A stretch of 64,000 nucleotides of DNA from Streptomyces smyrnaeus. GTDB taxonomy: Bacteria; Actinomycetota; Actinomycetes; Streptomycetales; Streptomycetaceae. Positions 1 through 64,000 of the stretch are shown in pieces. The notes under the pieces are model-generated. The model saw nothing but the letters and a program-made list of their open reading frames with translations, made no database searches and was not told the origin of the DNA. The DNA lies in NCBI RefSeq assembly GCF_017676345.1, contig NZ_JAFFZM010000001.1:496001-560000 (forward strand), given 5' to 3'. The translations under genes were made by a program, and so were the position numbers. Numbering within the stretch: the first letter of the stretch is position 1; each line of letters begins with the position of its first letter.

Positions 1-384
1 ATCGAGGAGTGGTACGTGGCCGCGAGCGACAGCGCCCGTGAGACGACGTACATCCTGCCGCAGCCCTACGGGGTGGTCCTCGGCGGTACGGCGGACGACG
101 GCGCCGAGGACCGCGAGCCGGCCCCCGCGACGGCGGCGGCCATCGTGGAGCGGTGCGCCGCCGTCCATCCCGAGCTGGCCACCGCCGCGGTCCTCGAACA
201 CCGGGTGGGTCTGCGGCCGTTCCGTCCCAGCGTCCGGCTGGAGGCGGAGCGGGTGCCCGACGGGCGGGGAGGCACCTCGCTGTGTGTGCACAACTACGGG
301 CACGGGGGCGCGGGCGTCACCGTCTCCTGGGGCTGCGCGGTGGACGCCGCCCGCCTGGTCGGCCCGCCCGACCCGGCCGGCTGA
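1..384 (+). CDS. D-amino-acid oxidase-like FAD oxidoreductase, C-terminal part (5' truncated by window edge)
   Basis: The reading frame is open from base 1 and ends with TGA at 382-384, so only about the last 127 residues are present. The fragment matches the C-terminal half of DAAO-family flavoenzymes: a YILPQPYGVVLGGT strand, a GLRPFRPSVRLE segment that normally carries the substrate-carboxylate arginine, and NYGHGGAGVTVSWGCA, which is the conserved FAD-binding end of the family. The family oxidatively deaminates D-amino acids to 2-oxo acids, ammonia and peroxide in the cytoplasm. A GTG at base 16 is only an internal codon. Substrate cannot be told from this piece. The gene is convergent with the M14 peptidase, with 27 bases between stops. 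Confidence 0.85.
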   Translation: MEEWYVAASDSARETTYILPQPYGVVLGGTADDGAEDREPAPATAAAIVERCAAVHPELATAAVLEHRVGLRPFRPSVRLEAERVPDGRGGTSLCVHNYGHGGAGVTVSWGCAVDAARLVGPPDPAG

Positions 385-411
385 CCGGCATCGCACCTGG
401 CGAGGCCCCGC

Positions 412-1791
412 TCACCCGCACTTCGCCACCGGCCTCCCCGCCGTCAGCCCGAATTTCGCGCGCCCGTCCAGCAGCAGCGGCACCAGCGCCCGCTGCGACT
501 GCCGCAACGGCACGAACGCTCCGCCGCCGCGCCGCCGCTCGACCCGCACACCGTGCAGCTCCAGCGTGGAGCCGACCTCGCGCCACTGCCCCGCACTCAG
601 CGCGTACCCGCAAGGAGGGTCGGTCAGCACCTGGTCGTCGGCGGGCTCGTCGTTGTCCGCGCCGTCCAGATGGACGGGGCCGCGGTCGGCCAGGCCGCGC
701 TTGCGGGCCCGGTCGGTGGCCGCCTCGATACGGCCGCGGCGGCTGTCGGCGAAGTCGAACGCGCCCTTGAGCGCCGCAAGATGGGAGCCGACACGGCGGC
801 GGTTGTTGCGCGCCTCCCGGTCCCCTTGGGTGAGCGCAGCGGGATGGAGGGCCTCCCGGCCGGAGACCGGGGGAGGGTCGGTGCGCGTCTCGGCCAGCAG
901 CCCGACGGAGTGTTTGACGCCCACCGTGTTGCGCAGGATGCGCTCCTGCCCGTCGCCGGCTACCTGTTTGACGGGATCGCCGGTCTCCGGGTCGGTCCAG
1001 ATGCCGTAGATGCCGGTGCTGCGGCCCTTCCGTTCGGCGGCCGGGCGCACATACCTCTCGGACAGCACGGTGGACTCCCGGCGCACGGCGGGGTCCGCGT
1101 TGAGGTTGCGGGGCCACAGGGTGAGCAGATCCTTGACGTAGTACGGCGCGTGGGCGCTGTACTCGTGCAGATCGTGGACGATGTCGGGACGCCGGTCGCG
1201 CAGCACGGCCGCGATGGCGCGGGCCTCGGCCGTCCTCAGGGCGAGGTGGTCGCGATTGATGTCGGTGCCGGTGGAGTTGGTGCGGGTGCCGGCGGCCCTG
1301 CCATCGGGGTTGGCGGTGGGGACGACCAGCAGCGTCGTACGGGAGAGAAAGCGCCGGGTGGCGCGGTCCTCGGCGAACGCCAGATCCCGCACGGTGGTCA
1401 GGCACGCCTCCCGGCCCGCGGGTTCGTCACCGTGCTGGGAGCAGATGAGCAGCATCGAGTTGCCGCCGCGCGCCCGGGCCGGGCCCGCCGGTGCGGGGGA
1501 GCCGATACGGACGAGTCGCACGGGGCGGCCCTGCGCGGTACGGCCGAGGGTGTCGAGGTCGACGTGGCGGCCGGCCGCCTCGACGGTGCGCAGGAACCGC
1601 TCTTCCTCGGACTGTGTCGTCCAGCGCGCGCCGTGCGAGCGTTCGAACCCGGTGCGGGGCACCGGGGACGCCCCCGGCGAGCCCTGGGTGGCCTGCGCGG
1701 ACGTGGTGGCGAGCGGCGGAACGAGCAGCACGGCCGCGGTCAGGGCCGCGGTCTTCCACCGGGAGCGGCCGGGCCGCGGGCGTATCACCAT
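412..1791 (-). CDS. Secreted M14-family zinc carboxypeptidase
   Basis: The protein has 459 aa from the ATG at 1791. I chose this start because it is followed by a basic n-region (MVIRPRPGRSRWK) and a hydrophobic signal segment ending near ATTSAQA; an open frame continues upstream but has no signal-like sequence. Zinc ligands of the M14 fold are visible: His120 and Glu123 in SQHGDEPAGRE and His209 in VHDLHEYSA. The conserved NPDGR and TDINRDH blocks follow, and Glu301 in GLLAETRTD is the likely general base. Such enzymes remove C-terminal residues from peptides or peptidoglycan stems outside the cell. It is divergent from the secreted M1 peptidase and probably shares the 156-base promoter region. 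Specificity cannot be read from sequence. Confidence 0.88.
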   Translation of the reverse strand: MVIRPRPGRSRWKTAALTAAVLLVPPLATTSAQATQGSPGASPVPRTGFERSHGARWTTQSEEERFLRTVEAAGRHVDLDTLGRTAQGRPVRLVRIGSPAPAGPARARGGNSMLLICSQHGDEPAGREACLTTVRDLAFAEDRATRRFLSRTTLLVVPTANPDGRAAGTRTNSTGTDINRDHLALRTAEARAIAAVLRDRRPDIVHDLHEYSAHAPYYVKDLLTLWPRNLNADPAVRRESTVLSERYVRPAAERKGRSTGIYGIWTDPETGDPVKQVAGDGQERILRNTVGVKHSVGLLAETRTDPPPVSGREALHPAALTQGDREARNNRRRVGSHLAALKGAFDFADSRRGRIEAATDRARKRGLADRGPVHLDGADNDEPADDQVLTDPPCGYALSAGQWREVGSTLELHGVRVERRRGGGAFVPLRQSQRALVPLLLDGRAKFGLTAGRPVAKCG

Positions 1792-1947
1792 ATGGGGGAC
1801 GGTAATCGCACGCACTGTCGTGCAGAAGGGGGCGCATGGCAACCGGACGACGGCCGAATGACAGTGGTTGCTGTGGACATGCAATGTGACGTGGGAGTAC
1901 ATACGCTTCCACCGAAGTGACTCCTGTCGCGAAGAGTTGGAGGACTC

Positions 1948-3435
1948 GTGCGTCACAGACTGATCGTCCCGGGTGCCATAGCGGCGGCCTCGCTGCTGCT
2001 CGCGGTCCCGGCCTCGGCGGCCGAACCGTCCCCGGGATCCCCGGGCGTGGGCGACCCCTACTACCCGGACTACGGGAACGGCGGCTACGACGTCTCCCAC
2101 TACGACCTTCGGCTCACCTACCGGCCGAAGACGGACAAACTGGCGGGCACCGCCACCCTGCTGGCCACCGCGAAGCAGGACCTGTCCCGCTTCAACCTGG
2201 ACTTCGCGCTGGATGTGAGCGAGGTACGGGTCAACGGGAAGAAGGCCCGCTTCGACACCTCCGGCGCACACGAGTTGCGCATCACCCCCGCCGCACCGCT
2301 CGCCAAGGGCGAGAAGGCCACCGTCGTCGTCCGCTACCAGGGCGTCCCCTCCAAGGTCGAGGTGAACGGCTTCACCTCCTGGCACCGCACCGAGGACGGC
2401 GGGGTGGCGGCCAACGAGCCCGAGGCCGCCTGGTGGTGGTTCCCGAGCAACGACCACCCCACCGACAAGGCGAGCTACGACGTCAGCGTCGCCGTCCCCG
2501 ACGGCACCCAGGCGATCAGCAACGGCACCCTGCAGTCGCAGCGCTCACGCGCCGGCTGGACGCGCTACAACTGGCGCTCCCGCGCGCCGCAGGCCACCTA
2601 TCTGGCCACCCTCGCCGTGGGCAGGTTCGACATCACGAAGGCGAAGACCGACTCCGGACTGCCCATCATCAACGCCTACAGCAAGGACCTGGGCGAGCAC
2701 GAGGGCGCGGCGCGGGCCAGCGTCGAGCGGACGGCCGAGATCACCGAATGGCTGGAAGGCTACTTCGGCACGTATCCCTTCGACGCCATGGGCGGCTACG
2801 TCCCCAACACCGACACCACCTTCGCGCTGGAGACCCAGACGCGCCCCTTCTACAGCCCCGACGACTTCGCGGACGGCTCCAACACCTCCGTGGTGGTCCA
2901 TGAGATGGCCCACCAGTGGTACGGGAACAGCGTCTCGGTCAAGGGCTGGAAGGACATCTGGATCAACGAGGGCTTCGCGCGGTACGCGCAGTGGCTGTGG
3001 TCCGAGGACCAGGGCGAGGGCACCGCTCAGGAGCTGGCCGACTACGCGTACGCCTCGCACCCCGCCGACGACCCCTTCTGGAAGGTCGCACCCGGTGACC
3101 CCGGCCCCGACAACCAGTTCCACCGCGCGGTCTACGACCGCGGTGCCATGGCGCTGCAGGCGCTGCGCAACGAGATCGGGGACAAGGACTTCTTCGCCGT
3201 CCTGAAGGGCTGGCCGCAGCTGCACAAGGGCGGCAACGCCGACGTGGGCGACTTCGTCGCCTACGCGGAGAAGGTGTCCGGCAAGCCACTGGCCGGGCTC
3301 TTCGACACCTGGCTGTACCAGCCGTCCAAGCCCGCCTCGAAGGCGGCGGGCACGGCGGCCTTCGCCGCCGGGGAGGCCCCCGAGCAGCCCCGCTCCTGGA
3401 AGCAGATCCACACCGCCGACCACCCGCGTCCCTGA
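1948..3435 (+). CDS. Secreted M1-family metallopeptidase (aminopeptidase N-like)
   Basis: The protein has 495 aa and a GTG start preceded by GGAGGA. An N-terminal signal peptide ends near VPASAAEP. The N-terminal beta domain (about residues 45-225) precedes the catalytic domain, where HEMAH (His318, Glu319, His322) and Glu341 in WINEGFARY form the gluzincin zinc site. The usual exopeptidase GAMEN stretch is replaced by FALETQTR near residue 295, which keeps the glutamate. At 495 aa it lacks the large C-terminal helical domain of full-length PepN, as is usual for this secreted short clade. It should trim peptides outside the cell. It is paired divergently with the M14 carboxypeptidase, which suggests a joint role in nutrient peptide degradation. 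Confidence 0.93.
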   Translation: MRHRLIVPGAIAAASLLLAVPASAAEPSPGSPGVGDPYYPDYGNGGYDVSHYDLRLTYRPKTDKLAGTATLLATAKQDLSRFNLDFALDVSEVRVNGKKARFDTSGAHELRITPAAPLAKGEKATVVVRYQGVPSKVEVNGFTSWHRTEDGGVAANEPEAAWWWFPSNDHPTDKASYDVSVAVPDGTQAISNGTLQSQRSRAGWTRYNWRSRAPQATYLATLAVGRFDITKAKTDSGLPIINAYSKDLGEHEGAARASVERTAEITEWLEGYFGTYPFDAMGGYVPNTDTTFALETQTRPFYSPDDFADGSNTSVVVHEMAHQWYGNSVSVKGWKDIWINEGFARYAQWLWSEDQGEGTAQELADYAYASHPADDPFWKVAPGDPGPDNQFHRAVYDRGAMALQALRNEIGDKDFFAVLKGWPQLHKGGNADVGDFVAYAEKVSGKPLAGLFDTWLYQPSKPASKAAGTAAFAAGEAPEQPRSWKQIHTADHPRP

Positions 3436-3507
3436 CCTGAGACCCAGCGCTGACGGGGTCCGCGCCCGTTCGGCCCGGCGCCGTGCCGGCGTGGGCCCCC
3501 GCAGCAC

Positions 3508-4386
3508 TCAGCGGCGGGCGGCGCGCGCCCTGCGCGCGTAGGGCAGGTAGCGCAGACGCTCCGGCAGCAGCGGGAGGACGTGCGCCAGCACCCGGCCGAG
3601 GCGGCGCAGCCGCCGGTCCTGACGGGGCGTCCAGCTCAGCTGCAGGGCCTCTCGCGCCTCGGGGGGCATCAGCCCGACGGTCATGAACCTCCGGAACCTG
3701 GCGAACCCGGGGACGAGGAGCGGCCACACCGCCCGGAGTGCCCACCGCACCGGCCGCGGCCCGTAGGGCGGCGGCGGGATGTCGGTGCTGACCGAGACGA
3801 GCTCGTCGACGACCTTGGTGCGCTCGATCTCCTCAGTCAGCATGCGCTGCCAGTAGGGCCAGAACTCCTCGGGCGTGCGGGGCATGTCCCGGTCGTGGAT
3901 GCCCAGGACGCGGCCGACCTGGAGCCATTCGGCGTACAGCTGCCGCTCCTCGGCGTCGGTGTAGGGGCGGCGGCCGAGGTAGCGCTGGGCGTGCCGGTAG
4001 GTGGGGAAGCCGGTGGCGTGCACCCACGCGTAGTACGCGGGTGTGAGCGCGTGGTAGCGGCGGCCGTGTGCGTCGACCCCCTGGATGTGCTTGTGCAGCT
4101 CGCGCAGCCTGCGCCCCTCGACGAGGGCTTCCTCTCCGCCGTAGACCCAGGTCAGAAAGGACTGCAGGGAGCGCTCGCCGCGGCCCCAGGGGTCGGTGCG
4201 GAAGACGGAGTGCTCGTCCACCCCGGCGCCCACGGCGGGGTGGCCGACCTGCAGGGTGAGCGCGGCGGGCAGCATGAGCAACTGGCGGATCTCCCCGACC
4301 ACGTCCCACAGGATGCCATCCGGGGGCGGGGGCTGGGGCCCGGGGCCTGCCAGGTGTCGTCGCTCGCTTGCTTGCACACTTCTCAT
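3508..4386 (-). CDS. Oxygenase MpaB family protein (DUF2236)
   Basis: The protein has 292 aa from the ATG at 4386, which has GGAGG four bases upstream; an in-frame ATG at 4434 would add a histidine-rich stretch that looks non-coding. The body shows the DUF2236 pattern: LMLPAALTLQVGHPAVGAGV early, FRTDPWGR, an LHKHIQGVDAHGRRYHALTP block, and AYYAWVHATGFPTY. The family includes MpaB and the heme-containing latex-clearing protein, and members are thought to be heme oxygenases or membrane-associated, but the substrate is unknown here. It is convergent with the M1 peptidase and divergent from the conservon. The 3' end is rich in arginine. Confidence 0.82.
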   Translation of the reverse strand: MRSVQASERRHLAGPGPQPPPPDGILWDVVGEIRQLLMLPAALTLQVGHPAVGAGVDEHSVFRTDPWGRGERSLQSFLTWVYGGEEALVEGRRLRELHKHIQGVDAHGRRYHALTPAYYAWVHATGFPTYRHAQRYLGRRPYTDAEERQLYAEWLQVGRVLGIHDRDMPRTPEEFWPYWQRMLTEEIERTKVVDELVSVSTDIPPPPYGPRPVRWALRAVWPLLVPGFARFRRFMTVGLMPPEAREALQLSWTPRQDRRLRRLGRVLAHVLPLLPERLRYLPYARRARAARR

Positions 4387-4520
4387 GATGCCTCCGGCAT
4401 CCTCATGATGCCTGTGGTGACCGCCGTGAAGCATGTGGTGACCGTTTCGGGCGTGGCGTCACCGGGTCGAGCGGCGGTGGCACGGAGCGAGTGGGTGCGA
4501 CCGGAACACCCCACCGCTAC

Positions 4521-4534
4521 TTAGTGATCACTAA
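4521..4534. promoter_or_regulatory. Perfect 14-bp palindrome in the conservon promoter region
   Basis: TTAGTGATCACTAA is a perfect palindrome lying in a locally AT-rich part of the 232-base gap between the MpaB-like gene and the conservon. A possible -10 element TATATT is at 4541-4546, so a protein bound at the palindrome would overlap the conservon promoter. The binding protein is unknown. Confidence 0.5.
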
Positions 4535-4618
4535 CTGGCCTATATTGGTGCGACGTTGATCGGAGGGCTGCGGCTCAGCTCTCGCCTCTGCCCGGCTCCG
4601 TCCCCTAGGACCTGATTG

Positions 4619-6373
4619 ATGACCTCCCCCGAGATATCACCGCCACCGGCCGCGGGCACGGGCCGACCGGCAGCCGGCACCGCGCAGCCGGTCACGGGCA
4701 CCACTCGGCCGGCGACCACCGGCGGCGGGACCGCCACCGGTACGGCGCTCGCACTGCTGGTGTCCGTCGTGGTCGCGAGCGTCGCCACACTGGCCGCCGT
4801 GCAAGCCGGCGACGAGTCGGCGCGTACCGCGATCGCCTGGGGCGCCGGCGCGGCCGGTGCGGTGCTGTGCGCGGCGGTCACGGTGGCGGCGCACGCCCGG
4901 CTCACCAACCGCTCGCTGCGCGCCGCGCTGGCGGCCGGCAACGCCCGGGCGGCCGAACGCGAGGCAGCGGACAACCACTTCGCCGACGCCACCGTGCCCA
5001 CCGTGGTGGAGCGGCTGCGGAACGGCGGCTCGGCCGAGACCGCGCTGGCCGAGGCGCCCCCGGTGGCCTCCGAGGCGCAGCGCCGGGTGCTGGTCACCCT
5101 GGCGCGCGAGGTCCACAAGGGCGAGAACATGCGGGCCGCGGCGATGTCCGCGTGCGCCAACGCGGCGGGGCGGGTGCAGGCGCTGGCCACCAGCATGGCC
5201 GCCGACCTGCGCGAGATGGAGCACCGGCACGCGGACGAGGACGTACTGGCCGACCTGCTGCAGTTGGATCACAGGAACGCGCAGATGGGCCGGATCGCCG
5301 ACTCCATCGCCGTACTGACCGGTGCGCGCTCCGGGCGCCGTTGGGCCAAGCCGATCGTGATGGAGTCCATCCTGCGCGGCGCCATGGGCCGGATCGGCGG
5401 CTACCAGCGGGTGCGGCTGCACTCGACGAGCGAGGTCGCCGTCGCGGGCCACGCCGCCGAGGGCGTGATGCACCTGCTGGCCGAACTGATGGACAACGCG
5501 GCGAACTTCTCCCCGCCCACCTCCGAAGTGCACGTCTACGTCGAGGAGGTGGCCGCCGGTGTGGTCATCACCGTCGAGGACGGCGGCCTGGTGATGGGAG
5601 AGGTCGCCCTGCGCCGCGCCGAGCAGGCCGTCCTGGGCGAGCACGGCGATCTGACCGCGCTCTCCGGCACCCGGCTCGGTCTGGCGGTGGTGGGCCGGCT
5701 GGCCCGCAAGCACGGCCTGTCCGTCTCCTTCCGGCCCTCCGCGCACGGCGGCACGGGTGTGCTCGTGCGGATCCCGCGTGAGCTGATCACCGAGGCGCGC
5801 CACGAGGAGCGCGCCCCCGCGCCGCCCCCGGCGGCCGGGCCCGCCCCCTCCTCGCCCCGCGCCCCGCTGGGCGCCGCCCCCGGCACACCGCCGCCGGCAG
5901 CGGAGCGGACCCGCCCGGCGGCCGACCACAGTCGTCCGGACACCGGCCCTCCGCGGCAGGCGGAGCCCGTCGGCACCGCCCAGCACGACGCGCAGGGCCA
6001 CGAGCAGGCGGAGAGCGGCGGCTACGCGACCGCGGCACCACCGCCCCAGCAGTTCGGCGAGAGCGGGCTGCCCAAGCGGCGGCGGGGCCAGACCCTCGCC
6101 GCCGTCGCCCGGGCCTCGGCAACCCCCTCGCGGACGGCGGACTCCCCGCACGGCTCCCGGTCCGGGGCCGACGGCCGGGCCGACGACGACCGGGCCGCGG
6201 ACGGCCGGGCTCCGGCGGCCTCGCCTAAGAAACGTCCCTCCGGTGCGCGGTTCGGCGACTTCCGCCGGGCAGTCCAGGGCGCCGGTGACCCGGAAGAAAC
6301 CGGCCAGACCCCGCTGCCTTCCGCCTCCTCCCCCACCCGCTCCTCTTCCCTCTCGGAGGACGACACCGAATGA
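4619..6373 (+). CDS. cvnA: Conservon protein CvnA: histidine-kinase-like ATPase
   Basis: The protein has 584 aa. The ATG at 4619 is preceded by AGGA; a TTG three bases earlier is possible. The N-terminus is Pro/Thr/Gly-rich (to about residue 40), followed by two hydrophobic segments (about 43-63 and 71-92). A dimerisation-like helix contains LDHRNAQMGRIADSIAVL, and a HATPase_c domain carries the N-box LLAELMDNAANFSPP and the VEDGGL G-box. The last ~190 residues are low-complexity Pro/Ala/Arg. In conservons this membrane sensor-like ATPase acts with CvnB, CvnC and CvnD in a GPCR-like switch. It is the first gene of a six-gene operon with stop-start overlaps throughout. Confidence 0.9.
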   Translation: MTSPEISPPPAAGTGRPAAGTAQPVTGTTRPATTGGGTATGTALALLVSVVVASVATLAAVQAGDESARTAIAWGAGAAGAVLCAAVTVAAHARLTNRSLRAALAAGNARAAEREAADNHFADATVPTVVERLRNGGSAETALAEAPPVASEAQRRVLVTLAREVHKGENMRAAAMSACANAAGRVQALATSMAADLREMEHRHADEDVLADLLQLDHRNAQMGRIADSIAVLTGARSGRRWAKPIVMESILRGAMGRIGGYQRVRLHSTSEVAVAGHAAEGVMHLLAELMDNAANFSPPTSEVHVYVEEVAAGVVITVEDGGLVMGEVALRRAEQAVLGEHGDLTALSGTRLGLAVVGRLARKHGLSVSFRPSAHGGTGVLVRIPRELITEARHEERAPAPPPAAGPAPSSPRAPLGAAPGTPPPAAERTRPAADHSRPDTGPPRQAEPVGTAQHDAQGHEQAESGGYATAAPPPQQFGESGLPKRRRGQTLAAVARASATPSRTADSPHGSRSGADGRADDDRAADGRAPAASPKKRPSGARFGDFRRAVQGAGDPEETGQTPLPSASSPTRSSSLSEDDTE

Positions 6374-6813
6374 TCACTGACAGCAAGCTCGACTGGCTGC
6401 TGGAAAACCTCCTGGAGCGCACGCCCGGCGCCCGGCATGCCCTGGTGCTCTCCCGCGACGGCCTCAAGCTGTGCCGCACCCCCGAGCTCTCCATCGACCA
6501 GGCCGACCAGCTGGCGGCCATCTCGGCCGGCATCCAGAGCCTGTCGCACGGAGCTTCCGTCGAGTTCGGCAACGGCAACGGCGGTGTCCGCCAGGCGATG
6601 GCGGAGTTCTACGGCGGCATCCTGTTCGTCGTGGAGGCGGGCGACGGCGCGCATCTGGCCGTCGTCGCCGAGGAGGACTCCGACGTCGGTCTCATCGGCC
6701 ACAACATGAACGAGCTGATCGAGCAGCTCAGCGAATACCTCAGTGCCCCGCCGCGCCAGTCGGAGACCGGTGACGTCCACGGCGGCGGAGCAGATGGAGG
6801 CGGAGCAGTATGA
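6370..6813 (+). CDS. cvnB: Conservon protein CvnB: roadblock/LC7 domain protein
   Basis: The protein has 147 aa. Its ATG overlaps the cvnA stop (ATGA), indicating translational coupling. The sequence begins LDWLLENLLERTPGARHALVLSRDGL, the classic start of the roadblock/LC7 fold, and continues through the alpha-beta domain to about residue 125 before a Gly-rich tail. Roadblock proteins of this type regulate small GTPases; in conservons CvnB is thought to work with the CvnD GTPase in a complex with CvnA. No catalytic residues are expected. Confidence 0.92.
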   Translation: MITDSKLDWLLENLLERTPGARHALVLSRDGLKLCRTPELSIDQADQLAAISAGIQSLSHGASVEFGNGNGGVRQAMAEFYGGILFVVEAGDGAHLAVVAEEDSDVGLIGHNMNELIEQLSEYLSAPPRQSETGDVHGGGADGGGAV

Positions 6814-7172
6814 CCCGGCCGGGCCGGGACGAGGACCCGGACCGGCTGTACACCGTGACCGGGGGGCGCAGCCGTTCCACGACCGGGGCCGAGACCTTCG
6901 ACCTGGTGACGCTCGTGGTCAGCGAGAGCGCCCCGGTGCGCGGCATGCAGTCGGAGCACGCCGCGATCCTCCGTATCTGCCGGTTCCCCACCGCGGTCGT
7001 GGAACTGGCCGCGGACCTGGGCCTGCCGGTGAGCGTCGTCCGCATCCTGCTGGGCGATCTGCTCGCCCAGGGGAAGATCACCGCCCGTCACCCGCGGCGG
7101 GCCCAGACCGCCGACGCACTGCCCGATCCCGACATCCTGAAGCAGGTGCTCGTTGGACTCCGCAACATTTGA
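6810..7172 (+). CDS. cvnC: Conservon protein CvnC: DUF742 protein
   Basis: The protein has 120 aa and its ATG overlaps the cvnB stop by four bases. The N-terminus DRLYTVTGGRS is followed by the DUF742 core: FDLVTLVV, EHAAILRICRFPTAVVELAADLGLPVSVVRILLGDLLAQGKI, which resembles a winged-helix. DUF742 proteins are conserved conservon components with a presumed DNA- or protein-binding role. Its 3' end overlaps cvnD by 20 bases. Confidence 0.9.
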   Translation: MTRPGRDEDPDRLYTVTGGRSRSTTGAETFDLVTLVVSESAPVRGMQSEHAAILRICRFPTAVVELAADLGLPVSVVRILLGDLLAQGKITARHPRRAQTADALPDPDILKQVLVGLRNI

Positions 7173-7794
7173 AGCGAATCCGGTGGCGACAGCAGGCACC
7201 GAGGCCCGTCCGCCGCTGCTCAGCACGGCGGCCCAGGGGCTGAAGATCGTGGTCGTGGGCGGCTTCGGTGTCGGCAAGACGACCATGGTGCGGGCCGTCA
7301 GCGACATCCGTCCGCTGAACACCGAGGAGACGATGACCCGCGCCGGCGAGGGCGTCGACGACCTCTCGGCCGTACAGGACAAGACGACCACCACCATCGC
7401 CTTCGACTTCGGCCGCATCAGCCTCAACGACGAGACGGTGCTCTACCTGTTCGGCGCACCGGGGCAGGAGAGGTTCTGGTTCCTGTGGGACCGGCTCTTC
7501 TCCGGCACCCTGGGCGCCGTCGTCCTGGTGGACACCCGGCGGCTGGAGGACTCCTGGTACGCCATCGACCGGCTGGAGGCGCACGGCACCCCGTTCATCG
7601 TCGCCAGCAACGACTTCGGCGGCCCCCGGCACACGACCGAACAGGTGCGCGAGGCCCTGGACCTGCCGGCGGAGGTCCCGCTCGTCGAGTGCGACGCGCG
7701 CTCCCGCGAGTCCAGCAAGGACGTACTGCTCGCCCTCGTCCACCACCTGTACGCCCTCTCGACCGCGCGTTCCGCCTCGGAGAACACCCCGTGA
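7153..7794 (+). CDS. cvnD: Conservon protein CvnD: small GTP-binding protein
   Basis: The protein has 213 aa from a TTG start, 20 bases inside cvnC. The P-loop GGFGVGKTT lies at about residues 36-44, followed by FDFGRISL and LYLFGAPGQERFWFLWDRL, the equivalent of the DxxG switch II region (here GAPGQ). The family is known as ATP/GTP-binding proteins related to MglA-type Ras-like GTPases, and is the G-protein-like partner in conservons, where CvnB would act on it. It is followed by a P450 gene with a GTGA overlap. Confidence 0.92.
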   Translation: MDSATFEANPVATAGTEARPPLLSTAAQGLKIVVVGGFGVGKTTMVRAVSDIRPLNTEETMTRAGEGVDDLSAVQDKTTTTIAFDFGRISLNDETVLYLFGAPGQERFWFLWDRLFSGTLGAVVLVDTRRLEDSWYAIDRLEAHGTPFIVASNDFGGPRHTTEQVREALDLPAEVPLVECDARSRESSKDVLLALVHHLYALSTARSASENTP

Positions 7795-9083
7795 CATCCC
7801 CGCAGCAGCACAGCACCGCCTCCGCACCGCCCCCCGGTTGCCCCGCGCACCAGGGCACGGACGCCGTCCCCCTGATGGGGCCGCGCTTCCAGAACAACGA
7901 CCGCGCGCGGCTGTACCGGGAGATCTACGAGCAGCACGGCCCGATCGCCCCGGTCGTACTGCCGGGAGACGTGCCCTGCTGGCTGGTGCTCGGTTACCGG
8001 GAGCTGCACCAGATCACCTCCGACCCGGTGCTGTTCAGCCGGGACTCCCAGCTGTGGAACCGGTGGCCCGAGATTCCGGCCGACTGGCCGCTGCTGCCGA
8101 TGGTCGGCAAGCAGCCCTCGATCCTCTACACCGTCGGTGAGCGCCACCAGCGCCGCGCTGCGCTGATCAGCGACGCCCTCGCCGCCGTGGACCCGTTCGA
8201 ACTGCGCAGCCACTCCGAGCGGTTCGCCGACCGGCTGATCGACGAACTGTGCGGGCGCGGCTCGGGCGATCTGATCTCCGAGTACGCCAAGGTGCTGCCC
8301 GCGCTGGTGCTCGCCCAGCTCTACGGCTTCTCCGACGAGGCCGGCGCCCGGCTGGTGCCCAGCATCAACGCGCTGGTCGACGGCGGTCCTGACGCGCTGG
8401 CGGGTCGCGACACGGTCAAGTCGGCGATGAGCACGCTGCTCGCCTCCCGCCGCGCCGCACCGGCCGCCGGGGTGGCCTCCCGGCTGCTGTACCACGACTA
8501 CGCGCGCGACTTCTCCTTCGAGGAGATCCTCGAGGACATGATGGTGAACATCGTCGCCGGCCACCAGCCGACCGCCGACTGGATCGGCAACTCGCTGCGG
8601 CTGATGCTCACCGACGACCGCTTCGCCGCCTCCCTCTCCGGCGGTCGGCACAGCGTGGCCGAGGCCATGAACGAAGTGCTGTGGGAGGACACCCCCACCC
8701 AGAACATCGCCGGCCGCTGGACGACGCGCGACACCCAGCTGGCGGGGCGCCATATCGCCGCGGGCGACCTGCTGATGCTCAGCTTCGCCGCCGCCAACGG
8801 CGACCCCCAGGTGCGCCCGGACCGCGGTTCCTTCACCGGCGGCAACAGCGCCTTCCTCTCCTTCGGGCACGGCGAGCACCGCTGCCCCTACCCCGCGCAG
8901 GACATCGCCGAGGGCATCGCGCGTACCGGTATCGAGGTCCTGCTGGACCGGCTGCCTGACGTGGACCTGGCAGTGAGTCCGCAGGCCCTGGTCTGGCGCC
9001 CTTCGCCGTTCCTGCGCGGTCTGGCCTCGCTCCCGGTCCGCTTCACCCCGACCCCCAAGAGCACCGCAGGAGGCAGCAGATGA
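7791..9083 (+). CDS. CYP157-type cytochrome P450 lacking the ExxR motif (conservon)
   Basis: The protein has 430 aa; the GTG start at 7791 overlaps the cvnD stop. The heme-ligand loop is intact: FGHGEHRCPYPAQ with Cys365. The K-helix ExxR motif, nearly universal in P450s, is replaced by Glu295-Val-Leu-Trp298 (EVLW, bases 8673-8684), and the I-helix reads AGHQPT (256-261) instead of AGxDTT. From family knowledge, CYP157 enzymes in Streptomyces conservons lack ExxR, so this is a family trait rather than decay. A redox or structural role beside the following CYP154-type enzyme is plausible but unproven. Substrate is unknown. Confidence 0.88.
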   Translation: MTSPQQHSTASAPPPGCPAHQGTDAVPLMGPRFQNNDRARLYREIYEQHGPIAPVVLPGDVPCWLVLGYRELHQITSDPVLFSRDSQLWNRWPEIPADWPLLPMVGKQPSILYTVGERHQRRAALISDALAAVDPFELRSHSERFADRLIDELCGRGSGDLISEYAKVLPALVLAQLYGFSDEAGARLVPSINALVDGGPDALAGRDTVKSAMSTLLASRRAAPAAGVASRLLYHDYARDFSFEEILEDMMVNIVAGHQPTADWIGNSLRLMLTDDRFAASLSGGRHSVAEAMNEVLWEDTPTQNIAGRWTTRDTQLAGRHIAAGDLLMLSFAAANGDPQVRPDRGSFTGGNSAFLSFGHGEHRCPYPAQDIAEGIARTGIEVLLDRLPDVDLAVSPQALVWRPSPFLRGLASLPVRFTPTPKSTAGGSR

Positions 9084-10348
9084 CGTCGTGCCCCGTCACC
9101 GGAACCGGTTCGGGCCCGGACAGCGAAGGCACCGGCGACGAGGTGATCGTGCTCGACCCGCTGGTGCGCGACCTGGCGGGCGAGGGCGCCCGGCTGCGCG
9201 CGGCCGGACCCCTGGCACCCGTCGAGCTGCCGGGCGGGGTACGGGTATGGGCGGTCACCCGGCACGCGGAGGCCCGGCGGCTGCTGACCGACAGCAGGCT
9301 CGTCAAGAACATCGACCACTGGGCCGCCTACCAGCGCGGCGAGATCCCGAAGACCTGGCCGCTGATCGGGCTGGCCGACCCGGGGCCCAGCATGCTCACC
9401 TTCGACGGCCCGGAGCACCGCAGGCTGCGCACCCTGACCGCGCAGGCGCTCACCCCGCGCCGGGTGGCGGCGATGCGGCCCCGCATCGAGGAGATCACCC
9501 ACGAGCTGCTGGACGAGCTGGCCGCTTCGGCCGACGCGGCCGGACGCGTCGATCTCAAGTCCGCCTTCGCCTACCCGCTGCCGATGGCCGTCATCGGCGA
9601 CCTGCTGGGCATCGACACCACCCAGATCCCCCGGCTGCGCACGCTGTACGACGGCTTCTTCAGCAGCGTCACACCGGCCGAGGAGGTCCCGGCCATCATC
9701 GCCGAGCTGGGGGCGCTGTTCAGCGCCGTCGTCGCGCAGAAGAAGCAGGCGCCCGGCGACGATCTGACCAGCGCGCTGCTGGCGGCGGCCGAGGAGGGCG
9801 ACTCGCTCAGCGACGAGGAGATCGTCGCCACCGTCCAGGTGCTGATCACCGCGGGTCACGAGACGACGATCAGCCTGATCGTCAGCGCGGTGCGGGCGCT
9901 GCTCACCCACCCCGAACAGCTCGCCCTGGTCCGCTCCGGCGAGGTGAGTTGGGAGGCGGCCATCGAGGAGACCCTGCGCTGGGACGCGCCGACCACCCAT
10001 GTGCTGATCCGCTTCGCCACCGAGGACGTGGAGGTCGGCGGCACCGTGATGAAGCGGGGCGACGCGGTGATCATCGCCTATGGCGCGATCGGGCGGGACG
10101 AGCGGCACCACGGCGCCGACGCCGAGCGCTTCGATGTGACCCGCACCCCGACGCGGCACCTGTCCTTCGGCCACGGCCCGCATGTGTGCCCCGGGGCGCC
10201 GCTGTCCCGGCTGGAGGCGCTGGTGGCCCTCCCGGCGCTCTTCGACCGCTTCCCGGAGCTCGACCTCGCGGTCGACCCCGCCGAGCTCCGCAACAAGCCC
10301 GCGATCACGCAGAACGAGCTGTACGAGCTGCCTGTGCGGCTGCACTAG
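9080..10348 (+). CDS. CYP154-type cytochrome P450 (conservon)
   Basis: The protein has 422 aa and its ATG overlaps the previous stop by four bases. All canonical P450 motifs are present: I-helix AGHETT (258-263), K-helix Glu297-Thr-Leu-Arg300, and heme loop FGHGPHVCPGAPL with Cys370. It resembles the CYP154 enzymes that follow a CYP157 gene in several Streptomyces conservons. CYP154 members hydroxylate macrolides, steroids or flavonoids in vitro; the natural substrate here is unknown. The electron-transfer partners are not encoded nearby. The operon ends here at a strong hairpin. Confidence 0.9.
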   Translation: MTSCPVTGTGSGPDSEGTGDEVIVLDPLVRDLAGEGARLRAAGPLAPVELPGGVRVWAVTRHAEARRLLTDSRLVKNIDHWAAYQRGEIPKTWPLIGLADPGPSMLTFDGPEHRRLRTLTAQALTPRRVAAMRPRIEEITHELLDELAASADAAGRVDLKSAFAYPLPMAVIGDLLGIDTTQIPRLRTLYDGFFSSVTPAEEVPAIIAELGALFSAVVAQKKQAPGDDLTSALLAAAEEGDSLSDEEIVATVQVLITAGHETTISLIVSAVRALLTHPEQLALVRSGEVSWEAAIEETLRWDAPTTHVLIRFATEDVEVGGTVMKRGDAVIIAYGAIGRDERHHGADAERFDVTRTPTRHLSFGHGPHVCPGAPLSRLEALVALPALFDRFPELDLAVDPAELRNKPAITQNELYELPVRLH

Positions 10349-10352
10349 CTGC

Positions 10353-10398
10353 TCGCGCGGTTCCCCGCGCCCCTGAAGGGGCGCGGGGAACCGCGCGA
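10353..10398. terminator. Perfect 21-bp hairpin ending the conservon operon
   Basis: Bases 10353-10373 pair perfectly with 10378-10398 across a TGAA loop. The hairpin starts five bases after the last P450 stop and lies downstream of the convergent permease gene too, so it can end transcription from both sides. Its right arm is part of the dispersed repeat at 10378-10445. Confidence 0.8.
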
Positions 10399-10445
10399 CG
10401 AGCCACAGCCGACCCGCAGCCTGCGACGGGCAGCAAGGGGCACCC
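10378..10445 (+). repeat. Dispersed GC-rich intergenic repeat, copy 1
   Basis: The unit starts GGGGCGCGGGGAACCGCGCG, continues with GAGCCACAGCC and ACCCGCAGCC, and ends AAGGGGCACCCC. Degenerate copies occur at 14815-14884, 53394-53456 and, inverted, 56568-56648. All sit at the 3' ends of genes. Confidence 0.75.
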
Positions 10446-11927
10446 CTACTTCAGCTGCTCCTCGGCAGCAAGCGCGCGCACGCGCCCCCGCACCGCGTAC
10501 CAGCCGCCCACCAGCGCGGCGGCGATCACCGGCACCAGCATCACCGTCCTGCGCCCGACGTCGGGGTCGTTCCACATCAGGACAACAACGCCGACCAGGA
10601 AAGCGATCGTCACCCACTCGGTGACGGGCGAGCCGGGCAGCCGGAAGGAGGGCCGGGCCACCAGCCCGGCCTTGGCGCGCCGTACGAACACGATGTGGCA
10701 GAGCATGATGGTGCACCAGGTGCTGATGATGCCGAGCGCGGCGATGTTCAGCACGATCTCGAACGCCTTGCCGGGCACCACATAGTTGAGGCCGACCCCC
10801 ACGACACACACGGCGGCAGTCAGCAGGATGCCGCCGTACGGCACCTGGCTGGCGTTCATCCGGGCGGTGAACCTGGGCGCCGACCCGGCGGCCGCCATGG
10901 ACCGCAGGATGCGCCCGGTCGAGTAGAGGCCGGAGTTGAGGCTGGACATGGCGGCGGTCAGGACCACGAGGTTCATCACATCGCCGGCCCCGGAGACGCC
11001 CAGCTTGGAGAGCACGGTCACGAACGGGCTCTCCCCCTCCTCGAACTGGTTCCAGGGCAGCAGCAGCGCGAGCAGCAGCACGGAGCCGACGTAGAAGAAG
11101 CCCACGCGCCACATGATGGCGTTGACGGCCTTGGGCACGACCTTGTGCGGCTCGGCGGTCTCCCCCGCGGTCACGCCCACCAGTTCCACGCAGGAGTAGG
11201 CGAAGACCACGCCCTGCATCACGATCACCACGGGCATCAGTCCGCTGGGAAAGACGCCGCCGTGGTCGGTGATCTGGCCGAGTCCGGGGGTGGTGCCGCC
11301 GACCGGGTGCTGGGTGGCGAGCAGCACGATGCCGATGGCCATGAAGACCACCAGCGCCGCCACCTTGATCACGGCGAACCAGAACTCCAGCTCACCGAAG
11401 ATCTTCACGGAGATCATGTTGATGGCCAGCACCACGGCCAGCGCGATCAGCGCGAGCACCCACTGCGGGATGTCGGTGAAGAAGCTCCAGTAGTGCGTGT
11501 AGAGCGCGATGGCGGTGATGTCGGCGATGCCGGTCGTCGACCAGTTGAGAAAGTACATCCAACCGGCGACGTAGGCGCCCTTCTCACCGAGGAACTCGCG
11601 TGAGTAGGAGACGAAGGAACCGGACGAGGGCCGGTGCAGCACCAGTTCGCCGAGTGCCTTGACGACGAAGAACGCGAACAGGCCGCAGACGGCGTAGGCG
11701 AGGGCGAGCGCGGGTCCCGCGGAGGCGAGGCGCCCGCCGGCGCCCAGGAAGAGCCCGGTACCGATCGCCCCGCCGATGGCGATCATGTTGATGTGACGTG
11801 CTTTGAGGTCCTTGCTGTAGCCGGTGTCACCGGCATCCGCGACCGCCCCGTTCGGGGGCGGCGGTGCGACCTGGCCGCCCCCGCCGGGTTGCGACGGTGT
11901 GGCGTCCTGGACGACGTCGTTGCTCAC
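10446..11927 (-). CDS. Amino-acid permease (APC superfamily, AAT family)
   Basis: The protein has 493 aa with about 12 hydrophobic segments after a hydrophilic Pro/Gly-rich N-terminus of about 40 residues. The first membrane helix carries [17 protein letters not shown], the signature of AAT-family proton-coupled amino-acid transporters, and [28 protein letters not shown] follows. It resembles asparagine/GABA/aromatic permeases (AnsP, GabP types), but the substrate cannot be fixed. It is convergent with the conservon, and divergent from nothing close; the 131-base gap at 11928-12058 upstream should hold its promoter. Confidence 0.9.
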
Positions 11928-12058
11928 AGTTGGTCCAACTCACTCAGGGATGGGCTTTGCCGGGCCGACGGCCGCCGTGATCACGGCTGCGGACCGAAGC
12001 GTCACCTAACCCCCGAGACCCCGGCTATGCGGTGAGGCACACCACACCAGGAGGTTTC

Positions 12059-13897
12059 TCACACATGATCTTCGTACAACCCGTCGATGATCTGCCGGTA
12101 ACGGGACCGGACGACCCGCCGCCGCAGCTTGAGCGAGGGGGTCAGCTCACCGGTCAGCGGCGTCCACTCGTCCTCCAGCAGGCGGTAGCGCTTGACCTGT
12201 TCGGTGCGGTTGAGGCGGGCGTTGGCGGCGGCCACGGCACGGTCGACCTCGGCGCGTACGGCGGGGTGCGCCGCCAGTCCGCCGGGCGAGCCGGGCGGTA
12301 GGTCGATCCCGTTGCGAGCCGCCCAGGCCCGGGCCGTCTCACCGTCCAGGACGAGTAGGGCGACCAGGTAGGAGCGGCCGTCCCCGTCCACCAGGGCCTG
12401 GCCGACGAGCGGGTGCTCCTTGAGGGCGTTCTCGACCAGCGCAGGGGAGACGTTCTTGCCCGTGGAGGTGACGATCATCTCCTTCTTGCGGTCGGTCAGC
12501 CACAGGAAGCCGTCCTCGTCGATACGGCCGATGTCGCCGGTGGCGAACCAGCCGTCCGCGTCGGTGCCCGGCTCGACCGAGCCGTCGGGGCGCAGATACC
12601 CGGCGAACAGGGTGGTGCCGCGCACCAGGATCTCGCCGTCCTCGGCGGTACGGATCTCGGTGCCCTCCAGCGGGCGTCCGACGGAGCCGAGGCGGAAGGC
12701 GGCGGGGCCGTTGAGGGTGAGGGCTCCGGTGGTCTCCGTCAGCCCCCAAGCGTCCATGATCACGATGCCGAGGCCCGCCCAGAAGTCGAGTACGTCCGGG
12801 GGCATCGGGGCCGAGGCGCTGGCCGTCCAGACCAGCCGGTCGAAGCCCACGGGCGCGAGCAAGGGCCGCAGAACCTCGCTGTGGGCCTTCTCATGCGCCG
12901 CGGCCAGTCGCGGGTCGGGCTCGGTGCCGCGCTCCCGGCAGCGCACCACGGCGCGGGCCACCTTCGACGCCTCGGCCACGGCGGTCCTGCGCGGTGCGGG
13001 CAGCGACTCCAGCATGGTGCGTACGGCGGCGGCCAGCTTCTCCCACACCCGCGGCACCCCGAAGAACTCGGCGGGGCGCAGCTCCCGCACGAGCGCGGCG
13101 ACCTCGCCGGGGCCGGGGCACAGGTGGACGTGCGAGGCGCGCAGGACCGGCAGATAGATGCCCAGCATCCGCTCGGCGATGTGGGCGAGGGGCAGATAGC
13201 AGATGTGGTCGGCGTGGTCGGGCAGTTCGGCGATCCCGTCGAGCGCGATGCCGTTGAGGACGACGTTGCGGTGGCTGATGACCACGCCTTTGGGGTCGCC
13301 GGTGGTGCCGGAGGTGTAGACGACGGTCACCGGATCCTCGGGGCGCGACCGGCGCCAGCTGCCCTCGAAGTCGGCGGGCGGGTACGGGCGCGGCAGGGAA
13401 CGCCATCCGGTATGCGGTCCCACGGCGTCGTCGTCGGCCACCACGAGCCGCCGGATCCGGCCGGGGGCCTCCCCGGCGGGGGCCAGCAGCGGCTGGCAGC
13501 GGGCTCGTTCGTCCGCTCCCCCGACGACGGCGAGACGGGCCCTGGAGTGCCGGACGACATGGGCGAGCTGCTCGGGCGCGGCAGTGCCGTAGACGGAGAC
13601 GGGGACGGCGCCGAGATGGACGAGGGCCAGGTCGGTCAGCCAGTGTTCGGGGCGGTTGTCCATCATCAGCAGCACATGTTCGCCCCGGGCGACGCCCAGC
13701 GCCGCGAGCCCGGCGGCCAGTTCGGCGATCCGGTGGCGGGCCTGGGCCCAGGTGAGGGTGGTGCGCCCGGTGCCGGGGCTGGTGCCGGAGTACCAGGACA
13801 GCGCCGGGCGGTCGCCGTGGTCCTGGGCGTTGCGCAGCAGCAGGTCCGGGACGGTCAGCTCGGAGGCGTCCTTGGGCAGTCGCAGGATCGTGGTCAT
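12059..13897 (-). CDS. Long-chain acyl-CoA synthetase (AMP-forming, FadD-like)
   Basis: The protein has 612 aa, the usual length for this family. The AMP-binding P-loop YTSGTTGDPKG is at about residues 194-204, then DAWGLTETTG, WFATGDIGRIDEDGFLWLTDRKKEMIVTS in two adjacent blocks, and the C-terminal subdomain with GKNVSPALVENALKEHP. These enzymes activate fatty acids to acyl-CoA through an acyl-adenylate, in the cytoplasm or at the membrane. It is divergent from the MerR regulator at 14063 and lies near the beta-oxidation operon, so it probably feeds that pathway. The final lysine region contains RTEQVKRYRLL, where the catalytic lysine of the C-domain would be. Confidence 0.93.
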   Translation of the reverse strand: MTTILRLPKDASELTVPDLLLRNAQDHGDRPALSWYSGTSPGTGRTTLTWAQARHRIAELAAGLAALGVARGEHVLLMMDNRPEHWLTDLALVHLGAVPVSVYGTAAPEQLAHVVRHSRARLAVVGGADERARCQPLLAPAGEAPGRIRRLVVADDDAVGPHTGWRSLPRPYPPADFEGSWRRSRPEDPVTVVYTSGTTGDPKGVVISHRNVVLNGIALDGIAELPDHADHICYLPLAHIAERMLGIYLPVLRASHVHLCPGPGEVAALVRELRPAEFFGVPRVWEKLAAAVRTMLESLPAPRRTAVAEASKVARAVVRCRERGTEPDPRLAAAHEKAHSEVLRPLLAPVGFDRLVWTASASAPMPPDVLDFWAGLGIVIMDAWGLTETTGALTLNGPAAFRLGSVGRPLEGTEIRTAEDGEILVRGTTLFAGYLRPDGSVEPGTDADGWFATGDIGRIDEDGFLWLTDRKKEMIVTSTGKNVSPALVENALKEHPLVGQALVDGDGRSYLVALLVLDGETARAWAARNGIDLPPGSPGGLAAHPAVRAEVDRAVAAANARLNRTEQVKRYRLLEDEWTPLTGELTPSLKLRRRVVRSRYRQIIDGLYEDHV

Positions 13898-14062
13898 GGC
13901 GCCTCCGCACGAGAAGGTGGACCGAAGAGGTGATGCCGTGCTGCCGCCGCCGAGGGTCCGGGCGGCTCGAAGGTTTCACAGGAGTGGTGAGACAGCAATA
14001 CTGTTGAACATGATCGGTATGGACGGCACCCCCGTGGTGCCGCGGTGAGAGGGGCGCGGCAG

Positions 14063-14887
14063 ATGGAGCGACAGGACGGCGTGGGCGAGCCCACCGACCA
14101 GCTCACCGTCGACCAGCTCGCGGCCCGCGCCGGCGTGACCGTGCGTACGGTCCGTTTCTACAGCACCCGCGGGCTGCTGCCGCCACCCACGATCGGCCCC
14201 CGCCGTGTCGGCCGGTACGGTCCCGAGCATCTCTCCCGGCTGGCGCTCATCGAGGAACTGCAGAACCAGGGCATGACGCTGGCCGCCATCGAACGCTATC
14301 TGCAGCGGCTCCCCGACGACATCAGCGCCCACGACCTGGCGATCCACCGCGCGGTCGTCGCCTCCTGGATGCCGGACACCGTGGACGAGACGACGCGCAC
14401 CCAGCTGGAGGGCCGCGTCGGGCGGGAGCTGACCGACGACGACATCGAACGGCTGGCGGCGATGAGCGTCCTGGCCCGCACGAAGGACCCGGACGTCTTC
14501 CGCGTCGACCCGGCGCTGGTGCAGCTCGGGGTGCGGCTGCTGGACGTCCCCATCTCGCAGGAGGCGATCCTCGCGGCGCGCGAGGTGATGATGGAGCACA
14601 CCCGCTCGGCGGCCCGTGAGCTGAGCCGGCTGTTCAAGCGCGAGGTGTGGGACCCCTACCGGGAGGTGGAGTCGGACCCGGAGCGGCTGGAGCGGATGAA
14701 GTCGCTCTCCGCCCATATGCAACCGATGGTGGTGCAGGCCCTGGTGACGGCGTTCCAACGCTCCATGAAGGAGGAGCTGCGGGCCGTCTTCCCGCTGGAC
14801 CCCGCGCCCGGCAAGGGGCACGGGGAACTGCGCGAGCGACCACGAACGACCCGCAGCCCGCGAACGACAGCCAGGGGCACCCCCTGA
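14063..14887 (+). CDS. MerR-family transcriptional regulator
   Basis: The protein has 274 aa from the ATG at 14063, preceded by GAGAGGGG; an in-frame GTG at 14045 is an alternative start. The N-terminus is a MerR winged-helix: LTVDQLAARAGVTVRTVRFY, STRGLLPPP, GRYGPEHLSRLALIEELQNQGMTLAAIERYL. The long C-terminal part is effector/dimerisation-like and has no cysteine cluster, so metal sensing is unlikely. It is divergent from the fadD-like gene and convergent with the beta-oxidation operon, so it probably controls fatty-acid catabolism. The last ~24 residues, from GKGHGELRERP, are encoded by a dispersed intergenic repeat (14815-14884), so the C-terminus looks recently extended. Confidence 0.9.
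   Translation: MERQDGVGEPTDQLTVDQLAARAGVTVRTVRFYSTRGLLPPPTIGPRRVGRYGPEHLSRLALIEELQNQGMTLAAIERYLQRLPDDISAHDLAIHRAVVASWMPDTVDETTRTQLEGRVGRELTDDDIERLAAMSVLARTKDPDVFRVDPALVQLGVRLLDVPISQEAILAAREVMMEHTRSAARELSRLFKREVWDPYREVESDPERLERMKSLSAHMQPMVVQALVTAFQRSMKEELRAVFPLDPAPGKGHGELRERPRTTRSPRTTARGTP
14815..14884 (+). repeat. Dispersed GC-rich repeat, copy 2, inside the MerR reading frame
   Basis: Begins GGGGCACGGGGAACTGCGCG and ends CAGGGGCACCCC, matching copy 1 in order and length. It is read in frame as the last residues of the MerR protein, ending at a stop just after the repeat. Confidence 0.75.
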
Positions 14888-14908
14888 CCGGAAGAGATCC
14901 GCGGCCCC

Positions 14909-17095
14909 TCAGTCGCTGAAGGTCTCACCCAGGGCGGCTTTCTCCGCAAGGAGCGAAGGCACCGCGAACCGCTCCCCGTAGCGCTCCTCCAACTGGCGGG
15001 CACGGGCCACGAACCCGGGCGGCCCGCCCTCGTAGCCGTTGATGTACTGGATCACGCCACCCGTCCAGGCCGGAAAGCCGATGCCCATGATGGAGCCGAT
15101 GTTGGCATCGGCGACGGTGGTGAGCACGCCCTCCTCGAACAGCCGGACGGTGTCCAGCGCCTCGGAGAAGAGCATCCGCTCCTTCATGTCCTCGAACGGG
15201 ACGTCGCCGCCCGCGCCCTCCCCGGTGAAGTGCTCGCGCAGGCCCGGCCACAGCCCGAGGCGCTTGCCGTCCTCGTCGTAGTCGTAGAAGCCCGCGCCAC
15301 CGCTGCGCCCGGTGCGGCCGAACTCGTCCACCATCCGGTCCAGTACGGCGTCGGCCGGGTGCGCGGGCAGCTCCTTGCCCTCCGCGCGCAGGGCCTGCCG
15401 CGTCTCGTCGCGGATCTTGCGCGGCAGGGTGAGGGTGAGCTCGTCCATCAGGGAGAGGACCTTCGCGGGGTAGCCGGCCTGCGCCGCGGCCTGCTCCACG
15501 GTGGCAGGGTCGACTCCTTCGGCCAGCAGGGCGACGCCCTCGTTGATGAAGTGGCCGATGACCCGGGAGGTGAAGAAACCGCGCGAGTCGTTGACGACGA
15601 TGGGCGTCTTGCGGATCTGGCGTACGAGATCGAACGCGCGGGCCAGTGCCTCGTCCCCGGTCCGCCGGCCCTTGATGATCTCGACCAGCGGCATCTTGTC
15701 GACGGGTGAGAAGAAGTGCAGTCCGATGAAGTCGTCCTGCCGCTCGACGCCTTCGGCGAGCGCGGTGATCGGCAGGGTGGAGGTGTTCGAGCACAGCAGG
15801 GCGTCCGGGGCGACCAGCTGCTGGATCTCCTGGAAGACCTTGTGCTTGAGCGCGGGGTCCTCGAACACCGCCTCGATCACGGCGTCGCAGCCCGCCACCG
15901 CCTGCGGGTCGGCGGTGGGGACGATCCGGGCCAGCAGCGCTTCCCGCTCGGCCTCGGTCGTCCTGCCCCGGGAGAGCGCCTTGTCCAGCAACCCGGCGGA
16001 GTAGGCCTTGCCCTTCTCCGCCGCCTCCTGCGAGACGTCCTTGAGCACCACCTCGATACCCGCCTTGGCACAGGAGTAGGCGATACCGGCACCCATCATG
16101 CCCGCGCCCAGCACCGCCACCTTGGTGACCTTGCGCTCGGCGATGCCCTCCGGCCTGCTGCGGCCCGCGTTGACGGCCTGCAGGTCGAAGAAGAAGGCCT
16201 GGATCATGTTGGTGGAGATCTGCCCGCAGACCAGCTCGACGAAGTAGCGGGCCTCGATCACCTGCGCGGTCTCGAAGTCCACCTGGGCACCCTCGACGGC
16301 GGCGGCCAGGATGTTGCGCTGCGCCGGACAGGGGGCGCCGGCCGTCTGCTTCTTGAGGTTGGCGGGGAAGGCGGGCAGGTTCTCCGCGAACCTGGGGTGG
16401 GCGGGCGTGCCCCCGGGGATCTTGTACCCCTTGACGTCCCAGGGCTGCTGGGAGGTGGGATTGGCCTCGATGAAGGCACGGGCCGCCGCCAGCATCTCCT
16501 CGGGCGTCTGCACGACCTCGTGCACCAGGCCGATCTCCTTGGCCTTTCCCGGGCGGTACTGCTGCCCCTGGAGCAGCACGTTGAGCAGCGCGTCGGTGAT
16601 GCCGAGCAGCCGCACCGTGCGGGTGACGCCGCCACCGCCCGGGAGCAGGCCCAGTGTCGCCTCCGGGCAGCCGATCCTGGAGCCCTGGGCATCGAGCGCC
16701 ACCCGGTGGTGGCAGGCGAGCGCGATCTCCAGCCCGCCGCCCAGCGCCGCACCGTTGATCGCCGCCACGACCGGCACCCCGAGGGTCTCGATCCGGCGCA
16801 GATCGCGCTTGACCCGCATTCCGTAGTCGAAGACCTCCTGGGCGCCCTCCGGCCGCGCCTGGACGAGCAGTCGCAGGTCTCCGCCCGCGAAGAAGCTCTG
16901 CTTGGCGGAGGTCACGATGACCCCTCGCACGCTCTCCCGCTCGGCCTCCAGCCGGTCGGCGACGGCGGTGAGGGAGGTCCGGAAGGCGGCGTTCATGGTG
17001 TTCGCGGACTGGTCCGGGTCGTCGAGGGTCAGGGTGACGATCCCGTCGCTGTCCTGGTCCCAGCGGATGGTCGTTGCTGCGGTGGGTTCAGACAT
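14909..17095 (-). CDS. Fatty-oxidation multifunctional protein (enoyl-CoA hydratase / 3-hydroxyacyl-CoA dehydrogenase)
   Basis: The protein has 728 aa. The N-terminal crotonase domain (1-~200) contains SFFAGGDLR (oxyanion-hole strand), Glu123 in GGGLEIALACHHRVA and Glu145 in IGCPEATLGLLPGGGG, the two hydratase glutamates. A Rossmann NAD-binding domain follows (KVAVLGAGMMGAGIA, ~326-340), with GLHFFSPVDKMPLVEIIKG carrying the dehydrogenase histidine, then the C-terminal 3HCDH repeats. It hydrates enoyl-CoA and oxidises 3-hydroxyacyl-CoA. It is the last gene of a minus-strand operon after the thiolase, 67 bases apart, the usual FadA-FadB arrangement. Confidence 0.95.
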   Translation of the reverse strand: MSEPTAATTIRWDQDSDGIVTLTLDDPDQSANTMNAAFRTSLTAVADRLEAERESVRGVIVTSAKQSFFAGGDLRLLVQARPEGAQEVFDYGMRVKRDLRRIETLGVPVVAAINGAALGGGLEIALACHHRVALDAQGSRIGCPEATLGLLPGGGGVTRTVRLLGITDALLNVLLQGQQYRPGKAKEIGLVHEVVQTPEEMLAAARAFIEANPTSQQPWDVKGYKIPGGTPAHPRFAENLPAFPANLKKQTAGAPCPAQRNILAAAVEGAQVDFETAQVIEARYFVELVCGQISTNMIQAFFFDLQAVNAGRSRPEGIAERKVTKVAVLGAGMMGAGIAYSCAKAGIEVVLKDVSQEAAEKGKAYSAGLLDKALSRGRTTEAEREALLARIVPTADPQAVAGCDAVIEAVFEDPALKHKVFQEIQQLVAPDALLCSNTSTLPITALAEGVERQDDFIGLHFFSPVDKMPLVEIIKGRRTGDEALARAFDLVRQIRKTPIVVNDSRGFFTSRVIGHFINEGVALLAEGVDPATVEQAAAQAGYPAKVLSLMDELTLTLPRKIRDETRQALRAEGKELPAHPADAVLDRMVDEFGRTGRSGGAGFYDYDEDGKRLGLWPGLREHFTGEGAGGDVPFEDMKERMLFSEALDTVRLFEEGVLTTVADANIGSIMGIGFPAWTGGVIQYINGYEGGPPGFVARARQLEERYGERFAVPSLLAEKAALGETFSD

Positions 17096-17162
17096 GGGTT
17101 GGTCTCCAGGGTGAAAGCCGGTTCGGGCGGGGCAGGGAGGCGGTCGCGGCGGGCGCGGGCGG

Positions 17163-18377
17163 CTACAGCCGCTCCACGACGGTGGCGACGCCCATGCCGC
17201 CCCCCACGCACAGCGTGACCAGCCCGTACCGCTGGTCCGTCCGCTCCAACTCGTCGACGCACGTACCGAGCAGCATCGCGCCGGTGGCCCCCAGCGGATG
17301 CCCCATGGCGATGGCGCCGCCGTTCACGTTCACCTTCTCCAGGGGCAGCCCCATGTCCTTGGCGAACCTCAGCACCACGGCCGCGAAGGCCTCGTTCATC
17401 TCCGCGACGGCGATGTCCTCCACCGTCAGCCCGGCCTTGGCGAGGGCCTTGCGGCAGGCCGGGGCCGGGCCCGTCAGCATGATGGTCGGATCGGCGCCCG
17501 AGACGGCTGCGGAGACGATCCGCGCCCGGGGGCGCAGCCCGTACCGCTTGCCGACCTCCTCGCTGCCGATGGCCACCAGCGCCGAACCGTCCACGATGCC
17601 CGAGGAGTTGCCTGCGTGGTGGACGTGGTCGATCTTCTCCACCCAGTGGTACTTCTGCAGCGCGACGGCGTCGAAGCCGCCCATCTCCCCGATGGTGGCG
17701 AACGACGGCTTGAGGCCCGCGAGGGTCTCGGCGGTGGTGCCGGGGCGGATGTGCTCGTCATGGTCGAGCACGGTGAGCCCGTTGCGGTCCCGCACGGGCA
17801 CCACGGAGCGCTCGAACCGGCCCTCCTTCCACGCCTGCGCGGCCAGCTCCTGCGAGCGCGCCGCGTACTCGTCCACGTCGCGGCGGCTGAAGCCCTCCAG
17901 TGTGGCGATGAGGTCGGCGCCGATGCCCTGGGGGACGAAGCCGGTCTCGAAGCTGGTCATCGGGTCGTTGAACCAGGCGCCGCCGTCCGAGCCCATCTTC
18001 ACCCGCGACATGGACTCCACACCGCCCGCCAGCACAAGGTCCTCCCAGCCGGAGCGGACCTTGGCCGCGGCCAGGTTGACGGCTTCCAGACCGGAGGCGC
18101 AGAAGCGGTTCTCCTGGACTCCTGCGACGGTGTCGGGCAGTCCGGCCGCGATGGCGGCGATCTTGGCGATGTCCGAGCCCTGGTCCCCGACAGGGCTGAC
18201 GACGCCGAGCACGATGTCGTCGATGGCCTGCGGCTCCAGGTCGGGCAGCCGGCGGCGCAGCTCGTCGATGAGGCCGACGACCAGATCGACGGGCTTGGTG
18301 CCGTGCAGGGCGCCGTTGGCCTTGCCGCGCCCGCGCGGGGTGCGGATGGCCTCGTACAGATACGCTTCTGGGCTCAC
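17163..18377 (-). CDS. Acetyl-CoA C-acyltransferase (thiolase, FadA-like)
   Basis: The protein has 404 aa. The three thiolase active-site elements are present: nucleophile Cys93 in [12 protein letters not shown], His360 in [16 protein letters not shown] and Cys390 in LCVGGGMG. It cleaves 3-ketoacyl-CoA with CoA to acetyl-CoA and a shortened acyl-CoA, in the cytoplasm. It sits between the acyl-CoA dehydrogenase and the multifunctional protein in one operon. The start at 18377 is followed directly by the standard N-terminus ([16 protein letters not shown]). Confidence 0.95.
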
Positions 18378-18434
18378 GAGGGTGCCTTTCGTACGGGTGC
18401 GGAGGGGAACCGGGGGCCGAGGGCGGCGCGGCGT

Positions 18435-18486
18435 CTCAGTTCGGCAGCGACATCTCAGTTCAGCAGCGACTCAGTTCAGCAGCGAC
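18435..18486. repeat. Three copies of a 17-bp direct repeat at the 3' end of the acyl-CoA dehydrogenase gene
   Basis: CTCAGTTCAGCAGCGAC occurs at 18470-18486 and 18454-18470, with a one-mismatch copy at 18435-18451. The first covers the last codons and stop of the dehydrogenase gene, so the gene's 3' end has been duplicated twice downstream. Confidence 0.85.
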
Positions 18487-19649
18487 CGTCCGATGATCTC
18501 CTTCATGATCTCGGTGGTACCGCCGTAGATGGTCTGGATACGGCCGTCGGTGAAGGCCTTGGCGACCCGGTACTCGTTCATGTACCCGTAGCCGCCGTGC
18601 AGCTGCAGGCAGCGGTCGGCGGCGCGCTTTTGCAGCTCGGTCGCCCACCACTTGGCCATGGACGCGTGCACCGCGTCCAGCTCTCCCTTGGCGTGGTCCT
18701 CGATGCAGCGGTCCAGGAAGGAGCGGGTGACGGCGCACTCGGTGGCCAGTTCGGCGATCTCGAAGCGGATGTGCTGGAGCTTGGCCAGCGGCCGGCCGAA
18801 CGCGGTGCGCTCCTTGACGTACGCGGTGGTGAGCTCCAGCAGCTGCTCGGCGGCGGCGATCCCGGAGACGGCGATGGCCATCCGCTCCTGCGCGAGGTTG
18901 GTCATCAGATGCACGAAAGCGCCGTCGAGCTCACCGAGCAGATTCTCCTTGGGGACGCGTACGTCGGTGAAGAACAGCTCGGCGGTGTCCTGCGCCTTCT
19001 GGCCGATCTTGTCGAGGTTGCGCCCGCGTTCGAAGCCGTCCATGCCCCGCTCGACCACCAGCAGGCTCATCCCGTGCGCACCGCCCTCGGGCCTGGTCCT
19101 GGCCACGACGACGACCAGGTCGGCCAGGATGCCGTTGGAGATGAACGTCTTCGAACCGTTCAGCACCCAGTGGTCGCCGTGGTCCTCGGCCGTGGTGCGG
19201 ATCGCCTGCAGGTCGGAGCCGGCGCCGGGCTCGGTCATGGCGATGGCCGTGATGGTCTCGCCCGAACAGAAGCCCGGCAGCCAGCGCTGCTTCTGCTCTT
19301 CGGTCGCCAGCGAGGTGAGGTACGGGCCGACGATGTCGTTGTGCAGGCCGATCGCCAGGCCGGGAGCGCCCGCCCGGGTGAACTCCTCGGCGAGTACGGC
19401 GGCGTAGCGGAAGTCCGGCTCTCCCCCGCCGCCGTACTCCTCGGGCACGGCGAGCCCGAGGAGCCCCTGCCGCCCGGCCGCCCGCCACACCTCGCGGGAG
19501 ACGACGCCGTCGTGCTCCCACTGCGCGTAGTACGGCTCCACCTCCTTGGCCAGGAAGGTGCGCACGGTCTGCCGGAACGCCTCATGGTCGTCGGTGAAGA
19601 TCTGCCGCTTCAGCTGATGATTCAGCTGCTGGTTCGTCTGCTGCTTCAT
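18471..19649 (-). CDS. Acyl-CoA dehydrogenase (long-chain/isovaleryl-like subtype)
   Basis: The protein has 392 aa; its ATG at 19649 overlaps the preceding CoA-transferase stop (ATGA). It starts with an odd Gln/Asn-rich stretch (KQQTNQQLNHQLKRQ). The FAD-binding core shows AMTEPGAGSDLQAIRTTA and WVLNGSKTFISNG, and the C-terminus QLHGGYGYMNEY and IYGGTTEIMKEIIGR. The usual YEGT catalytic glutamate is Gly here, as in LCAD/IVD-type enzymes whose base is on an earlier helix, probably the glutamate in GIAAAEQLLELT. It would make the trans-2-enoyl-CoA for the hydratase two genes downstream. The electron acceptor, ETF, is not encoded here. Confidence 0.93.
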   Translation of the reverse strand: MKQQTNQQLNHQLKRQIFTDDHEAFRQTVRTFLAKEVEPYYAQWEHDGVVSREVWRAAGRQGLLGLAVPEEYGGGGEPDFRYAAVLAEEFTRAGAPGLAIGLHNDIVGPYLTSLATEEQKQRWLPGFCSGETITAIAMTEPGAGSDLQAIRTTAEDHGDHWVLNGSKTFISNGILADLVVVVARTRPEGGAHGMSLLVVERGMDGFERGRNLDKIGQKAQDTAELFFTDVRVPKENLLGELDGAFVHLMTNLAQERMAIAVSGIAAAEQLLELTTAYVKERTAFGRPLAKLQHIRFEIAELATECAVTRSFLDRCIEDHAKGELDAVHASMAKWWATELQKRAADRCLQLHGGYGYMNEYRVAKAFTDGRIQTIYGGTTEIMKEIIGRSLLN

Positions 19650-20863
19650 GGCGTGGGGTGGTCTCCTTCGCGCGGGCGGGAGGCTGCTGGGCGTGGCCGG
19701 TCCGCCTCGGCCGGCCCCGCGGTCGCGGTCAGGGCCGGGACGTCCCAGTCGCGGGCGACCTCGGCGGTGTGCGCGCCGGGCCGGGCCGGGCCGGAGGCGA
19801 CCCGGGTGGGTGTCGCGGAGAACCGGGGAGCGGGCGCCGGCTGCGTGATACCGCCGTGCTCCACATAGGTGCCGCGTGCCGCCAGCTGCGGATGGGAGGG
19901 CGCCTCGGTCAGCGAGAGCACCGGGGCCACGCAGGCGTCGGTGTCCTGGAAGACCGCTGTCCACTCCGCGCGCGTACGGGAGGCGAACCGGGCGGCGATC
20001 AGCTCCCGCAGCGTCTCCCACCCGGCGAGGTCGTCGCGCGGCGGCGCCTGGTCGGCGACGCCGAGCAGCCGGACGAACTCCGCGTAGAACGCGGGCTCCA
20101 GGGCGCCGACGGCCATGAAGCCGCCGTCGGAGGTGGCATAGGTGCCGTAGAAGGGGCAGCCGCCGTCCAGCAGATTGGCGGCGCGCCGGTCCTGCCAGCG
20201 GCCCGCGGCGAGCAGTCCCTGGAGCATCGCCGTCAGATGGCTCGTACCGTCCACGATCGCCGCGTCCACGACCTGTCCGGCGCCCTGCGGGCCGCGCGCG
20301 TGCTGCAGCGCCGCCAGCACGCCGATGACCAGGTAGAGGGAGCCTCCCGCGTAGTCGCCCAGCAGATTGGCGGGCGCGACGGGTGGGCCCTCGGCCGGTC
20401 CGGTCATCCCGAGGGCTCCGGTGACGGCGATGTAGCCGATGTCGTGCCCGGCCCGCTGCGCCAGCGGCCCATCCTGGCCCCAGCCGGTCATCCGGCCGTA
20501 GACCAGGCGCGGGTTGCGGGCGAGGCAGACCTCGGGGCCGACTCCGAGGCGCTCGGCGACTTCGGGCCGGAACCCCTCGATGAGCACATCGGCGCGCTCG
20601 ACGAGCGAGAGGGCCGCGGCGACCCCCGCCCGCTGTTTGAGGTCGAGGACCACGGAGCGCTTGTTGCGGTTGGTGACGTCGTACTCGGCCGGGACAGCGA
20701 GCGAACCGCCGCCGGGCCGGTCGACCCGGACGACATCGGCTCCGAGGTCCGCGAGCGTCATGGCGGCGAACGGCCCCGGACCTATCCCGGCGAGCTCCAC
20801 GACACGCACCCCGGCCAGCGGGCCCCCGGCTGGGGGTCCGACGTGCTCTTCCGCTGCTGCCAT
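19646..20863 (-). CDS. Type III CoA-transferase, alpha-methylacyl-CoA racemase-like
   Basis: The protein has 405 aa from the ATG at 20863. CaiB/BaiF fold features are clear: LAGVRVVELAGIGPGPFAAMTLADLGADVVRVDRP at the N-terminus (in two parts), NKRSVVLDLK, LIEGFRPEVAERLG, and GDYAGGSLYLVIGVLAAL with the conserved aspartate. The sequence is closest in pattern to 2-methylacyl-CoA racemases, which epimerise the alpha-methyl group of branched acyl-CoAs so that only the (S) form enters beta-oxidation. As the first gene of the beta-oxidation operon, this suggests the operon handles methyl-branched acids such as isoprenoid or sterol side chains. The low-complexity tail is not family-like. Confidence 0.88.
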   Translation of the reverse strand: MAAAEEHVGPPAGGPLAGVRVVELAGIGPGPFAAMTLADLGADVVRVDRPGGGSLAVPAEYDVTNRNKRSVVLDLKQRAGVAAALSLVERADVLIEGFRPEVAERLGVGPEVCLARNPRLVYGRMTGWGQDGPLAQRAGHDIGYIAVTGALGMTGPAEGPPVAPANLLGDYAGGSLYLVIGVLAALQHARGPQGAGQVVDAAIVDGTSHLTAMLQGLLAAGRWQDRRAANLLDGGCPFYGTYATSDGGFMAVGALEPAFYAEFVRLLGVADQAPPRDDLAGWETLRELIAARFASRTRAEWTAVFQDTDACVAPVLSLTEAPSHPQLAARGTYVEHGGITQPAPAPRFSATPTRVASGPARPGAHTAEVARDWDVPALTATAGPAEADRPRPAASRPREGDHPTP

Positions 20864-20877
20864 CGGGCCCCCAGCAC

Positions 20878-20898
20878 TGTGACACAACTGATGTAACA
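20878..20898. promoter_or_regulatory. Two TGTNACA sites upstream of the beta-oxidation operon
   Basis: TGTGACA (20878-20884) and TGTAACA (20892-20898) are each near-symmetrical and spaced 14 bases apart in the 210-base gap between the racemase-like gene and the DUF1203 gene. This is weak but positioned 15-35 bases upstream of the operon's first start. Confidence 0.25.
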
Positions 20899-21073
20899 CC
20901 GGCGATGCTATGGACAGTGCCGCCAATCCACAAGCCCCCACGAGGGCTCCACGGAGGCTCCACGGCGTGGCCGCCACTGCTCCCCGGCGCGGCCCGAACC
21001 CCTCTTCGCGCCCGTCGAACGCCACGACCGAAAGCCGCCAGCATCCGGGCCACGGCCGACCGAGCCTGGGTGC

Positions 21074-21589
21074 ATGAGCACGGACTACGAGATACGAGCG
21101 ATTCCGGCGCAGACGCTGGAGGAACTGCGCACCCGCGACGACGCGGGCGCGCCACCGCGCCGGGTGGTGGACGAGGAGGGCGGCAACCCGCTGCGCTGCT
21201 GCCTGGAGCGGAGCAGGCCGGGCGAGACCCTCGCCCTGGTCTCGTACGCGCCGTTGCGGCGCTGGGCACGGGAGACCGGCGCGGACCCGGGCGCGTACGA
21301 CGAGGTGGGGCCGGTCTTCATCCACCCGCACGACTGCGGCGGCTGGGCGGGCGCCGCGGACGGCGGCTACCCGGAAGCGATGCGCGGCGAACGGCGCACC
21401 CTGCGCGCCTACTCCGCCGACGGCCGCATCCTCGGCGGACTGCTGCTGGACGGGACGCGGGAGAAGACGCCGACCGTCGAGGAAGGGCTGGCCCAGCTGT
21501 ACGCCGACCCGCTGGTGGCCGCGGTGCATGTCCGCGCGGTCGAGTTCGGCTGCTTCCTCGCGGAGACGCGGAGGGTCGTAGCGGGATGA
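21074..21589 (+). CDS. DUF1203 domain-containing protein
   Basis: The protein has 171 aa. It matches the DUF1203 pattern from end to end: RCCLERSRPGETLALVSYAPL, GPVFIHPHDCGGW, RAYSADGRILGG and VAAVHVRAVEFGCFLAETRR. The family has no established function; members are small soluble proteins with conserved Cys and His residues. It stands alone, divergent from the beta-oxidation operon and followed by a strong hairpin. Confidence 0.85.
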   Translation: MSTDYEIRAIPAQTLEELRTRDDAGAPPRRVVDEEGGNPLRCCLERSRPGETLALVSYAPLRRWARETGADPGAYDEVGPVFIHPHDCGGWAGAADGGYPEAMRGERRTLRAYSADGRILGGLLLDGTREKTPTVEEGLAQLYADPLVAAVHVRAVEFGCFLAETRRVVAG

Positions 21590-21604
21590 GCAGCTGCTGA
21601 TCGC

Positions 21605-21640
21605 GGTGAGCGCCCGCTGATCGCCCGGCGGGCGCTCACC
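21605..21640 (+). terminator. Hairpin after the DUF1203 gene
   Basis: GGTGAGCGCCCGC (21605-21617) pairs perfectly with 21628-21640 across a 10-base loop. It lies 15 bases past the DUF1203 stop and isolates that gene from the downstream sugar operon. Confidence 0.8.
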
Positions 21641-21676
21641 GTCACCCGGGAGTGGGATGGACAGCCGTCGGCAGGC

Positions 21677-21722
21677 TGCGTAAAGTTGCGCGAAAGACAG
21701 AGATTTCACGCAACTTTGCGCA
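21677..21722. promoter_or_regulatory. 19-bp inverted-repeat operator candidate of the SIS/aldolase/DeoR operon
   Basis: TGCGTAAAGTTGCGCGAAA (21677-21695) is matched as its complement by 21704-21722 with two mismatches across an 8-base spacer. GAAA/TTTC arms are typical of DeoR-family sites, and the operon encodes a DeoR regulator two genes on. It lies 40 bases before the first start codon. Confidence 0.65.
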
Positions 21723-21761
21723 CCGGGCCGAGGGGCTCCGGTCCAGGAGGGGGTCCCACTC

Positions 21762-22655
21762 ATGGGCGAGACGGCATACATGGAGCAGGAGTTGCGCAGC
21801 CAGCCGGAGACCTGGCGGGCCGCGGCGAAGATCGGCTCCGGTGACACCCCCCTCCCGGCGGCGGGCGCCCGGGTGGCCGTGGTCGGCTGCGGAACCTCCT
21901 GGTTCATGGCCCAGTCCTACGCGGCGCTGCGCGAGGGGGCCGGTCTGGGAGTGACGGACGCGTTCGCCGCGTCGGAAGCCTTCCTCGGCGCGGCCCGGGG
22001 ATACGACGCCGTGGTCGCGATCACCCGCTCCGGCACCACCACGGAGGTGCTGCGCGTGCTGGAGGCAGTGCGGGGCCGGATCCCGACCATTACGGTGCTG
22101 GGCGACGCGGACACCCCGGCCACCTCGCTGTCGGACGAGACGGTCGCACTGCCCTTCGCCGACGAGAAGTCCGTGGTGCAGACCCGCTTCGCCACCTCCG
22201 CCCTCGCGCTGCTGCGCGCACACCTCGGTGAGGACCTGGCAGGCCCGGTGAGTGACGCGCAGGAGGCGCTGTCCTGCCCGCTGGAGCAGGAGTGGCTGGA
22301 CGCCGAGCAGTTCTCCTTCCTCGGCACCGGCTGGACCTTCGGCCTGGCCAACGAGGCGGCGTTGAAGATGCGGGAGGCGTCCCAGAGCTGGACGGAGTCC
22401 TACCCGGCCATGGAGTACCGGCACGGGCCGATAGCCATCGCCGCCCCTGGGCGGGTCACCTGGCTCCTCGGCCAGGCACCGGAAGGGCTGGAGGCCGAAG
22501 TGACCGCGACCGGCGCCCGGTTCGTGTGCCACCCCAGGGACCCGCTCGCCGATCTGGTGCTGATCCACCGGGTCGCGCTGGAGCGGGCACGCGTCCGGGG
22601 CCTCGACCCGGACAACCCCCGCAGTCTCACCCGCTCGGTGATGCTGGACGGCTGA
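21762..22655 (+). CDS. SIS-domain sugar isomerase/deaminase (AgaS/GlmS-C type)
   Basis: The protein has 297 aa; AGGAGG precedes the ATG. It carries two SIS domains: VAVVGCGTSWFMAQSYAAL near residues 30-50 with AITRSGTTTEVLRVL after it, and FLGTGWTFGLANEAALKMREAS in the second. YPAMEYRHGPIAI is the family's catalytic-loop signature. Relatives interconvert ketose and aldose amino sugars (tagatose-6-P isomerase AgaS, or deaminases). It heads an operon with an aldolase and a DeoR regulator, which fits galactosamine- or ketohexose-type catabolism. No kinase, deacetylase or transporter is present alongside. Confidence 0.88.
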   Translation: MGETAYMEQELRSQPETWRAAAKIGSGDTPLPAAGARVAVVGCGTSWFMAQSYAALREGAGLGVTDAFAASEAFLGAARGYDAVVAITRSGTTTEVLRVLEAVRGRIPTITVLGDADTPATSLSDETVALPFADEKSVVQTRFATSALALLRAHLGEDLAGPVSDAQEALSCPLEQEWLDAEQFSFLGTGWTFGLANEAALKMREASQSWTESYPAMEYRHGPIAIAAPGRVTWLLGQAPEGLEAEVTATGARFVCHPRDPLADLVLIHRVALERARVRGLDPDNPRSLTRSVMLDG

Positions 22656-22779
22656 CCGCGAGCGATGCGGGCGGCCGACCACGAGCCTCAGCCGCCCCCG
22701 TCCTGCCCTGCCGCCGTACCGGTCCGCCGCCGTGCCGGTCGCCGTCCCGCCGTCCCGCCGCCCGACCAAGGAGCCCGCG

Positions 22780-23652
22780 ATGCCCCTCGTTCCCACCGCC
22801 TCGATCCTCGCCGACGCCCGTGCGGCGGGCACCGGCGCTGCCGCTTTCAACGTCATCCATCTGGAGACCGCCGAGGCACTGGTCGCAGCCGCCGACCAGA
22901 CCGGCCGTCCGCTCATCCTGCAGATCAGCGAGAACTGCGTGCGCTACCACGGCAGTCTGCTGCCGATCACCCGCGCCACCCTCGCACTGGCGGAGGCCGC
23001 CGGGACCGAGGTCTCGGTGCACCTGGACCACATCACCGACCCCGAGCTGATCCGGCAGGGCGTCGCGGCGGGGGTCGGTTCGGTGATGATCGACGCCTCC
23101 ACGCTGCCGTACACCCAGAACGTCGCGACGACCGCGCGGCTGACGGCCTGGTGCCACGACCGGGAGGCGTTCGTTGAGGCGGAGCTGGGCGAGGTGGGCG
23201 GCAAGGACGGGGTGCACGCGCCGGGGGTGCGGACCGACCCGGGCGAGGCGCTGGAGTTCGTCGCGGCCACGGGCGTGGACGCGCTGGCCGTCGCGGTGGG
23301 CTCCTCACATGCGATGCGGGAGCGTACGGCGAAGCTGGATCTGGAACTGATCGGTCGGCTGCGGGAGAAACTGCCGGTGCCGCTGGTGCTGCACGGCTCC
23401 TCGGGGGTCCCGGACGAGGAGCTGCGGGCGGCCATCGCCGCCGGTATGACCAAGATCAACATATCGACGCATCTCGTCTCGGTCTTCACGCGGGGCGTGC
23501 GTAAGGTACTGGAGGCCGAACCCGCGCTCATCGACTCGCGCAAGTACGTGGCCCCGGCGCGGGACGCGGTGCGCAGCGAAGCGGCGCGGCTGCTGCAGAT
23601 ACTCGGGGGCGAGGGGCCGGAGAGGGAGACGACACCAGGTGAAGCGCCATGA
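22780..23652 (+). CDS. Class II ketose-bisphosphate aldolase (KbaY/GatY-like)
   Basis: The protein has 290 aa from the ATG at 22780, with GGAG nine bases upstream; a frame-open upstream extension has no RBS. Zinc-dependent class II aldolase features include AFNVIHLETAEA, VSVHLDHITD (zinc-binding His), FVEAELGEVGGKDG, and LVLHGSSGVPDEELRAAI followed by MTKINISTHL. The loop that reads GTAHGxY in typical tagatose/fructose aldolases is GSSHAMRER here. It probably splits a ketohexose bisphosphate into two triose phosphates after the SIS isomerase step. The 3' end overlaps the DeoR gene by 14 bases. Confidence 0.9.
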   Translation: MPLVPTASILADARAAGTGAAAFNVIHLETAEALVAAADQTGRPLILQISENCVRYHGSLLPITRATLALAEAAGTEVSVHLDHITDPELIRQGVAAGVGSVMIDASTLPYTQNVATTARLTAWCHDREAFVEAELGEVGGKDGVHAPGVRTDPGEALEFVAATGVDALAVAVGSSHAMRERTAKLDLELIGRLREKLPVPLVLHGSSGVPDEELRAAIAAGMTKINISTHLVSVFTRGVRKVLEAEPALIDSRKYVAPARDAVRSEAARLLQILGGEGPERETTPGEAP

Positions 23653-24442
23653 GCGGATGAATGCCCTGCTCGAACTGCTGGGGCAGCGCGGCAGCGTGGA
23701 GGTCGAGGAGGCGGCCACCGCGCTGGAGGTCTCGGCGGCGACGATGCGGCGCGACATGGACGCGTTGGCAGAGCAGCAGTTGCTCACCCGTACCCGGGGT
23801 GGCGCGGTGCTCAGCGCGGTGACCTACGACCTGCCGATCCGCTACAAGCGTGGGCACCACGTGGGCGCGAAGCAGTCGCTGGCGCGGGCCGCCGCCGCAA
23901 TGGTGGAGCGCGGCAGCGTGGTCGGCCTGAGCGGCGGCACGACGACCACGGAGATCGCCCGTGCGCTGACCGACCGGCCCGACCTGGCCGAGCCCGGCCC
24001 GCAGCCGCGTCTGACCATCGTCACCAACGCCTTGAACATCGCCTACGAACTGGCGGTACGGCCGCAGATCAAGACGGTGCTGACGGGCGGGGTGGCGCAC
24101 TCCCGGACGTTCGAACTGACCGGCCCCTACAGCGAATTGGTACTGGGCGAGATCACCGTGGACATCGCGTTCATCGGCGCCAACGGTATGGATCCCCAGG
24201 AGGGGGCCACCGTGCACGACGAGTCGGAGGGGCGCATCAACGGGCTGATGGCCCAGCGGGCGGAACGGGCCGTGGTGGTCACCGACTCCTCGAAGGTCGG
24301 CGTGCGCTGCTTCGCCCGCATCGGCGGCCCGGACCTGTTCGACACCTTCCTCACCGACAGCGGTATCACGGACGCCGACCGCCACCGGTTCGAGGAGCAG
24401 GGGCTGACCACGGTGCTTGCGGAGCCGGACCCGGACGACTGA
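23639..24442 (+). CDS. DeoR-family transcriptional regulator
   Basis: The protein has 267 aa from a GTG overlapping the aldolase end. The N-terminal HTH reads VEEAATALEVSAATMRRDMDAL with the GGAV wing. The C-terminal DeoRC sugar-phosphate sensor shows VGLSGGTTTTEIAR, LTIVTNALNIAYELA and VVTDSSKVGVRCFARI, where the conserved lysine and DSSK loop bind phosphosugars. It most likely represses its own operon through the inverted repeat at 21677-21722 and releases on binding the pathway's sugar phosphate. Confidence 0.93.
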   Translation: MKRHERMNALLELLGQRGSVEVEEAATALEVSAATMRRDMDALAEQQLLTRTRGGAVLSAVTYDLPIRYKRGHHVGAKQSLARAAAAMVERGSVVGLSGGTTTTEIARALTDRPDLAEPGPQPRLTIVTNALNIAYELAVRPQIKTVLTGGVAHSRTFELTGPYSELVLGEITVDIAFIGANGMDPQEGATVHDESEGRINGLMAQRAERAVVVTDSSKVGVRCFARIGGPDLFDTFLTDSGITDADRHRFEEQGLTTVLAEPDPDD

Positions 24443-24444
24443 CG

Positions 24445-24489
24445 ACCGACCGCTGCCGAACCGACCGCTGCCGAACCGACTGCTGACGA
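24445..24489. repeat. Three tandem 15-bp repeats after the DeoR gene
   Basis: ACCGACCGCTGCCGA occurs at 24445-24459 and 24460-24474, then the variant ACCGACTGCTGACGA at 24475-24489. It starts three bases after the stop. Confidence 0.8.
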
Positions 24490-24540
24490 AGGGAGAAGGG
24501 GCGGGAGGGGAAAGAGCGAAAGCGGGTGACGCCGCGTCGC

Positions 24541-25080
24541 CTACTGCTCCGCGGGGAGGGCGGCGGAGGCACGGCTCCGACGGGCAGTGGTGAAGTACGC
24601 GTTCGCCGCCGGGAGGAACATCAAGGTCACCGCGGTGAGAACGGCCAGTACATGCAGGGTGCGGCTGACGGCGAAGGCGAGATCCAGTGCGCCGACATCG
24701 GAGAGCAGCGCTCCGACCGACACCCCGTCGGCCAGGCGACCAAGGGGCTCGGCCACCATCGACGCCGTTCCCCCGATGCCCAGAGCGAGAGTGAGGGCGA
24801 GGCGGGCCCAGCCCTGGCCCCGGCGCATGCGTACGGCGCACCACCACGCGGCGGTGAAGACGGTCAGCCGAATGGCCAGACCCACCCCGATCCCGCCTGC
24901 CGATCCAGAACCGTCGGCGGCCATCTCGCTGACGGCGAGCACCGTCTCGAACGCCCCGGCCGCCACCGCGATCATCCATAGCGCGAAGGCGTGCCGTACG
25001 GGTGCGGGCGTCGGGACCGGCGACGCCGGCGCGGGCGGGACGGTACCGGGCGCGGCGGAGGAGCTGCTCGGCGAGTTCAT
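24541..25080 (-). CDS. Hypothetical membrane protein, about four helices
   Basis: The protein has 179 aa. A Pro/Ser/Ala-rich N-terminus of about 28 residues is followed by four hydrophobic segments: FALWMIAVAAGAFETVLAV, GGIGVGLAIRLTVFTAAWWC, ARLALTLALGIGGTASMVA and LAFAVSRTLHVLAVLTAVTL. No family is recognised. It is convergent with the DeoR gene and divergent from the acyl-CoA ligase; the 310 bases between its start and the ligase's start contain low-complexity C-rich sequence with no convincing gene. Transport or sensing cannot be argued from the sequence. Confidence 0.7.
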   Translation of the reverse strand: MNSPSSSSAAPGTVPPAPASPVPTPAPVRHAFALWMIAVAAGAFETVLAVSEMAADGSGSAGGIGVGLAIRLTVFTAAWWCAVRMRRGQGWARLALTLALGIGGTASMVAEPLGRLADGVSVGALLSDVGALDLAFAVSRTLHVLAVLTAVTLMFLPAANAYFTTARRSRASAALPAEQ

Positions 25081-25390
25081 GGAGCTGCCTTTCTCGGAGT
25101 GGTGCGGGGTCGGCCGCGAGGCGTGGGGCGGCGGTCACCAGCGATCCTCCGACTACCTGGGCACCTGGGCACGCCGTCCACCCGGTGCGGCACCGTGCAC
25201 CTGCCACCACCCTGCCGAGGAGTGCTCGGCCCCCCTCGGCACCCCAGCCCCTTGGCCCCCTCGGCCCCGTCGGCCCCCTCGGCCCGGCGGGGGCCGGAAG
25301 CCGTGGCGTGAAGGCGGCGTGTACGAGGTGGCGGAACGGCGCGACACTGTATTGACGCGCTGTCAGCAGCACCGTGGGAGGGACATCGCC

Positions 25391-26941
25391 ATGTACCCCG
25401 GAGTGCACGCGTCCGCGGAGCCGGACAAACCCGCCGTCCTCACCGCCCGCACCGGAGCGGTGCTCACCTACGGCCAGTTGGAGGAGCGCTCGGTACGGCT
25501 GGCGAACCGGCTGCGCGGGGCGGGCCTGCGCCCCGGCGACCATCTCGCCCTGCTGTCCGACAACGACCCGCGCTGTCTGGAGGTGTACTGGGCGGCGCTG
25601 CGCTCCGGCCTGTACATCACCGCCGTCAACAGCCATCTGACCCCCGACGAGGCCGCCTACATCGTGCGGGACTGCGGGGCGCGGGCGCTGATCGTCTCGG
25701 CCGCCCTCCCGGAGGTGGCGACCGCGCTGGTGCCGCGTACGCCCGGGGTGAGGGTGCGGCTGGCGTACGGCGGCCTCCCGGGCCACGACGACTACGAGGA
25801 GGCGCTGGCCGGCTCCTCGCCCCGGCCGCCCGCGCGCCAGCCCCGGGGCGCGGACATGCTCTACTCGTCCGGCACCACGGGGCAGCCCAAGGGCATCCAG
25901 CCACCGCTCCTCGGCGAGGACCTCACCGAGTCCGCTTCCCCGCTCGTCACCCTGTTCTGCGCGCTCTACGGGTTCGACCCCTCGACCGTCTATCTGTCCC
26001 CCGCCCCCCTCTACCACGCGGCGCCGCTGCGCTTCTGCGCGGTGGTCACCGCGACCGGCGGCACCGTGGTGCTGATGGACGCCTTCGACCCGGTAAGGGC
26101 GCTGGAGTTGGTCGAGCAGCACCGGGTGACGCACAGCCAGTGGGTGCCGACCATGTTCGTACGCATGCTGAAGTTGCCCGAGGAGGTGCGGAACCGCTAC
26201 GACCTCTCCTCGTTGCGGGTGGCGATCCACGCCGCCGCGCCCTGCCCGGCCGAGGTGAAACGGCGGATGATGGCCTGGTGGGGACCGGTGCTGTACGAGT
26301 ACTACGCCTCGACCGAGGGCAACGGACTCACCGCCATCACTCCGCAGGAATGGCTGCGCAAGCCCGGTTCGGTCGGCAGGTCGGGGCCGCTGGGTGAGGT
26401 CCGGATCTGCGCGGACGACGGCACCGAGCTACCGGCCGGGACGACGGGCACCGTCTACTTCGCGCGCGACGAGCTGCCGTTCACGTACCACAACGACCCG
26501 GCGCGCACCGCCGAGGCCCAGCACCCCGAGCACCCGGCGTGGACGACCACCGGCGACATCGGTCACCTCGACGAGGACGGCTATCTCTTCCTCACCGACC
26601 GCAAGGCGTTCACCATCATCTCCGGTGGGGTGAACGTCTATCCGCAGGAGATCGAGGACTGTCTGACACTGCACCCGAAGGTCGCCGATGTCGCCGTGAT
26701 CGGGGTGCCGGATGCGGAGATGGGCGAGTCGGTGCACGCCGTTGTCCAGCCCGAGCCGGACGTGGTGCCCGCTGCGGGCGAGCAGTTGGTCCACGAGCTG
26801 CTGGCGTACGCGCGCGAACATCTGGCCGGGTACAAGACCCCCCGCACCCTGGAGCTCACCGACCGGCTGCCCCGCACTCCGACGGGCAAGCTCGCCAAGG
26901 GTCTGCTGCGGCGCCGGGGCACCGCGGACGTCGGCCGTTGA
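25391..26941 (+). CDS. AMP-dependent acyl-CoA synthetase
   Basis: The protein has 516 aa; the ATG has GGGAGGG eight bases upstream. An open frame extends 800 bases upstream through non-coding sequence, so this start was preferred. Motifs: MLYSSGTTGQPKGIQ (AMP P-loop), YYASTEGNGLTAITPQEW, TTGDIGHLDEDGYLFLTDR, SGGVNVYPQEIEDCL and LPRTPTGKLAKGLLRRR with the C-domain lysine. This pattern fits the fatty-acyl or bile-acid/cholesterol-side-chain ligase branch (FadD-type). It activates a carboxylic acid to its CoA thioester. It is monocistronic here, which does not reveal the substrate. Confidence 0.92.
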   Translation: MYPGVHASAEPDKPAVLTARTGAVLTYGQLEERSVRLANRLRGAGLRPGDHLALLSDNDPRCLEVYWAALRSGLYITAVNSHLTPDEAAYIVRDCGARALIVSAALPEVATALVPRTPGVRVRLAYGGLPGHDDYEEALAGSSPRPPARQPRGADMLYSSGTTGQPKGIQPPLLGEDLTESASPLVTLFCALYGFDPSTVYLSPAPLYHAAPLRFCAVVTATGGTVVLMDAFDPVRALELVEQHRVTHSQWVPTMFVRMLKLPEEVRNRYDLSSLRVAIHAAAPCPAEVKRRMMAWWGPVLYEYYASTEGNGLTAITPQEWLRKPGSVGRSGPLGEVRICADDGTELPAGTTGTVYFARDELPFTYHNDPARTAEAQHPEHPAWTTTGDIGHLDEDGYLFLTDRKAFTIISGGVNVYPQEIEDCLTLHPKVADVAVIGVPDAEMGESVHAVVQPEPDVVPAAGEQLVHELLAYAREHLAGYKTPRTLELTDRLPRTPTGKLAKGLLRRRGTADVGR

Positions 26942-26989
26942 GGGGGCAGCGCTGCGGTCTGCGGCGGCCTCGGCACGCGGCGGCATCCC

Positions 26990-28198
26990 TCATCGCGGGT
27001 GGATCGCCCGCGTGCCGGGGCCTGGCAGGGGTACCAGGTCCGGCAGCGGAGCGCGTGCGGATCCGGTCGGGGTGGCTCTCACCTCCAGCCGCGCCACCCG
27101 CCCTTTCTCACCGGCCGCCCAGCAGCCGAAGTCCGGGGCGCAGTCGACGGTGTCGTAGGAGCCGTGGTCGAAGGTGCGCCAGTTGCGGCCGCCGTCGACG
27201 GTGAGATCGGAGCCGGTGGGGCCGACCGCCACCGCGGCCCGGCCGGTGTGCGGCAGCCAGGTGACGCCCGAGCGGTAGGCGGGTACGGGGCGAGCACTGA
27301 CCCGCCAACTCGAACCTCCGTTCCCCGTCACCGCCGAGGCCCGCGGGGAGGGTTGCCCGGGTCGGTAGTCGCCGCCCACGGCCAGCCCGTGCCCGGGGTC
27401 GCGGAAGGCGAGCGCGAAGACGCCCCGTGCGGGCGCGGCGGCGGGTACGGGGGTCTCGGCGGCGCGCCAGTGCCGTCCCCGGTCGGTGGTGCGGAAGACG
27501 CGTGAGGTCTCGGCGCCGCCGGTGGCGAACCACGCGTGCCGCCCGCCCGCGCTGGTGAGGCACTGGCCGCCGGCGGCGAAGTTGGCCTCACCCTGCCGGG
27601 CGGCGGGCATGCCGTCCGAGGGCAGCGGCCGCCAGTGCCGGCCGCCGTCGCGGGTCGCCAGGACGCGGAACTTCCCGTCCACCGGGTCGCCGACGATCAG
27701 CCCGTTGCGGCGGTCGAAGAAGGTGACGCAGTTGTAGAAGGCCGCCGGATCGGTGTTGCGGAAGGTCTCGCGCCAGTGCGCCCCGCCGTCCTCGGTGCGG
27801 AAGACCCGCGAGGCGTCGCCCGCCCCGATCGCCAGCGCCACGGCACCGCGCGTACCGAAGGTCTCGATGTCGCGGAGTTCGAGCCCGGCCGCGCCCGGTG
27901 GGGAGACGTCGCGCCATGTCCGGCCGCCGTCCGTGGTGCGCAGCACGCTGCCGCCGCTGCCCGCCACCCAGGCGGCGGACCGGCTGACGGCGGACAGTCC
28001 GCGGAACCGCTCGGTGCTGCCGCTGTCCTTGTCGGACCAGCCGATCCCGGCAGCCCGCTCGCCGGGGCCGGCTGCCGTCGGCGACGCCGTCTGCGATGCC
28101 GTCGGTGTCCCGTCCCGCTGACCGGCTGTCGCCGGCGCGCCGCTCACGGCCGTGCACACCGTCACCCCGGCCAGCACCACGGCCCACGTCCGCCGCAT
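26990..28198 (-). CDS. Secreted YCF48/BNR-repeat beta-propeller protein
   Basis: The protein has 402 aa from the ATG at 28198, which opens a signal peptide ending near SGAPATAG. At least five BNR/YCF48-type repeats are visible, each with an RTTDGGRTW- or RTEDGGAHW-like box (VLRTTDGGRTWRDV, VFRTEDGGAHWRET, LATRDGGRHWRPL, VFRTTDRGRHWRAA, LTVDGGRNWRTF). Such propellers resemble photosystem II assembly factors or sialidase/oxidoreductase-like proteins, but here no catalytic residues are evident, so the role may be binding. Two cysteines (CAPDFGC) near the end may form a disulfide. It is divergent from the CoA-transferase gene. Confidence 0.8.
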   Translation of the reverse strand: MRRTWAVVLAGVTVCTAVSGAPATAGQRDGTPTASQTASPTAAGPGERAAGIGWSDKDSGSTERFRGLSAVSRSAAWVAGSGGSVLRTTDGGRTWRDVSPPGAAGLELRDIETFGTRGAVALAIGAGDASRVFRTEDGGAHWRETFRNTDPAAFYNCVTFFDRRNGLIVGDPVDGKFRVLATRDGGRHWRPLPSDGMPAARQGEANFAAGGQCLTSAGGRHAWFATGGAETSRVFRTTDRGRHWRAAETPVPAAAPARGVFALAFRDPGHGLAVGGDYRPGQPSPRASAVTGNGGSSWRVSARPVPAYRSGVTWLPHTGRAAVAVGPTGSDLTVDGGRNWRTFDHGSYDTVDCAPDFGCWAAGEKGRVARLEVRATPTGSARAPLPDLVPLPGPGTRAIHPR

Positions 28199-28343
28199 CG
28201 TCCCCACCCGCTTCCTTCTTCCGACGCCCGCCCCGACGGCCGGCACCGGCCGCCCGCCGAGCCGACGATCCGACAACCGGCCGCCGTAACCTAAGGCCAC
28301 CACCGCCCCGCCGTCACCCGGTCCCGCGCCCTCGGGTGCCAAA

Positions 28344-30119
28344 ATGCGCGTTATGGATCAGTTTTCTGCGGCTGGGAAGCCGACGGAGGCTCGGGACCTC
28401 GCAGCACGCGACTCCGCGAGCGGCGCGGGATTCGACACCGAGTTCGTACCGGGCGAGTTCGAAAGCAGCGGCGAGCCCGGCGGAGTCCTGCCCGGCGGGG
28501 GGCCGGGCGGGGGGCCGGGCGGTGCGTCCGGCGGTACGTCCGACTCGTCCGCACCGGCCACCGGCCCGGCGCCCTCCGCCGCAGGACGCGCCGTACCGCA
28601 GTCGGGAACCGCTCAGGCGTGGGCGGCGCTCGGCGGCGACCCGGCACTGCTGGCCCGCGTCTCCCGCGAGCGCCGCCCGGGTCTGCTCCCCTCCGCGCTG
28701 CCCGTGCTGGAGCTCGCCTCCGCCACGGTGGCGGCGTGCTCGCTGGCAGCCGCCGAGTTCTCGTGCGTACGGGCCCGCAGCGCGCTGCTGCCGCCCGTCC
28801 GGGTGGACGACGGCGCCGTGGCCACCGCCTTCCACAGTGACCGGCTGGTACGCGTCGACGGCAGGGCTCCGGTGACCTTCGCACCGCTGTCCCGGTTCTG
28901 GCGTACCGCCGACGGCTGGGTACGCACCCACGCCAACTATCCGCACCACCGCGCCCGGCTGCTGTCCGCGCTCGGCATGCCCGACCACGGGCCGGCGGAG
29001 GACGAGGCGGCGGCGGGCCGGATGGCCACCGAGCTGGCGGGCCGTCAGGCGTGGGACGTCGAGGAGGCGGTCTACGCCGAGGGCGGGGTGGCCGTCGCCG
29101 TCCGGACCCCCGAGGAGTGGGCGGCGCACCCGCAGCGGGCGGCGGTGACGCCCACCCCGCTGGTGGCCCTCAGCAGGCTGGACGGCGCGCCGACGCTCGC
29201 GCTGGAGGGCCCGCACGGGCCGGGCGGACTGCGTGGCTTGCGCGTCCTGGACCTCACGCGCGTCCTGGCGGGCCCGGTCGCCACCCGTACGCTCGCGCTG
29301 CTCGGCGCGGACGTGCTGCGCATCGACGCGCCCGAGCGGCCGGAGTCCCTGGACACCCACGCCGACACCGACCTGGGCAAACGTTCGACACTGCTCGACC
29401 TGTCGAGCCGCGCGGGACAGGCCACGTTCGAGGAACTGCTGGCCTCGGCGCACGTGGTGGTGACCGGCTACCGGCCCGGCGCGCTGGACCGGTTCGGACT
29501 GGCACCCGAGTCGCTGATGGACCGTCGGCCCGGCCTGGTGGTGGGCCAGCTCAGCGCGTGGGGGGCCGCCGGTCCCTGGCAGCGCAGGCGGGGCTTCGAC
29601 AGTCTGGTGCAGGCGGCGACCGGTATCGCCTGTCTGGAGGCGGCGGGCGAGGCCGGCACGGCCAAGGTGACGAACTCGCCCGACCTGGCACCCGGCGCGC
29701 TTCCGGCCCAGGCGCTCGACCACGGCACCGGCTATCTGCTGGCCGCCGGGGTGCTCCGGGCCCTCACCGAGCAGCGCACCGGCAGCCCGGGGTCCCGGCT
29801 GGTACGTCTCTCGCTGGCCCGTACCGCGCACTGGCTGCAGCACGAGCTGCCACCCGTGTCGGGCACGTCGTCGGCGCCCGGTTCCGGTGGCCGCGGCAAA
29901 GGGGACGCGGAGCCGTCCGCAGACGCGTTCGACCCGGCTCCGTGGCTGACGGAGACCGACAGCCCACTGGGACGGCTGCGCCACGCCCTGCCCCCGGTCG
30001 GATTCGGCCCGACGGCCACCTCCGGCGGCGCGGGCGGCGCCCCGGGAACGGCCCGCTGCCCCCACGACTGGCTCCGGCCGCCGGGCCAGGTGGGCGGCGA
30101 TCCCGCCGAATGGATCTGA
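28344..30119 (+). CDS. Type III CoA-transferase (CaiB/BaiF) with an extra N-terminal half-domain
   Basis: The protein has 591 aa, longer than the usual 400. A Gly/Pro/Ser low-complexity segment lies at about residues 45-80. A region near 110-250 contains SRFWRTADGWVRTHANYPHH, which is like the middle of a CaiB domain. The recognisable N-terminal CaiB motif comes after it: GLRGLRVLDLTRVLAGPVATRTLALLGADVLRIDAP (in two blocks), STLLDLSSRAG, VVTGYRPGALDRFGL, and APGALPAQALDHGTGYLLAAG. It likely moves CoA between acids. The order suggests a permuted or duplicated domain. It shares a promoter gap of 145 bases with the propeller gene. Confidence 0.82.
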   Translation: MRVMDQFSAAGKPTEARDLAARDSASGAGFDTEFVPGEFESSGEPGGVLPGGGPGGGPGGASGGTSDSSAPATGPAPSAAGRAVPQSGTAQAWAALGGDPALLARVSRERRPGLLPSALPVLELASATVAACSLAAAEFSCVRARSALLPPVRVDDGAVATAFHSDRLVRVDGRAPVTFAPLSRFWRTADGWVRTHANYPHHRARLLSALGMPDHGPAEDEAAAGRMATELAGRQAWDVEEAVYAEGGVAVAVRTPEEWAAHPQRAAVTPTPLVALSRLDGAPTLALEGPHGPGGLRGLRVLDLTRVLAGPVATRTLALLGADVLRIDAPERPESLDTHADTDLGKRSTLLDLSSRAGQATFEELLASAHVVVTGYRPGALDRFGLAPESLMDRRPGLVVGQLSAWGAAGPWQRRRGFDSLVQAATGIACLEAAGEAGTAKVTNSPDLAPGALPAQALDHGTGYLLAAGVLRALTEQRTGSPGSRLVRLSLARTAHWLQHELPPVSGTSSAPGSGGRGKGDAEPSADAFDPAPWLTETDSPLGRLRHALPPVGFGPTATSGGAGGAPGTARCPHDWLRPPGQVGGDPAEWI

Positions 30120-30137
30120 GGGCCGCCGCTTCGCGGG

Positions 30138-30659
30138 TCAGGGCCCGCCCGAGAAGCCCAGCAGCCACTCGCCGAACACGACGAGGACGAAGCCGAGCCC
30201 CAGCACGGCCGTCGCCACGCGGGTGCGTCCCCTGCGGCTGAGCGCGATGGCCGTGCCCGAGAGGATCAGTGCGATGCCGTAGAAGCCCACGGTGAGGACC
30301 GAGGGCGCCGAGCCCAGCCGGACGACCAGGGCGACGGCCACGGCGAGCATGACGACGGCGGAGAGGACTATGCGTATGCGCCGCGCCTGGCGTGGCGTCA
30401 GCGCCGGTCGCTCCTCCTCGCGCTCGTACGACTCGCCCTCGTACGACTCGCCCCCGTTCGGCTCGCCCTCGTTCGGCTCGCCTCCCTGCCCGGCCTGGTC
30501 GCCCTGCCCGGCCGGCTCGCCGTCCCCGGTCCGCTCGCCCTGCCCGGTCGGCTGTTGCGGTCCGGACTGCTCAGGGGGCGCGGACCCGGCGTCTTCGGCG
30601 GGGGTGCTGTCATCGGTACGGGCGCGGGCTGGAGAGGAGGGGGAGTTGGCTTCCGGCAT
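30138..30659 (-). CDS. Hypothetical membrane protein with repetitive acidic N-terminus
   Basis: The protein has 173 aa. The first ~80 residues are low complexity (Gly/Glu/Gln/Pro), with tandem GEPNEGEPNGGESYEGESYE-type units encoded by 15-bp tandem repeats at 30424-30483. The remainder has three hydrophobic helices: RIVLSAVVMLAVAVALVV, LTVGFYGIALILSGTAIAL and ATAVLGLGFVLVVFGEWLL. No family is recognised. It is convergent with the CoA-transferase gene. Confidence 0.72.
   Translation of the reverse strand: MPEANSPSSPARARTDDSTPAEDAGSAPPEQSGPQQPTGQGERTGDGEPAGQGDQAGQGGEPNEGEPNGGESYEGESYEREEERPALTPRQARRIRIVLSAVVMLAVAVALVVRLGSAPSVLTVGFYGIALILSGTAIALSRRGRTRVATAVLGLGFVLVVFGEWLLGFSGGP
30424..30483. 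repeat. Four tandem 15-bp units in the coding region of the repetitive membrane protein
   Basis: TCGTACGACTCGCCC occurs at 30424-30438 and 30439-30453, then CCGTTCGGCTCGCCC and TCGTTCGGCTCGCCT at 30454-30483. Unit length is a multiple of three, so copy changes keep the frame. Confidence 0.8.
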
Positions 30660-30728
30660 GCCGGGAGCGTATCCCTCCCCGGTTTCGGGCGGGACCCCAG
30701 ACCACCGCCCGCGCGGACCGCACCTTCC

Positions 30729-31298
30729 TCACTTCTTGTCCGAGTCGCTCTTCTTGCCGCCCGCCCAGGCACGCAACGCCTCACGGCTGTCGAACTCGCC
30801 CAGGTTGGTGTCGATCGGGTCGCTGGTGTACTGGTGGAAGCGCCAGCGGTGCTTGATGTCGGGCTCGCCCGGCTTGCCGTTGTACTGCGCGATCCACAGA
30901 CCGTCGCCCGCGAACGACGTCTTGTCGCGATTCAGCCAGAAGTCGCGGTTGCAGTACAGCAGGACCTTGTGGCCGTCGGCCTTCTTCTGCACATACTTGA
31001 TCCACTCGTCCTTCTCGTCGTTGCTGACCTTGGGGTCCTCCCAGTCCAGCACGAGCATGTCGCCGGCGACGAGGTCGATCTTCGAGAGGAAGTAGTCGGC
31101 CTGGGCCTTCATGCTGCCCGGCCTGACGAAGTGGTAGAAGCCGGTGACCAGTCCCGCGTCACGACCGGTCTTGCGCTGCGCCACCCACTTGGGATTGGTG
31201 TAGGACTTCCCCTCGGTGATCTTGATGAAGACGAACTCCATGCCCCGGGTGCTGTAGTCCTCGGGCTGGTACGAGGAGACGTCGATCCCCTTGATCAT
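30729..31298 (-). CDS. GH25-family lysozyme (muramidase) without a signal peptide
   Basis: The protein has 189 aa. It opens MIKGIDVSSYQPEDY, which holds the first catalytic Asp of GH25; the second acidic pair is in LVLDWEDPKV. FIKITEGKSYTNPKW, GFYHFVRPGS and YCNRDFWL are other family blocks. GH25 enzymes hydrolyse the MurNAc-GlcNAc bond. No secretion signal or wall-binding domain is visible, unlike typical secreted Streptomyces muramidases; export may be by another route, or the enzyme acts at lysis. It sits alone, divergent from osmC, with no phage genes nearby. Confidence 0.88.
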   Translation of the reverse strand: MIKGIDVSSYQPEDYSTRGMEFVFIKITEGKSYTNPKWVAQRKTGRDAGLVTGFYHFVRPGSMKAQADYFLSKIDLVAGDMLVLDWEDPKVSNDEKDEWIKYVQKKADGHKVLLYCNRDFWLNRDKTSFAGDGLWIAQYNGKPGEPDIKHRWRFHQYTSDPIDTNLGEFDSREALRAWAGGKKSDSDKK

Positions 31299-31575
31299 AA
31301 CTGTGCGCCACCCACTTTCTTTTCACTCTCCGCATGAGGTCGATTACTCTTTGATACCCGCTGGACGGCACACCGTACCCCCGCACGCCCCTTCGTCCGG
31401 CCCGAAGTTGTTGAACGGTGTGCGTGCGTACGGCACCGGCGCGTCATGAGGTGCGGTGGGCGTGGCGAGGGCGCAGGATCGGGTACTGCGAGACTTGCCT
31501 GCGGCACGCCGTCCGGCCCCTCCAGGCCGGCGGCGGGCCTCACCCTTGACGTCGACGTTACGGAGAGAGATCACG

Positions 31576-32001
31576 ATGGCGACCACACGCACCGCCCACA
31601 CGGTCTGGAACGGCAACCTGACGGAGGGGTCGGGCACCGTCACCCTCGACTCCTCGGGCATCGGCCAGTACCCGGTCTCGTGGGCGTCGCGCGCCGAGGA
31701 GCCGGGCGGCAGGACCAGCCCCGAGGAGCTGATCGCCGCCGCGCACTCCAGCTGCTTCTCGATGGCGCTCTCCAACGGCCTCAACAGTGCGGGCACCCCG
31801 CCCACCAGGCTGACGACCAAGGCCGCCGTCGACTTCCAGCCGGGTACGGGCATCACCGGTATCCATCTGACCGTGGAGGGCGAGGTGCCCGGCATCGACC
31901 AGGACGCGTTCGCCGCCGCCGCGGCGGAGGCGGCCCAGAACTGCCCGGTCAGCCAGGCGCTGAAGGCCACCCCGATCACCCACGAGGCCAAGCTGGCCTG
32001 A
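31576..32001 (+). CDS. OsmC/Ohr-family organic hydroperoxide-resistance-type protein
   Basis: The protein has 141 aa; GGAGAGAGA precedes the ATG. The fold signatures are WNGNLTEGSGTVTLD at the start and the two redox cysteines in AAHSSCFSMALSN and NCPVSQALKA. OsmC proteins reduce organic peroxides with the peroxidatic first cysteine. The upstream 277-base gap to the lysozyme gene probably holds both promoters. It is followed by a DNA-repair glycosylase gene, which fits an oxidative-stress context. Confidence 0.93.
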   Translation: MATTRTAHTVWNGNLTEGSGTVTLDSSGIGQYPVSWASRAEEPGGRTSPEELIAAAHSSCFSMALSNGLNSAGTPPTRLTTKAAVDFQPGTGITGIHLTVEGEVPGIDQDAFAAAAAEAAQNCPVSQALKATPITHEAKLA

Positions 32002-32098
32002 CGCCCGTCCCGTCGCGGCCCGTCACGTCCCCACGCGTTCCGGCGCATACCGTCGCGTACCGTCGCAGCCGCCGCTCCGGAGGCCAGGAGGAGTCACC

Positions 32099-32980
32099 AT
32101 GCCGGAACTTCCCGAAGTCGAGGCGCTGAGAGGCTTCCTGGCCGAGCGGCTGACCGGCCGCGCCGTCCGTCGCGTACTGCCGGTCGCGATCAGCGTGCTC
32201 AAGACGTACGACCCGCCGCTGGACGCCCTGGAGGGCCGCGCCTTCACCGGGGTGGCGCGCCACGGCAAGTTCCTCGATCTGCAGTTGGCCGGCGCGGGGG
32301 ACAGCGACCTCCATCTGGTCGTCCATCTCGCCCGGGCGGGGTGGTTGCGGTGGCAGGACACACTGCCCGCCGCGCCGCCCCGCCCCGGCAAGGGCCCGTT
32401 GGCCCTCCGCGTGGAGCTGGCGGGCGAGCCCGCCGAGGGTTTCGAGCTGACCGAGGCCGGCACCCAGAAGCGGCTCGCCGTCCATGTGGTGCGGGACCCG
32501 GCCGAGGTGCCCGGTGTCGCGCGGCTCGGCCCCGAGCCCCTCTCCCCCGCCTTCGACCGCGCGGCGTTCGCCGCCGTACTGGCGGGCCAACGCCATCGGA
32601 TCAAAGGTCTGTTGCGGGATCAGTCGGTCATCTCCGGGATCGGGAACGCCTACTCGGACGAGATCCTGCACGCGGCACGGATGTCGCCGTTCCGGCTCGC
32701 CGCCGACCTGTCCGACGCGGAGGTGACCACGCTGTTCACCGCGCTGCGGGAGGTCCTCTCCTCCGCCGTGGAGCGGGCACAGGGACTGTCGGCCGCCGAG
32801 TTGAAGGCGGGCAAGCGGCTCGGGCTGCGGGTGCACGGCCGCGCGGGCGAGCCCTGCCCGGTGTGCGGGGACACCGTCCGCTCGGTCTCGTTCCGCGATT
32901 CGACGCTGGAGTACTGTCCCACCTGCCAGACCGGCGGGAAGCCCCTCGCGGACCGGCGGCTGTCGCGTCTGCTGAAATGA
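32099..32980 (+). CDS. Fpg/Nei-family DNA glycosylase
   Basis: The protein has 293 aa; GGAGGAG precedes the ATG. It begins with the catalytic MPELPEVE (Pro as N-terminal nucleophile, Glu as acid), and the conserved lysine is in VARHGKFLDLQ. The H2TH-type helices and a C-terminal zinc finger with CPVCGDT and YCPTCQTGGK complete the fold. Such enzymes remove oxidised purines or pyrimidines and cleave the backbone by beta,delta-elimination. The terminal zinc finger is intact. Substrate class (Fpg or Nei) is not decided. Confidence 0.93.
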   Translation: MPELPEVEALRGFLAERLTGRAVRRVLPVAISVLKTYDPPLDALEGRAFTGVARHGKFLDLQLAGAGDSDLHLVVHLARAGWLRWQDTLPAAPPRPGKGPLALRVELAGEPAEGFELTEAGTQKRLAVHVVRDPAEVPGVARLGPEPLSPAFDRAAFAAVLAGQRHRIKGLLRDQSVISGIGNAYSDEILHAARMSPFRLAADLSDAEVTTLFTALREVLSSAVERAQGLSAAELKAGKRLGLRVHGRAGEPCPVCGDTVRSVSFRDSTLEYCPTCQTGGKPLADRRLSRLLK

Positions 32981-33052
32981 GGGACACGAGCACTACCCGT
33001 CGGTAAGGGCCCTTCGCCGCCAAGGATGCTGCGGCCCGGAGAGGTTGCTGTG

Positions 33053-34255
33053 GTGAACACCGAGGCCCCGGAGCGGAATGCGCGCGAGTTCGATGTCGTC
33101 CTGTTCGGGGCGACCGGATTCGTCGGCGAACTGACCGCACGGTATCTGGCCGCACACGCGCCCCGAACCTGCCGGTGGGCGCTGGCCGGGCGCAGTCCGC
33201 AGAAGCTGAAGGCCATGCGCGAGCGGCTGGCCGCCGCACATCCGGGCGCCGCCGAGGTGCCGCTGGTGACCACCGACGCCGACGACGCCCGCTCGGTGGC
33301 CGAACTCGCCGCCCGCGCCAGGGTGGTGGCCAGCACCGTCGGCCCCTATCTGCGCCACGGCACCCGGCTGGTGGCCGCCTGCGCGGCGGCCGGCACGGAC
33401 TACCTCGATCTGTCGGGCGAGCCGGAGTTCGTGGACCTGATGTATCTGCGCCACCACTCCCGTGCCAAGGAGACCGGCGCACGGCTCGTGCACGCCTGCG
33501 GCTTCGACTCGGTGCCGCACGATCTGGGTGCCCGGTTCACGGTGGAGCAACTGCCCGAGGGGGTGCCGCTGAGCGTCGATGGTTTCGTCCGCTCCAACGC
33601 GGCCGTCTCCGGCGGTACGTACGCGAGTGCGCTGCTGTCCTTCTCGCGTGCCGACCGGATGGCCCGCACGGCCAAGGCCCGCCACGCCGCCGACCCGCGC
33701 CCGGCGGACCGCGTCGTGAGGACGCCGATCGGCGGGGTGCGGCACGAGGAGGAGCTGGGGGTGTGGGCCGTGCCGCTGCCGACGATCGATCCGCAGATCG
33801 TGGGCCGCTCGGCTGCCGCGCTGGAGCGGTACGGGCCGGCCTTCACCTACCGCCACTACGCGGCCGTACGGCGGCTGCCGACGGTCGTCGGCGGTATCGC
33901 GGGTGTCGGTGGGCTGTTCGCCGCCGCACAACTGCCGCCGCTGCGGCGGCTGCTCGCCTCCCGGCTGGCCTCGGGCGAGGGCCCCGACGAACGGCGGCGG
34001 GCGCGCAGCTGGTTCTCGGTGCGGTTCCTCGGCCGCGGCGGCGGGCGCCGGGTGCTCACCGAAGTGGCCGGCGGCGACCCCGGCTACGACGAGACGGCCA
34101 AGATGTTCGCCGAGGCGGCGCTCTGCCTGGCCCACGACGATCTGCCGCCCACCTCGGGCCAGGTGACGCCGTCGGTCGCGATGGGCGAGGCGTTGACCGC
34201 ACGGCTGGTCCGCGCCGGACTGGAGTTCCGCGTACTGCAGGACTCCGAGGACTGA
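33053..34255 (+). CDS. Saccharopine dehydrogenase-like NAD(P) reductase (trans-acting enoyl reductase type)
   Basis: The protein has 400 aa. The GTG at 33053 has GGAGAGG eight bases upstream and was preferred over an ATG at 33026. The Rossmann motif is FDVVLFGATGFVGELTARYLA, followed by WALAGRSPQKL, VVASTVGPYLRHGTRLVAACA and TDYLDLSGEPEFV. This pattern is shared by saccharopine-dehydrogenase-like proteins and mycobacterial trans-acting enoyl reductases that modify lipids. It may reduce a hydrophobic substrate at the membrane. It lies 18 bases before the VOC gene and probably shares a transcript with it. Confidence 0.88.
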   Translation: MNTEAPERNAREFDVVLFGATGFVGELTARYLAAHAPRTCRWALAGRSPQKLKAMRERLAAAHPGAAEVPLVTTDADDARSVAELAARARVVASTVGPYLRHGTRLVAACAAAGTDYLDLSGEPEFVDLMYLRHHSRAKETGARLVHACGFDSVPHDLGARFTVEQLPEGVPLSVDGFVRSNAAVSGGTYASALLSFSRADRMARTAKARHAADPRPADRVVRTPIGGVRHEEELGVWAVPLPTIDPQIVGRSAAALERYGPAFTYRHYAAVRRLPTVVGGIAGVGGLFAAAQLPPLRRLLASRLASGEGPDERRRARSWFSVRFLGRGGGRRVLTEVAGGDPGYDETAKMFAEAALCLAHDDLPPTSGQVTPSVAMGEALTARLVRAGLEFRVLQDSED

Positions 34256-34273
34256 ACAAGTGGAGGGCTGCCC

Positions 34274-34687
34274 ATGAAGGTCAAGGACTTCGACCATCTC
34301 GTGCTCAATGTGCGGGACGTTGAGCGCGCGCTGGAGTTCTACTGCGGGCCGCTGGGCCTGGAGCCGGTCCGGGTGGAGGAGTGGCGGGCCGGGCGGGTCC
34401 CGTTCCCCTCGGTGCGGGTCAGCCCCACCACGATCATCGATCTGCTGCAGCACCCGCGTGGGGGCACCTCCCGGCCGGAGGCTGGGGGAGAGTCGAACGT
34501 CGACCACCTCTGCTTGGTCGTCGAACCGCTCGACTGGCAGACGGTCATCGACTCGGGCGACTTCGAGGTGCTGGAGGGGCCCGTCACCCGCTTCGGTGCG
34601 CGCGGCTCGGCGCAGTCGATCTATGTGCGGGACCCGGACGGCAACACCGTCGAGCTGCGCTGGTATCCGCAGGACGCGCAGGGCTGA
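34274..34687 (+). CDS. VOC-family (glyoxalase-like) protein with an in-frame repeat insertion
   Basis: The protein has 137 aa. It has the two-module vicinal-oxygen-chelate fold: KVKDFDHLVLNVRDVERALEFY with the first His, and NVDHLCLVVEPLDW plus YVRDPDGNTVELRWYP for the second half, including metal-type residues. Between the modules, residues ~62-73 read RGGTSRPEAGGES, a stretch from a palindromic insertion (34458-34491) in frame with the gene. Normal VOC proteins have a shorter linker, so this looks like an insertion that was tolerated. It overlaps no neighbour. Substrate is unknown. Confidence 0.87.
   Translation: MKVKDFDHLVLNVRDVERALEFYCGPLGLEPVRVEEWRAGRVPFPSVRVSPTTIIDLLQHPRGGTSRPEAGGESNVDHLCLVVEPLDWQTVIDSGDFEVLEGPVTRFGARGSAQSIYVRDPDGNTVELRWYPQDAQG
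34458..34491. repeat. Palindromic GC-rich insertion within the VOC gene
   Basis: GGGGGCACC at its left, central CCTCCCGGCCGGAGG (34467-34481) and GCTGGGGGAGA at its right form a stem-loop-like unit. It resembles short in-frame inserts I know from Streptomyces genes, and it interrupts a conserved VOC fold. Confidence 0.6.
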
Positions 34688-34696
34688 GGCCCGGCC

Positions 34697-35131
34697 TCAG
34701 GCAACGGTTCCGTCCACATACATCCAAACACCGTCCACCCTTGCGAACCGGCTGCGCTCCTCCTGCGTCCCGGGCTCGCCGCCGGTCCCCAGGTGGTGCG
34801 CCCGGAAGGTGACGGTTCCCTCGCGGTGGAAGGCGCTGCCGCCGGTGGTGTCCAGGATCTCCAGCCCCGTCCAGCGGGGGCCGCCGGTCAGGTCGAGGGT
34901 GGCGGGACGGGTCTCAGGATGCCAGGTGCGCAGCAGATAGGCGGTGTCCCCCAGGACGAAGGCGCTGTAGCGGGAGCGCATCAGCTCCTCCGGGGTCGCG
35001 GGGGCCGCCTCCCCGCGGTGCGCACGGCCGCAGCACTGCGCATAGCGGCCGGCGCCGCAGGGGCAGTCGGTGAGTGATGTGGTGGGGGTGGCTCGGCGCG
35101 GTGCCGCGCCGGCGGGTTTGCGTCGGGGCAT
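34697..35131 (-). CDS. YchJ-family SEC-C-type protein (UPF0225)
   Basis: The protein has 144 aa. The zinc motif DCPCGAGRYAQCCGRAH sits near residue 22, then MRSRYSAFVLGDTAYLLRTWHPETRP, VTFRAHHL and a short tail, as in the YchJ family. The function of YchJ proteins is unknown; they combine an NTF2-like domain with a metal-binding SEC-C. It faces the VOC gene and is separated by nine bases, so the two are convergent. The first 20 residues are basic. Confidence 0.88.
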   Translation of the reverse strand: MPRRKPAGAAPRRATPTTSLTDCPCGAGRYAQCCGRAHRGEAAPATPEELMRSRYSAFVLGDTAYLLRTWHPETRPATLDLTGGPRWTGLEILDTTGGSAFHREGTVTFRAHHLGTGGEPGTQEERSRFARVDGVWMYVDGTVA

Positions 35132-35244
35132 ACGTTCATGATGCCGGACCTCTGGACAGCGGGCTGTTCTCGCACCAACCTTGCGGAACGATCAGTACAG
35201 GTCGCCGTGTTCGCAACGCAGGTGTTCGAGGACGAGGGTGATGC

Positions 35245-36939
35245 ATGTACCGTCCGGACCTTTCCCCCGTGGGCGACAGCCTCGCGCTGTCCGCGCTGGT
35301 CGGAGCGTTGCCCCTGCTCACCCTCTTCGTCCTGCTGGGCGGTCTGCGGCTGAAGGCCCACTGGGCGGGGCTCGCCGCGCTGGGCACCTCCGTCGTGGTG
35401 GCGGTGTGGGCCTATGACATGCCGGTGGATCTGGCCCTCCTCGCAGGGACGGAAGGCGCGGCCTTCGGGCTGTTCCCGATCATGTGGATCGTGCTCGCCG
35501 CGCTGTGGGTGCACCAGCTCACCGTCACCAGCGGCCGGTTCGCGGATCTTCGGCGGGCGTTCAACCTCGTCAGCGACGATCCCCGTATCCAGGCCCTGAT
35601 CATCGCCTTCTGCTTCGGCGCGCTGCTGGAGGCGCTGGCCGGGTTCGGCGCCCCGGTGGCGATCACCGGCGTGATGTTGCTGGCGCTCGGGTTCTCCCCC
35701 GTACGGGCCGCCGTCACAGTGCTGGTGGCCAACACCGCGCCGGTGGCGTTCGGGGCGATCGCTACGCCGATCATCACCGCCGGGACCCTCACCGACATCG
35801 ACTACGCGGACATCGGCGCGTACGTCGGCCGCCAGACTCCGCTGCTGGCGCTGTTCGTCCCGCTGCTGCTGGTGGTGCTGGTGGACGGGGTGCGGGGGCT
35901 GCGGCAGACGTGGCCGGCCGCCGTGGTGTGCGGGGGCGCGTTCGCCGTGGCGCAGTTCGTGAGTTCCAACTACATCTCCGTCGAGCTCACGGACATCGTC
36001 GCCTCGCTGGTCGCACTCGGGGCCGTCGTCGCATTCCTCCGCGTGTGGCGGCCGGCCGAGGGCGAGCGGGTACGGGAGGACCTGCGGGTGGCGGCCGAAC
36101 GCGAGCACCGGGAGGCGGGTGGCAGCGGGCCGCCTCCCGCGGAGGCGCAGCGGGCCGGTGCGGCGGAACAGGCCGGTACGGCCGGGGCACTGTCCCGGGG
36201 GCGGATCCTGCAGGCGTTCGTGCCGTATCTCGTCGTCATCGCCGTCTTCTCCGTCGCCAAGCTGTGGGACCCCGCCGAGGAGTTCCTCGCCGACAGTGAT
36301 GTGTCGGTGTCCTGGCCCGGGCTCGACGGGGAGGTGCTGACGGCCACCGGTGAGCAGTCGTCCACCACCGTCTACGTCTTCCCCTGGCTCTCCTCCCCCG
36401 GCTCGCTGCTCGTGCTGTGCGGCATCCTGGTGGCCGTCGTCCACCGGGTGCGCGCGCTGGACGCGGTGCGGGAGTTCGCACGCACGGTGCTGACTTTGCG
36501 TTGGGCCCTGCTCACGGTGGGTTCGGTGCTGGCGCTTGCGTATGTGATGAACCTGTCCGGGCAGACCATCACCATCGGCACCTGGATCGCCGGCGCGGGG
36601 GCGGCCTTCGCCTTCCTCTCGCCGCTCCTGGGCTGGCTCGGCACGGCCGTGACCGGCTCGGACACCTCGGCGAACGCGCTGTTCGCCACTCTCCAGCAGA
36701 CCGCGGCCGGCGAGGCCGGACTGGATCCGACACTGCTGGTCGCCGCCAACACCTCGGGCGGGGTCGTCGGCAAGATGATCAGCCCGCAGAATCTGACCAT
36801 CGCGGCGACCGCCGTGGGGCTGCTCGGCAATGAGGCCGTTCTCTTCCGCAAGACCATCGGCTGGAGTGTGCTGCTCCTGCTGACCCTCTGCCTTCTGGTG
36901 CTGCTCCAGTCGCACGTCCTCGCGTGGATGCTGCCGTAG
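35245..36939 (+). CDS. L-lactate permease (LctP family)
   Basis: The protein has 564 aa with about 13-14 hydrophobic helices. LctP hallmarks include LFPIMWIVLAALWVH, FCFGALLEALAGFGAPVAITGVML (in two blocks), VLVANTAPVAFGAIATPII and the C-terminal NTSGGVVGKMISPQNLTIAA. It should import lactate or glycolate with protons across the cytoplasmic membrane. A hydrophilic loop with Gly/Ala/Glu repeats lies near residues 270-310. No lactate dehydrogenase genes are adjacent. A strong hairpin separates it from the cold-shock gene. Confidence 0.94.
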   Translation: MYRPDLSPVGDSLALSALVGALPLLTLFVLLGGLRLKAHWAGLAALGTSVVVAVWAYDMPVDLALLAGTEGAAFGLFPIMWIVLAALWVHQLTVTSGRFADLRRAFNLVSDDPRIQALIIAFCFGALLEALAGFGAPVAITGVMLLALGFSPVRAAVTVLVANTAPVAFGAIATPIITAGTLTDIDYADIGAYVGRQTPLLALFVPLLLVVLVDGVRGLRQTWPAAVVCGGAFAVAQFVSSNYISVELTDIVASLVALGAVVAFLRVWRPAEGERVREDLRVAAEREHREAGGSGPPPAEAQRAGAAEQAGTAGALSRGRILQAFVPYLVVIAVFSVAKLWDPAEEFLADSDVSVSWPGLDGEVLTATGEQSSTTVYVFPWLSSPGSLLVLCGILVAVVHRVRALDAVREFARTVLTLRWALLTVGSVLALAYVMNLSGQTITIGTWIAGAGAAFAFLSPLLGWLGTAVTGSDTSANALFATLQQTAAGEAGLDPTLLVAANTSGGVVGKMISPQNLTIAATAVGLLGNEAVLFRKTIGWSVLLLLTLCLLVLLQSHVLAWMLP

Positions 36940-36963
36940 CCCCTGGGTGCCTTGCCCCGACAG

Positions 36964-37002
36964 CACTGGGGCCCGCACCGTCGAACAGTGCGGGCCCCAG
37001 TG
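36964..37002. terminator. Bidirectional hairpin between lactate permease and cold-shock gene
   Basis: CACTGGGGCCCGCAC (36964-36978) pairs perfectly with 36988-37002 across a 9-base loop. It lies between two convergent stops (36939 and 37037), so it can end both transcripts. Confidence 0.88.
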
Positions 37003-37036
37003 GTGGTACTACGCGTCAAGCTGTGTGCGCTGTGCG

Positions 37037-37240
37037 TCAGGCAGGAGTGATGTTCTCCGCCTGCGGGCCCTTCTGGCCCTGCGTGACGTCGAAGTTGACC
37101 TTCTGGCCTTCGTGGAGCTCACGGAAGCCCTGGGCCGCGATGTTCGAGTAGTGGGCGAAGACGTCGGCGCCGCCGCCGTCCTGCTCGATGAACCCGAAGC
37201 CCTTTTCCGAGTTGAACCACTTCACAGTGCCGGATGCCAT
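37037..37240 (-). CDS. Cold-shock protein (CspA family)
   Basis: The protein has 67 aa, the standard length; AAGGAGAAGAAG precedes the ATG. RNP1 is KGFGFI and RNP2 is DVFAHY, with the N-terminus [16 protein letters not shown]. It is a nucleic-acid chaperone of the cold-shock domain fold that binds single-stranded RNA/DNA. The upstream 234-base gap has a hairpin at 37335-37362, which ends the laccase transcript; the remainder could contain a long leader. It is monocistronic. Confidence 0.97.
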
Positions 37241-37334
37241 CTTCTTCTCCTTCAGGGTGGCTGGGAGCCGCACACCTCGTGGGCTCCGCGTCGCCGTCAT
37301 GACCCCCATCCAGAAAAGCTCCGGATAAACAGTA

Positions 37335-37362
37335 CGCGCCTGAGCCACAAAGCTCAGGCGCG
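37335..37362 (-). terminator. Hairpin downstream of the small laccase gene
   Basis: CGCGCCTGAG (37335-37344) pairs perfectly with 37353-37362 across an 8-base loop, 113 bases past the laccase stop on the same strand and 95 bases before the cold-shock start. It could alternatively be part of the cold-shock leader. Confidence 0.65.
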
Positions 37363-37474
37363 CATAAGTATGGGTACCAAAACTGCAACGTCTTCAACGC
37401 TATCACGCTGGAGCGAAGCGGCGGAAGTGTTGCCGTGGACGGTTGTTCTCGCAGCGCAGCAGCGGTGCGAGGGG

Positions 37475-38467
37475 TCAGTGATGATCTTCGTGCCCGGGCA
37501 CGGTGCCGTCCGGTTTGGCGATGAGGAGCAGACCGGCCATGCCCATGTCGGAGTGGCTCTGGACGTGGCAGTGGTACATCCACGCACCCGCCCCCACGCC
37601 CTCCCCGGCGATGAACTGGAAGCCGAAGGAGTCCGCGGGGCCGGTGATCTTGTTGTCGATGATCCGGCTGGTGTCCTCGGGGCCTTCCAGCAGCCCGGTG
37701 CGGTTGTCGGCCCAGCGGTGACCGTGCACATGGAAGGTGTGGTAGTACTCGCCGTGCGTGATCATGATGATCTCGACGCGGTCGCCCACCGTCGCCTTGA
37801 AGTCCGGCCCCTTGGTGAGGTTGTTGGTGGTCATGTCGTTGAAGACGATGGTGAACTGCCGGTCGGGATCGGGCAGGATGTCGCCCTCGCGCCGCACGAT
37901 GACCGGCCCGTAGAGACCGTTGCGGATGCCTCCGGTGCCGTGTTCGGTCCCGACGACGTGATCGTGGTAGTGCCAGTAGCCGGCGCTGCCGGGACGCCAG
38001 GTGCCGTCCTTGCGGCGGCCGGGCGCATGGGTGCGCCAGGTGTAGGTGCGCCTGCCGCCGGGCTCCACATGGCTCTTGTTCATCTTGGTGCCGTCGTTGG
38101 CGATGTCGTAGTCCACACCGTGCGGGTGGAGGCTGGCGGCGACGTCCATGGTGTTCTCGAACTCGATGTGCAGGGTGTCGCCTTCGACGAGTTCGATCAG
38201 CGGGCCGGGGATGGTGGCCTTGCCCTTCTCCAGGCCGTAGCCCATCTGACCGTCCGGCAGCTTCTCCGCGTACATCTTGATCCGCCGGGTCTCACCGCCC
38301 TTGCCCGCGCGGCGGATGGCCGCGGAGCGGGCCGGCGCCGCCTGTGCGGGCCGGGTTGCGGCCGTCAGCGAACCCGTGCCGACCGCGGCGACGGCGCCGG
38401 AGGCCAGCAGGCCCCTGCTGAAGGCGCGACGGGTGTGGGTGCTCGACTCTCGGTTCTCTCCGGTCAT
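37475..38467 (-). CDS. Small two-domain laccase (SLAC-type multicopper oxidase), Tat-exported
   Basis: The protein has 330 aa from the ATG at 38467. [17 protein letters not shown] near residues 11-25 is a twin-arginine signal. All copper motifs are present: HPHG (114-117), HYHDH (166-170), HTFHVHGH (243-250) and [12 protein letters not shown] (299-310). The pattern, including [16 protein letters not shown] and [18 protein letters not shown], matches the trimeric two-domain laccase of S. coelicolor. It oxidises phenols and other reductants with oxygen outside the cell. It is divergent from the secreted ThuA-dehydrogenase gene, 206 bases away, suggesting joint regulation. Confidence 0.96.
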
Positions 38468-38600
38468 CGTTCTCGTTCTCCCCGGGGGCGATGGCGGGTG
38501 GAGGCTGAACGGTGCGCCGCGCATGGCGAGTTGTGGGGGACGGTAGCGCCGACCGCAGTGTTTATCCACACTCAGGACAAAGTTCGTCGAGTTGTGGTCA

Positions 38601-38631
38601 TAGACCTTGGCGAACCGCCGAAAGAGGTCTA
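38601..38631. promoter_or_regulatory. Inverted repeat between the laccase and ThuA-dehydrogenase genes
   Basis: TAGACCT (38601-38607) is matched by AGGTCTA (38625-38631) across 17 bases, in the shared divergent promoter region. GGTCTAG-like halves resemble carbohydrate operators, but the spacing is unlike any I can name. Confidence 0.45.
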
Positions 38632-38644
38632 GCTTCTGCCACGT

Positions 38645-38657
38645 TTCTGTGACAGAA
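38645..38657. promoter_or_regulatory. 13-bp palindrome just upstream of the ThuA-dehydrogenase start
   Basis: TTCTGTGACAGAA is a perfect palindrome around TGA, ending 16 bases before the ATG at 38674. It overlaps the leader and so could act as an operator. Confidence 0.45.
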
Positions 38658-38673
38658 GAGGGGTGGATCACGC

Positions 38674-41181
38674 ATGCGGCTCCAACCGCACCCGAAACGG
38701 GCGAGACCCCGACGTTCCCAGCGGTCCCGACGCACCAGGATCGCCACACTGCTGGCCGGCGCGCTCACCGCCGGGCTGCTCGGCGCACCGGCGCTCGCGG
38801 CGCCGCCGCCCGGGGCGCCCGCGCCCAAACTGGCACTGCCGAGCCCGCCGGGCGGTGAGGACGTGCGCGTCCTGGTCTTCCACGGCGCGACGGGCGAGGA
38901 GTCCCCCACCGTCAACGCGGCGATCGAGGCCATCGAGAAGATCGGACAACAGGGCCCGGCCCAGGAGCACTTCACCATCCGGGCCACCGACGACCCCGCG
39001 ATCTTCACCAAACCGCGGCTGGGCCGCTTCAACGCCGTCGTCTTCCTCACCGGCGACGGCGATGTGCTCGACCCCGAGCAGGAGGCGGGGCTGGAGAGCT
39101 TCATGGAGGCGGGGGGCGGGTTCCTCGGCATCCACGACGCGGCGCGCGCCGAGCCCTATTCGGACTGGTTCACCGGGCTGATCGGCGCCCGGCCCGCGGA
39201 CAACGGCCCTCAGAAGGTGCAGCGCGCCACCGTGGAGGTCGGCGACCGGCAGCACCCGGCGACCCAGGACCTGCCCGTGGAGTGGAAGCGCCCCGACAAG
39301 TGGCTCAACTGGAAGGAGAACCCTTCCGGGAAGGTGCACACCGTCGCGCGGGTCCGCACCAACAGCTACGACCCGGGCAAGGACGCGGGCAGCTGGGACC
39401 ACCCCGTCTCCTGGTGCCGCGACTACGACGGCGGCCGGTCGTTCTACACCGCCATGGGCGGCACCCGGTCCAGCTTCGCGGAGACCGATTTCCGCAGCCA
39501 TCTGCGGGGCGCACTGATGTGGACGACACGGCTGGCGCGTGCCGACTGCCAGGCGGCGATCTCCTCCAACTACGAGGCCGAGCGGCTCACCCGGCCCAAC
39601 CAGCCGGGGCAGTCCGACCAGATCGGCGAGCCGCACGGGCTGGTCACGGCCGAGGACGGCCGGGTCTTCTACATCGGCCGGGGCGGCGGTGACGCGTCCC
39701 AGCCGGTGGTCACCGACTGGGACGACCCGGACATCGGCAAGGGCAAGGGCCAGGTGCACATCTGGGACCCCAAGACCGAGAAGGTCACCCTGGCGGGCGA
39801 GCTGACGGTCTTCGGCAACAAGGGCGGCGGCGACGAGCTGGTCAAGAACGAGGAGGGGCTGCTCGGCATCGAGCTGGACCCGGACTTCGACAAGAACGGC
39901 TGGGTCTATCTGCACTACACGCCGCACAGTGAGATCAACCGCGACACACACATGGCCGAGCGGCGGGTCTCCCGCTTCACCCTGGACGAGGAGACCGACA
40001 AGCTGGACCTGGACTCGGAGAAGGTGCTGCTCAAGTGGCCGGTCCAGATCCACAGCTGCTGCCACGCCGGCGGCGGCATGGCCTGGGACTCGAAGGACAA
40101 TCTCTACATCGCCACGGGTGACAACAACTCCTCGCGGTTCAGCGACGGTTACTCGGGCAACAACCCGGAGCCGAACTTCAAGGGTGTCTCCTTCGCCGAC
40201 GCGCGCCGCACGGCGGGCAACACCAACAACCTCAACGGCAAGATCCTGCGCATCCACCCCGAGGACGACGGCACCTACACCCTCCCCGAGGGCAATCTGT
40301 TCACCGGGGAGGAGACCGCCGAGGGCGGCGGCAAGACCCGCGGCGAGATCTATGTGATGGGTGTCCGCAACCCGGCAAGGATCGCCGTCGACAAGAAGAC
40401 CGACACCCTGTACGCGGGCTGGGTCGGCCCCGACGCACAGGACCCGAGCCCGACCTGGGGCCCGGCCAAGTACGACACCTTCGCCAAGATCACCAGCGCG
40501 GGCAACCAGGGCTGGCCGTACTGCATGGGCAACAAGCAGCCCTACCGGGACCGCAATCTGCCCGATCCCAGCAAGCCGCTGGGCTGGTACGACTGCGACC
40601 ATCTGAAGAACGAGTCGCCCAACAACGACGGGCTCGTCAACATCCCGCCCGCGCGGAACAACAACATCTGGTACTCGCCGCAGGGCGGCGCGCCGGACTT
40701 CCCGCGCGACGAGAACGGTGTGCCCAGCTACAAGCTCGACGAGCAGAAGCTCACCCTCTCCTGGCTCAAGGGCGGCGGGCAGGCGGCGATGACCGGGCCG
40801 CTCTACCGGTTCGACGACGAGCTGTCGGCGAAGGGCAAATGGCCCTCCTACTGGGACGGCAAGTGGTTCGTGGGCGACTTCTACGACGGTGACCAGCCGC
40901 GGCACGCGCTGGTGATGCCCGAGGGCGACACCGTGGGCGCGCGGCCCGCGCACGCGGAGAGCCTGGATCAGATCGTCCCCGTCGGAGAGGGCGGCATCCG
41001 CAACCTCATGGACTGGAAGTTCGGCGCCGACGGCGCGCTGTACGTCCTCGACTACGGGCGCGGATTCTTCACCTCCGACGACAAGTCGGCGCTGTGGCGG
41101 GTGACGTACAAGGGCGGCGAGCCGACCCCGAGCGCCGAGGACATGGCCGAACCGGCACTGCGGAAGGAGACGGGCCGATGA
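38674..41181 (+). CDS. Secreted ThuA domain fused to PQQ-dependent sugar dehydrogenase-like propeller
   Basis: The protein has 835 aa. A basic n-region and hydrophobic segment ending APALA form a signal peptide. Residues ~63-275 are a ThuA-like domain: [44 protein letters not shown] and [20 protein letters not shown]. Residues ~325-820 are a glucose/sorbosone dehydrogenase-type six-bladed propeller: [60 protein letters not shown] and [16 protein letters not shown]. It should oxidise a sugar or glycoside extracellularly with PQQ and pass electrons on. It is the first gene of an operon whose stop overlaps the next start. Confidence 0.9.
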
Positions 41182-43151
41182 GGGCGAGCGCACGGCCGGG
41201 GCGGCGGCGCAGACAGGAGCGGCGCAGGCTGCTGACGGCCCTGCTGGCGGCGCTGCTGATGGTGCTGGGACTCACCTCCGCCACGGCGTGGGGCAAGGGC
41301 ACCGCGCCGGCCGCCGACGCCACCGCGCAAGGCGGCGGCACGGCAGCCGATCAGGTGCTGACCTGGACGGCCGACGACGACATGACGAAGTACGCCTCCG
41401 CTCCGGCGACCGCCGTGGCGGGCAAGGCGACGATCGTCTTCGAGAACAGCGCGGCGACCGGCAACACCACCGGGATGTCGCACACCCTCACCTTCACCAC
41501 CTCCGACCCCGACTACAACCAGGACGTCGATCTCAACATCCTGGCCTCCCCCAACGACTCGAAGGGCGGCAAGCACACGGCGGAGGTCACCCTGACCCCG
41601 GGGACCTACAAGTACTACTGCACCATCCCGGGACATCAGCAGATGCAGGGCACCCTGGTGGTGACCGGGGACGAGCCGGGTGAGGACACCACGCCGCCGC
41701 AGACCTCCGCCACGGTGGACGGCGACAAGGACGAGGACGGCAACTACCTGGGCAGCGCGACGGTCACGGTGACGGCCTCGGACGCCGACTCGGGCGTGGA
41801 CGGCATCGAGTACGCCCTCGACGGCGGCGCGTACCAGGCCTACACGGCGCCGGTGACGGTCACGGACGCGGGTGAGCACACCGTCCGCTACCGGGCGAAG
41901 GACAAGGCGGGCAACACGGCGGAGGAGAAGTCCGTGAGCTTCACCGTCGTCGAGCCGCCCGACGTGGACACCACCCCGCCCACGACCGAGGGCAAGGCCG
42001 AGGGCAGCAAGAACTCCGACGGCCACTTCATCGGCAGGGCGACGGTGACGGTGACCGCGACGGACGACAAGTCCGGCGTCGAGACGATCGAGTACTCGCT
42101 GGACGGCGCGCCGTATCTGCCCTACTCCGACCCGCTGGTCGTCGACCGGGCCGGATACCACGCGGTGACCTACCGGGCCACCGACAAGGCGGGCAACACC
42201 TCCGAGCCGCAGAAGGTCTCCTTCCGCGTGGTGGCGGGCGGCGGGGTGCCCGCCCCGGCCTGCCCGGAGTACGACGAGCGGGAGACCGTGATCGTCGGCA
42301 CCGTCGACACCGGGGTGCCCAACCGGATGACGATGCGCCGCTGCACCGTCAACGAGCTGATCGAGGACGAGAAGGAGTGGACCTCGCAGGCGCTGTTCCT
42401 CAAGCATGTGCGCGCTGTCACCGCGCGGCTCGTCAAGGAGGGCGTGATCGTCGTCCGCGAGCAGCGGCTCATCAACCGCGCCGCCAAACGCTCCGGCATC
42501 GGCACACCCGGCCAGAACACCGGCTACCGCGATCTGTTCGACGGCAGCAAGGAGTCCTTCGCCGACTGGGAGCAGGTCGGCGGCGGCCGATTCGGACTGA
42601 ACGAAGACGGCACCATGACCAGCGACGACGAGGTCGAGGGCATGGGGATGCTGTGGTACCCGAAGCGGAAGTACGGGGACTTCTCCCTGAAACTGCAGTT
42701 CCGCGACGACGCGCCGGGTGACGGCCGGACCAACAGCGGCGTCTTCGTCCGGTTCCCCGATGTGCACGACCACCCGGAGGAGTCACGTCCGGAGTGGGTG
42801 GCCATCAAGTACGGGCACGAGCTGCAGATCCTGGACCGCCCGGACGGGGACATGTACAAGACCGGCTCCGTCTACGGGTTCGACCGCGTCGGCCTGGCGG
42901 GCGCGGGCGTCACCCCGAAGGGCACCTGGAACGACTACGAGATCCGGGTGATCGGCCAGCACTACGAGATCTATCGCAACGGCACGCTGATCAACGAGTT
43001 CGACAACGACCGCGGTCAGGTCTTCGAACCGCCGCGCGGCGACGACCCGGGCACCGACGGGCGCCGCTACGCCTCGGGCTATGTGGGCCTGCAGGTCCAC
43101 GGGACCACTGACGTGGTGTCGTACCGCAACGTACGGATCAAGGAACTGTAG
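41178..43151 (+). CDS. Secreted cupredoxin - two Ig-like domains - DUF1080 (3-keto-glycoside hydrolase-like) fusion
   Basis: The protein has 657 aa and its ATG overlaps the previous stop (ATGA). After a signal peptide, a plastocyanin-like domain (~55-165) has Cu ligands His102 in MSHTLTF, Cys148, His153 and Met156 in YYCTIPGHQQMQG. Two OmpL47/Ig-like repeats follow (~171-256 and ~261-355), with TVTVTASDADSGVDGIEYALDG and the same pattern again. The C-terminal DUF1080 domain (~452-657) shows GYRDLFDGSKESFADWE and TNSGVFVRFPD. DUF1080 proteins act on 3-keto-glycosides. Linking a copper carrier to such an enzyme, beside a sugar dehydrogenase, implies oxidised-sugar processing. Confidence 0.88.
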   Translation: MRASARPGRRRRQERRRLLTALLAALLMVLGLTSATAWGKGTAPAADATAQGGGTAADQVLTWTADDDMTKYASAPATAVAGKATIVFENSAATGNTTGMSHTLTFTTSDPDYNQDVDLNILASPNDSKGGKHTAEVTLTPGTYKYYCTIPGHQQMQGTLVVTGDEPGEDTTPPQTSATVDGDKDEDGNYLGSATVTVTASDADSGVDGIEYALDGGAYQAYTAPVTVTDAGEHTVRYRAKDKAGNTAEEKSVSFTVVEPPDVDTTPPTTEGKAEGSKNSDGHFIGRATVTVTATDDKSGVETIEYSLDGAPYLPYSDPLVVDRAGYHAVTYRATDKAGNTSEPQKVSFRVVAGGGVPAPACPEYDERETVIVGTVDTGVPNRMTMRRCTVNELIEDEKEWTSQALFLKHVRAVTARLVKEGVIVVREQRLINRAAKRSGIGTPGQNTGYRDLFDGSKESFADWEQVGGGRFGLNEDGTMTSDDEVEGMGMLWYPKRKYGDFSLKLQFRDDAPGDGRTNSGVFVRFPDVHDHPEESRPEWVAIKYGHELQILDRPDGDMYKTGSVYGFDRVGLAGAGVTPKGTWNDYEIRVIGQHYEIYRNGTLINEFDNDRGQVFEPPRGDDPGTDGRRYASGYVGLQVHGTTDVVSYRNVRIKEL

Positions 43152-43167
43152 GACGGGCTCCTGCTGC

Positions 43168-43217
43168 GCTCGGGCAGTCTGCTCCCCGGCCCACGGCGGG
43201 GAGCAGACCTCCCGAGC
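43168..43217. terminator. Bidirectional hairpin between the DUF1080 fusion and TerD genes
   Basis: GTCTGCTCCCC (43177-43187) pairs with 43198-43208, extended outward by GCTCGGG (43168-43174) with 43211-43217. It lies between the convergent stops of the fusion gene (43151) and terD (43247). Confidence 0.85.
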
Positions 43218-43246
43218 GCGGCCTCCCGAGAGCGGGCTCCGGCGTC

Positions 43247-43789
43247 TCAGTCGGTGCGCTGCTGCGGGATGCCCATACGGGAGGCGAACTCCTCGGGGGC
43301 TCCCTCGTAGCCCCGCAGCAGCACCTTGTGGTGCCACTCCCCCGTCTCGCCGCGGACGAACTCGGCGACCGTGGCCGCCGTGGCCCGCGGGACGCCGGAG
43401 AAGTCGTTCGCGGACAGCTCCTCATACCCCTCGCAGATCCGCACGGCCGTGTTGGGGACCTGGTCGAAGGTCTTGTGGCCCTCGCCCTGCTGGATGGCGA
43501 CCCCGACGACGACACGCGTGTACTTCTCGGCCAGCCGCTCCAGTTCGAGGGTCATCACCTCGTCGGAGCCGAAGCCCTGACCGGTCTTGCTGTCCCGGTT
43601 CAGGGTGATGGTGCCGTCCGGTGAGCGGCTGTCGAAGTGGACGAGGTAGGCCGGCTCGCCGTGCGGAGCGTCCGCGGTGTATGTGGCGGCCACTATGTCG
43701 AGGTCGTGCGGCGGCTCCCCCATCGCGCTGGGGTCCCACTTGAGGGTGACCTCCACCTTGCCGAGTCCTTTGTTGAGACTGCTGCTCAT
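43247..43789 (-). CDS. TerD-family stress protein
   Basis: The protein has 180 aa from the ATG at 43789, with AGGAGGAGG upstream; upstream open frame has no supporting signal. The TerD pattern runs SLNKGLGKVEVTLKWDPS, HDLDIVAATYTAD, DGTITLNRDSKTGQGFGSDEVMTLEL (in two blocks), VVVGVAIQQ and FVRGETGEWHHKVLLRGYEG. TerD domains bind calcium and are linked to tellurite and general stress resistance in Streptomyces. It stands apart from any ter cluster here. It faces the DUF1080 gene and follows the TetR gene by 65 bases. Confidence 0.9.
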   Translation of the reverse strand: MSSSLNKGLGKVEVTLKWDPSAMGEPPHDLDIVAATYTADAPHGEPAYLVHFDSRSPDGTITLNRDSKTGQGFGSDEVMTLELERLAEKYTRVVVGVAIQQGEGHKTFDQVPNTAVRICEGYEELSANDFSGVPRATAATVAEFVRGETGEWHHKVLLRGYEGAPEEFASRMGIPQQRTD

Positions 43790-43854
43790 CCTGCCCCCTC
43801 CTCCTCGGACCGCCCTGCGAACAGCTCCATCGTGCCACGTCAACAGTGCCGGGA

Positions 43855-44526
43855 TCAGGGGGAGTCCGGGGAGCTTCGGCGGGTGGCGCTGGAGCGTTCG
43901 AAGCCGGTCCAAACGGCGTCCACCGCCGCCGCCACCACTTTGCCGCGCGGCACCTCGGGGTGGTCGAGCCACCACAGGGCCAGCCCTTGGAGCGCGCTGC
44001 GGCACACCTCCCAGGCCATCTCGGCCTCGATCCGGGTCTCCTCGTCGGGCGCTTCGAGCAACGGGATACCGACCAGCCGGGCGAAGAAGGGCAGCAGGGC
44101 GTCGCGGCTCGCCTCGATGACTTCCCGGTGGTCCTCGCGTACCGCCGTCTCCCCGGTGGTGTCGCGGAAGAGCATCCGCCAGGCGTAGGGGTGGGTCTCG
44201 ATGTGGTGGAACCACGCGTCGAAGGCGCTCGCCACCTCCTCGGTGCTCAGCTGGTCGTGCACATCGCCGCTGCCGGTCTTCGAGAGCCGCTCGCGCCACA
44301 GCTGCCGGAGAGCGGCGAAGTGCTTCTCCAGCAGGCGGCGGTGGAGCCGGCGCTTGGAGGGGAAGTGGTCGTAGACCACCGGCACGGAGACTCCGGAGCG
44401 CCGGGCGATCTCCTCCATCGAGGCGCGCTGGTAGCCGTGCGCGGCGAAGACCTCGGTGGCGGCCTCCTCGATGACGCTGCGGCGCTGCTGGGCGCTCATG
44501 CGCTTATGGGGCTTGTCGGTTGACAA
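43855..44526 (-). CDS. TetR-family transcriptional regulator
   Basis: The protein has 223 aa from a TTG at 44526, with AAGGA eight bases upstream; an in-frame ATG at 44499 is an alternative. The HTH reads VIEEAATEVFAAHGYQRASMEEIARRSGVSVPVVYDHFPSKRRL (in two blocks), and the C-terminal ligand-binding part has a Trp-rich WWLDHPEVPRG patch. It is divergent from the FAD oxidoreductase gene, and the intergenic region carries matched TAGGTT operators, so it probably represses both genes. Confidence 0.9.
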   Translation of the reverse strand: MSTDKPHKRMSAQQRRSVIEEAATEVFAAHGYQRASMEEIARRSGVSVPVVYDHFPSKRRLHRRLLEKHFAALRQLWRERLSKTGSGDVHDQLSTEEVASAFDAWFHHIETHPYAWRMLFRDTTGETAVREDHREVIEASRDALLPFFARLVGIPLLEAPDEETRIEAEMAWEVCRSALQGLALWWLDHPEVPRGKVVAAAVDAVWTGFERSSATRRSSPDSP

Positions 44527-44581
44527 CCTAGCGGTCCTTAGGTTTAGGCTGGGGCGAGGTTAACCTAGTCGTGATTAGGTT
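44518..44581. promoter_or_regulatory. Twin TetR-type operators between tetR and the FAD oxidoreductase gene
   Basis: AACCTA-N8-TAGGTT occurs twice, at 44525-44544 and 44562-44581, 37 bases apart. The perfect palindrome AGGTTAACCT lies at 44557-44566 and GGTTGACAACC at 44518-44528. A -35-like TTGACA is at 44520-44525 on the plus strand. Confidence 0.7.
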
Positions 44582-44646
44582 ATCCGTCAGGCTACGGCCC
44601 GCCGAGCACTCCCACAAGGCGTATCCGCACGACGTGAGGGGCAGCC

Positions 44647-46002
44647 ATGAGCAGCGGTGACGAGCGGTACGACGTGGTCGTGGTCGGCGCCAGGTGCGCC
44701 GGGGCGCCGCTGGCGGCACTGCTGGCCCGGCAGGGGTTCGAAGTGTGCCTGGTGGAGAAGGCACAGCTGTCCGGCGACACCCCTTCGACCCATGTCTTCG
44801 AGGCCGACGCGCTGGCCTTCCTCGACTCGCTCGGCGTCCTGGACGGGCTGCGTGCGACGGGCGCGCCGCTGGTCGCACGGGCCGACGCGCGCGTGGGCGA
44901 GGTGCGCTGGCCGGCTGTCTGGCCGGTGCGGGCCGGCGACCCCGGCGGCGTGATGTCGGTGCGCCGCTTCCGGCTCGATCCCCTCCTCGCCGAGACCGCC
45001 CGGGATGCGGGCGCCACGCTGCTGACCGGCACAGCGGTGACGGAGTTGGTCAGGGCCGAGAACGGCAGAGTGACGGGGGTCAGGGTCTCCTCGGCCACGG
45101 GGGGCGAGGAGACCCGCGGCGGCACGGCGGACGAGCGGGTGCTGAAGGCCCGGCTGGTGGTGGGCGCGGACGGCCGCGCCTCCACCGTCGCCCGGCTTGC
45201 CGGCTCCCGCTCCTACCACGTGACCCGCAACCAGTTCGCGCTGTTCTGGGGCTACTTCGAGGGAGCGCAGATCGGCGAGCCGACCTTCGTCTTCCACCGC
45301 TGGGCCGACCGCTTCGTGCTCGGTATCCCCACCGACGGGGGGCTCTACCAGGTGCAGGTCGGCGTGGACCCGGCCCGGGTGGGCGAGTTCCGCGCCGGGC
45401 TGCCCGGCAGCCTGCTGGAGTACGCGCGGGCCGCCGAGCCGGTGGCCGAGGCGCTGGCGGGCGCCCGGCCGGTCGGCACGCCACGGGGGACGACGCACTG
45501 GAAGGGGTACTTCCGCGAACCCACCGGGCCCGGCTGGGTGCTGGTGGGCGACGCGGGCCACTTCAAGGACCCCACGGGCGGGCGCGGTATCGGCGACGCC
45601 TTCCTCCAGGCCGCCGAGCTGGCGCGGACCCTCGCCGGGCGGCTCACCGGGGAGGCGGCGCAGCTGGACGAGGCGCTGCGCCGGTGGGGCACGTGGCGGG
45701 ACGCCGAGTTCGTCGAGCCGTACTGGTTCGCAGCCGACCTCGGCTCTCTCGCCCCGCTGCCGGCCGTTCTGCCCGAGGTGCTGCGCGGGATGCGCCGCGC
45801 CGGGGTCGCGGACAGCCTCTTCGAGCTGGTCAACCACCGAGCCGCTCCCACCGACATCCTCACCGGACCCCGGCTGCTCGCGGCGGTCGGCCGGCTGCTG
45901 GCCCGGGGGCGGATCGGCGTACTGCGGGAGGTCGCCCGACTGGCCGCCGCCGACCGGCGCCGCCGCGCCCTGGCCGCCCGCCCGTGCTACGAGACGTGCT
46001 GA
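44647..46002 (+). CDS. FAD-dependent oxidoreductase (geranylgeranyl-reductase-like)
   Basis: The protein has 451 aa. The FAD-binding motif is YDVVVVGARCAGAPLAALLA, with SVRRFRLDPLLAE, VVGADGRASTVARLAGSRS and VLVGDAGHFKDPTGGRGIGDAF completing the class A flavoprotein pattern. A conserved FWGYFEGA block is typical of geranylgeranyl reductase-like enzymes, which act on isoprenoids, but monooxygenase activity is equally possible. It is controlled, most likely, by the divergent TetR gene. The start is 120 bases from that regulator's start. Confidence 0.9.
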   Translation: MSSGDERYDVVVVGARCAGAPLAALLARQGFEVCLVEKAQLSGDTPSTHVFEADALAFLDSLGVLDGLRATGAPLVARADARVGEVRWPAVWPVRAGDPGGVMSVRRFRLDPLLAETARDAGATLLTGTAVTELVRAENGRVTGVRVSSATGGEETRGGTADERVLKARLVVGADGRASTVARLAGSRSYHVTRNQFALFWGYFEGAQIGEPTFVFHRWADRFVLGIPTDGGLYQVQVGVDPARVGEFRAGLPGSLLEYARAAEPVAEALAGARPVGTPRGTTHWKGYFREPTGPGWVLVGDAGHFKDPTGGRGIGDAFLQAAELARTLAGRLTGEAAQLDEALRRWGTWRDAEFVEPYWFAADLGSLAPLPAVLPEVLRGMRRAGVADSLFELVNHRAAPTDILTGPRLLAAVGRLLARGRIGVLREVARLAAADRRRRALAARPCYETC

Positions 46003-46020
46003 GCCGTCGCTCGCCCGCCG

Positions 46021-46042
46021 CCCGCAGGCGGCGGCCTGCGGG
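46021..46042 (+). terminator. Hairpin after the FAD oxidoreductase gene
   Basis: CCCGCAGG (46021-46028) pairs perfectly with 46035-46042 across CGGCGG, 18 bases after the stop. A second small stem, ACCGCC-GAA-GGCGGT, lies at 46089-46103, nearer the next start. Confidence 0.6.
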
Positions 46043-46120
46043 AAGCCGCCGGACGGAGCCGGACGAACCCGACCCGGCGCCCTGCCGCACCGCCGAAGGC
46101 GGTAGCGTGACCGTTCGATC

Positions 46121-47434
46121 ATGGTCAGGCGCCTCGGCACGGCGACGGGCGGGGGCCGGGAACGGGGCACGAGGGTGTACGCGGTAGGCGAGCAGGACGA
46201 GCACGACGACATCTTCCCGGTCATCGAGTACACGGGGGACGAGGGCTGTTGGCAGGCCCCGGCCGACCTGGAGCGTCGGCTGTACAAGCTGCACGAGGTC
46301 GACGAGAGCTACACCTATCTGCGCACTCTGGCCGAGAACGGCGTCTACCACCCGGTGCCGATCGAGCAGGCCACCCGGAATCCGGCCGAACGGCAGCTGC
46401 TGACCAGCGAGATCACCGGTTCCGACGGCATCACCCGGACCATCACCCAGGTCTACACCGACGGGCTGCTGCCGCGCCCGCACCCCTATGTCGTCTTCGA
46501 GTTCATCACCCTGGGCACTCTCGCCGACATCCTGCCGCCCGAGGTGGACGTGCTGGTCGTCAACGCCGCGACACCCTGCCAGGAGATGTTCCAGGTCGAC
46601 GACGAGGAGCGGGAGGTGTGGGCGGATCTGCACGAGGAGCTGTTCGACCCGCGGGCGCTCACCGACCGGCTCGTCACCCGCCGCACCGGCGCCCCTCAAC
46701 CGGGTCCGCTGCTGCACGGCCTGGCCTGCGGAGCGCACCTGTGCTACGGCAACGGCGACCCGTGGAACACCCTGGACTGGCACGGCGCCGGCTACAGCGC
46801 CGAGGTCGAACGGCTGGAGGAGAGCTGGGGGATCAGCAGCCGGGAGGACTGGCTGGAGACCCAGCAGCGGCTGCTGGAGTGCGAGGTGAGCCCCTGGTTC
46901 TGGGACTTCGTGCTCGGTGCCCGGCTCGCGCTGGAGAAGGAGCACGGCGGTCGCGGCCCGGTGGACGCCGGGCGGTGGCGGGACTGCGTGGAGGCGACCC
47001 TGCGGCGGGTCGTCGAGGCGCCCGAGGGGCCCCAGTTCGACGAATTCCTCGTGGAGATGCGCGGGATGGTCGGCAAGATCCTGCGGTACGAGGCGCGGTT
47101 CCGGGCCGACGAGCTGCTCGGGCCCGACGAGGTGGTCCGTACGGTCGCGGCCTGGGACCTGGGGCGGGCCTCGAAGATGGCCCGCTGGGGCCGGGGCGCC
47201 CGCTATGCGACCCGCGCGGAGATGTACGACGCGATCGAGCGGGTGAGCGCGGGCGTTCGGAGTACCTACCGCTCCTGGGCCGAGTTCTCGGCGGCGTATG
47301 TGATGGGCCGCTGCCTGCACTTCGACGAGGAGCGGTTCGGCGAGTGGTACACCGAGGTGCTGGAGGCGCACCGGGTGCTGCTGCGGGCGCCGGCCGGCCC
47401 GTGGCGGACGGTGCCGTTCCAACTGCCGGACTGA
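46121..47434 (+). CDS. DUF1266 domain-containing protein
   Basis: The protein has 437 aa from an ATG at 46121; an in-frame GTG at 46175 is possible. The C-terminal third matches DUF1266: SWGISSREDWLETQQRLL, DLGRASKMARWGRGARYATRAEM, STYRSWAEFSAAYVMGRCLHFDEE. The N-terminal 200 residues have no recognised family but include YVVFEFITLGTLADILPPEVDVLVVN. DUF1266 proteins have no known function and occur widely in Streptomyces and enterobacteria. It has no operon partner. Confidence 0.82.
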   Translation: MVRRLGTATGGGRERGTRVYAVGEQDEHDDIFPVIEYTGDEGCWQAPADLERRLYKLHEVDESYTYLRTLAENGVYHPVPIEQATRNPAERQLLTSEITGSDGITRTITQVYTDGLLPRPHPYVVFEFITLGTLADILPPEVDVLVVNAATPCQEMFQVDDEEREVWADLHEELFDPRALTDRLVTRRTGAPQPGPLLHGLACGAHLCYGNGDPWNTLDWHGAGYSAEVERLEESWGISSREDWLETQQRLLECEVSPWFWDFVLGARLALEKEHGGRGPVDAGRWRDCVEATLRRVVEAPEGPQFDEFLVEMRGMVGKILRYEARFRADELLGPDEVVRTVAAWDLGRASKMARWGRGARYATRAEMYDAIERVSAGVRSTYRSWAEFSAAYVMGRCLHFDEERFGEWYTEVLEAHRVLLRAPAGPWRTVPFQLPD

Positions 47435-47612
47435 GCGGCCGTTCCCACCGGGGCCGGCCCGCAAGCAGCAGTAGGAGACCGGTGGTTTCACCGATGCGCA
47501 CCTCGGGTGTGCGCCGGGACAGTGGCCTGCGCAACCGCCCCGGACGGGCGCGGCCGGCCACGACGTGCCAGGCCGTGCCGTGTCCTTCGCCCAGCGAGAG
47601 GACGCACCCTCC

Positions 47613-48536
47613 ATGCCGCACAAACCCCGACCCCGCCTCCTGCCTACGGTGCTCGCCGCGCTGTTCACGGTGGCCGGACTCACCGCGACCCAGGCCGTTC
47701 CGGCCGCGGCGCACACCACGACCCCGACAGCGGCCGCTACCGTCGCGGCCGAGAATCCGTACGAGCGCGGCCCCGACCCCACCGAGGACAGCATCGAGGC
47801 GGTACGCGGCCCCTACGCCGTCTCCGACACGAGCGTCTCGCGGTTGTCCGTCAGCGGCTTCGGCGGCGGCACCATCTACTACCCGACCACGACACGGGAC
47901 GGCACGTTCGGTGCGGTGGTGATCTCACCCGGCTTCACCGCCACCCAGTCCTCGATCGCCTGGCTGGGGCCGAGACTCGCCTCGCAGGGGTTCGTGGTCA
48001 TGACGATCGACACGCTCACCACCCTCGACCAGCCCGACAGCCGCGGACGGCAGCTCCTGGCGGCGCTGGACTACCTGACCGACCGCAGCAGGGTCCGGGA
48101 CCGCGTCGACAGCAGCCGGCTCGGTGTGATGGGCCATTCGATGGGCGGCGGGGGCTCGCTGGAGGCCGCCAAGAGCCGCCCCTCGCTCCAGGCCGCCGTT
48201 CCGCTCACCGGGTGGAACCTGGACAAGAGCTGGCCGGAGCTGCGCACCCCCACGCTCGTGGTGGGCGCCGACGGTGACACCATCGCCCCGGTCGCCACCC
48301 ACTCCGAGCCCTTCTACGAGAGCCTGCCGCGCTCGTTGGACCGGGCCTACCTGGAGCTGAACAACGCCAGTCACCTCACCCCCAACACCCCCGACACGAC
48401 GATCGCGAAGTACAGCCTGTCCTGGCTGAAGCGGTTCATCGACAACGACACCCGCTACGAGCAGTTCCTCTGCCCCCTTCCCCGGCCCTCGCTGACCATC
48501 GAGGAGTACCGGGGCAACTGCCCCCACACCTCTTAG
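47613..48536 (+). CDS. Secreted polyester hydrolase (cutinase/PET-hydrolase type)
   Basis: The protein has 307 aa from the ATG at 47613, with a signal peptide ending near VPAAAHT. The mature part closely follows actinobacterial cutinases such as Thermobifida TfCut2: [60 protein letters not shown] and the end FLCPLP to NCPHTS. The catalytic triad is Ser176, Asp222 and His254, with the same spacing (46 and 32) as TfCut2. Phe108 replaces the aromatic Tyr clamp; Trp201 is kept. Cys287/Cys303 fit the C-terminal disulfide. Family members cleave aliphatic and some aromatic polyesters; PET activity needs test. Confidence 0.93.
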
Positions 48537-48565
48537 CCGAACGTGACCGGGCGCCGCGGTGCCGG

Positions 48566-48601
48566 CCCGGGGGCGCGGGGCTTCGTCCCCGGGCCCCCGG
48601 G
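48566..48601 (+). terminator. Hairpin after the polyester hydrolase gene
   Basis: Bases 48566-48580 pair with 48587-48601 with one mismatch across CTTCGT, 30 bases after the stop and 39 before the LuxR start. Confidence 0.78.
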
Positions 48602-48640
48602 CCCTTCCCCGGTAACTGACTCCGCAGTAACCTGCGGAGC

Positions 48641-50776
48641 GTGACCGGACCGCCGACCGTCCGTGAACCGACCCGTTCCTGCCGTCTGCTGCCGCTGCTG
48701 ATCGGCGCCGAGCAGCAGCGCGACCCCGGCCAGGACGGGGCGGAGCTTGCCGTCGTGCTGCGCGCCGCCGGTGCGGCGGGGCTGGGAACGGACGCCTTGC
48801 GGGCCGCCGAGCAGGCGGGAGTCGTCCGCCCCGAACAAGACCTCCTCCGACTGGGACCGGCGCCGGGCCGCCACAGCTACGACCAGGCGCCGCTGTCCGA
48901 ACGGCAGGCAGCGCACCGGCTGTTGGCAAGCGCGTACGAGGACGGCACCCGGCCGCTGCCGCTGCTCTACCACCGGGCCGCCGCGGTACTCGGGCCCGCC
49001 GGGCCGCTCGCCGACGCGCTGGCCGAGACCGCGGCCCGGCTGGCCGGGCGGCAGCGGGCCGGACACGCGGAGTGCTCGGCGGCGCTCGCGAGGTCGGCCG
49101 AGCTGACGGCCGACCGCGCGGTGCGCGCCCGGCGACTGGTCGCGGCCGCCGAACAGGCCCGGCTGGCGGGCTCTCCCACCCGGGCGCACGCCCTGCTGGC
49201 CCGCGCCGACCGCACCCCCTCGCCCGAGTCGGCCCGCGGCCCGGCCGAACTCGTGCGTGGCCTGCTGTGGTTGCGCGACGGGCCGGTGGCCGACGCACAA
49301 GAAGCGCTGCTCCTCGCCGCCGAACTGCTGGCGGCCGCCGCGCCCGAGGACGCCGCCACGGCGCGGCTGGCCGCGATGGAGGCGGCCTGGGAACTCGGGG
49401 ACGCGCCGGGATATCTGGCGGCCGTCGACGGCTTCGCACCGCTGGGCGGCGCAGACGGCCCGACAGCCCGCCGCGCGGCCCCCGAGACGGACCCACCGGA
49501 GCCCCTGCGGCCGCAGCGGCCGGCGAGCACGGCGGCACGGGCCCGGCGCCAGGTGCGCACCCCGCAGCCGACCCGTTCGCTCATCAGTTACCGCACCGGC
49601 ATGTCGGCCGTCCTGCGGGGGCGCCCGGCCGAGGGCCGTGTTCCGCTGCGGCGGCTGCTCACCGCCGGGGACGGGCCGGGGGACGAGCCCGAAGAACTGC
49701 TGCGCGCGGGCGCCGCCGCGCTCGTCGTCGGAGATGTCGCGGCCGCCGCCCGGCTCAACGCCCGTGCGTCCGCGGTGGCCCGCGCCCGGGGGCTGCACGT
49801 GCTGGTGGCCCGTACGTTGGAACACCTCGCCTACGCCGAGCTGCGGGCGGGCCGGCACGCCCGGGCCAGGGCACACGCCGAGGAGGGGCTGCGCGCCGCC
49901 CACCGCACCGGCCAGCGGAACATCGCGGCCCACCAGCACGCGATCCTGGCCCTGGTCGGGTCGGTGGAGGGCGACACGGCCGGGGTGGCGGAGCACGCGC
50001 ACGCGGCGCAGGAGGTGGCGGGCCGGCACGGTCTGGCGCAGGCGGCGACCTTGGCGCAGTGGGCGCTGGCGCGTGCGGAGCTGAGCCGGGGCCGGGTGGC
50101 CGAGGCGGCGGCCCGGCTCGGACCGCTGGTGGGCACCGGGCCGAGGCGGGGCCACTTCGCGGTGCGGATGCTGGCCGTCCCCTGCTTCGTGGAGGCCGCT
50201 GTGCGCTCGGGCCGTGGCGGGGCGGCCGAGGCGGCGGTGGCCGAGTTCGCCGACTGGGTGGCGCAGGGCATCGACCCGCAGGCTGCGGGCCAACTCGCCC
50301 GCTGCCGCGCCCTGGTGGACGAAGCGCCCGGCAGCGAGCCGCTGTACGCGCGGGCGCTGGCCGAGCACGAGCGCTCCGGCGGGGACTTCGAACGCGGCCG
50401 CACCCAGCTGCTGTTCGGCGGCTGGCTGCGGCGCCGGCGCCGGCCCCGCGACGCTCGCGGGGTGCTCACCGACGCGCTGGTCTCCTTCGAGCGGTGCGGG
50501 GCGCGGGCCTGGGCCGAGCAGACCCGCGCTGAGCTGCGGGCGGCGGGGCAGGCCGCAGCGGACCCGGTGCCGGGGCCGCTGACCCGGCTCACCCCGCAGC
50601 AGGTGCGCGTGGCCCGGCACGTCGCCGAGGGCGCCACGAACCGGGAGATCGCCCTCCAGCTGTCGGTGAGCCCCCGCACCGTCGATCACCATCTGCGCAA
50701 CATCTTCGCCGCGCTCGGGGTGCGGTCGCGGGTGGAGCTCTCCCGGGTGATGACGTTCGGCGACGGTGCCGGGTGA
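48641..50776 (+). CDS. Large LuxR-type regulator without an N-terminal ATPase
   Basis: The protein has 711 aa from a GTG with GCGGAG seven bases before. The C-terminal LuxR HTH reads LTPQQVRVARHVAEGATNREIALQL plus SPRTVDHHLRNIFAALGV. The middle is rich in alanine/arginine helices like TPR repeats. LAL regulators usually have ~900 aa with an N-terminal Walker-A ATPase; no GxxxxGKT is present here, so this is a LAL-like protein that has lost or never had that domain. Its target genes are unknown. Confidence 0.83.
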   Translation: MTGPPTVREPTRSCRLLPLLIGAEQQRDPGQDGAELAVVLRAAGAAGLGTDALRAAEQAGVVRPEQDLLRLGPAPGRHSYDQAPLSERQAAHRLLASAYEDGTRPLPLLYHRAAAVLGPAGPLADALAETAARLAGRQRAGHAECSAALARSAELTADRAVRARRLVAAAEQARLAGSPTRAHALLARADRTPSPESARGPAELVRGLLWLRDGPVADAQEALLLAAELLAAAAPEDAATARLAAMEAAWELGDAPGYLAAVDGFAPLGGADGPTARRAAPETDPPEPLRPQRPASTAARARRQVRTPQPTRSLISYRTGMSAVLRGRPAEGRVPLRRLLTAGDGPGDEPEELLRAGAAALVVGDVAAAARLNARASAVARARGLHVLVARTLEHLAYAELRAGRHARARAHAEEGLRAAHRTGQRNIAAHQHAILALVGSVEGDTAGVAEHAHAAQEVAGRHGLAQAATLAQWALARAELSRGRVAEAAARLGPLVGTGPRRGHFAVRMLAVPCFVEAAVRSGRGGAAEAAVAEFADWVAQGIDPQAAGQLARCRALVDEAPGSEPLYARALAEHERSGGDFERGRTQLLFGGWLRRRRRPRDARGVLTDALVSFERCGARAWAEQTRAELRAAGQAAADPVPGPLTRLTPQQVRVARHVAEGATNREIALQLSVSPRTVDHHLRNIFAALGVRSRVELSRVMTFGDGAG

Positions 50777-50786
50777 GCGACCGCGG

Positions 50787-51221
50787 TCAGTCCCGGACCG
50801 CCGCGACCGCCTCGATCTCCACCAACTGGTCGGTGTAGCCGAGCACGGTGACCCCCAGCAGCGTGCTGGGGACGGCGTGGTCGCCCATCGCGTCGCGGTA
50901 GACCTCCCAGGCGATCCCCAGGTCCTCCTGGCGGGCGGTGGCCACCAGGACCCTGGTGCTGATCAGGTCGCCGAGGTCGGCGCCCGCCGCACCGAGGGCG
51001 GTGCGCAGGTTCTCGACCGCCCGGGCGGCCTGCCCCGCGTAGTCGCCGACGGGGGTGACGGTGCCGTCGGCGGCCAGCGGGCAGGCCCCGGCGAGGAAGA
51101 TCAGCCGGGCGTCGGGGGGCGCCGTGGCCGCGTAGGCGTACTCGGCCACGTCGGAGAGTGTCTGCCGGGGCTGGCTCCCGGGCGGAGTCGGAGGGAGGAT
51201 CAGGGACACTGCTCGCGGCAC
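50787..51221 (-). CDS. RidA/YjgF-family protein
   Basis: The protein has 144 aa. It has the Rid fold: DVAEYAYAATAPPDARLIFLAGACPLAADG (in two blocks), GDYAGQAARAVENLRTALGAAGADLGDLISTRVLVA and the C-terminal VEIEAVAAV. Family members hydrolyse enamine/imine intermediates. The key arginine equivalent is in ISTRVLV. It follows the LLM oxidoreductase on the same strand by 119 bases. Confidence 0.87.
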   Translation of the reverse strand: MPRAVSLILPPTPPGSQPRQTLSDVAEYAYAATAPPDARLIFLAGACPLAADGTVTPVGDYAGQAARAVENLRTALGAAGADLGDLISTRVLVATARQEDLGIAWEVYRDAMGDHAVPSTLLGVTVLGYTDQLVEIEAVAAVRD

Positions 51222-51340
51222 GGGGTTCCTCTCGCAGGGTAGGGCTGGGCCCGACCGACTTCAGCGCAGTGCCGCCGCCCCCGCAACCGGTTATTCGCGC
51301 CCGGCGGGTGCCGGCGCCCGCCTTCCGGGGCGGCCCGGCC

Positions 51341-52306
51341 TCAGCTGCCCAGATCCTGCTTGAGACGGCCGATCAGGTCCGCGTCGCAGAAGTCCAGGAA
51401 GCCCCTGGGGTCCGGTCCGGCGTTCATCAGGACCAGGCGGTCGAATCCGGCCTCCGCGAAGGGCTTGGCGACCTCCACGAAGCGCTGCGGGTCGTTGCCG
51501 CAGGCGAAGCGCTGCCGGATGTCCTCTTCGCGGACCTGCGCCGTGGCGGCCTCGAAGTTGACCGGGTTGGGCAGTTCGCTCATCACCTTCCAGCCGGCGA
51601 GTGCCCACCGGAAGTACTTGAGCGCCGACTGGGCGCCCTCGCTCTCGCTCTCCGCCCAGGCCATCGGCACCTCGGCGTAGCCGGGACCGGTGCCGCCCGC
51701 CTCCCGGTAGTGGCGAACGATCTCGGGTTTCTCCTCGGTGGCGAAGATCGCGTCACCGAGTTCGGCGGCGATCCGGCTGGAGGCGGCACCGCTGGCGGCG
51801 ACCGCGATCAGCGGCTGCTCCGCGGGCAGGTCGAAGATCCGGGCGTCCTCCAAGCGGAGGTACTTGCCCTCGTAGGAGCGGTAGCCGCCCTGCCACAGCA
51901 GGCGGATGATCTCCAGCGCCTCCCGGAACCTGACGTGCCGTTCGGACACCGCGGGCCAGCCGTCACCGGTCACATGTTCGTTCAGCCGTTCGCCGGAGCC
52001 GACGCCGAGCACGAAGCGGCCCTCGGAGACGAGCGCCATGGTCGCGGCGGCCTGGGCGACGACGGCCGGATGGTAGCGCATGCTGGGGCAGGTGACCCCG
52101 GTGACCAGCTGGATGCGTTCGGTCTTGGCGGCGATGGCCCCGAGCACGCTCCAGGTGAAGGCGGAGTGGCCCTGCTCGTCCAGCCATGGATGGTAGTGGT
52201 CGCTCATCTCGACGAAGTCGAATCCGGCGGCCTCGGCGGCGATGGCCTGGCGGATCAGTTCCTGGGGGCCGTACTGCTCGGTGGCGAGCTTGTAGCCGAT
52301 CTGCAT
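51341..52306 (-). CDS. LLM-class F420-dependent oxidoreductase
   Basis: The protein has 321 aa from the ATG at 52306, preceded by AAGGAG. It shows the LLM TIM-barrel pattern: IGYKLATEQYGPQELIRQAIAAEAAGFDFVEMSDH (in two blocks), FTWSVLGAIAAKTERIQLVTGV, GRFVLGVGSGERLNEHV, and FVEVAKPFAEAGFDRLVLMN. This resembles F420-dependent members (glucose-6-phosphate dehydrogenase-like TIGR03557). Such enzymes transfer hydride to F420. It is divergent from the SDR gene. Confidence 0.9.
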   Translation of the reverse strand: MQIGYKLATEQYGPQELIRQAIAAEAAGFDFVEMSDHYHPWLDEQGHSAFTWSVLGAIAAKTERIQLVTGVTCPSMRYHPAVVAQAAATMALVSEGRFVLGVGSGERLNEHVTGDGWPAVSERHVRFREALEIIRLLWQGGYRSYEGKYLRLEDARIFDLPAEQPLIAVAASGAASSRIAAELGDAIFATEEKPEIVRHYREAGGTGPGYAEVPMAWAESESEGAQSALKYFRWALAGWKVMSELPNPVNFEAATAQVREEDIRQRFACGNDPQRFVEVAKPFAEAGFDRLVLMNAGPDPRGFLDFCDADLIGRLKQDLGS

Positions 52307-52452
52307 GTGTACTGCTCCTTGGTCGCTCTCCCCCCTCGGGTACCTCCACTTCCTTTCGCACACTCCCACCGTCCCTGGGCCCGCGAGGGGTGTGACACGG
52401 CGGATGCGGGGAACCGCCGGATACCGACACCTCCGTCCGAAGGAGACCGGGC

Positions 52453-53379
52453 ATGGACACACTCTCCGACCTGTCGGTGCTGGTGACAGGCGGTTCGCGC
52501 GGGCTGGGGCTGCTGTTGGCCCGGCAATGCGTGGAGCGGCGCTGCGACGTCACGATCGCGGCACGTGACCAGGAGGAGCTGGACCGCGCCGTCGGGCTGC
52601 TGCGGCGCAGGGCACGCGACACCAGCGTGACCGGGCGGGTGTGCGACGTGACCGACCGGTCCGCCGTCCATGAGCTGGTGGAGAACACCGCGGCCGACCA
52701 GCGGGGCCTGGACGTGGTGATCGCCAACGCCGGGAACATCCAGGTGGGGCCCGCCGAGGAGTCGGGCACCGAGGGGTTCCGCAGCGCGATGGACACCATG
52801 TTCTTCGGCGCGCTCCACACCGCGATGGAGTCCCTGCCGCAGCTGCGGGAGAGTCCGGCCGGCGGTCGGCTGGGGCTGATCGGCTCGGTGGGCGGCCTGC
52901 TGCCGGTGCCGCATCTGCTGCCGTACTCGTGTGCGAAGTCCGCCGTCGCGGCGCTCGCGGAGGGGCTGCGCGCCGAGCAGGCCGAGCACGGGGTCAGCGT
53001 CACCGCCGTCCACCCGGGTCTGATGCGGACCGGCTCGCACCATCAGGTGGAGCTGTCCGGCGACGAGGGCAAGGAGTTCGCGTGGTTCGCCACGCTGGCG
53101 GGGCTGCCGGGGCTGTCCATGGACGCGCTGCGGGCTGCCGAGCGCATCGTACGGGCGCTCGAACAGCGCCGTACGCGGGTGGTGCTCACCCCCGCGGCGC
53201 AGCTGGGCGCCAAGGCGTACGGGGTCGCCCCCACGCTGGTGACCCGCACCAATGAGCTGGTGTCCCGGCTGCTGCCCGAACCGGACGACTCCGGCCGCGA
53301 GGGCCGCTCCCGCTGGCAGTCCGCGGTGAGCGCACTCAACGACCGCGCGGCGCGGCGCCTCAATCAGACAGGCGCGTAG
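52453..53379 (+). CDS. SDR-family NAD(P)-dependent oxidoreductase
   Basis: The protein has 308 aa; AAGGAG precedes the ATG. Cofactor motif TGGSRGLG at 12-19, NAG at 92-94, and the triad Ser145, Tyr158, Lys162 (YSCAK) are all present. The longer-than-classical C-terminal part has hydrophobic helices. It probably reduces a ketone or oxidises an alcohol. A dispersed repeat copy follows, then a zinc alcohol dehydrogenase gene, so the two may share a transcript or substrate class. Confidence 0.92.
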   Translation: MDTLSDLSVLVTGGSRGLGLLLARQCVERRCDVTIAARDQEELDRAVGLLRRRARDTSVTGRVCDVTDRSAVHELVENTAADQRGLDVVIANAGNIQVGPAEESGTEGFRSAMDTMFFGALHTAMESLPQLRESPAGGRLGLIGSVGGLLPVPHLLPYSCAKSAVAALAEGLRAEQAEHGVSVTAVHPGLMRTGSHHQVELSGDEGKEFAWFATLAGLPGLSMDALRAAERIVRALEQRRTRVVLTPAAQLGAKAYGVAPTLVTRTNELVSRLLPEPDDSGREGRSRWQSAVSALNDRAARRLNQTGA

Positions 53380-53393
53380 GACCGCGTCCCGAA

Positions 53394-53456
53394 GGGGCGC
53401 GGGGAACCGCGCGACAAGCCACAAGCAACGCGCACCCGGGCAGCCGCCGAGACCCC
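53394..53456 (+). repeat. Dispersed GC-rich intergenic repeat, copy 3
   Basis: Begins GGGGCGCGGGGAACCGCGCG and continues ACAAGCCACAAGC, matching copy 1 for ~35 bases and then drifting. It starts 15 bases after the SDR stop. Confidence 0.7.
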
Positions 53457-53493
53457 GACGGCGGAGCCGCGCCCGTACGGACCTGGAGGACAC

Positions 53494-54684
53494 ATGAGGG
53501 CTCTCACCTATCAGGGCAAGCGCAACGTCAGCGTGGAGACGGTGCCCGATCCGGAGATCACCGAGCCGGACGATGTCATCGTCCGCGTGACCACGAGCGG
53601 CATCTGCGGCTCCGACCTGCATCTGTACGAGGTGCTCGGGCCGTTCCTCGACGAGGGCGACATCCTCGGACACGAGCCGATGGGAGTGGTCGAGGAGGTC
53701 GGCCCCGAGGTGGCCGGGCTCTCGGCCGGGGACCGGGTGGTGGTGCCGTTCAACGTCAGCTGCGGCACCTGCTGGATGTGCGGCCAGGGGCTCCAGTCGC
53801 AGTGCGAGACCACGCAGGTACGCGAGTACGGCACCGGCGCCGCCCTGTTCGGCTACAGCAAGATGTACGGCCAGGTGCCCGGCGGCCAGGCGGAGTTCCT
53901 GCGGGTGCCGTTCGGCAACCATCTGCCGGTGAAGGTGCCGGACGGGCCGCCGGACGAGCGGTTCGTCTATCTGTCCGACGTGCTGCCCACGGCGTGGCAG
54001 GCGGTCACCTACGCCGACGTTCCCCAGGGCGGCAGCGTCACCGTGCTGGGGCTGGGCCCCATCGGGGACATGGCCACCCGTATCGCGCAGCACCAGGGCG
54101 CCGAACTGGTCATCGGTGTCGATCTGGTGCCCGAGCGGCTGGAGCGGGCCCGCGCCCACGGCGTACACACCCTGGACCTGCGCGAGCACCACGACCTCGG
54201 CGCCGCGGTGCGGGAGCTGACCCAGGGCCGGGGTACGGACGCGGCCATCGACGCGGTCGGCATGGAGGCGCACGGCGCGCCCGTCGCCAAGGCCGCGCAC
54301 CAGGCGGTCGGCCTGCTGCCGGACGCGGTGGGCGCCAAGATGATGCAGCGCGCCGGTATCGACCGGCTGGCAGCGCTGAGCGCGGCGTTCGACGTCGTAC
54401 GGCGCGGCGGCACCGTGTCGATCTCAGGCGTCTACGGGGGCGCCACCGACCCGCTGCCGATGCTGAAGCTGTTCGACAAACAGCTTCAGCTGCGCATGGG
54501 CCAGGCGAACGTCCGCAGCTGGGTCGACGACATCCTCCCCCTGCTGACCGACGACGACCCGCTGGGTGTGGACCACTTCGCCACCCATTCGCTGCCGCTG
54601 GAGCAGGCGCCGAGTGCCTACGGCACGTTTCAGCGCAAGGAAGACGGCATGGTGAAGGCCCTCTTGAAGCCTTCAGCGACCTAG
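53494..54684 (+). CDS. Zinc-dependent alcohol dehydrogenase (formaldehyde-dehydrogenase-like)
   Basis: The protein has 396 aa; CTGGAGGA precedes the ATG. Catalytic zinc ligands are Cys38 (SGICGSDLH), His60 and Glu61 (GHEPMG); the structural zinc site has Cys90, Cys93, Cys96 and Cys104. The Rossmann motif is GLGPIGDMATR. A 40-residue insertion (AHQAVGLLPDAVGAKMMQ and after) and FGYSKMYGQVPGGQAEFLRVP resemble glutathione-independent formaldehyde dehydrogenase-like enzymes. It oxidises an alcohol or aldehyde adduct with NAD. It converges with the phenylacetate-CoA ligase gene. Confidence 0.93.
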   Translation: MRALTYQGKRNVSVETVPDPEITEPDDVIVRVTTSGICGSDLHLYEVLGPFLDEGDILGHEPMGVVEEVGPEVAGLSAGDRVVVPFNVSCGTCWMCGQGLQSQCETTQVREYGTGAALFGYSKMYGQVPGGQAEFLRVPFGNHLPVKVPDGPPDERFVYLSDVLPTAWQAVTYADVPQGGSVTVLGLGPIGDMATRIAQHQGAELVIGVDLVPERLERARAHGVHTLDLREHHDLGAAVRELTQGRGTDAAIDAVGMEAHGAPVAKAAHQAVGLLPDAVGAKMMQRAGIDRLAALSAAFDVVRRGGTVSISGVYGGATDPLPMLKLFDKQLQLRMGQANVRSWVDDILPLLTDDDPLGVDHFATHSLPLEQAPSAYGTFQRKEDGMVKALLKPSAT

Positions 54685-54692
54685 CTTTCTGT

Positions 54693-54737
54693 TGCGCTTG
54701 GGCAGTCTGCGCCAGGGGCGCAGGGTGGGCAAGCGCA
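54693..54737. terminator. Compound hairpin between the dehydrogenase and paaK genes
   Basis: TGCGCTTG (54693-54700) pairs with 54730-54737, and inner CTGCGCC (54707-54713) pairs with 54717-54723. It separates two convergent stops, at 54684 and 54768. Confidence 0.75.
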
Positions 54738-54767
54738 GCACCCATGCGGGGTACGCAGCCCATGGTG

Positions 54768-56099
54768 CTACCGCAAGTCGCGGAGGCGGCGGAACTTGCC
54801 GACCGAGCGCTCGATGGTCTCCGGGTCGACGACCTGGGCCTCCACCGTCACGCCGATGCCCTCCTTGACGCGGCGCACAAGAATTTCCGCCGCATCCGCG
54901 CGCTGAGCACCCGTGGCGGCGGCCCGCGCCTCCACCAGCACGCTGAGGTGGTCCAGCCGGCCCTGCCGGGTGAGCTGCAGCTGGAAGTGCGGGGCCAGCG
55001 CCGGGATCTCCAGCACGATCTCCTCGATCTGGCTGGGGAAGACATTGACGCCACGCAGAATGATCATGTCGTCGCTGCGGCCGGTGATCTTCTCGATACG
55101 CCGGAACGCGGGCCGGGCCGTCCCCGGCAGCAGCCGCGTCAGATCGCGGGTGCGGTAGCGGATGACGGGCAGCGCCTCCTTGGTGAGCGTCGTCAGCACC
55201 AACTCGCCCCGCTCCCCCGAGGCGTACGGCTCCTCCCCCAGCGGGTCGACGATCTCCGGGTAGATGTGGTCCTCCCACAGGTGAAGACCGTCCTTGGTCT
55301 CCACGCACTCCTGGGCGACGCCCGGCCCCATCACCTCCGACAGCCCGTAGATGTCCACCGCGTGCAGGGCGAACCGCTCCTCGATCTCGCGCCGCATCGC
55401 CTCCGTCCACGGCTCCGCCCCGAAGATGCCGACCCGCAGCGAGGTGCCGCGCGGATCGATGCCCTGCCGCTCGAATTCGTCGAGCAGGGTGAGCATGTAG
55501 GTCGGCGTCACCATGATGATCTCGGGCCGGAAGTCCTGGATCAGCTGGACCTGCCGTGCCGTCATCCCGCCGGAGGCCGGAATGACGGTGCAGCCCGCCC
55601 GCTCGGCGCCGTAGTGCGCCCCCAGCCCACCGGTGAACAGCCCGTAGCCGTAGGACACATGCACCTTGTGGCCGGGCCGCCCACCCGCTGCCCGTATACA
55701 GCGCGCCACCAACTCCGCCCAGGTGTCCAGGTCGCGCTGGGTGTACCCGACGACGGTCGGGCGCCCGGTGGAACCGCTGGAAGCGTGGATACGGCGTACG
55801 TCCTCCATGGGCACGCCGAACATCCCGAACGGGTAGGTGTCGCGCAGGTCGGCCTTGGTGGTGAACGGGAACTTCGCCAGATCGTCAAGGGTGCGGCAAT
55901 CCTCGGGTCGCACCCCTGCCGCGTCGAACTTCTTGCGGTACAGCTCCACGTCCTCATACGCGTGCCGCAGTGTGCCCTGGAGCCGCTTCAGTTGCAGCTG
56001 CCGCAGCTCGTCGGCCTCCAGCCGCTCGCCGTCGTCCATGAGCCCGCCGTCCGGCGTCGCGGCCACCGGCCGGGCCCCGGTTCCCGCGCCGTTCCCCAC
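54768..56099 (-). CDS. paaK: Phenylacetate-CoA ligase
   Basis: The protein has 443 aa from the GTG at 56099, which has GGGAGG six bases upstream; open frame extends to an ATG at 56126. Motifs: LQLKRLQGTLRHAYEDVELYRKKFDAAGV (in two parts), IHASSGSTGRPTVVGYTQRDLDTWAELVAR (AMP P-loop SSGSTGRP), YGYGLFTGGLGAHYGAERAG, DIYGLSEVMGPGVAQEC and ITGRSDDMIILRGVNVFPSQIEE. It activates phenylacetate to phenylacetyl-CoA, the first step of aerobic phenylacetate degradation. No other paa genes lie next to it. An operator-like site overlaps its promoter region. Confidence 0.95.
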   Translation of the reverse strand: MGNGAGTGARPVAATPDGGLMDDGERLEADELRQLQLKRLQGTLRHAYEDVELYRKKFDAAGVRPEDCRTLDDLAKFPFTTKADLRDTYPFGMFGVPMEDVRRIHASSGSTGRPTVVGYTQRDLDTWAELVARCIRAAGGRPGHKVHVSYGYGLFTGGLGAHYGAERAGCTVIPASGGMTARQVQLIQDFRPEIIMVTPTYMLTLLDEFERQGIDPRGTSLRVGIFGAEPWTEAMRREIEERFALHAVDIYGLSEVMGPGVAQECVETKDGLHLWEDHIYPEIVDPLGEEPYASGERGELVLTTLTKEALPVIRYRTRDLTRLLPGTARPAFRRIEKITGRSDDMIILRGVNVFPSQIEEIVLEIPALAPHFQLQLTRQGRLDHLSVLVEARAAATGAQRADAAEILVRRVKEGIGVTVEAQVVDPETIERSVGKFRRLRDLR

Positions 56100-56123
56100 C
56101 TGCGACCTCCCGCCTCCGGCGAA

Positions 56124-56143
56124 CACCGACCGACCATTCGGTG
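56124..56143. promoter_or_regulatory. Inverted repeat upstream of paaK
   Basis: CACCGA-N8-TCGGTG (56124-56143) contains the nested ACCGA-CCAT-TCGGT (56129-56142). TetR-family regulators of paa genes in actinobacteria bind ACCGACCG-type sites, so this is a plausible operator. Confidence 0.5.
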
Positions 56144-56245
56144 CGCCCAGTAATCCAGCGCGGGGACCGGGCTGTCAAGACGGCTGCGGCGACCTCTTCG
56201 GCCGCATCCCGTACCTTGCGTCCCGGTCTTCGTCACGGAGGTGAG

Positions 56246-56557
56246 ATGAGGGTGGAGCGCGTCGACGCTGCGCTGCTGCGCCGTAACGCGCAGGTCGCGT
56301 ATCTGGACCTGAGCACGGAAGACGCCGTACGGCGCTGGGGCGAGCCCGAGGTCACCTGGGATGACCTCGGGCCGTGGAACACCTTCGCCTTCCGCCTCGC
56401 GGACGGGACCCTGGCCGGGCTGGTACGCGAGGTCGAGAACGCGCCGAAGCCGGGGTACTTCCTGATCTCCGACGGTGACCCCGCCGAGGTGCTGCCGGTC
56501 TTTCTCTCGGAGGCCGACTTCGATGAGGCCCGCGTGCTGGAGCGGTACCCCGGGTGA
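56246..56557 (+). CDS. Small hypothetical protein
   Basis: The protein has 103 aa from the ATG at 56246, with GGAGG five bases upstream; upstream open frame lacks support. It is a small acidic soluble protein: VAYLDLSTEDAVRRWGEPEVTWDDLGPWNTF, FRLADGTLAGLVREVENAP, YFLISDGDPAEVLPVFLSE (quoted in parts). No family is recognised. It sits between the paaK promoter and the DUF397 gene, facing the latter. Confidence 0.75.
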   Translation: MRVERVDAALLRRNAQVAYLDLSTEDAVRRWGEPEVTWDDLGPWNTFAFRLADGTLAGLVREVENAPKPGYFLISDGDPAEVLPVFLSEADFDEARVLERYPG

Positions 56558-56567
56558 TCCCGGGGAG

Positions 56568-56648
56568 GGGGTGCCCCTGCCTGCGGCTTGCAGACTGCGG
56601 GTGTGTTGTGGCTAGTCGCGCAGTTCCCCGCGCCCCTGGCGGGGCGCG
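56568..56648 (-). repeat. Dispersed GC-rich repeat, copy 4 (inverted), overlapping the DUF397 stop
   Basis: Read on the minus strand it has CAGGGGCGCGGGGAACTGCG followed by GACTAGCCACAAC and ends in GGGGCACCCCC. CGCGCCCC (56629-56636) pairs with GGGGCGCG (56641-56648). Confidence 0.7.
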
Positions 56649-56821
56649 TGTGCGATGAACGCCGACCAGGCGGCCGGCGTGATGCAGAGGGAGGGGATGG
56701 TCGTGTCCTTGGAGTCCCGGACGTGGACCCCTCCGGGGGTGGTGGCAACCTCCACGCAGTCGTCGCCCTGAGAGCCGCTGTAGCTACTCTTGAACCAGCT
56801 CAGCTCTGCTTGGTTGCTCAT
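56612..56821 (-). CDS. DUF397 domain protein
   Basis: The protein has 69 aa and its ATG overlaps the XRE stop (ATGA). The domain reads LSWFKSSYSGSQGDDCVEVA and VHVRDSKDTTIPSL, followed by AAWSAFI. DUF397 proteins are small partners of XRE-DUF5753 regulators in WhiJ-like Streptomyces loci and are thought to modulate them. The C-terminal GRGELRD is encoded by the dispersed repeat copy 4 and ends within it. It forms an operon with the upstream XRE gene. Confidence 0.92.
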   Translation of the reverse strand: MSNQAELSWFKSSYSGSQGDDCVEVATTPGGVHVRDSKDTTIPSLCITPAAWSAFIAHAPRQGRGELRD

Positions 56822-57684
56822 AACGCTCCTCGCATTCGCTTCAGCAGGCTCAGGGAATCTGCCGGGGTCAGAGCCTGTGAGCGCAGTTTTGCATACACCA
56901 TCTGCAACCTGCTGAGCGCTTCCGGTTCGGAGATCAGTTGGCCTGTTTGCTGCCCCTCGGAGTAGCCGAACCACCGGTGTTCGGGCGTCTCCAGGAGTCG
57001 TAACGGGCCGTCCAAACCGGCATGCTGTGGCTGCACCAGCGGCATGATCTGCAACTCGATGTTGTCCAGCTCAGCACATGCGATGAGGTGATCCAACTGC
57101 CCCTTCGTGATGTCTTCGCCACCCGTGCGCCGCTCCAAGAGAGCCTGTTCGATGATGAAGCTGAACATCACCGGCTTCTTCCGATGCAGCAACTCCTGTC
57201 GGTCCAGCCTGAGCGCCAACCGCTCATCGAACTGCTCCTGGGCAGGGATCGGCGGCACCTGGCGCATCACCGTCTTCGTATACGCCTCGGTCTGCAACAA
57301 CCCCGGGACCACCCGGCACTCGTAGGTGTACAGGCTGAGCGCTGTGAGCTCCATCTTGGCCCACTGGCGGAACCATGCGGCGATGCCGTTGCCCCGCGAC
57401 AAATGCTTCGCGGCCTCCCGTAGTGCGCCGCCCGCGTCCAGCTCCCTCTCCGCCCGGTCGATGAACAGAGGGGGCGGAAAACGGCGGCCCTGTTCGACGC
57501 CCGCGCACGTGCTCAGCGAGTAGCCCGAGCGCTCGGCCCACGCCTCCTGCGTGAACCCCGCACGCTGGCGCAGGGCCTTCACAAACGCGCCGAAGGTCCG
57601 GAGACTGTCCGAGCGTTCCGGCTCCTTGCCGCCGCAGCCGCGCTCCTCGTCGTCCTCGTCATAGTCGTCGTCGTAATCGGCCAC
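56818..57684 (-). CDS. XRE-family regulator with DUF5753 (WhiJ-like)
   Basis: The protein has 288 aa from the GTG at 57684, which has GGGAGG ten bases upstream; a frame-open ATG at 57726 is less likely. The HTH is FGAFVKALRQRAGFTQEAWAERSGYS, near residues 30-55 after an acidic DDDYDEDDEE start. The DUF5753 sensor follows: WFRQWAKMELTALSLYTYE, VPGLLQTEAY and VMFSFIIEQALLERR. In WhiJ-like clusters such proteins repress development genes with a DUF397 partner. It faces the HATPase gene divergently. Confidence 0.92.
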   Translation of the reverse strand: MADYDDDYDEDDEERGCGGKEPERSDSLRTFGAFVKALRQRAGFTQEAWAERSGYSLSTCAGVEQGRRFPPPLFIDRAERELDAGGALREAAKHLSRGNGIAAWFRQWAKMELTALSLYTYECRVVPGLLQTEAYTKTVMRQVPPIPAQEQFDERLALRLDRQELLHRKKPVMFSFIIEQALLERRTGGEDITKGQLDHLIACAELDNIELQIMPLVQPQHAGLDGPLRLLETPEHRWFGYSEGQQTGQLISEPEALSRLQMVYAKLRSQALTPADSLSLLKRMRGAL

Positions 57685-57766
57685 TTCCGGCCACCTCCCT
57701 GTGGCGGGGGAACGTCCCCAACTCACCCAGGGTTACGGGCCATTGCCCGTACTGTCCACACTCCGC

Positions 57767-57793
57767 ACCCCTACGCTTGCGCAGCGTAGGGGT
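57767..57793. promoter_or_regulatory. Perfect inverted repeat between the XRE and HATPase genes
   Basis: ACCCCTACGC (57767-57776) pairs perfectly with GCGTAGGGGT (57784-57793) across TTGCGCA. It is centred in the 145-base divergent region, so it is a likely operator of the XRE regulator, though it could also form a hairpin. Confidence 0.6.
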
Positions 57794-57829
57794 TGCTGAG
57801 CTGGTCGCGGGAGACTGCCGAGGGCCAAC

Positions 57830-58291
57830 GTGACGGCCATGTCTCAGCGTCAGCCACTCTCTCCGGCTCGCTCGGCCGCTACCGAGCGTATGTTCGTACA
57901 GCGGTTCTCCGCCACCCGGCGGGGCGCCCGCCTGGCGCGACTGCTCGCGCTGCACCAGTTCGACGCATGGGGACTCCCCTACGGCAGCGAGCGCAGCGAC
58001 AACGCGGCGGCGGTCGTCGCGGAGCTCGCCGCGAACGCGGTACTGCACGGCCGCGTACCGGGGCGGGACTTCGAGCTGGCGCTCAGCCGCCCGCAGGGCT
58101 CCGTGCTCATCGAGGTGACGGACACGCTGGGGGAGGCGGCACCGCCGACGACCGCGCCGATGTGCCCGGGGCCGGACCAGGAGTCGGGGCGTGGCCTGCT
58201 GCTCGTCGCGACGCTGGCGGCCGACTGGGGCGTACGCGCCCGCACGCCGGCCGCTCCCGGGAAGACGGTCTGGGCCCGGTGCCCGGCCTAG
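57830..58291 (+). CDS. HATPase_c ATP-binding protein (anti-sigma-factor-like)
   Basis: The protein has 153 aa from a GTG; an ATG at 57839 is nine bases on. The Bergerat N-box is VAELAANAVLHGRV, with VLIEVTDTLGE and GRGLLLVATLAADWGV after it. This is the GHKL kinase fold of small anti-sigma factors such as those near WhiJ-like loci. It divergently faces the XRE gene and completes the DUF397/XRE/HATPase trio, presumably a regulatory module of development or antibiotic production. Confidence 0.9.
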   Translation: MTAMSQRQPLSPARSAATERMFVQRFSATRRGARLARLLALHQFDAWGLPYGSERSDNAAAVVAELAANAVLHGRVPGRDFELALSRPQGSVLIEVTDTLGEAAPPTTAPMCPGPDQESGRGLLLVATLAADWGVRARTPAAPGKTVWARCPA

Positions 58292-58376
58292 CGGGCCCGG
58301 TCCGGTCGGCGCTGTAGCCTTGCTGGCCTGTTGCCGGGGCGGCCCCGCCCACGGCGTGAGACGGCACGAGGGACCC

Positions 58377-58820
58377 ATGCACGACAGCCGCCGCCAACTG
58401 CCCCAGCTGCTGACCGAAGCCCGGCGCTGGTTCGAGGACGGCTTGCTGGCGGCGCTGGAGGCGGCCGGTGCCGCGCCGGTCTCCCCGACGCAGGCGCAGC
58501 TGTTCTCCGTGCTGGACGAGGCGGGCACCACGGTCTCCGAGCTGGCCCGTCGGATGGGCGTCACCCGGCAGACCGCGCACCAGGCCGTCCACAGCCTGGT
58601 CGCGGCAGGTCTTCTGGAGCAGGCCCCCGACCCGGCCTCGGCCCGTCGGCGGCTGATTCGCCGTACCCAGGAGGGCACCCGCGTGCACGCCCGTGCGGAG
58701 CGGGTGCTCGCGGCGCTGGAAGGGCAGCTCGCCGAGCGCATCGGTGCGGAGCAGGTCGCGGCGCTGCGGGCGGCCCTGGAGGCGACGTGGGGCCCGCCGC
58801 CCGCCGTGCGGCCGGAGTGA
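58377..58820 (+). CDS. MarR-family transcriptional regulator
   Basis: The protein has 147 aa; GAGGG precedes the ATG. The winged helix reads PTQAQLFSVLDEAGTTVSELARRMGVTRQTAHQAVHSL (in two parts) followed by GLLEQAPDPASARRRLIRRTQEG, the MarR DNA-binding pattern. It probably controls the genes next to it, most plausibly the following lipoprotein, 88 bases on, but no operator stands out. Confidence 0.88.
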   Translation: MHDSRRQLPQLLTEARRWFEDGLLAALEAAGAAPVSPTQAQLFSVLDEAGTTVSELARRMGVTRQTAHQAVHSLVAAGLLEQAPDPASARRRLIRRTQEGTRVHARAERVLAALEGQLAERIGAEQVAALRAALEATWGPPPAVRPE

Positions 58821-58908
58821 GGCCGTCACTCGTACGCCGCCGTCCCGCTTGCATCGGGCCGTGGGCGTACGGAAGGTGGAGGCGAGGGTTCCGGCGAGAG
58901 GAGCGTCC

Positions 58909-59436
58909 ATGGCACGCCTTGGCGGGCCGCGTTGCCGAGCCGGTCTGGCAGCCGCCGCACTGGCCCTGGTCACGGCCGTGAGCGGATGCGGCGGCGACGA
59001 CGACTTCAATCTGCCGGACTGGGACGCCCCGGGCCAGAACGCCCGCGTCGGGGATCTGATGCTCAGGTACGCGCATCTGGCCGAGCCGCGCGGCGGGCCG
59101 TGGCGGGCGGGGGACGACGTACCCGGCTATGTCCGGCTCTACAACAAGGGCCAGAAGGACGACGAGTTGGTCGGCGCCAGTTCGCCGGCCGCCGCCTCCG
59201 TGCGGATCGTCGGGCCGGACGGTGAGCCGCTCAAGGACGGTGTGCGCCTTCCCACCGGCAAGCTCGTCGAGCTGGAGTCCGGCAAGAACCACTTGCTGCT
59301 GCGGGACCTGCGCAAGCAGGTCAGGGGCGGTGACTACATCGAGATCACCTTGCGGTTCCGGGACGCCGGGTCGACGACCTTCAACATCGCGGCGCAGCGG
59401 CCGCAGTACGACAAGAGCCCCTCGCCCACGAAGTGA
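58909..59436 (+). CDS. Lipoprotein with degenerate PCuAC-like fold
   Basis: The protein has 175 aa. A signal peptide ends at VSGC, a good lipobox with the acylated cysteine. The body resembles copper-chaperone PCuAC proteins (YVRLYNKG, VRLPTGKLVELESGKNHLLL, GDYIEITLRFRD), but the methionine/histidine copper ligands of the family (HxM and Met-rich loops) are missing. It is likely a surface lipoprotein with a lost or altered metal site. Neighbouring genes do not suggest a copper role. Family assignment is therefore tentative. Confidence 0.7.
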   Translation: MARLGGPRCRAGLAAAALALVTAVSGCGGDDDFNLPDWDAPGQNARVGDLMLRYAHLAEPRGGPWRAGDDVPGYVRLYNKGQKDDELVGASSPAAASVRIVGPDGEPLKDGVRLPTGKLVELESGKNHLLLRDLRKQVRGGDYIEITLRFRDAGSTTFNIAAQRPQYDKSPSPTK

Positions 59437-59443
59437 CCGCGCC

Positions 59444-60151
59444 TCAGTGGCGGCTGCCGCGGCGCCGGTCGAGCCGGCGCCACCGCGCCGCTGTCCAGGC
59501 GGCGGCGAGCAGCACCAGCAGCCGCACTCCGATCACCACGGGTGGGAGGACGTAGGCCAGGGACGACCATGTGCTGCCCCGTTCGAGCCTGTCGGTGGGC
59601 AGCGGGTCGAGCCGGCCACGGGGGTCGTAGGTGACCCGGAGGCGCTCGCCCTTGTCGGCGCGCTTCTTCGCCAGCGTCATGGAGTCGGGCCGCCCGGCGG
59701 CGCAGTCGAGCTTGTGCTTGTAGTCGATGGTGGTGGTCGTGTGGGTGATGCCGTTGCTGTCGGTGTAGGTGCTCTCGTGCACCTGCCGGTCGACGTCCAG
59801 CACCGTGCAGCGGGTGGACTTTCCCCGGCTGCGCAGGGTTTCGTCGTCCACCACGGCGGCCACCGCGAGTACGGACCCGGCCAGCAGCACGCTGGTCACG
59901 ATCGCCGCGAGCGGCTGGAAGGGATGGTCCGGGTCGGAGAGGAAGCCGGTGCCGAAAGCGCCGAGGAAGGCGACGATGACCAGCGCGTTGCCGACGTACA
60001 CGCTGCTGCCCGGTCCCCCGTTGACGGCGTACGAGGCACCCCCGTAGGCCATGCCGACGATGAGCAGGGGCGCGCCGACGGCCCCCATCGTGTGGAAGAG
60101 CACAACCGGCCATGTGCGTCGCCGCTTTGTGTGGACGTACACAGCAACCAC
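59444..60151 (-). CDS. Hypothetical membrane protein (DUF3592-like)
   Basis: The protein has 235 aa. It has about four hydrophobic segments: VVLFHTMGAVGAPLLIVGMA, VYVGNALVIVAFLGAFGTGF, IVTSVLLAGSVLAVAAVV and YVLPPVVIGVRLLVLLAAAW. Between the third and fourth lies a soluble domain with RCTVLDVDRQVHEST, TYTDSNGITHTTTTIDY and LRVTYDPRG, like DUF3592. The function is unknown. It converges with the lipoprotein gene and follows the double MerR gene on the same strand by 127 bases. Confidence 0.78.
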   Translation of the reverse strand: MVAVYVHTKRRRTWPVVLFHTMGAVGAPLLIVGMAYGGASYAVNGGPGSSVYVGNALVIVAFLGAFGTGFLSDPDHPFQPLAAIVTSVLLAGSVLAVAAVVDDETLRSRGKSTRCTVLDVDRQVHESTYTDSNGITHTTTTIDYKHKLDCAAGRPDSMTLAKKRADKGERLRVTYDPRGRLDPLPTDRLERGSTWSSLAYVLPPVVIGVRLLVLLAAAWTAARWRRLDRRRGSRH

Positions 60152-60278
60152 CCCCTGTCACAGAGGGTTTACCCGGTGTGGCGTTCAACCGCCAGCTTTG
60201 GCCAGCTTTTCGTCGGCCTCTGACAACCGCTTCTCGTCCCATCGGTCCGGCGCCAGCGGCGCGAGCCGTCTGATCGTC

Positions 60279-61031
60279 TCAGGCCGGTTCGCCGCATGAG
60301 GGCCCGTGGTCCCGCAGATAGGCGTACAGCGCTCCGGAGCCCTCCAGCATCGCCGTCGTACGCGTCGTCAGCTCCTGGGCGCGGTGGGCGAGCGCCGCAC
60401 GCAGCTCGGCCGTGCTGCCGGACTCCCGGAGTCCGCCCAGAACGGTGCGGATCTGGGGCAGCGGATAGCGGCTCTGCCGGAGCAGCGCGATGAGGCGGGC
60501 GTCGCGGATCTCGGCGGGGCCGTAGCGGCGGTAGCCGGTGACCGGTTCGCGGCGCGGGGTCAGCAGCCCGGCCGACTCCCACACCCGCAGCGCGGAGGGC
60601 CGCAGCCTGAGTTGGTGTGCCAGCTCCCCGATGCGCAGGGCGGAGTGGGAAGGTGCCGACTCCTCGGGGGCACGCTCGGCCGTCGCCGTGAGCGCATCGC
60701 TCGCCGCGTGCAGGGAGCGGCGCTGTTCGTGCAGGGTCGCATGGCTCTCGTTCACCAACGCCAGCGCGGCGGGCACCTCGCCGGCGTGCACGGCGTGCAG
60801 GATGCGCCGGGCGGGGTCGAAGCCGTAGCCCTTCGTCAGGGCGCGGTAGGTGAGGAGCGCCGCGCGGTGGCGGGAGGTGAAGAGGCGGTAGCCGGAGGCG
60901 GTGCGGTCGGCGGGCGGCAGGATGCCCGCCTCCTCGTAGTTGCGTACCTGCTGCGTCGAGATTCCGGCGGCCCGCGCGAGGTCCACGGAGCGCAGGGCCC
61001 GCCGCTCCTCCCCGGTTCCGCGCTCCCCCAT
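60279..61031 (-). CDS. Tandem MerR-domain transcriptional regulator
   Basis: The protein has 250 aa with two MerR winged-helix domains. The first (~13-90) reads RSVDLARAAGISTQQVRNYE, AGILPPADRTASGYRLF; the second (~132-205) reads LRIGELAHQLRLRPSALRVWE, SAGLLTPRREPVTGYRRY. A helix rich in Glu/His (~95-125) links them, and the second has an Arg-rich C-terminal segment. Single MerR proteins dimerise to bind one operator, so a chain with two such heads could bind as a monomer-like unit. It is divergent from the secreted protein gene. Confidence 0.88.
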   Translation of the reverse strand: MGERGTGEERRALRSVDLARAAGISTQQVRNYEEAGILPPADRTASGYRLFTSRHRAALLTYRALTKGYGFDPARRILHAVHAGEVPAALALVNESHATLHEQRRSLHAASDALTATAERAPEESAPSHSALRIGELAHQLRLRPSALRVWESAGLLTPRREPVTGYRRYGPAEIRDARLIALLRQSRYPLPQIRTVLGGLRESGSTAELRAALAHRAQELTTRTTAMLEGSGALYAYLRDHGPSCGEPA

Positions 61032-61266
61032 GCCCCGGTCTCCGTTCAGCTGTGCCGCGCTCGCGGCGGCCCGGACGCCGTACTCGCCGCCCTGCGTTCG
61101 CAGGTTCGCAGATTATGCGATGCCGCTCGAAGGCCAGGGCGCCGTCATCCAAGAGGGGGATTTGTGGGGGCGCGTTGCGACGTCCCCGTTCCCTGGGCAC
61201 CGAGGAAGGCGGACGATGCGGTCATCGCTCCTATCCGGGACAGTGCCCGACAAAAGAGGTGTCCGT

Positions 61267-61794
61267 ATGCTCCGTACCGCCGCGCTCCGCACCACCCGTA
61301 TCCGTCGTGTCCTTGTGCTGTGTGCCGCCGCGGTGGCGGCCGGGGCGCTGGCGCTGGCCGCGCCGGGCGCACAGGCGGCGCCGTCCGGTCAGCCGGCGCC
61401 CGGGACGGTGGCGCCGCAGGTGTACGCGCCGCCCGCCGGCGCGCAGGCCGGGCCGGCAGCCGCAGCCGAGCGCCGCCACACCGGGCGGGAGATCCACCGC
61501 TTCCTCACCTGGTTCTACGGCGAGCACGGGCCCACCGACTCCCAGCGGGAGCACTTCGTCTCCGACTTCCTCAAGCAGAAGCAGGCGGACAACCCCGACC
61601 ACGACGTGCTGCTGTGCGCCCAGAACACGCCGCAGAGCATCGAGGTCGGGCCGGTGACCGTGGCACAGTCGGCCGGGTTCGGCTGGGCGACGGTGACCGC
61701 GTACTGGGCGGACGGCACGACCAGCACCTTCACCGGCTACGTGGCTCTAGACTCTCACCCGATCGAGTTGCACGACGTCGTGTGTGCGCGGTGA
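61267..61794 (+). CDS. Small secreted protein of unknown function
   Basis: The protein has 175 aa; AGAGGTG precedes the ATG. A signal peptide (RVLVLCAAAVAAGALALAA) ends near APGAQAA. The mature part has a Pro/Ala-rich stretch, then REIHRFLTWFYGEHGP, HFVSDFLKQKQADNPDHDVLLCAQN and FGWATVTAYWADGTTSTFTGY. Two cysteines (LLCAQ and VVCAR) may form a disulfide. No family is recognised. It is divergent from the tandem MerR gene and 21 bases from the endonuclease V gene. Confidence 0.78.
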   Translation: MLRTAALRTTRIRRVLVLCAAAVAAGALALAAPGAQAAPSGQPAPGTVAPQVYAPPAGAQAGPAAAAERRHTGREIHRFLTWFYGEHGPTDSQREHFVSDFLKQKQADNPDHDVLLCAQNTPQSIEVGPVTVAQSAGFGWATVTAYWADGTTSTFTGYVALDSHPIELHDVVCAR

Positions 61795-61815
61795 CGGTTC
61801 GGACAGCGGAGTGAC

Positions 61816-62517
61816 ATGGGTGCGGGGACGGGCGGGGAACCGGACGACTGGCCCCGCACCGAGGCGGAGGCCGCCGCCGTGCAGGAGCGGCTGCGCGAGC
61901 GCGCCGACCTGGTCGGGCCGGGCCCCGGCCCCGACCAGGTGCGCACCGTCGCCGGGGTCGATGTCGCCTACGCCGACGGCGGCGAGCTGGTGGCCGCCGC
62001 CGTGGTGCTGGACGCGGCCACACTGACGGTGGTGGACGAGTCCGTGCACGTGGGACGTACCCGGTTCCCGTATGTGCCGGGGCTGTTGGCCTTCCGCGAA
62101 CTGCCGTCCGTCGTCGCCGCGCTGCGGGGCCTGTCGCGGCATCCGCGGCCGGACGTCGTGGTGTGCGACGGCTACGGTCTCGCACACCCGCGGCGCGCCG
62201 GACTCGCCGTCCACCTGGGCGTGCTGACAGGCATCCCCTGCTTCGGGGTGGCCAAGACGCCCTTCCTCTTCGACTTCGAGGAACCCGGCCCGCAGCGGGG
62301 CGCATGGGCACCGCTGACGATGGACGGCGAACAGGTGGGACGTGCGCTGCGCACCCAGGACGGGGTCAAGCCGGTGTTCGTCTCCGTCGGCAGCGGCATC
62401 GGCCTCGACAACGCCGCGGCCCTCACCCTGCGGCTGGCCCCCGCCTACCGCCAGCCCGAGACCACCCGCCGGGCGGACCACTTGGCGCGCCGTCGGCTGG
62501 CCGAACGCTCCGGCTGA
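61816..62517 (+). CDS. nfi: Endonuclease V (deoxyinosine-specific)
   Basis: The protein has 233 aa; CGGAG precedes the ATG. Family blocks: VAGVDVAYADGGE (catalytic Asp), FPYVPGLLAFRELPSVVAAL, VVVCDGYGLAHPRRAGLAVHLGVLTGIPCFGVAKT (in three parts), and the end VGSGIGLDNAAALTLRLAP. It cuts DNA near deoxyinosine and other deaminated bases, with Mg2+. The usual N-terminal acidic residues are intact. It is a single gene followed by the mutase gene on the same strand. Confidence 0.94.
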   Translation: MGAGTGGEPDDWPRTEAEAAAVQERLRERADLVGPGPGPDQVRTVAGVDVAYADGGELVAAAVVLDAATLTVVDESVHVGRTRFPYVPGLLAFRELPSVVAALRGLSRHPRPDVVVCDGYGLAHPRRAGLAVHLGVLTGIPCFGVAKTPFLFDFEEPGPQRGAWAPLTMDGEQVGRALRTQDGVKPVFVSVGSGIGLDNAAALTLRLAPAYRQPETTRRADHLARRRLAERSG

Positions 62518-62653
62518 GGCCGCCCGCGGTCGGCGGCCGTGCGTCCCGGGCGGGGCCACGGGCTCCCGGCAGCCGCCGTGGGGCGTCGCCCCGGCGCTCA
62601 GGAGAGGGCAAGGTCACACCGATGAGCTGGTGCTACTCGCTGGTCACCTCACC

Positions 62654-62659
62654 TAATCT
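62654..62659 (+). promoter_or_regulatory. Possible -10 element close to the mutA start (leaderless candidate)
   Basis: TAATCT lies six bases before the ATG at 62666. No ribosome-binding sequence is seen between them, so the transcript may start at or near the ATG. No good -35 is found. Confidence 0.35.
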
Positions 62660-62665
62660 GCGGCC

Positions 62666-64000
62666 ATGACGGTCCCGCCTGAAGAAGGGCTCTCCCTCGC
62701 GCAGGACTTTCCGGAAGCCACGTACGAGCAGTGGCAGCAGCTGGTCTCCGGAGTTCTGCGCAAGACGGGAGCGACGGTCCCGGACGCCTCCGTGCCCGAG
62801 TCCGCCCTCACCACGACGCTCGCCGACGGCATCGACGTACGCCCCCTCTACACGAGGACGGGCGGGGAGAGGGACGAGGGCGGTGGCGCGCGCGGCTTCC
62901 CCGGCTTCGCCCCGTTCACCCGGGGCTCCCGCCCGGAGGGCAACGCCGCACGGGGCTGGGACGTGCGGCAGCGGCATACGCGTACCGACGCCGCCGGGAC
63001 CCGCGAGGCCGTACTCGGCGACCTGGAGAACGGCGTCACCTCGCTGTGGCTGACGGTGGGCGAGGGCGGGCTGCCCGTCGGGGAGCTGGGGCGTGCGCTG
63101 GAGGGCGTGTATCTCGATCTGGCGCCCGTCGTGCTGGACGCGGGCGCCGAGTTCGGTCCGGCCGCGGCGGAACTGCTGCGGCTGCGAGGACAGCAGACCG
63201 ACGGCGGTGCCGCCCCGGACAGTGTGCTGGGTGCCGACCCCCTGGGGTACGCGGCGCGTACGGGCGCCCACGAGGCGGCATCCGAACTGCGCCGCGAGGC
63301 CGCCGAGCTGGCGGCCCGGTGCCACGGTGAGCAGCCGGGGCTGCGCACCTATGTGGTGGACACCCTGCCGTACCACGAGGCCGGTGGCTCGCCCGCGCGG
63401 GAGCTGGGGTACGCGCTGGCGACCGGGGTCGCCTATCTGCGGGACATGGCCGAGGCCGGGCTGCCGGTGGAGGCGGCCTGCGGGCAGTTGGAGTTCCGGT
63501 ACGCGGCAACGGCCGACCAGTTCGCCACCATCGCGGCGCTGCGCGCGGCGCGCACGCTGTGGTCGCGGGTGGTGCAGGCGTGCGGTGCCCCCGCGTACGC
63601 GGGGGCGCAGCGGCAGCACGCGGTGACCTCTCCGGTGATGATGACCCGCCGCGATCCGTGGGTGAACATGCTGCGCACGACGGTTGCCACGCTGGCGGCC
63701 GGGGTCGGCGGCGCGGACGCGGTGACGGTGCTGCCGTTCGACCACGCGCTGGGGCTGCCGGACGCGTTCGCCCGGCGTATCGCCCGCAACACCTCCACCA
63801 TCCTGCTGGAGGAGTCCCACCTGGCCGGGGTGATCGACCCGGCGGGCGGCTCCTGGTACGTGGAGTCCCTCACCGACGAGCTGGCGCGTACGGCCTGGGC
63901 GCACTTCCAGGAGATCGAGGGCGCGGGCGGGATGGCGGCGGCGCTGCACGACGGGCTGGTGGCCGAACAGCTGCGCGTCGGCTGGGCGGAGCGCAGCAGG
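62666..64000 (+). CDS. mutA: Methylmalonyl-CoA mutase small (beta) subunit, N-terminal part (cut by window end)
   Basis: The reading frame runs from the ATG at 62666 to the last base, 445 codons with no stop. Early motifs LAQDFPEATYEQWQQLVSGVL, GIDVRPLYTR and GFPGFAPFTRGSRPEG are the classic mutase start. DTLPYHEAGGSPARELGYALATGVAYLRDM (in parts) and DPAGGSWYVESLTDELARTAW are further family blocks, with no cobalamin-binding motif as expected for the small subunit. It isomerises methylmalonyl-CoA to succinyl-CoA with a large subunit (mutB), which usually follows and lies outside the window. Its role here fits propionyl-CoA from branched-chain degradation. Confidence 0.95.
   Translation, partial: MTVPPEEGLSLAQDFPEATYEQWQQLVSGVLRKTGATVPDASVPESALTTTLADGIDVRPLYTRTGGERDEGGGARGFPGFAPFTRGSRPEGNAARGWDVRQRHTRTDAAGTREAVLGDLENGVTSLWLTVGEGGLPVGELGRALEGVYLDLAPVVLDAGAEFGPAAAELLRLRGQQTDGGAAPDSVLGADPLGYAARTGAHEAASELRREAAELAARCHGEQPGLRTYVVDTLPYHEAGGSPARELGYALATGVAYLRDMAEAGLPVEAACGQLEFRYAATADQFATIAALRAARTLWSRVVQACGAPAYAGAQRQHAVTSPVMMTRRDPWVNMLRTTVATLAAGVGGADAVTVLPFDHALGLPDAFARRIARNTSTILLEESHLAGVIDPAGGSWYVESLTDELARTAWAHFQEIEGAGGMAAALHDGLVAEQLRVGWAERSR

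Follow-up and report, generated by a model that had tools for sequence, protein, structure and literature searches.

Three genes in an actinobacterial genome, encoding a SLAC-type laccase, a secreted ThuA-propeller protein and a secreted cupredoxin-DUF1080 protein, belong together as one module, and their grouping in related genomes goes far beyond chance. Our best reading of this module, which we hold with moderate confidence, is a secreted three-protein chain that would oxidize sugar with oxygen as the final acceptor. SLAC was reportedly described in 2004. According to passages of PMC13151041, the parts that two-domain oxidases play in physiology were still poorly understood in 2026; this covers SLAC-like enzymes and holds especially for the other superfamily. 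Searches of an open-access library turned up no description of the laccase, ThuA-GSDH and cupredoxin-DUF1080 set.

Three secreted proteins and their genes

The features lie as follows in the window, the whole 64,000-nucleotide stretch of DNA that was analysed.

37475..38467, minus strand: SLAC-type two-domain laccase, 330 aa from the ATG at 38467 (ORF, profile search and PDB comparison)
38468..38673, no strand: predicted divergent control region, shared by the two flanking genes; its core, 38551-38661, is strongly conserved in Streptomyces
38674..41181, plus strand: secreted ThuA-GSDH protein, 835 aa (ORF and profile search)
38866..39525, plus strand: ThuA domain, aa 65-284 (profile; fold match 4jqs)
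39550..41127, plus strand: GSDH beta-propeller, aa about 293-818 (profile, GSDH 358-619, and fold comparison)
40057..40065, plus strand: Cys462-Cys463-His464, the His aligning with His144 of soluble glucose dehydrogenase
41178..43151, plus strand: secreted cupredoxin-OmpL47x2-LNK-DUF1080 protein, 657 aa (ORF and profile search)
41352..41666, plus strand: cupredoxin domain (Copper-bind 85-162; type 1 ligands H102, C148, H153, M156)
41745..42233, plus strand: two OmpL47-type repeats (NCBIfam NF047446)
42255..42512, plus strand: 'LNK' domain (name coined here), about 85 residues, between the OmpL47 repeats and DUF1080
42522..43142, plus strand: DUF1080 / 3-keto-disaccharide hydrolase domain, aa 449-655 (PF06439)

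Open reading frames and profiles agree with the original prediction on the identity of the three genes, and the stop-start coupling that it described for the last two is present, the ATG at 41178 overlapping the TGA of ThuA-GSDH (41179-41181). Both Cu-oxidase_3 and Cu-oxidase_2 are matched in the laccase, whose top match among many SLAC-type structures in the PDB is 3cg8 (E 1.5e-165), which we take to be the SLAC of S. coelicolor. Its N terminus reads, by eye, as a twin-arginine Tat-type signal (THTRRAFSR), and copper motifs are present at 114 (HPHG), 166 (HYHDH), 243 (HTFHVHGH) and 299 (12 residues), in which we presume the usual ligand roles. With its two Cu-oxidase domains, close SLAC homology and copper motifs, the window laccase is, as judged from its sequence, a member of the SLAC two-domain class and a predicted oxidase. 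A genome carrying a SLAC with 100% identity to 3cg8 over the 315 residues compared also has the module.

The ThuA-GSDH protein scores well above cut-off for both of its domains (ThuA, 202.7 bits versus 33.4; GSDH, 89.8 bits versus 25). Its propeller shares the fold of the soluble aldose/glucose PQQ dehydrogenases 2ism, 3a9g, 3das and 1cq1 (Z 28.7-35.9, with 35.9 for 2ism), and fold comparison also finds it similar to AA12 pyranose dehydrogenase (6i1q, 6jt5).

The third protein matches a plastocyanin/azurin-type profile (27.5 bits versus a cut-off of 21.2), and the complete type 1 copper ligand set (His-Cys-His-Met) is found in all 12 of the cupredoxin proteins aligned. Its layout had been given as cupredoxin-Ig-Ig-DUF1080; the two outer domains stand, while the supposed Ig repeats score best as OmpL47-type and the additional LNK domain precedes DUF1080. 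LNK has no Pfam match in the profile search of the window protein; elsewhere it adjoins DUF1080 and also occurs at the end of cupredoxin proteins. Its identification as a FIMAH domain was rejected, hhalign giving a probability of 0.2 per cent when a single FIMAH sequence was compared.

The proposed tie between DUF1080 and 3-keto sugars is borne out by PF06439, which Pfam names '3keto-disac_hyd' (123.8 bits versus a cut-off of 26.8), and by a structural model that matches the solved 3-keto-glycoside eliminase/hydratases 8rr2, 9fbe, 8tda and 8v31, a likeness of predicted fold at 21-22% identity. From this model we infer that DUF1080 may act on a 3-keto-glycoside, cleaving or hydrating it. The LacABC lactose 3-dehydrogenase of Caulobacter follows the same order, with extracytoplasmic sugar oxidation and then a DUF1080 protein whose proposed substrate is a 3-keto-glycoside, but its dehydrogenase differs from that of the module, and the relevant passages of the article mention neither a cupredoxin nor a laccase (PMC9007349).

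Conservation of the gene set

Among the matches listed from 121 Streptomyces genomes, the laccase and ThuA-GSDH genes are divergent and adjacent in all 71 genomes that have both, and the cupredoxin gene comes next after ThuA-GSDH in 71 of 72. This genus count took ThuA-GSDH rows of nearly full length (72 genomes, identity 66-100%) and left out lower-identity paralogues; its 73 cupredoxin rows include a gene without DUF1080 (G037) and a remnant (G048). Across 246 genomes of the class, with three candidates scored per genome, SLAC lies within 6 kb of module-type ThuA-GSDH for 38 of 38 genes; G422, where the cupredoxin gene is cut by the contig end, may have a ThuA-GSDH that was missed. All three parts are present in 76 of the 80 loci from named genera (best 80 of at least 563 confirmed relatives), a sample that overlaps the class-wide genomes (for example, L169 and L153) and is not independent of them. 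The three-gene unit of the original prediction is thus conserved in other actinobacteria.

Exceptions occur on each side. SLAC is found without module-type ThuA-GSDH in G058 and G116, the 20-kb stretch around a second SLAC in G432 shows no matched partner, and of the three parts the named locus L195 has ThuA-GSDH alone. The window's other neighbours recur in just 1 or 2 of 25 loci, and an inherited neighbourhood as the sole explanation is rejected in part on this ground. Other ORF families nearby, antisense ORFs among them, are common to up to 13 of 25 genus loci, which indicates that part of the genus sample represents one ancestral place.

A conserved control region invites an explanation by shared regulation only, with the laccase, an oxidative enzyme and a glycosidase acting on the same plant material and exchanging no electrons. 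The laccase/ThuA-GSDH gap measures 150-419 bp in Streptomyces loci, and its core is conserved in an alignment of 60 rows in which the window's genome is counted twice. A candidate promoter, TTGGCG-17-TAGCTT, was identified by eye facing ThuA-GSDH. A regulator acting on the core was sought and none assigned, and 11 of the 27 genus loci scanned have a LacI-type gene (72% identity or above). Shared control would leave unaccounted for that, in the named loci, membership stays constant while the genes change order and strand and DUF1080 shifts between proteins, and that related propellers are fused to electron carriers; we consider this explanation improbable.

The fusions concerned join propellers to a cupredoxin in haloarchaea and to a cytochrome c in Runella, both above Pfam cut-offs; in an actinobacterial single-chain fusion (L084) the cupredoxin scores below cut-off. 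Together with the invariant type 1 ligands, the haloarchaeal fusions uphold the predicted link between propeller and cupredoxin. Furthermore, in three genomes SLAC genes in tandem diverge from a cupredoxin gene and no propeller lies close by, which indicates that laccase and cupredoxin are associated even without the third partner. Such pairs would suit a role in copper supply or defence, in which the cupredoxin would serve to load the laccase or to protect it, the propeller being a scaffold or sensor with no oxidoreductase activity. The Cys-Cys-His motif and Met of the propeller could bind copper, and copper binding or metal homeostasis is among the plausible roles named for a Cellvibrio two-domain oxidase in passages of PMC13151041. 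This role is nonetheless very unlikely in our judgement, as it explains neither why most loci retain ThuA and DUF1080, both linked to sugars, nor the Runella cytochrome c fusion.

The propeller active site and its cofactor

Removal of rows of 330 residues or fewer and of duplicates reduced the propeller alignment from 237 to 185 rows, 157 of them module-type. The His, Arg-Asn and Gly-Pro that we take to be catalytic or calcium-site residues are kept in 157 of 157, in common with the soluble PQQ dehydrogenases. Unlike in those enzymes, none of the 157 rows has Lys or Arg at the positions aligned to Lys377, Arg406 and Arg408, mapped through the 2g8s and 2ism alignments; in sGDH numbering, these residues presumably hold the PQQ carboxylates. 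Arg or Lys stands at position 776, one residue before the Arg406-aligned position, in 58 of 157 rows, and a one-residue shift there is possible. The module propeller differs also in its fused ThuA domain and in the Cys-Cys-His motif and Met (Met779) that take pocket positions. Cys-Cys-His and Arg565 are present in 79 of 79 rows not chosen by motif, the only rows in which these counts are unbiased, the other 78 of the 157 having been selected from named loci by HSCCHAGG and EIYVMGVR.

The PQQ dehydrogenase of the original prediction fares poorly: the active-site frame is kept, the positions aligned with the carboxylate anchors hold neither Lys nor Arg, and profile searches of the window's own genome gave no match for PqqC and nothing above cut-off for PqqE. 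Similarly, PqqC exceeds its cut-off in just 13 of the 72 Streptomyces module genomes and in none of 23 others. PQQ as the propeller cofactor is doubtful on these sequences, and imported PQQ is possible. Given anchor positions devoid of Lys and Arg and a general scarcity of PQQ synthesis genes, the propeller may be no dehydrogenase of the known type. It could instead be free of PQQ, its pocket rebuilt around Cys-Cys-His and the Met replacing Arg408 so as to form, next to the catalytic His, either a copper site or a vicinal disulfide with redox activity. We regard this as rather unlikely, having weighted it lower because of the possible shift at Arg406. If it holds, an extracellular chain from sugar to oxygen would need no organic cofactor made by the cell. 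The findings raise the question of which cofactor a PQQ-type propeller uses once its PQQ anchors are gone.

A putative extracellular chain from sugar to oxygen

In the three-protein chain that we favour, the ThuA-GSDH propeller would oxidize a sugar or glycoside outside the cell, and the neighbouring cupredoxin would accept its electrons one at a time. At its type 1 copper, SLAC would receive these from the cupredoxin, reducing O2 to water, and DUF1080, perhaps with help of ThuA, would cleave or hydrate the keto-glycoside. We infer that the propeller is a dehydrogenase, on which substrate and with which cofactor it works, which way the electrons run and that the product is cleaved. Extracellular sugar oxidation is likewise carried out by fungal cellobiose dehydrogenase and by AA12 pyranose dehydrogenase, with a heme domain as the relay, whereas the module would use a cupredoxin.

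Electrons might also meet the laccase indirectly. SLAC oxidizes phenolic compounds and is handled, in passages of PMC3918160, as a stand-alone phenol oxidase, in contrast to its close homologue in the window, which has module partners. In quinone or mediator cycling, the laccase would turn phenols into quinones or phenoxy radicals, which the dehydrogenase would reduce with sugar electrons, the cupredoxin being a side carrier; in fungi, according to parts of a review (PMC7036934), phenoxy radicals and quinones are reduced by cellobiose dehydrogenase, which also makes laccase mediators more available. Such cycling seems unlikely, leaving both the near-constant cupredoxin gene and the propeller-cupredoxin fusions unexplained.

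The persistence of the set beside SLAC, with few exceptions in the sampled genomes of several actinobacterial families, suggests that SLAC closes an extracellular sugar-oxidation chain by passing its electrons to oxygen. Many phenols serve as laccase substrates, and the chain need not be the only role of SLAC. With these near-constant partners, the propeller, the cupredoxin and the keto-sugar domain, SLAC has a probable electron donor, and the physiological role of the enzyme becomes directly testable in common laboratory strains. If the chain holds, soil actinobacteria would gain an extracellular, oxygen-linked route of sugar oxidation.

A conserved three-gene module

The window, with a GC content of 72% and drawn from a host genome of 8.08 Mb in 69 contigs, carries a laccase gene, a propeller gene and a cupredoxin gene, here called the module:

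Features of the module in the window
37475-38467, minus strand: SLAC-type laccase; best PDB match 3cg8 (E 1.5e-165); copper motifs present
206 bp: gap between the laccase and ThuA-GSDH genes
38674-41181, plus strand: secreted ThuA-GSDH protein
41178-43151, plus strand: secreted cupredoxin-OmpL47x2-LNK-DUF1080 protein; its ATG overlaps the ThuA-GSDH stop
42255-42512, plus strand: LNK domain of about 85 residues, consensus around CTINDLIDDE, without a Pfam match, N-terminal to DUF1080

The predicted stop-start coupling of the last two genes is borne out by this overlap. LNK, which may be a docking domain, recurs at loci L149, L157, L160 and others; besides its place before DUF1080, it is found at the end of cupredoxin proteins. 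The flanking genes, which we take to be lactate-permease-like (35245-36939, plus strand) and cold-shock-protein-like (about 37036-37240, minus strand), are common only to locus L095 among 25 loci compared.

Across 121 Streptomyces genomes, the matches listed comprise ThuA-GSDH in 72 (near-full-length, 66-100% identity), SLAC in 74 and the cupredoxin protein in 73. Among these matches, SLAC and ThuA-GSDH are divergent and adjacent in 71/71 genomes having both (gap 150-419 bp, median 223), and in 71 of 72 the cupredoxin gene lies downstream of ThuA-GSDH in the same orientation; in genome G120 it lies on a separate contig. Genome G073 has no SLAC, but its 8,823-bp contig stops 296 bp past ThuA-GSDH, while G058 and G116 carry SLAC without a module-type ThuA-GSDH and G037 has a cupredoxin gene lacking DUF1080. 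Laccase is found in all 25 compared loci and each of the other two genes in 24. The exception, G048 (L123), retains only the 3' end of the laccase gene and that of the DUF1080 gene, the pattern expected from an apparent one-step deletion, with an assembly fault as a possible alternative. Non-module neighbours from the window recur in 1 or 2 of these loci; other neighbours are common to up to 13, so the cases are partly non-independent.

Between the divergent genes, an alignment of 60 Streptomyces rows shows identity of 90% or more in 49% of the columns at 38551-38661, against 10-27% in the flanking stretches, which include fast-changing signal peptides. Of 27 genus loci, 11 have a LacI-type gene (at least 72% identity) close to the module, and the window gave no match in this search. 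In S. fungicidicus the module, annotated as multicopper oxidase, ThuA protein and family 16 glycoside hydrolase, adjoins a LacI regulator gene on a sequence record classed as a plasmid. The full module is also present in one genome with a SLAC that matches 3cg8 at 100% identity (315 residues used).

The association is not confined to Streptomyces. A sample of 246 genomes from the class has module-type ThuA-GSDH (56-100% identity) in 38 and SLAC (E 1e-50 or better) in 39, with SLAC at most 6 kb from ThuA-GSDH in 38/38, divergent in 21 and on the same strand in 17. Near ThuA-GSDH lie 41 of the 49 SLAC genes; five of the other eight are additional copies in module-bearing genomes and three belong to G422, with no ThuA-GSDH detected in their vicinity. 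Among 20 non-Streptomyces loci, SLAC is present in 20, and a cupredoxin gene and a DUF1080 fused behind the propeller in 19 each, the sole exception to both being L151, truncated by a contig end. All three parts occur in 76 of the best 80 species-genome loci from 563 confirmed relatives, including Micromonospora, Actinoplanes, Amycolatopsis, Saccharothrix, Nonomuraea, Microbispora, Georgenia, Promicromonospora, Isoptericola and a few Streptomyces; L190, L201 and L202 are incomplete at contig ends, and L195 has ThuA-GSDH without laccase or cupredoxin. The order in these 80 loci may be laccase-propeller-cupredoxin, cupredoxin-laccase-propeller, propeller-cupredoxin-laccase or divergent. As originally predicted, the three genes form one module, a unit conserved well above chance, and constant membership under varying order, strand and domain fusion is strong evidence for a joint function.

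Among the open-licence PubMed Central papers listed in searches, none describes laccase, ThuA-GSDH, cupredoxin and DUF1080 in combination. According to passages of a 2026 paper (PMC13151041), the functions of two-domain oxidases, those of SLAC type among them, are poorly understood, above all in the other superfamily; the speculated roles named in a 2020 review (PMC7036934) are morphogenesis, pigmentation, lignocellulose breakdown and antibiotic production. Two SLAC genes stand side by side next to the module in L152, L153 and L155.

The cofactor pocket of the propeller

The AlphaFold model of the ThuA-GSDH protein (mean pLDDT 83.1, pTM 0.85) matches 2ism (Z 35.9), 3a9g (35.8), 3das (32.9), the PQQ-bound enzyme from S. 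coelicolor, and 1cq1 (28.7). Glu393, His464, Arg565, Asn566, Gly596 and Pro597, invariant in 157 module-type propellers, align with Gln76, His144, Arg228, Asn229, Gly247 and Pro248 of soluble glucose dehydrogenase, whose functional roles there we assume. At the positions corresponding to Lys377, Arg406 and Arg408, which hold the PQQ carboxylates, Lys or Arg occurs in 0/157, and the Arg408 position is Met in 157/157. This mapping comes from profile alignments to 2g8s and 2ism, not superposition; the residue preceding the Arg406 position is Arg or Lys in 58/157, and the alignment may be shifted there by one residue. Among 28 distant relatives, 11 have Arg at the Arg406 position and 23 have Met at the Arg408 position.

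The set of genus genomes with PqqC above its cut-off coincides with that for PqqE and numbers 25 of 121, 13/72 with the module vs 12/49 others (Fisher p 0.49). In the genome from which the window comes, no protein matched PqqC or scored above cut-off for PqqE; 23 further module genomes gave no PqqC match, as did the control genomes of that search, with a model shown to work by its 25 matches in the genus sample. For now, the predicted PQQ dependence is best set aside, given the anchor positions and the PqqC and PqqE results in the host genome. Other bacteria use imported PQQ, which makes this cofactor doubtful here rather than excluded.

The pocket is also marked by cysteines. Cys462-Cys463-His464, Cys617 and Cys641 occur in 157/157 module-type rows, 79 of them gathered independently of the Cys-Cys-His motif. 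Among the 28 distant rows, two lack Cys462/Cys463 and keep Cys617 and Cys641, one lacks the latter two jointly and another lacks Cys641 alone; three haloarchaeal proteins retain Cys462/Cys463 and have lost Cys617 and Cys641, and a Runella protein has none of the four. These losses point to two separate pairs: Cys617-Cys641 probably forms a disulfide, although the row that lacks Cys641 alone speaks against it, and Cys462-Cys463 is probably a second pair next to the catalytic His. In methanol dehydrogenase vicinal disulfides sit on PQQ, so a Cys462-Cys463 bond would favour a quinone. A bolder reading would build a copper site from Cys462-Cys463, His464 and Met779; the Met is kept in one of the two rows without Cys462/Cys463 and lost in the other, so its link to the pair is not absolute.

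Proposed sugar substrate and electron transfer

The DUF1080 domain scores 123.8 bits (cut-off 26.8). Best matches of the cupredoxin-DUF1080 protein model, which is of moderate quality (pLDDT 74.1, pTM 0.35), include BT2157 (3osd) and the 3-keto-glycoside eliminase/hydratases 8rr2, 9fbe, 8tda and 8v31. In the relevant part of one paper (PMC9007349), BT2157 is named a 3-ketotrehalose hydrolase, and a Caulobacter DUF1080 protein beside the LacABC dehydrogenase is proposed as a 3'-ketolactose hydrolase. An F5/8-type domain inside the ThuA part of the non-Streptomyces module protein at L149, together with CBM6 in more distant relatives, points to bound glycans.

Other architectures were seen among relatives. 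One genome holds a second set (L091:14184-18280): a GSDH-PKD-CBM6 protein and, after it, a fusion of ThuA and DUF1080. Neither laccase nor cupredoxin was matched in the 18-kb stretch searched. Single-chain ThuA-GSDH proteins of 1976-2902 residues at L081, L084 and L088 carry PKD, CBM6, DUF1349 or cell-wall-binding domains, and that of L081 also contains DUF1080.

The type 1 residues His102, Cys148, His153 and Met156 of the cupredoxin are kept in 12/12 aligned proteins. Related propellers are fused, above Pfam cut-offs, to plastocyanin-type domains in two Haladaptatus proteins and one from Halocatena, and to cytochrome c in Runella; the 2902-residue actinobacterial protein of L084 has a cupredoxin-like stretch that scores below cut-offs and, judged by eye, apparently lacks the axial Met. 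G481 and G524 each have two tandem SLAC genes that diverge from a cupredoxin-OmpL47 gene, and the 20-kb stretch contains no propeller; the arrangement is repeated in G422, where the cupredoxin is truncated at the contig end. This propeller-less layout, recorded at loci L294, L295 and L293, is possibly a reduced form of the module.

An electron path from propeller through cupredoxin to laccase would agree with the ligand, fusion and gene-neighbourhood data. Stated in full, with a sugar oxidised by the propeller, electrons passing through the cupredoxin to the laccase and oxygen, and the keto product cleaved by DUF1080, this chain is the best supported reading of the module, and we judge its chances of being right and of being wrong to be about equal.
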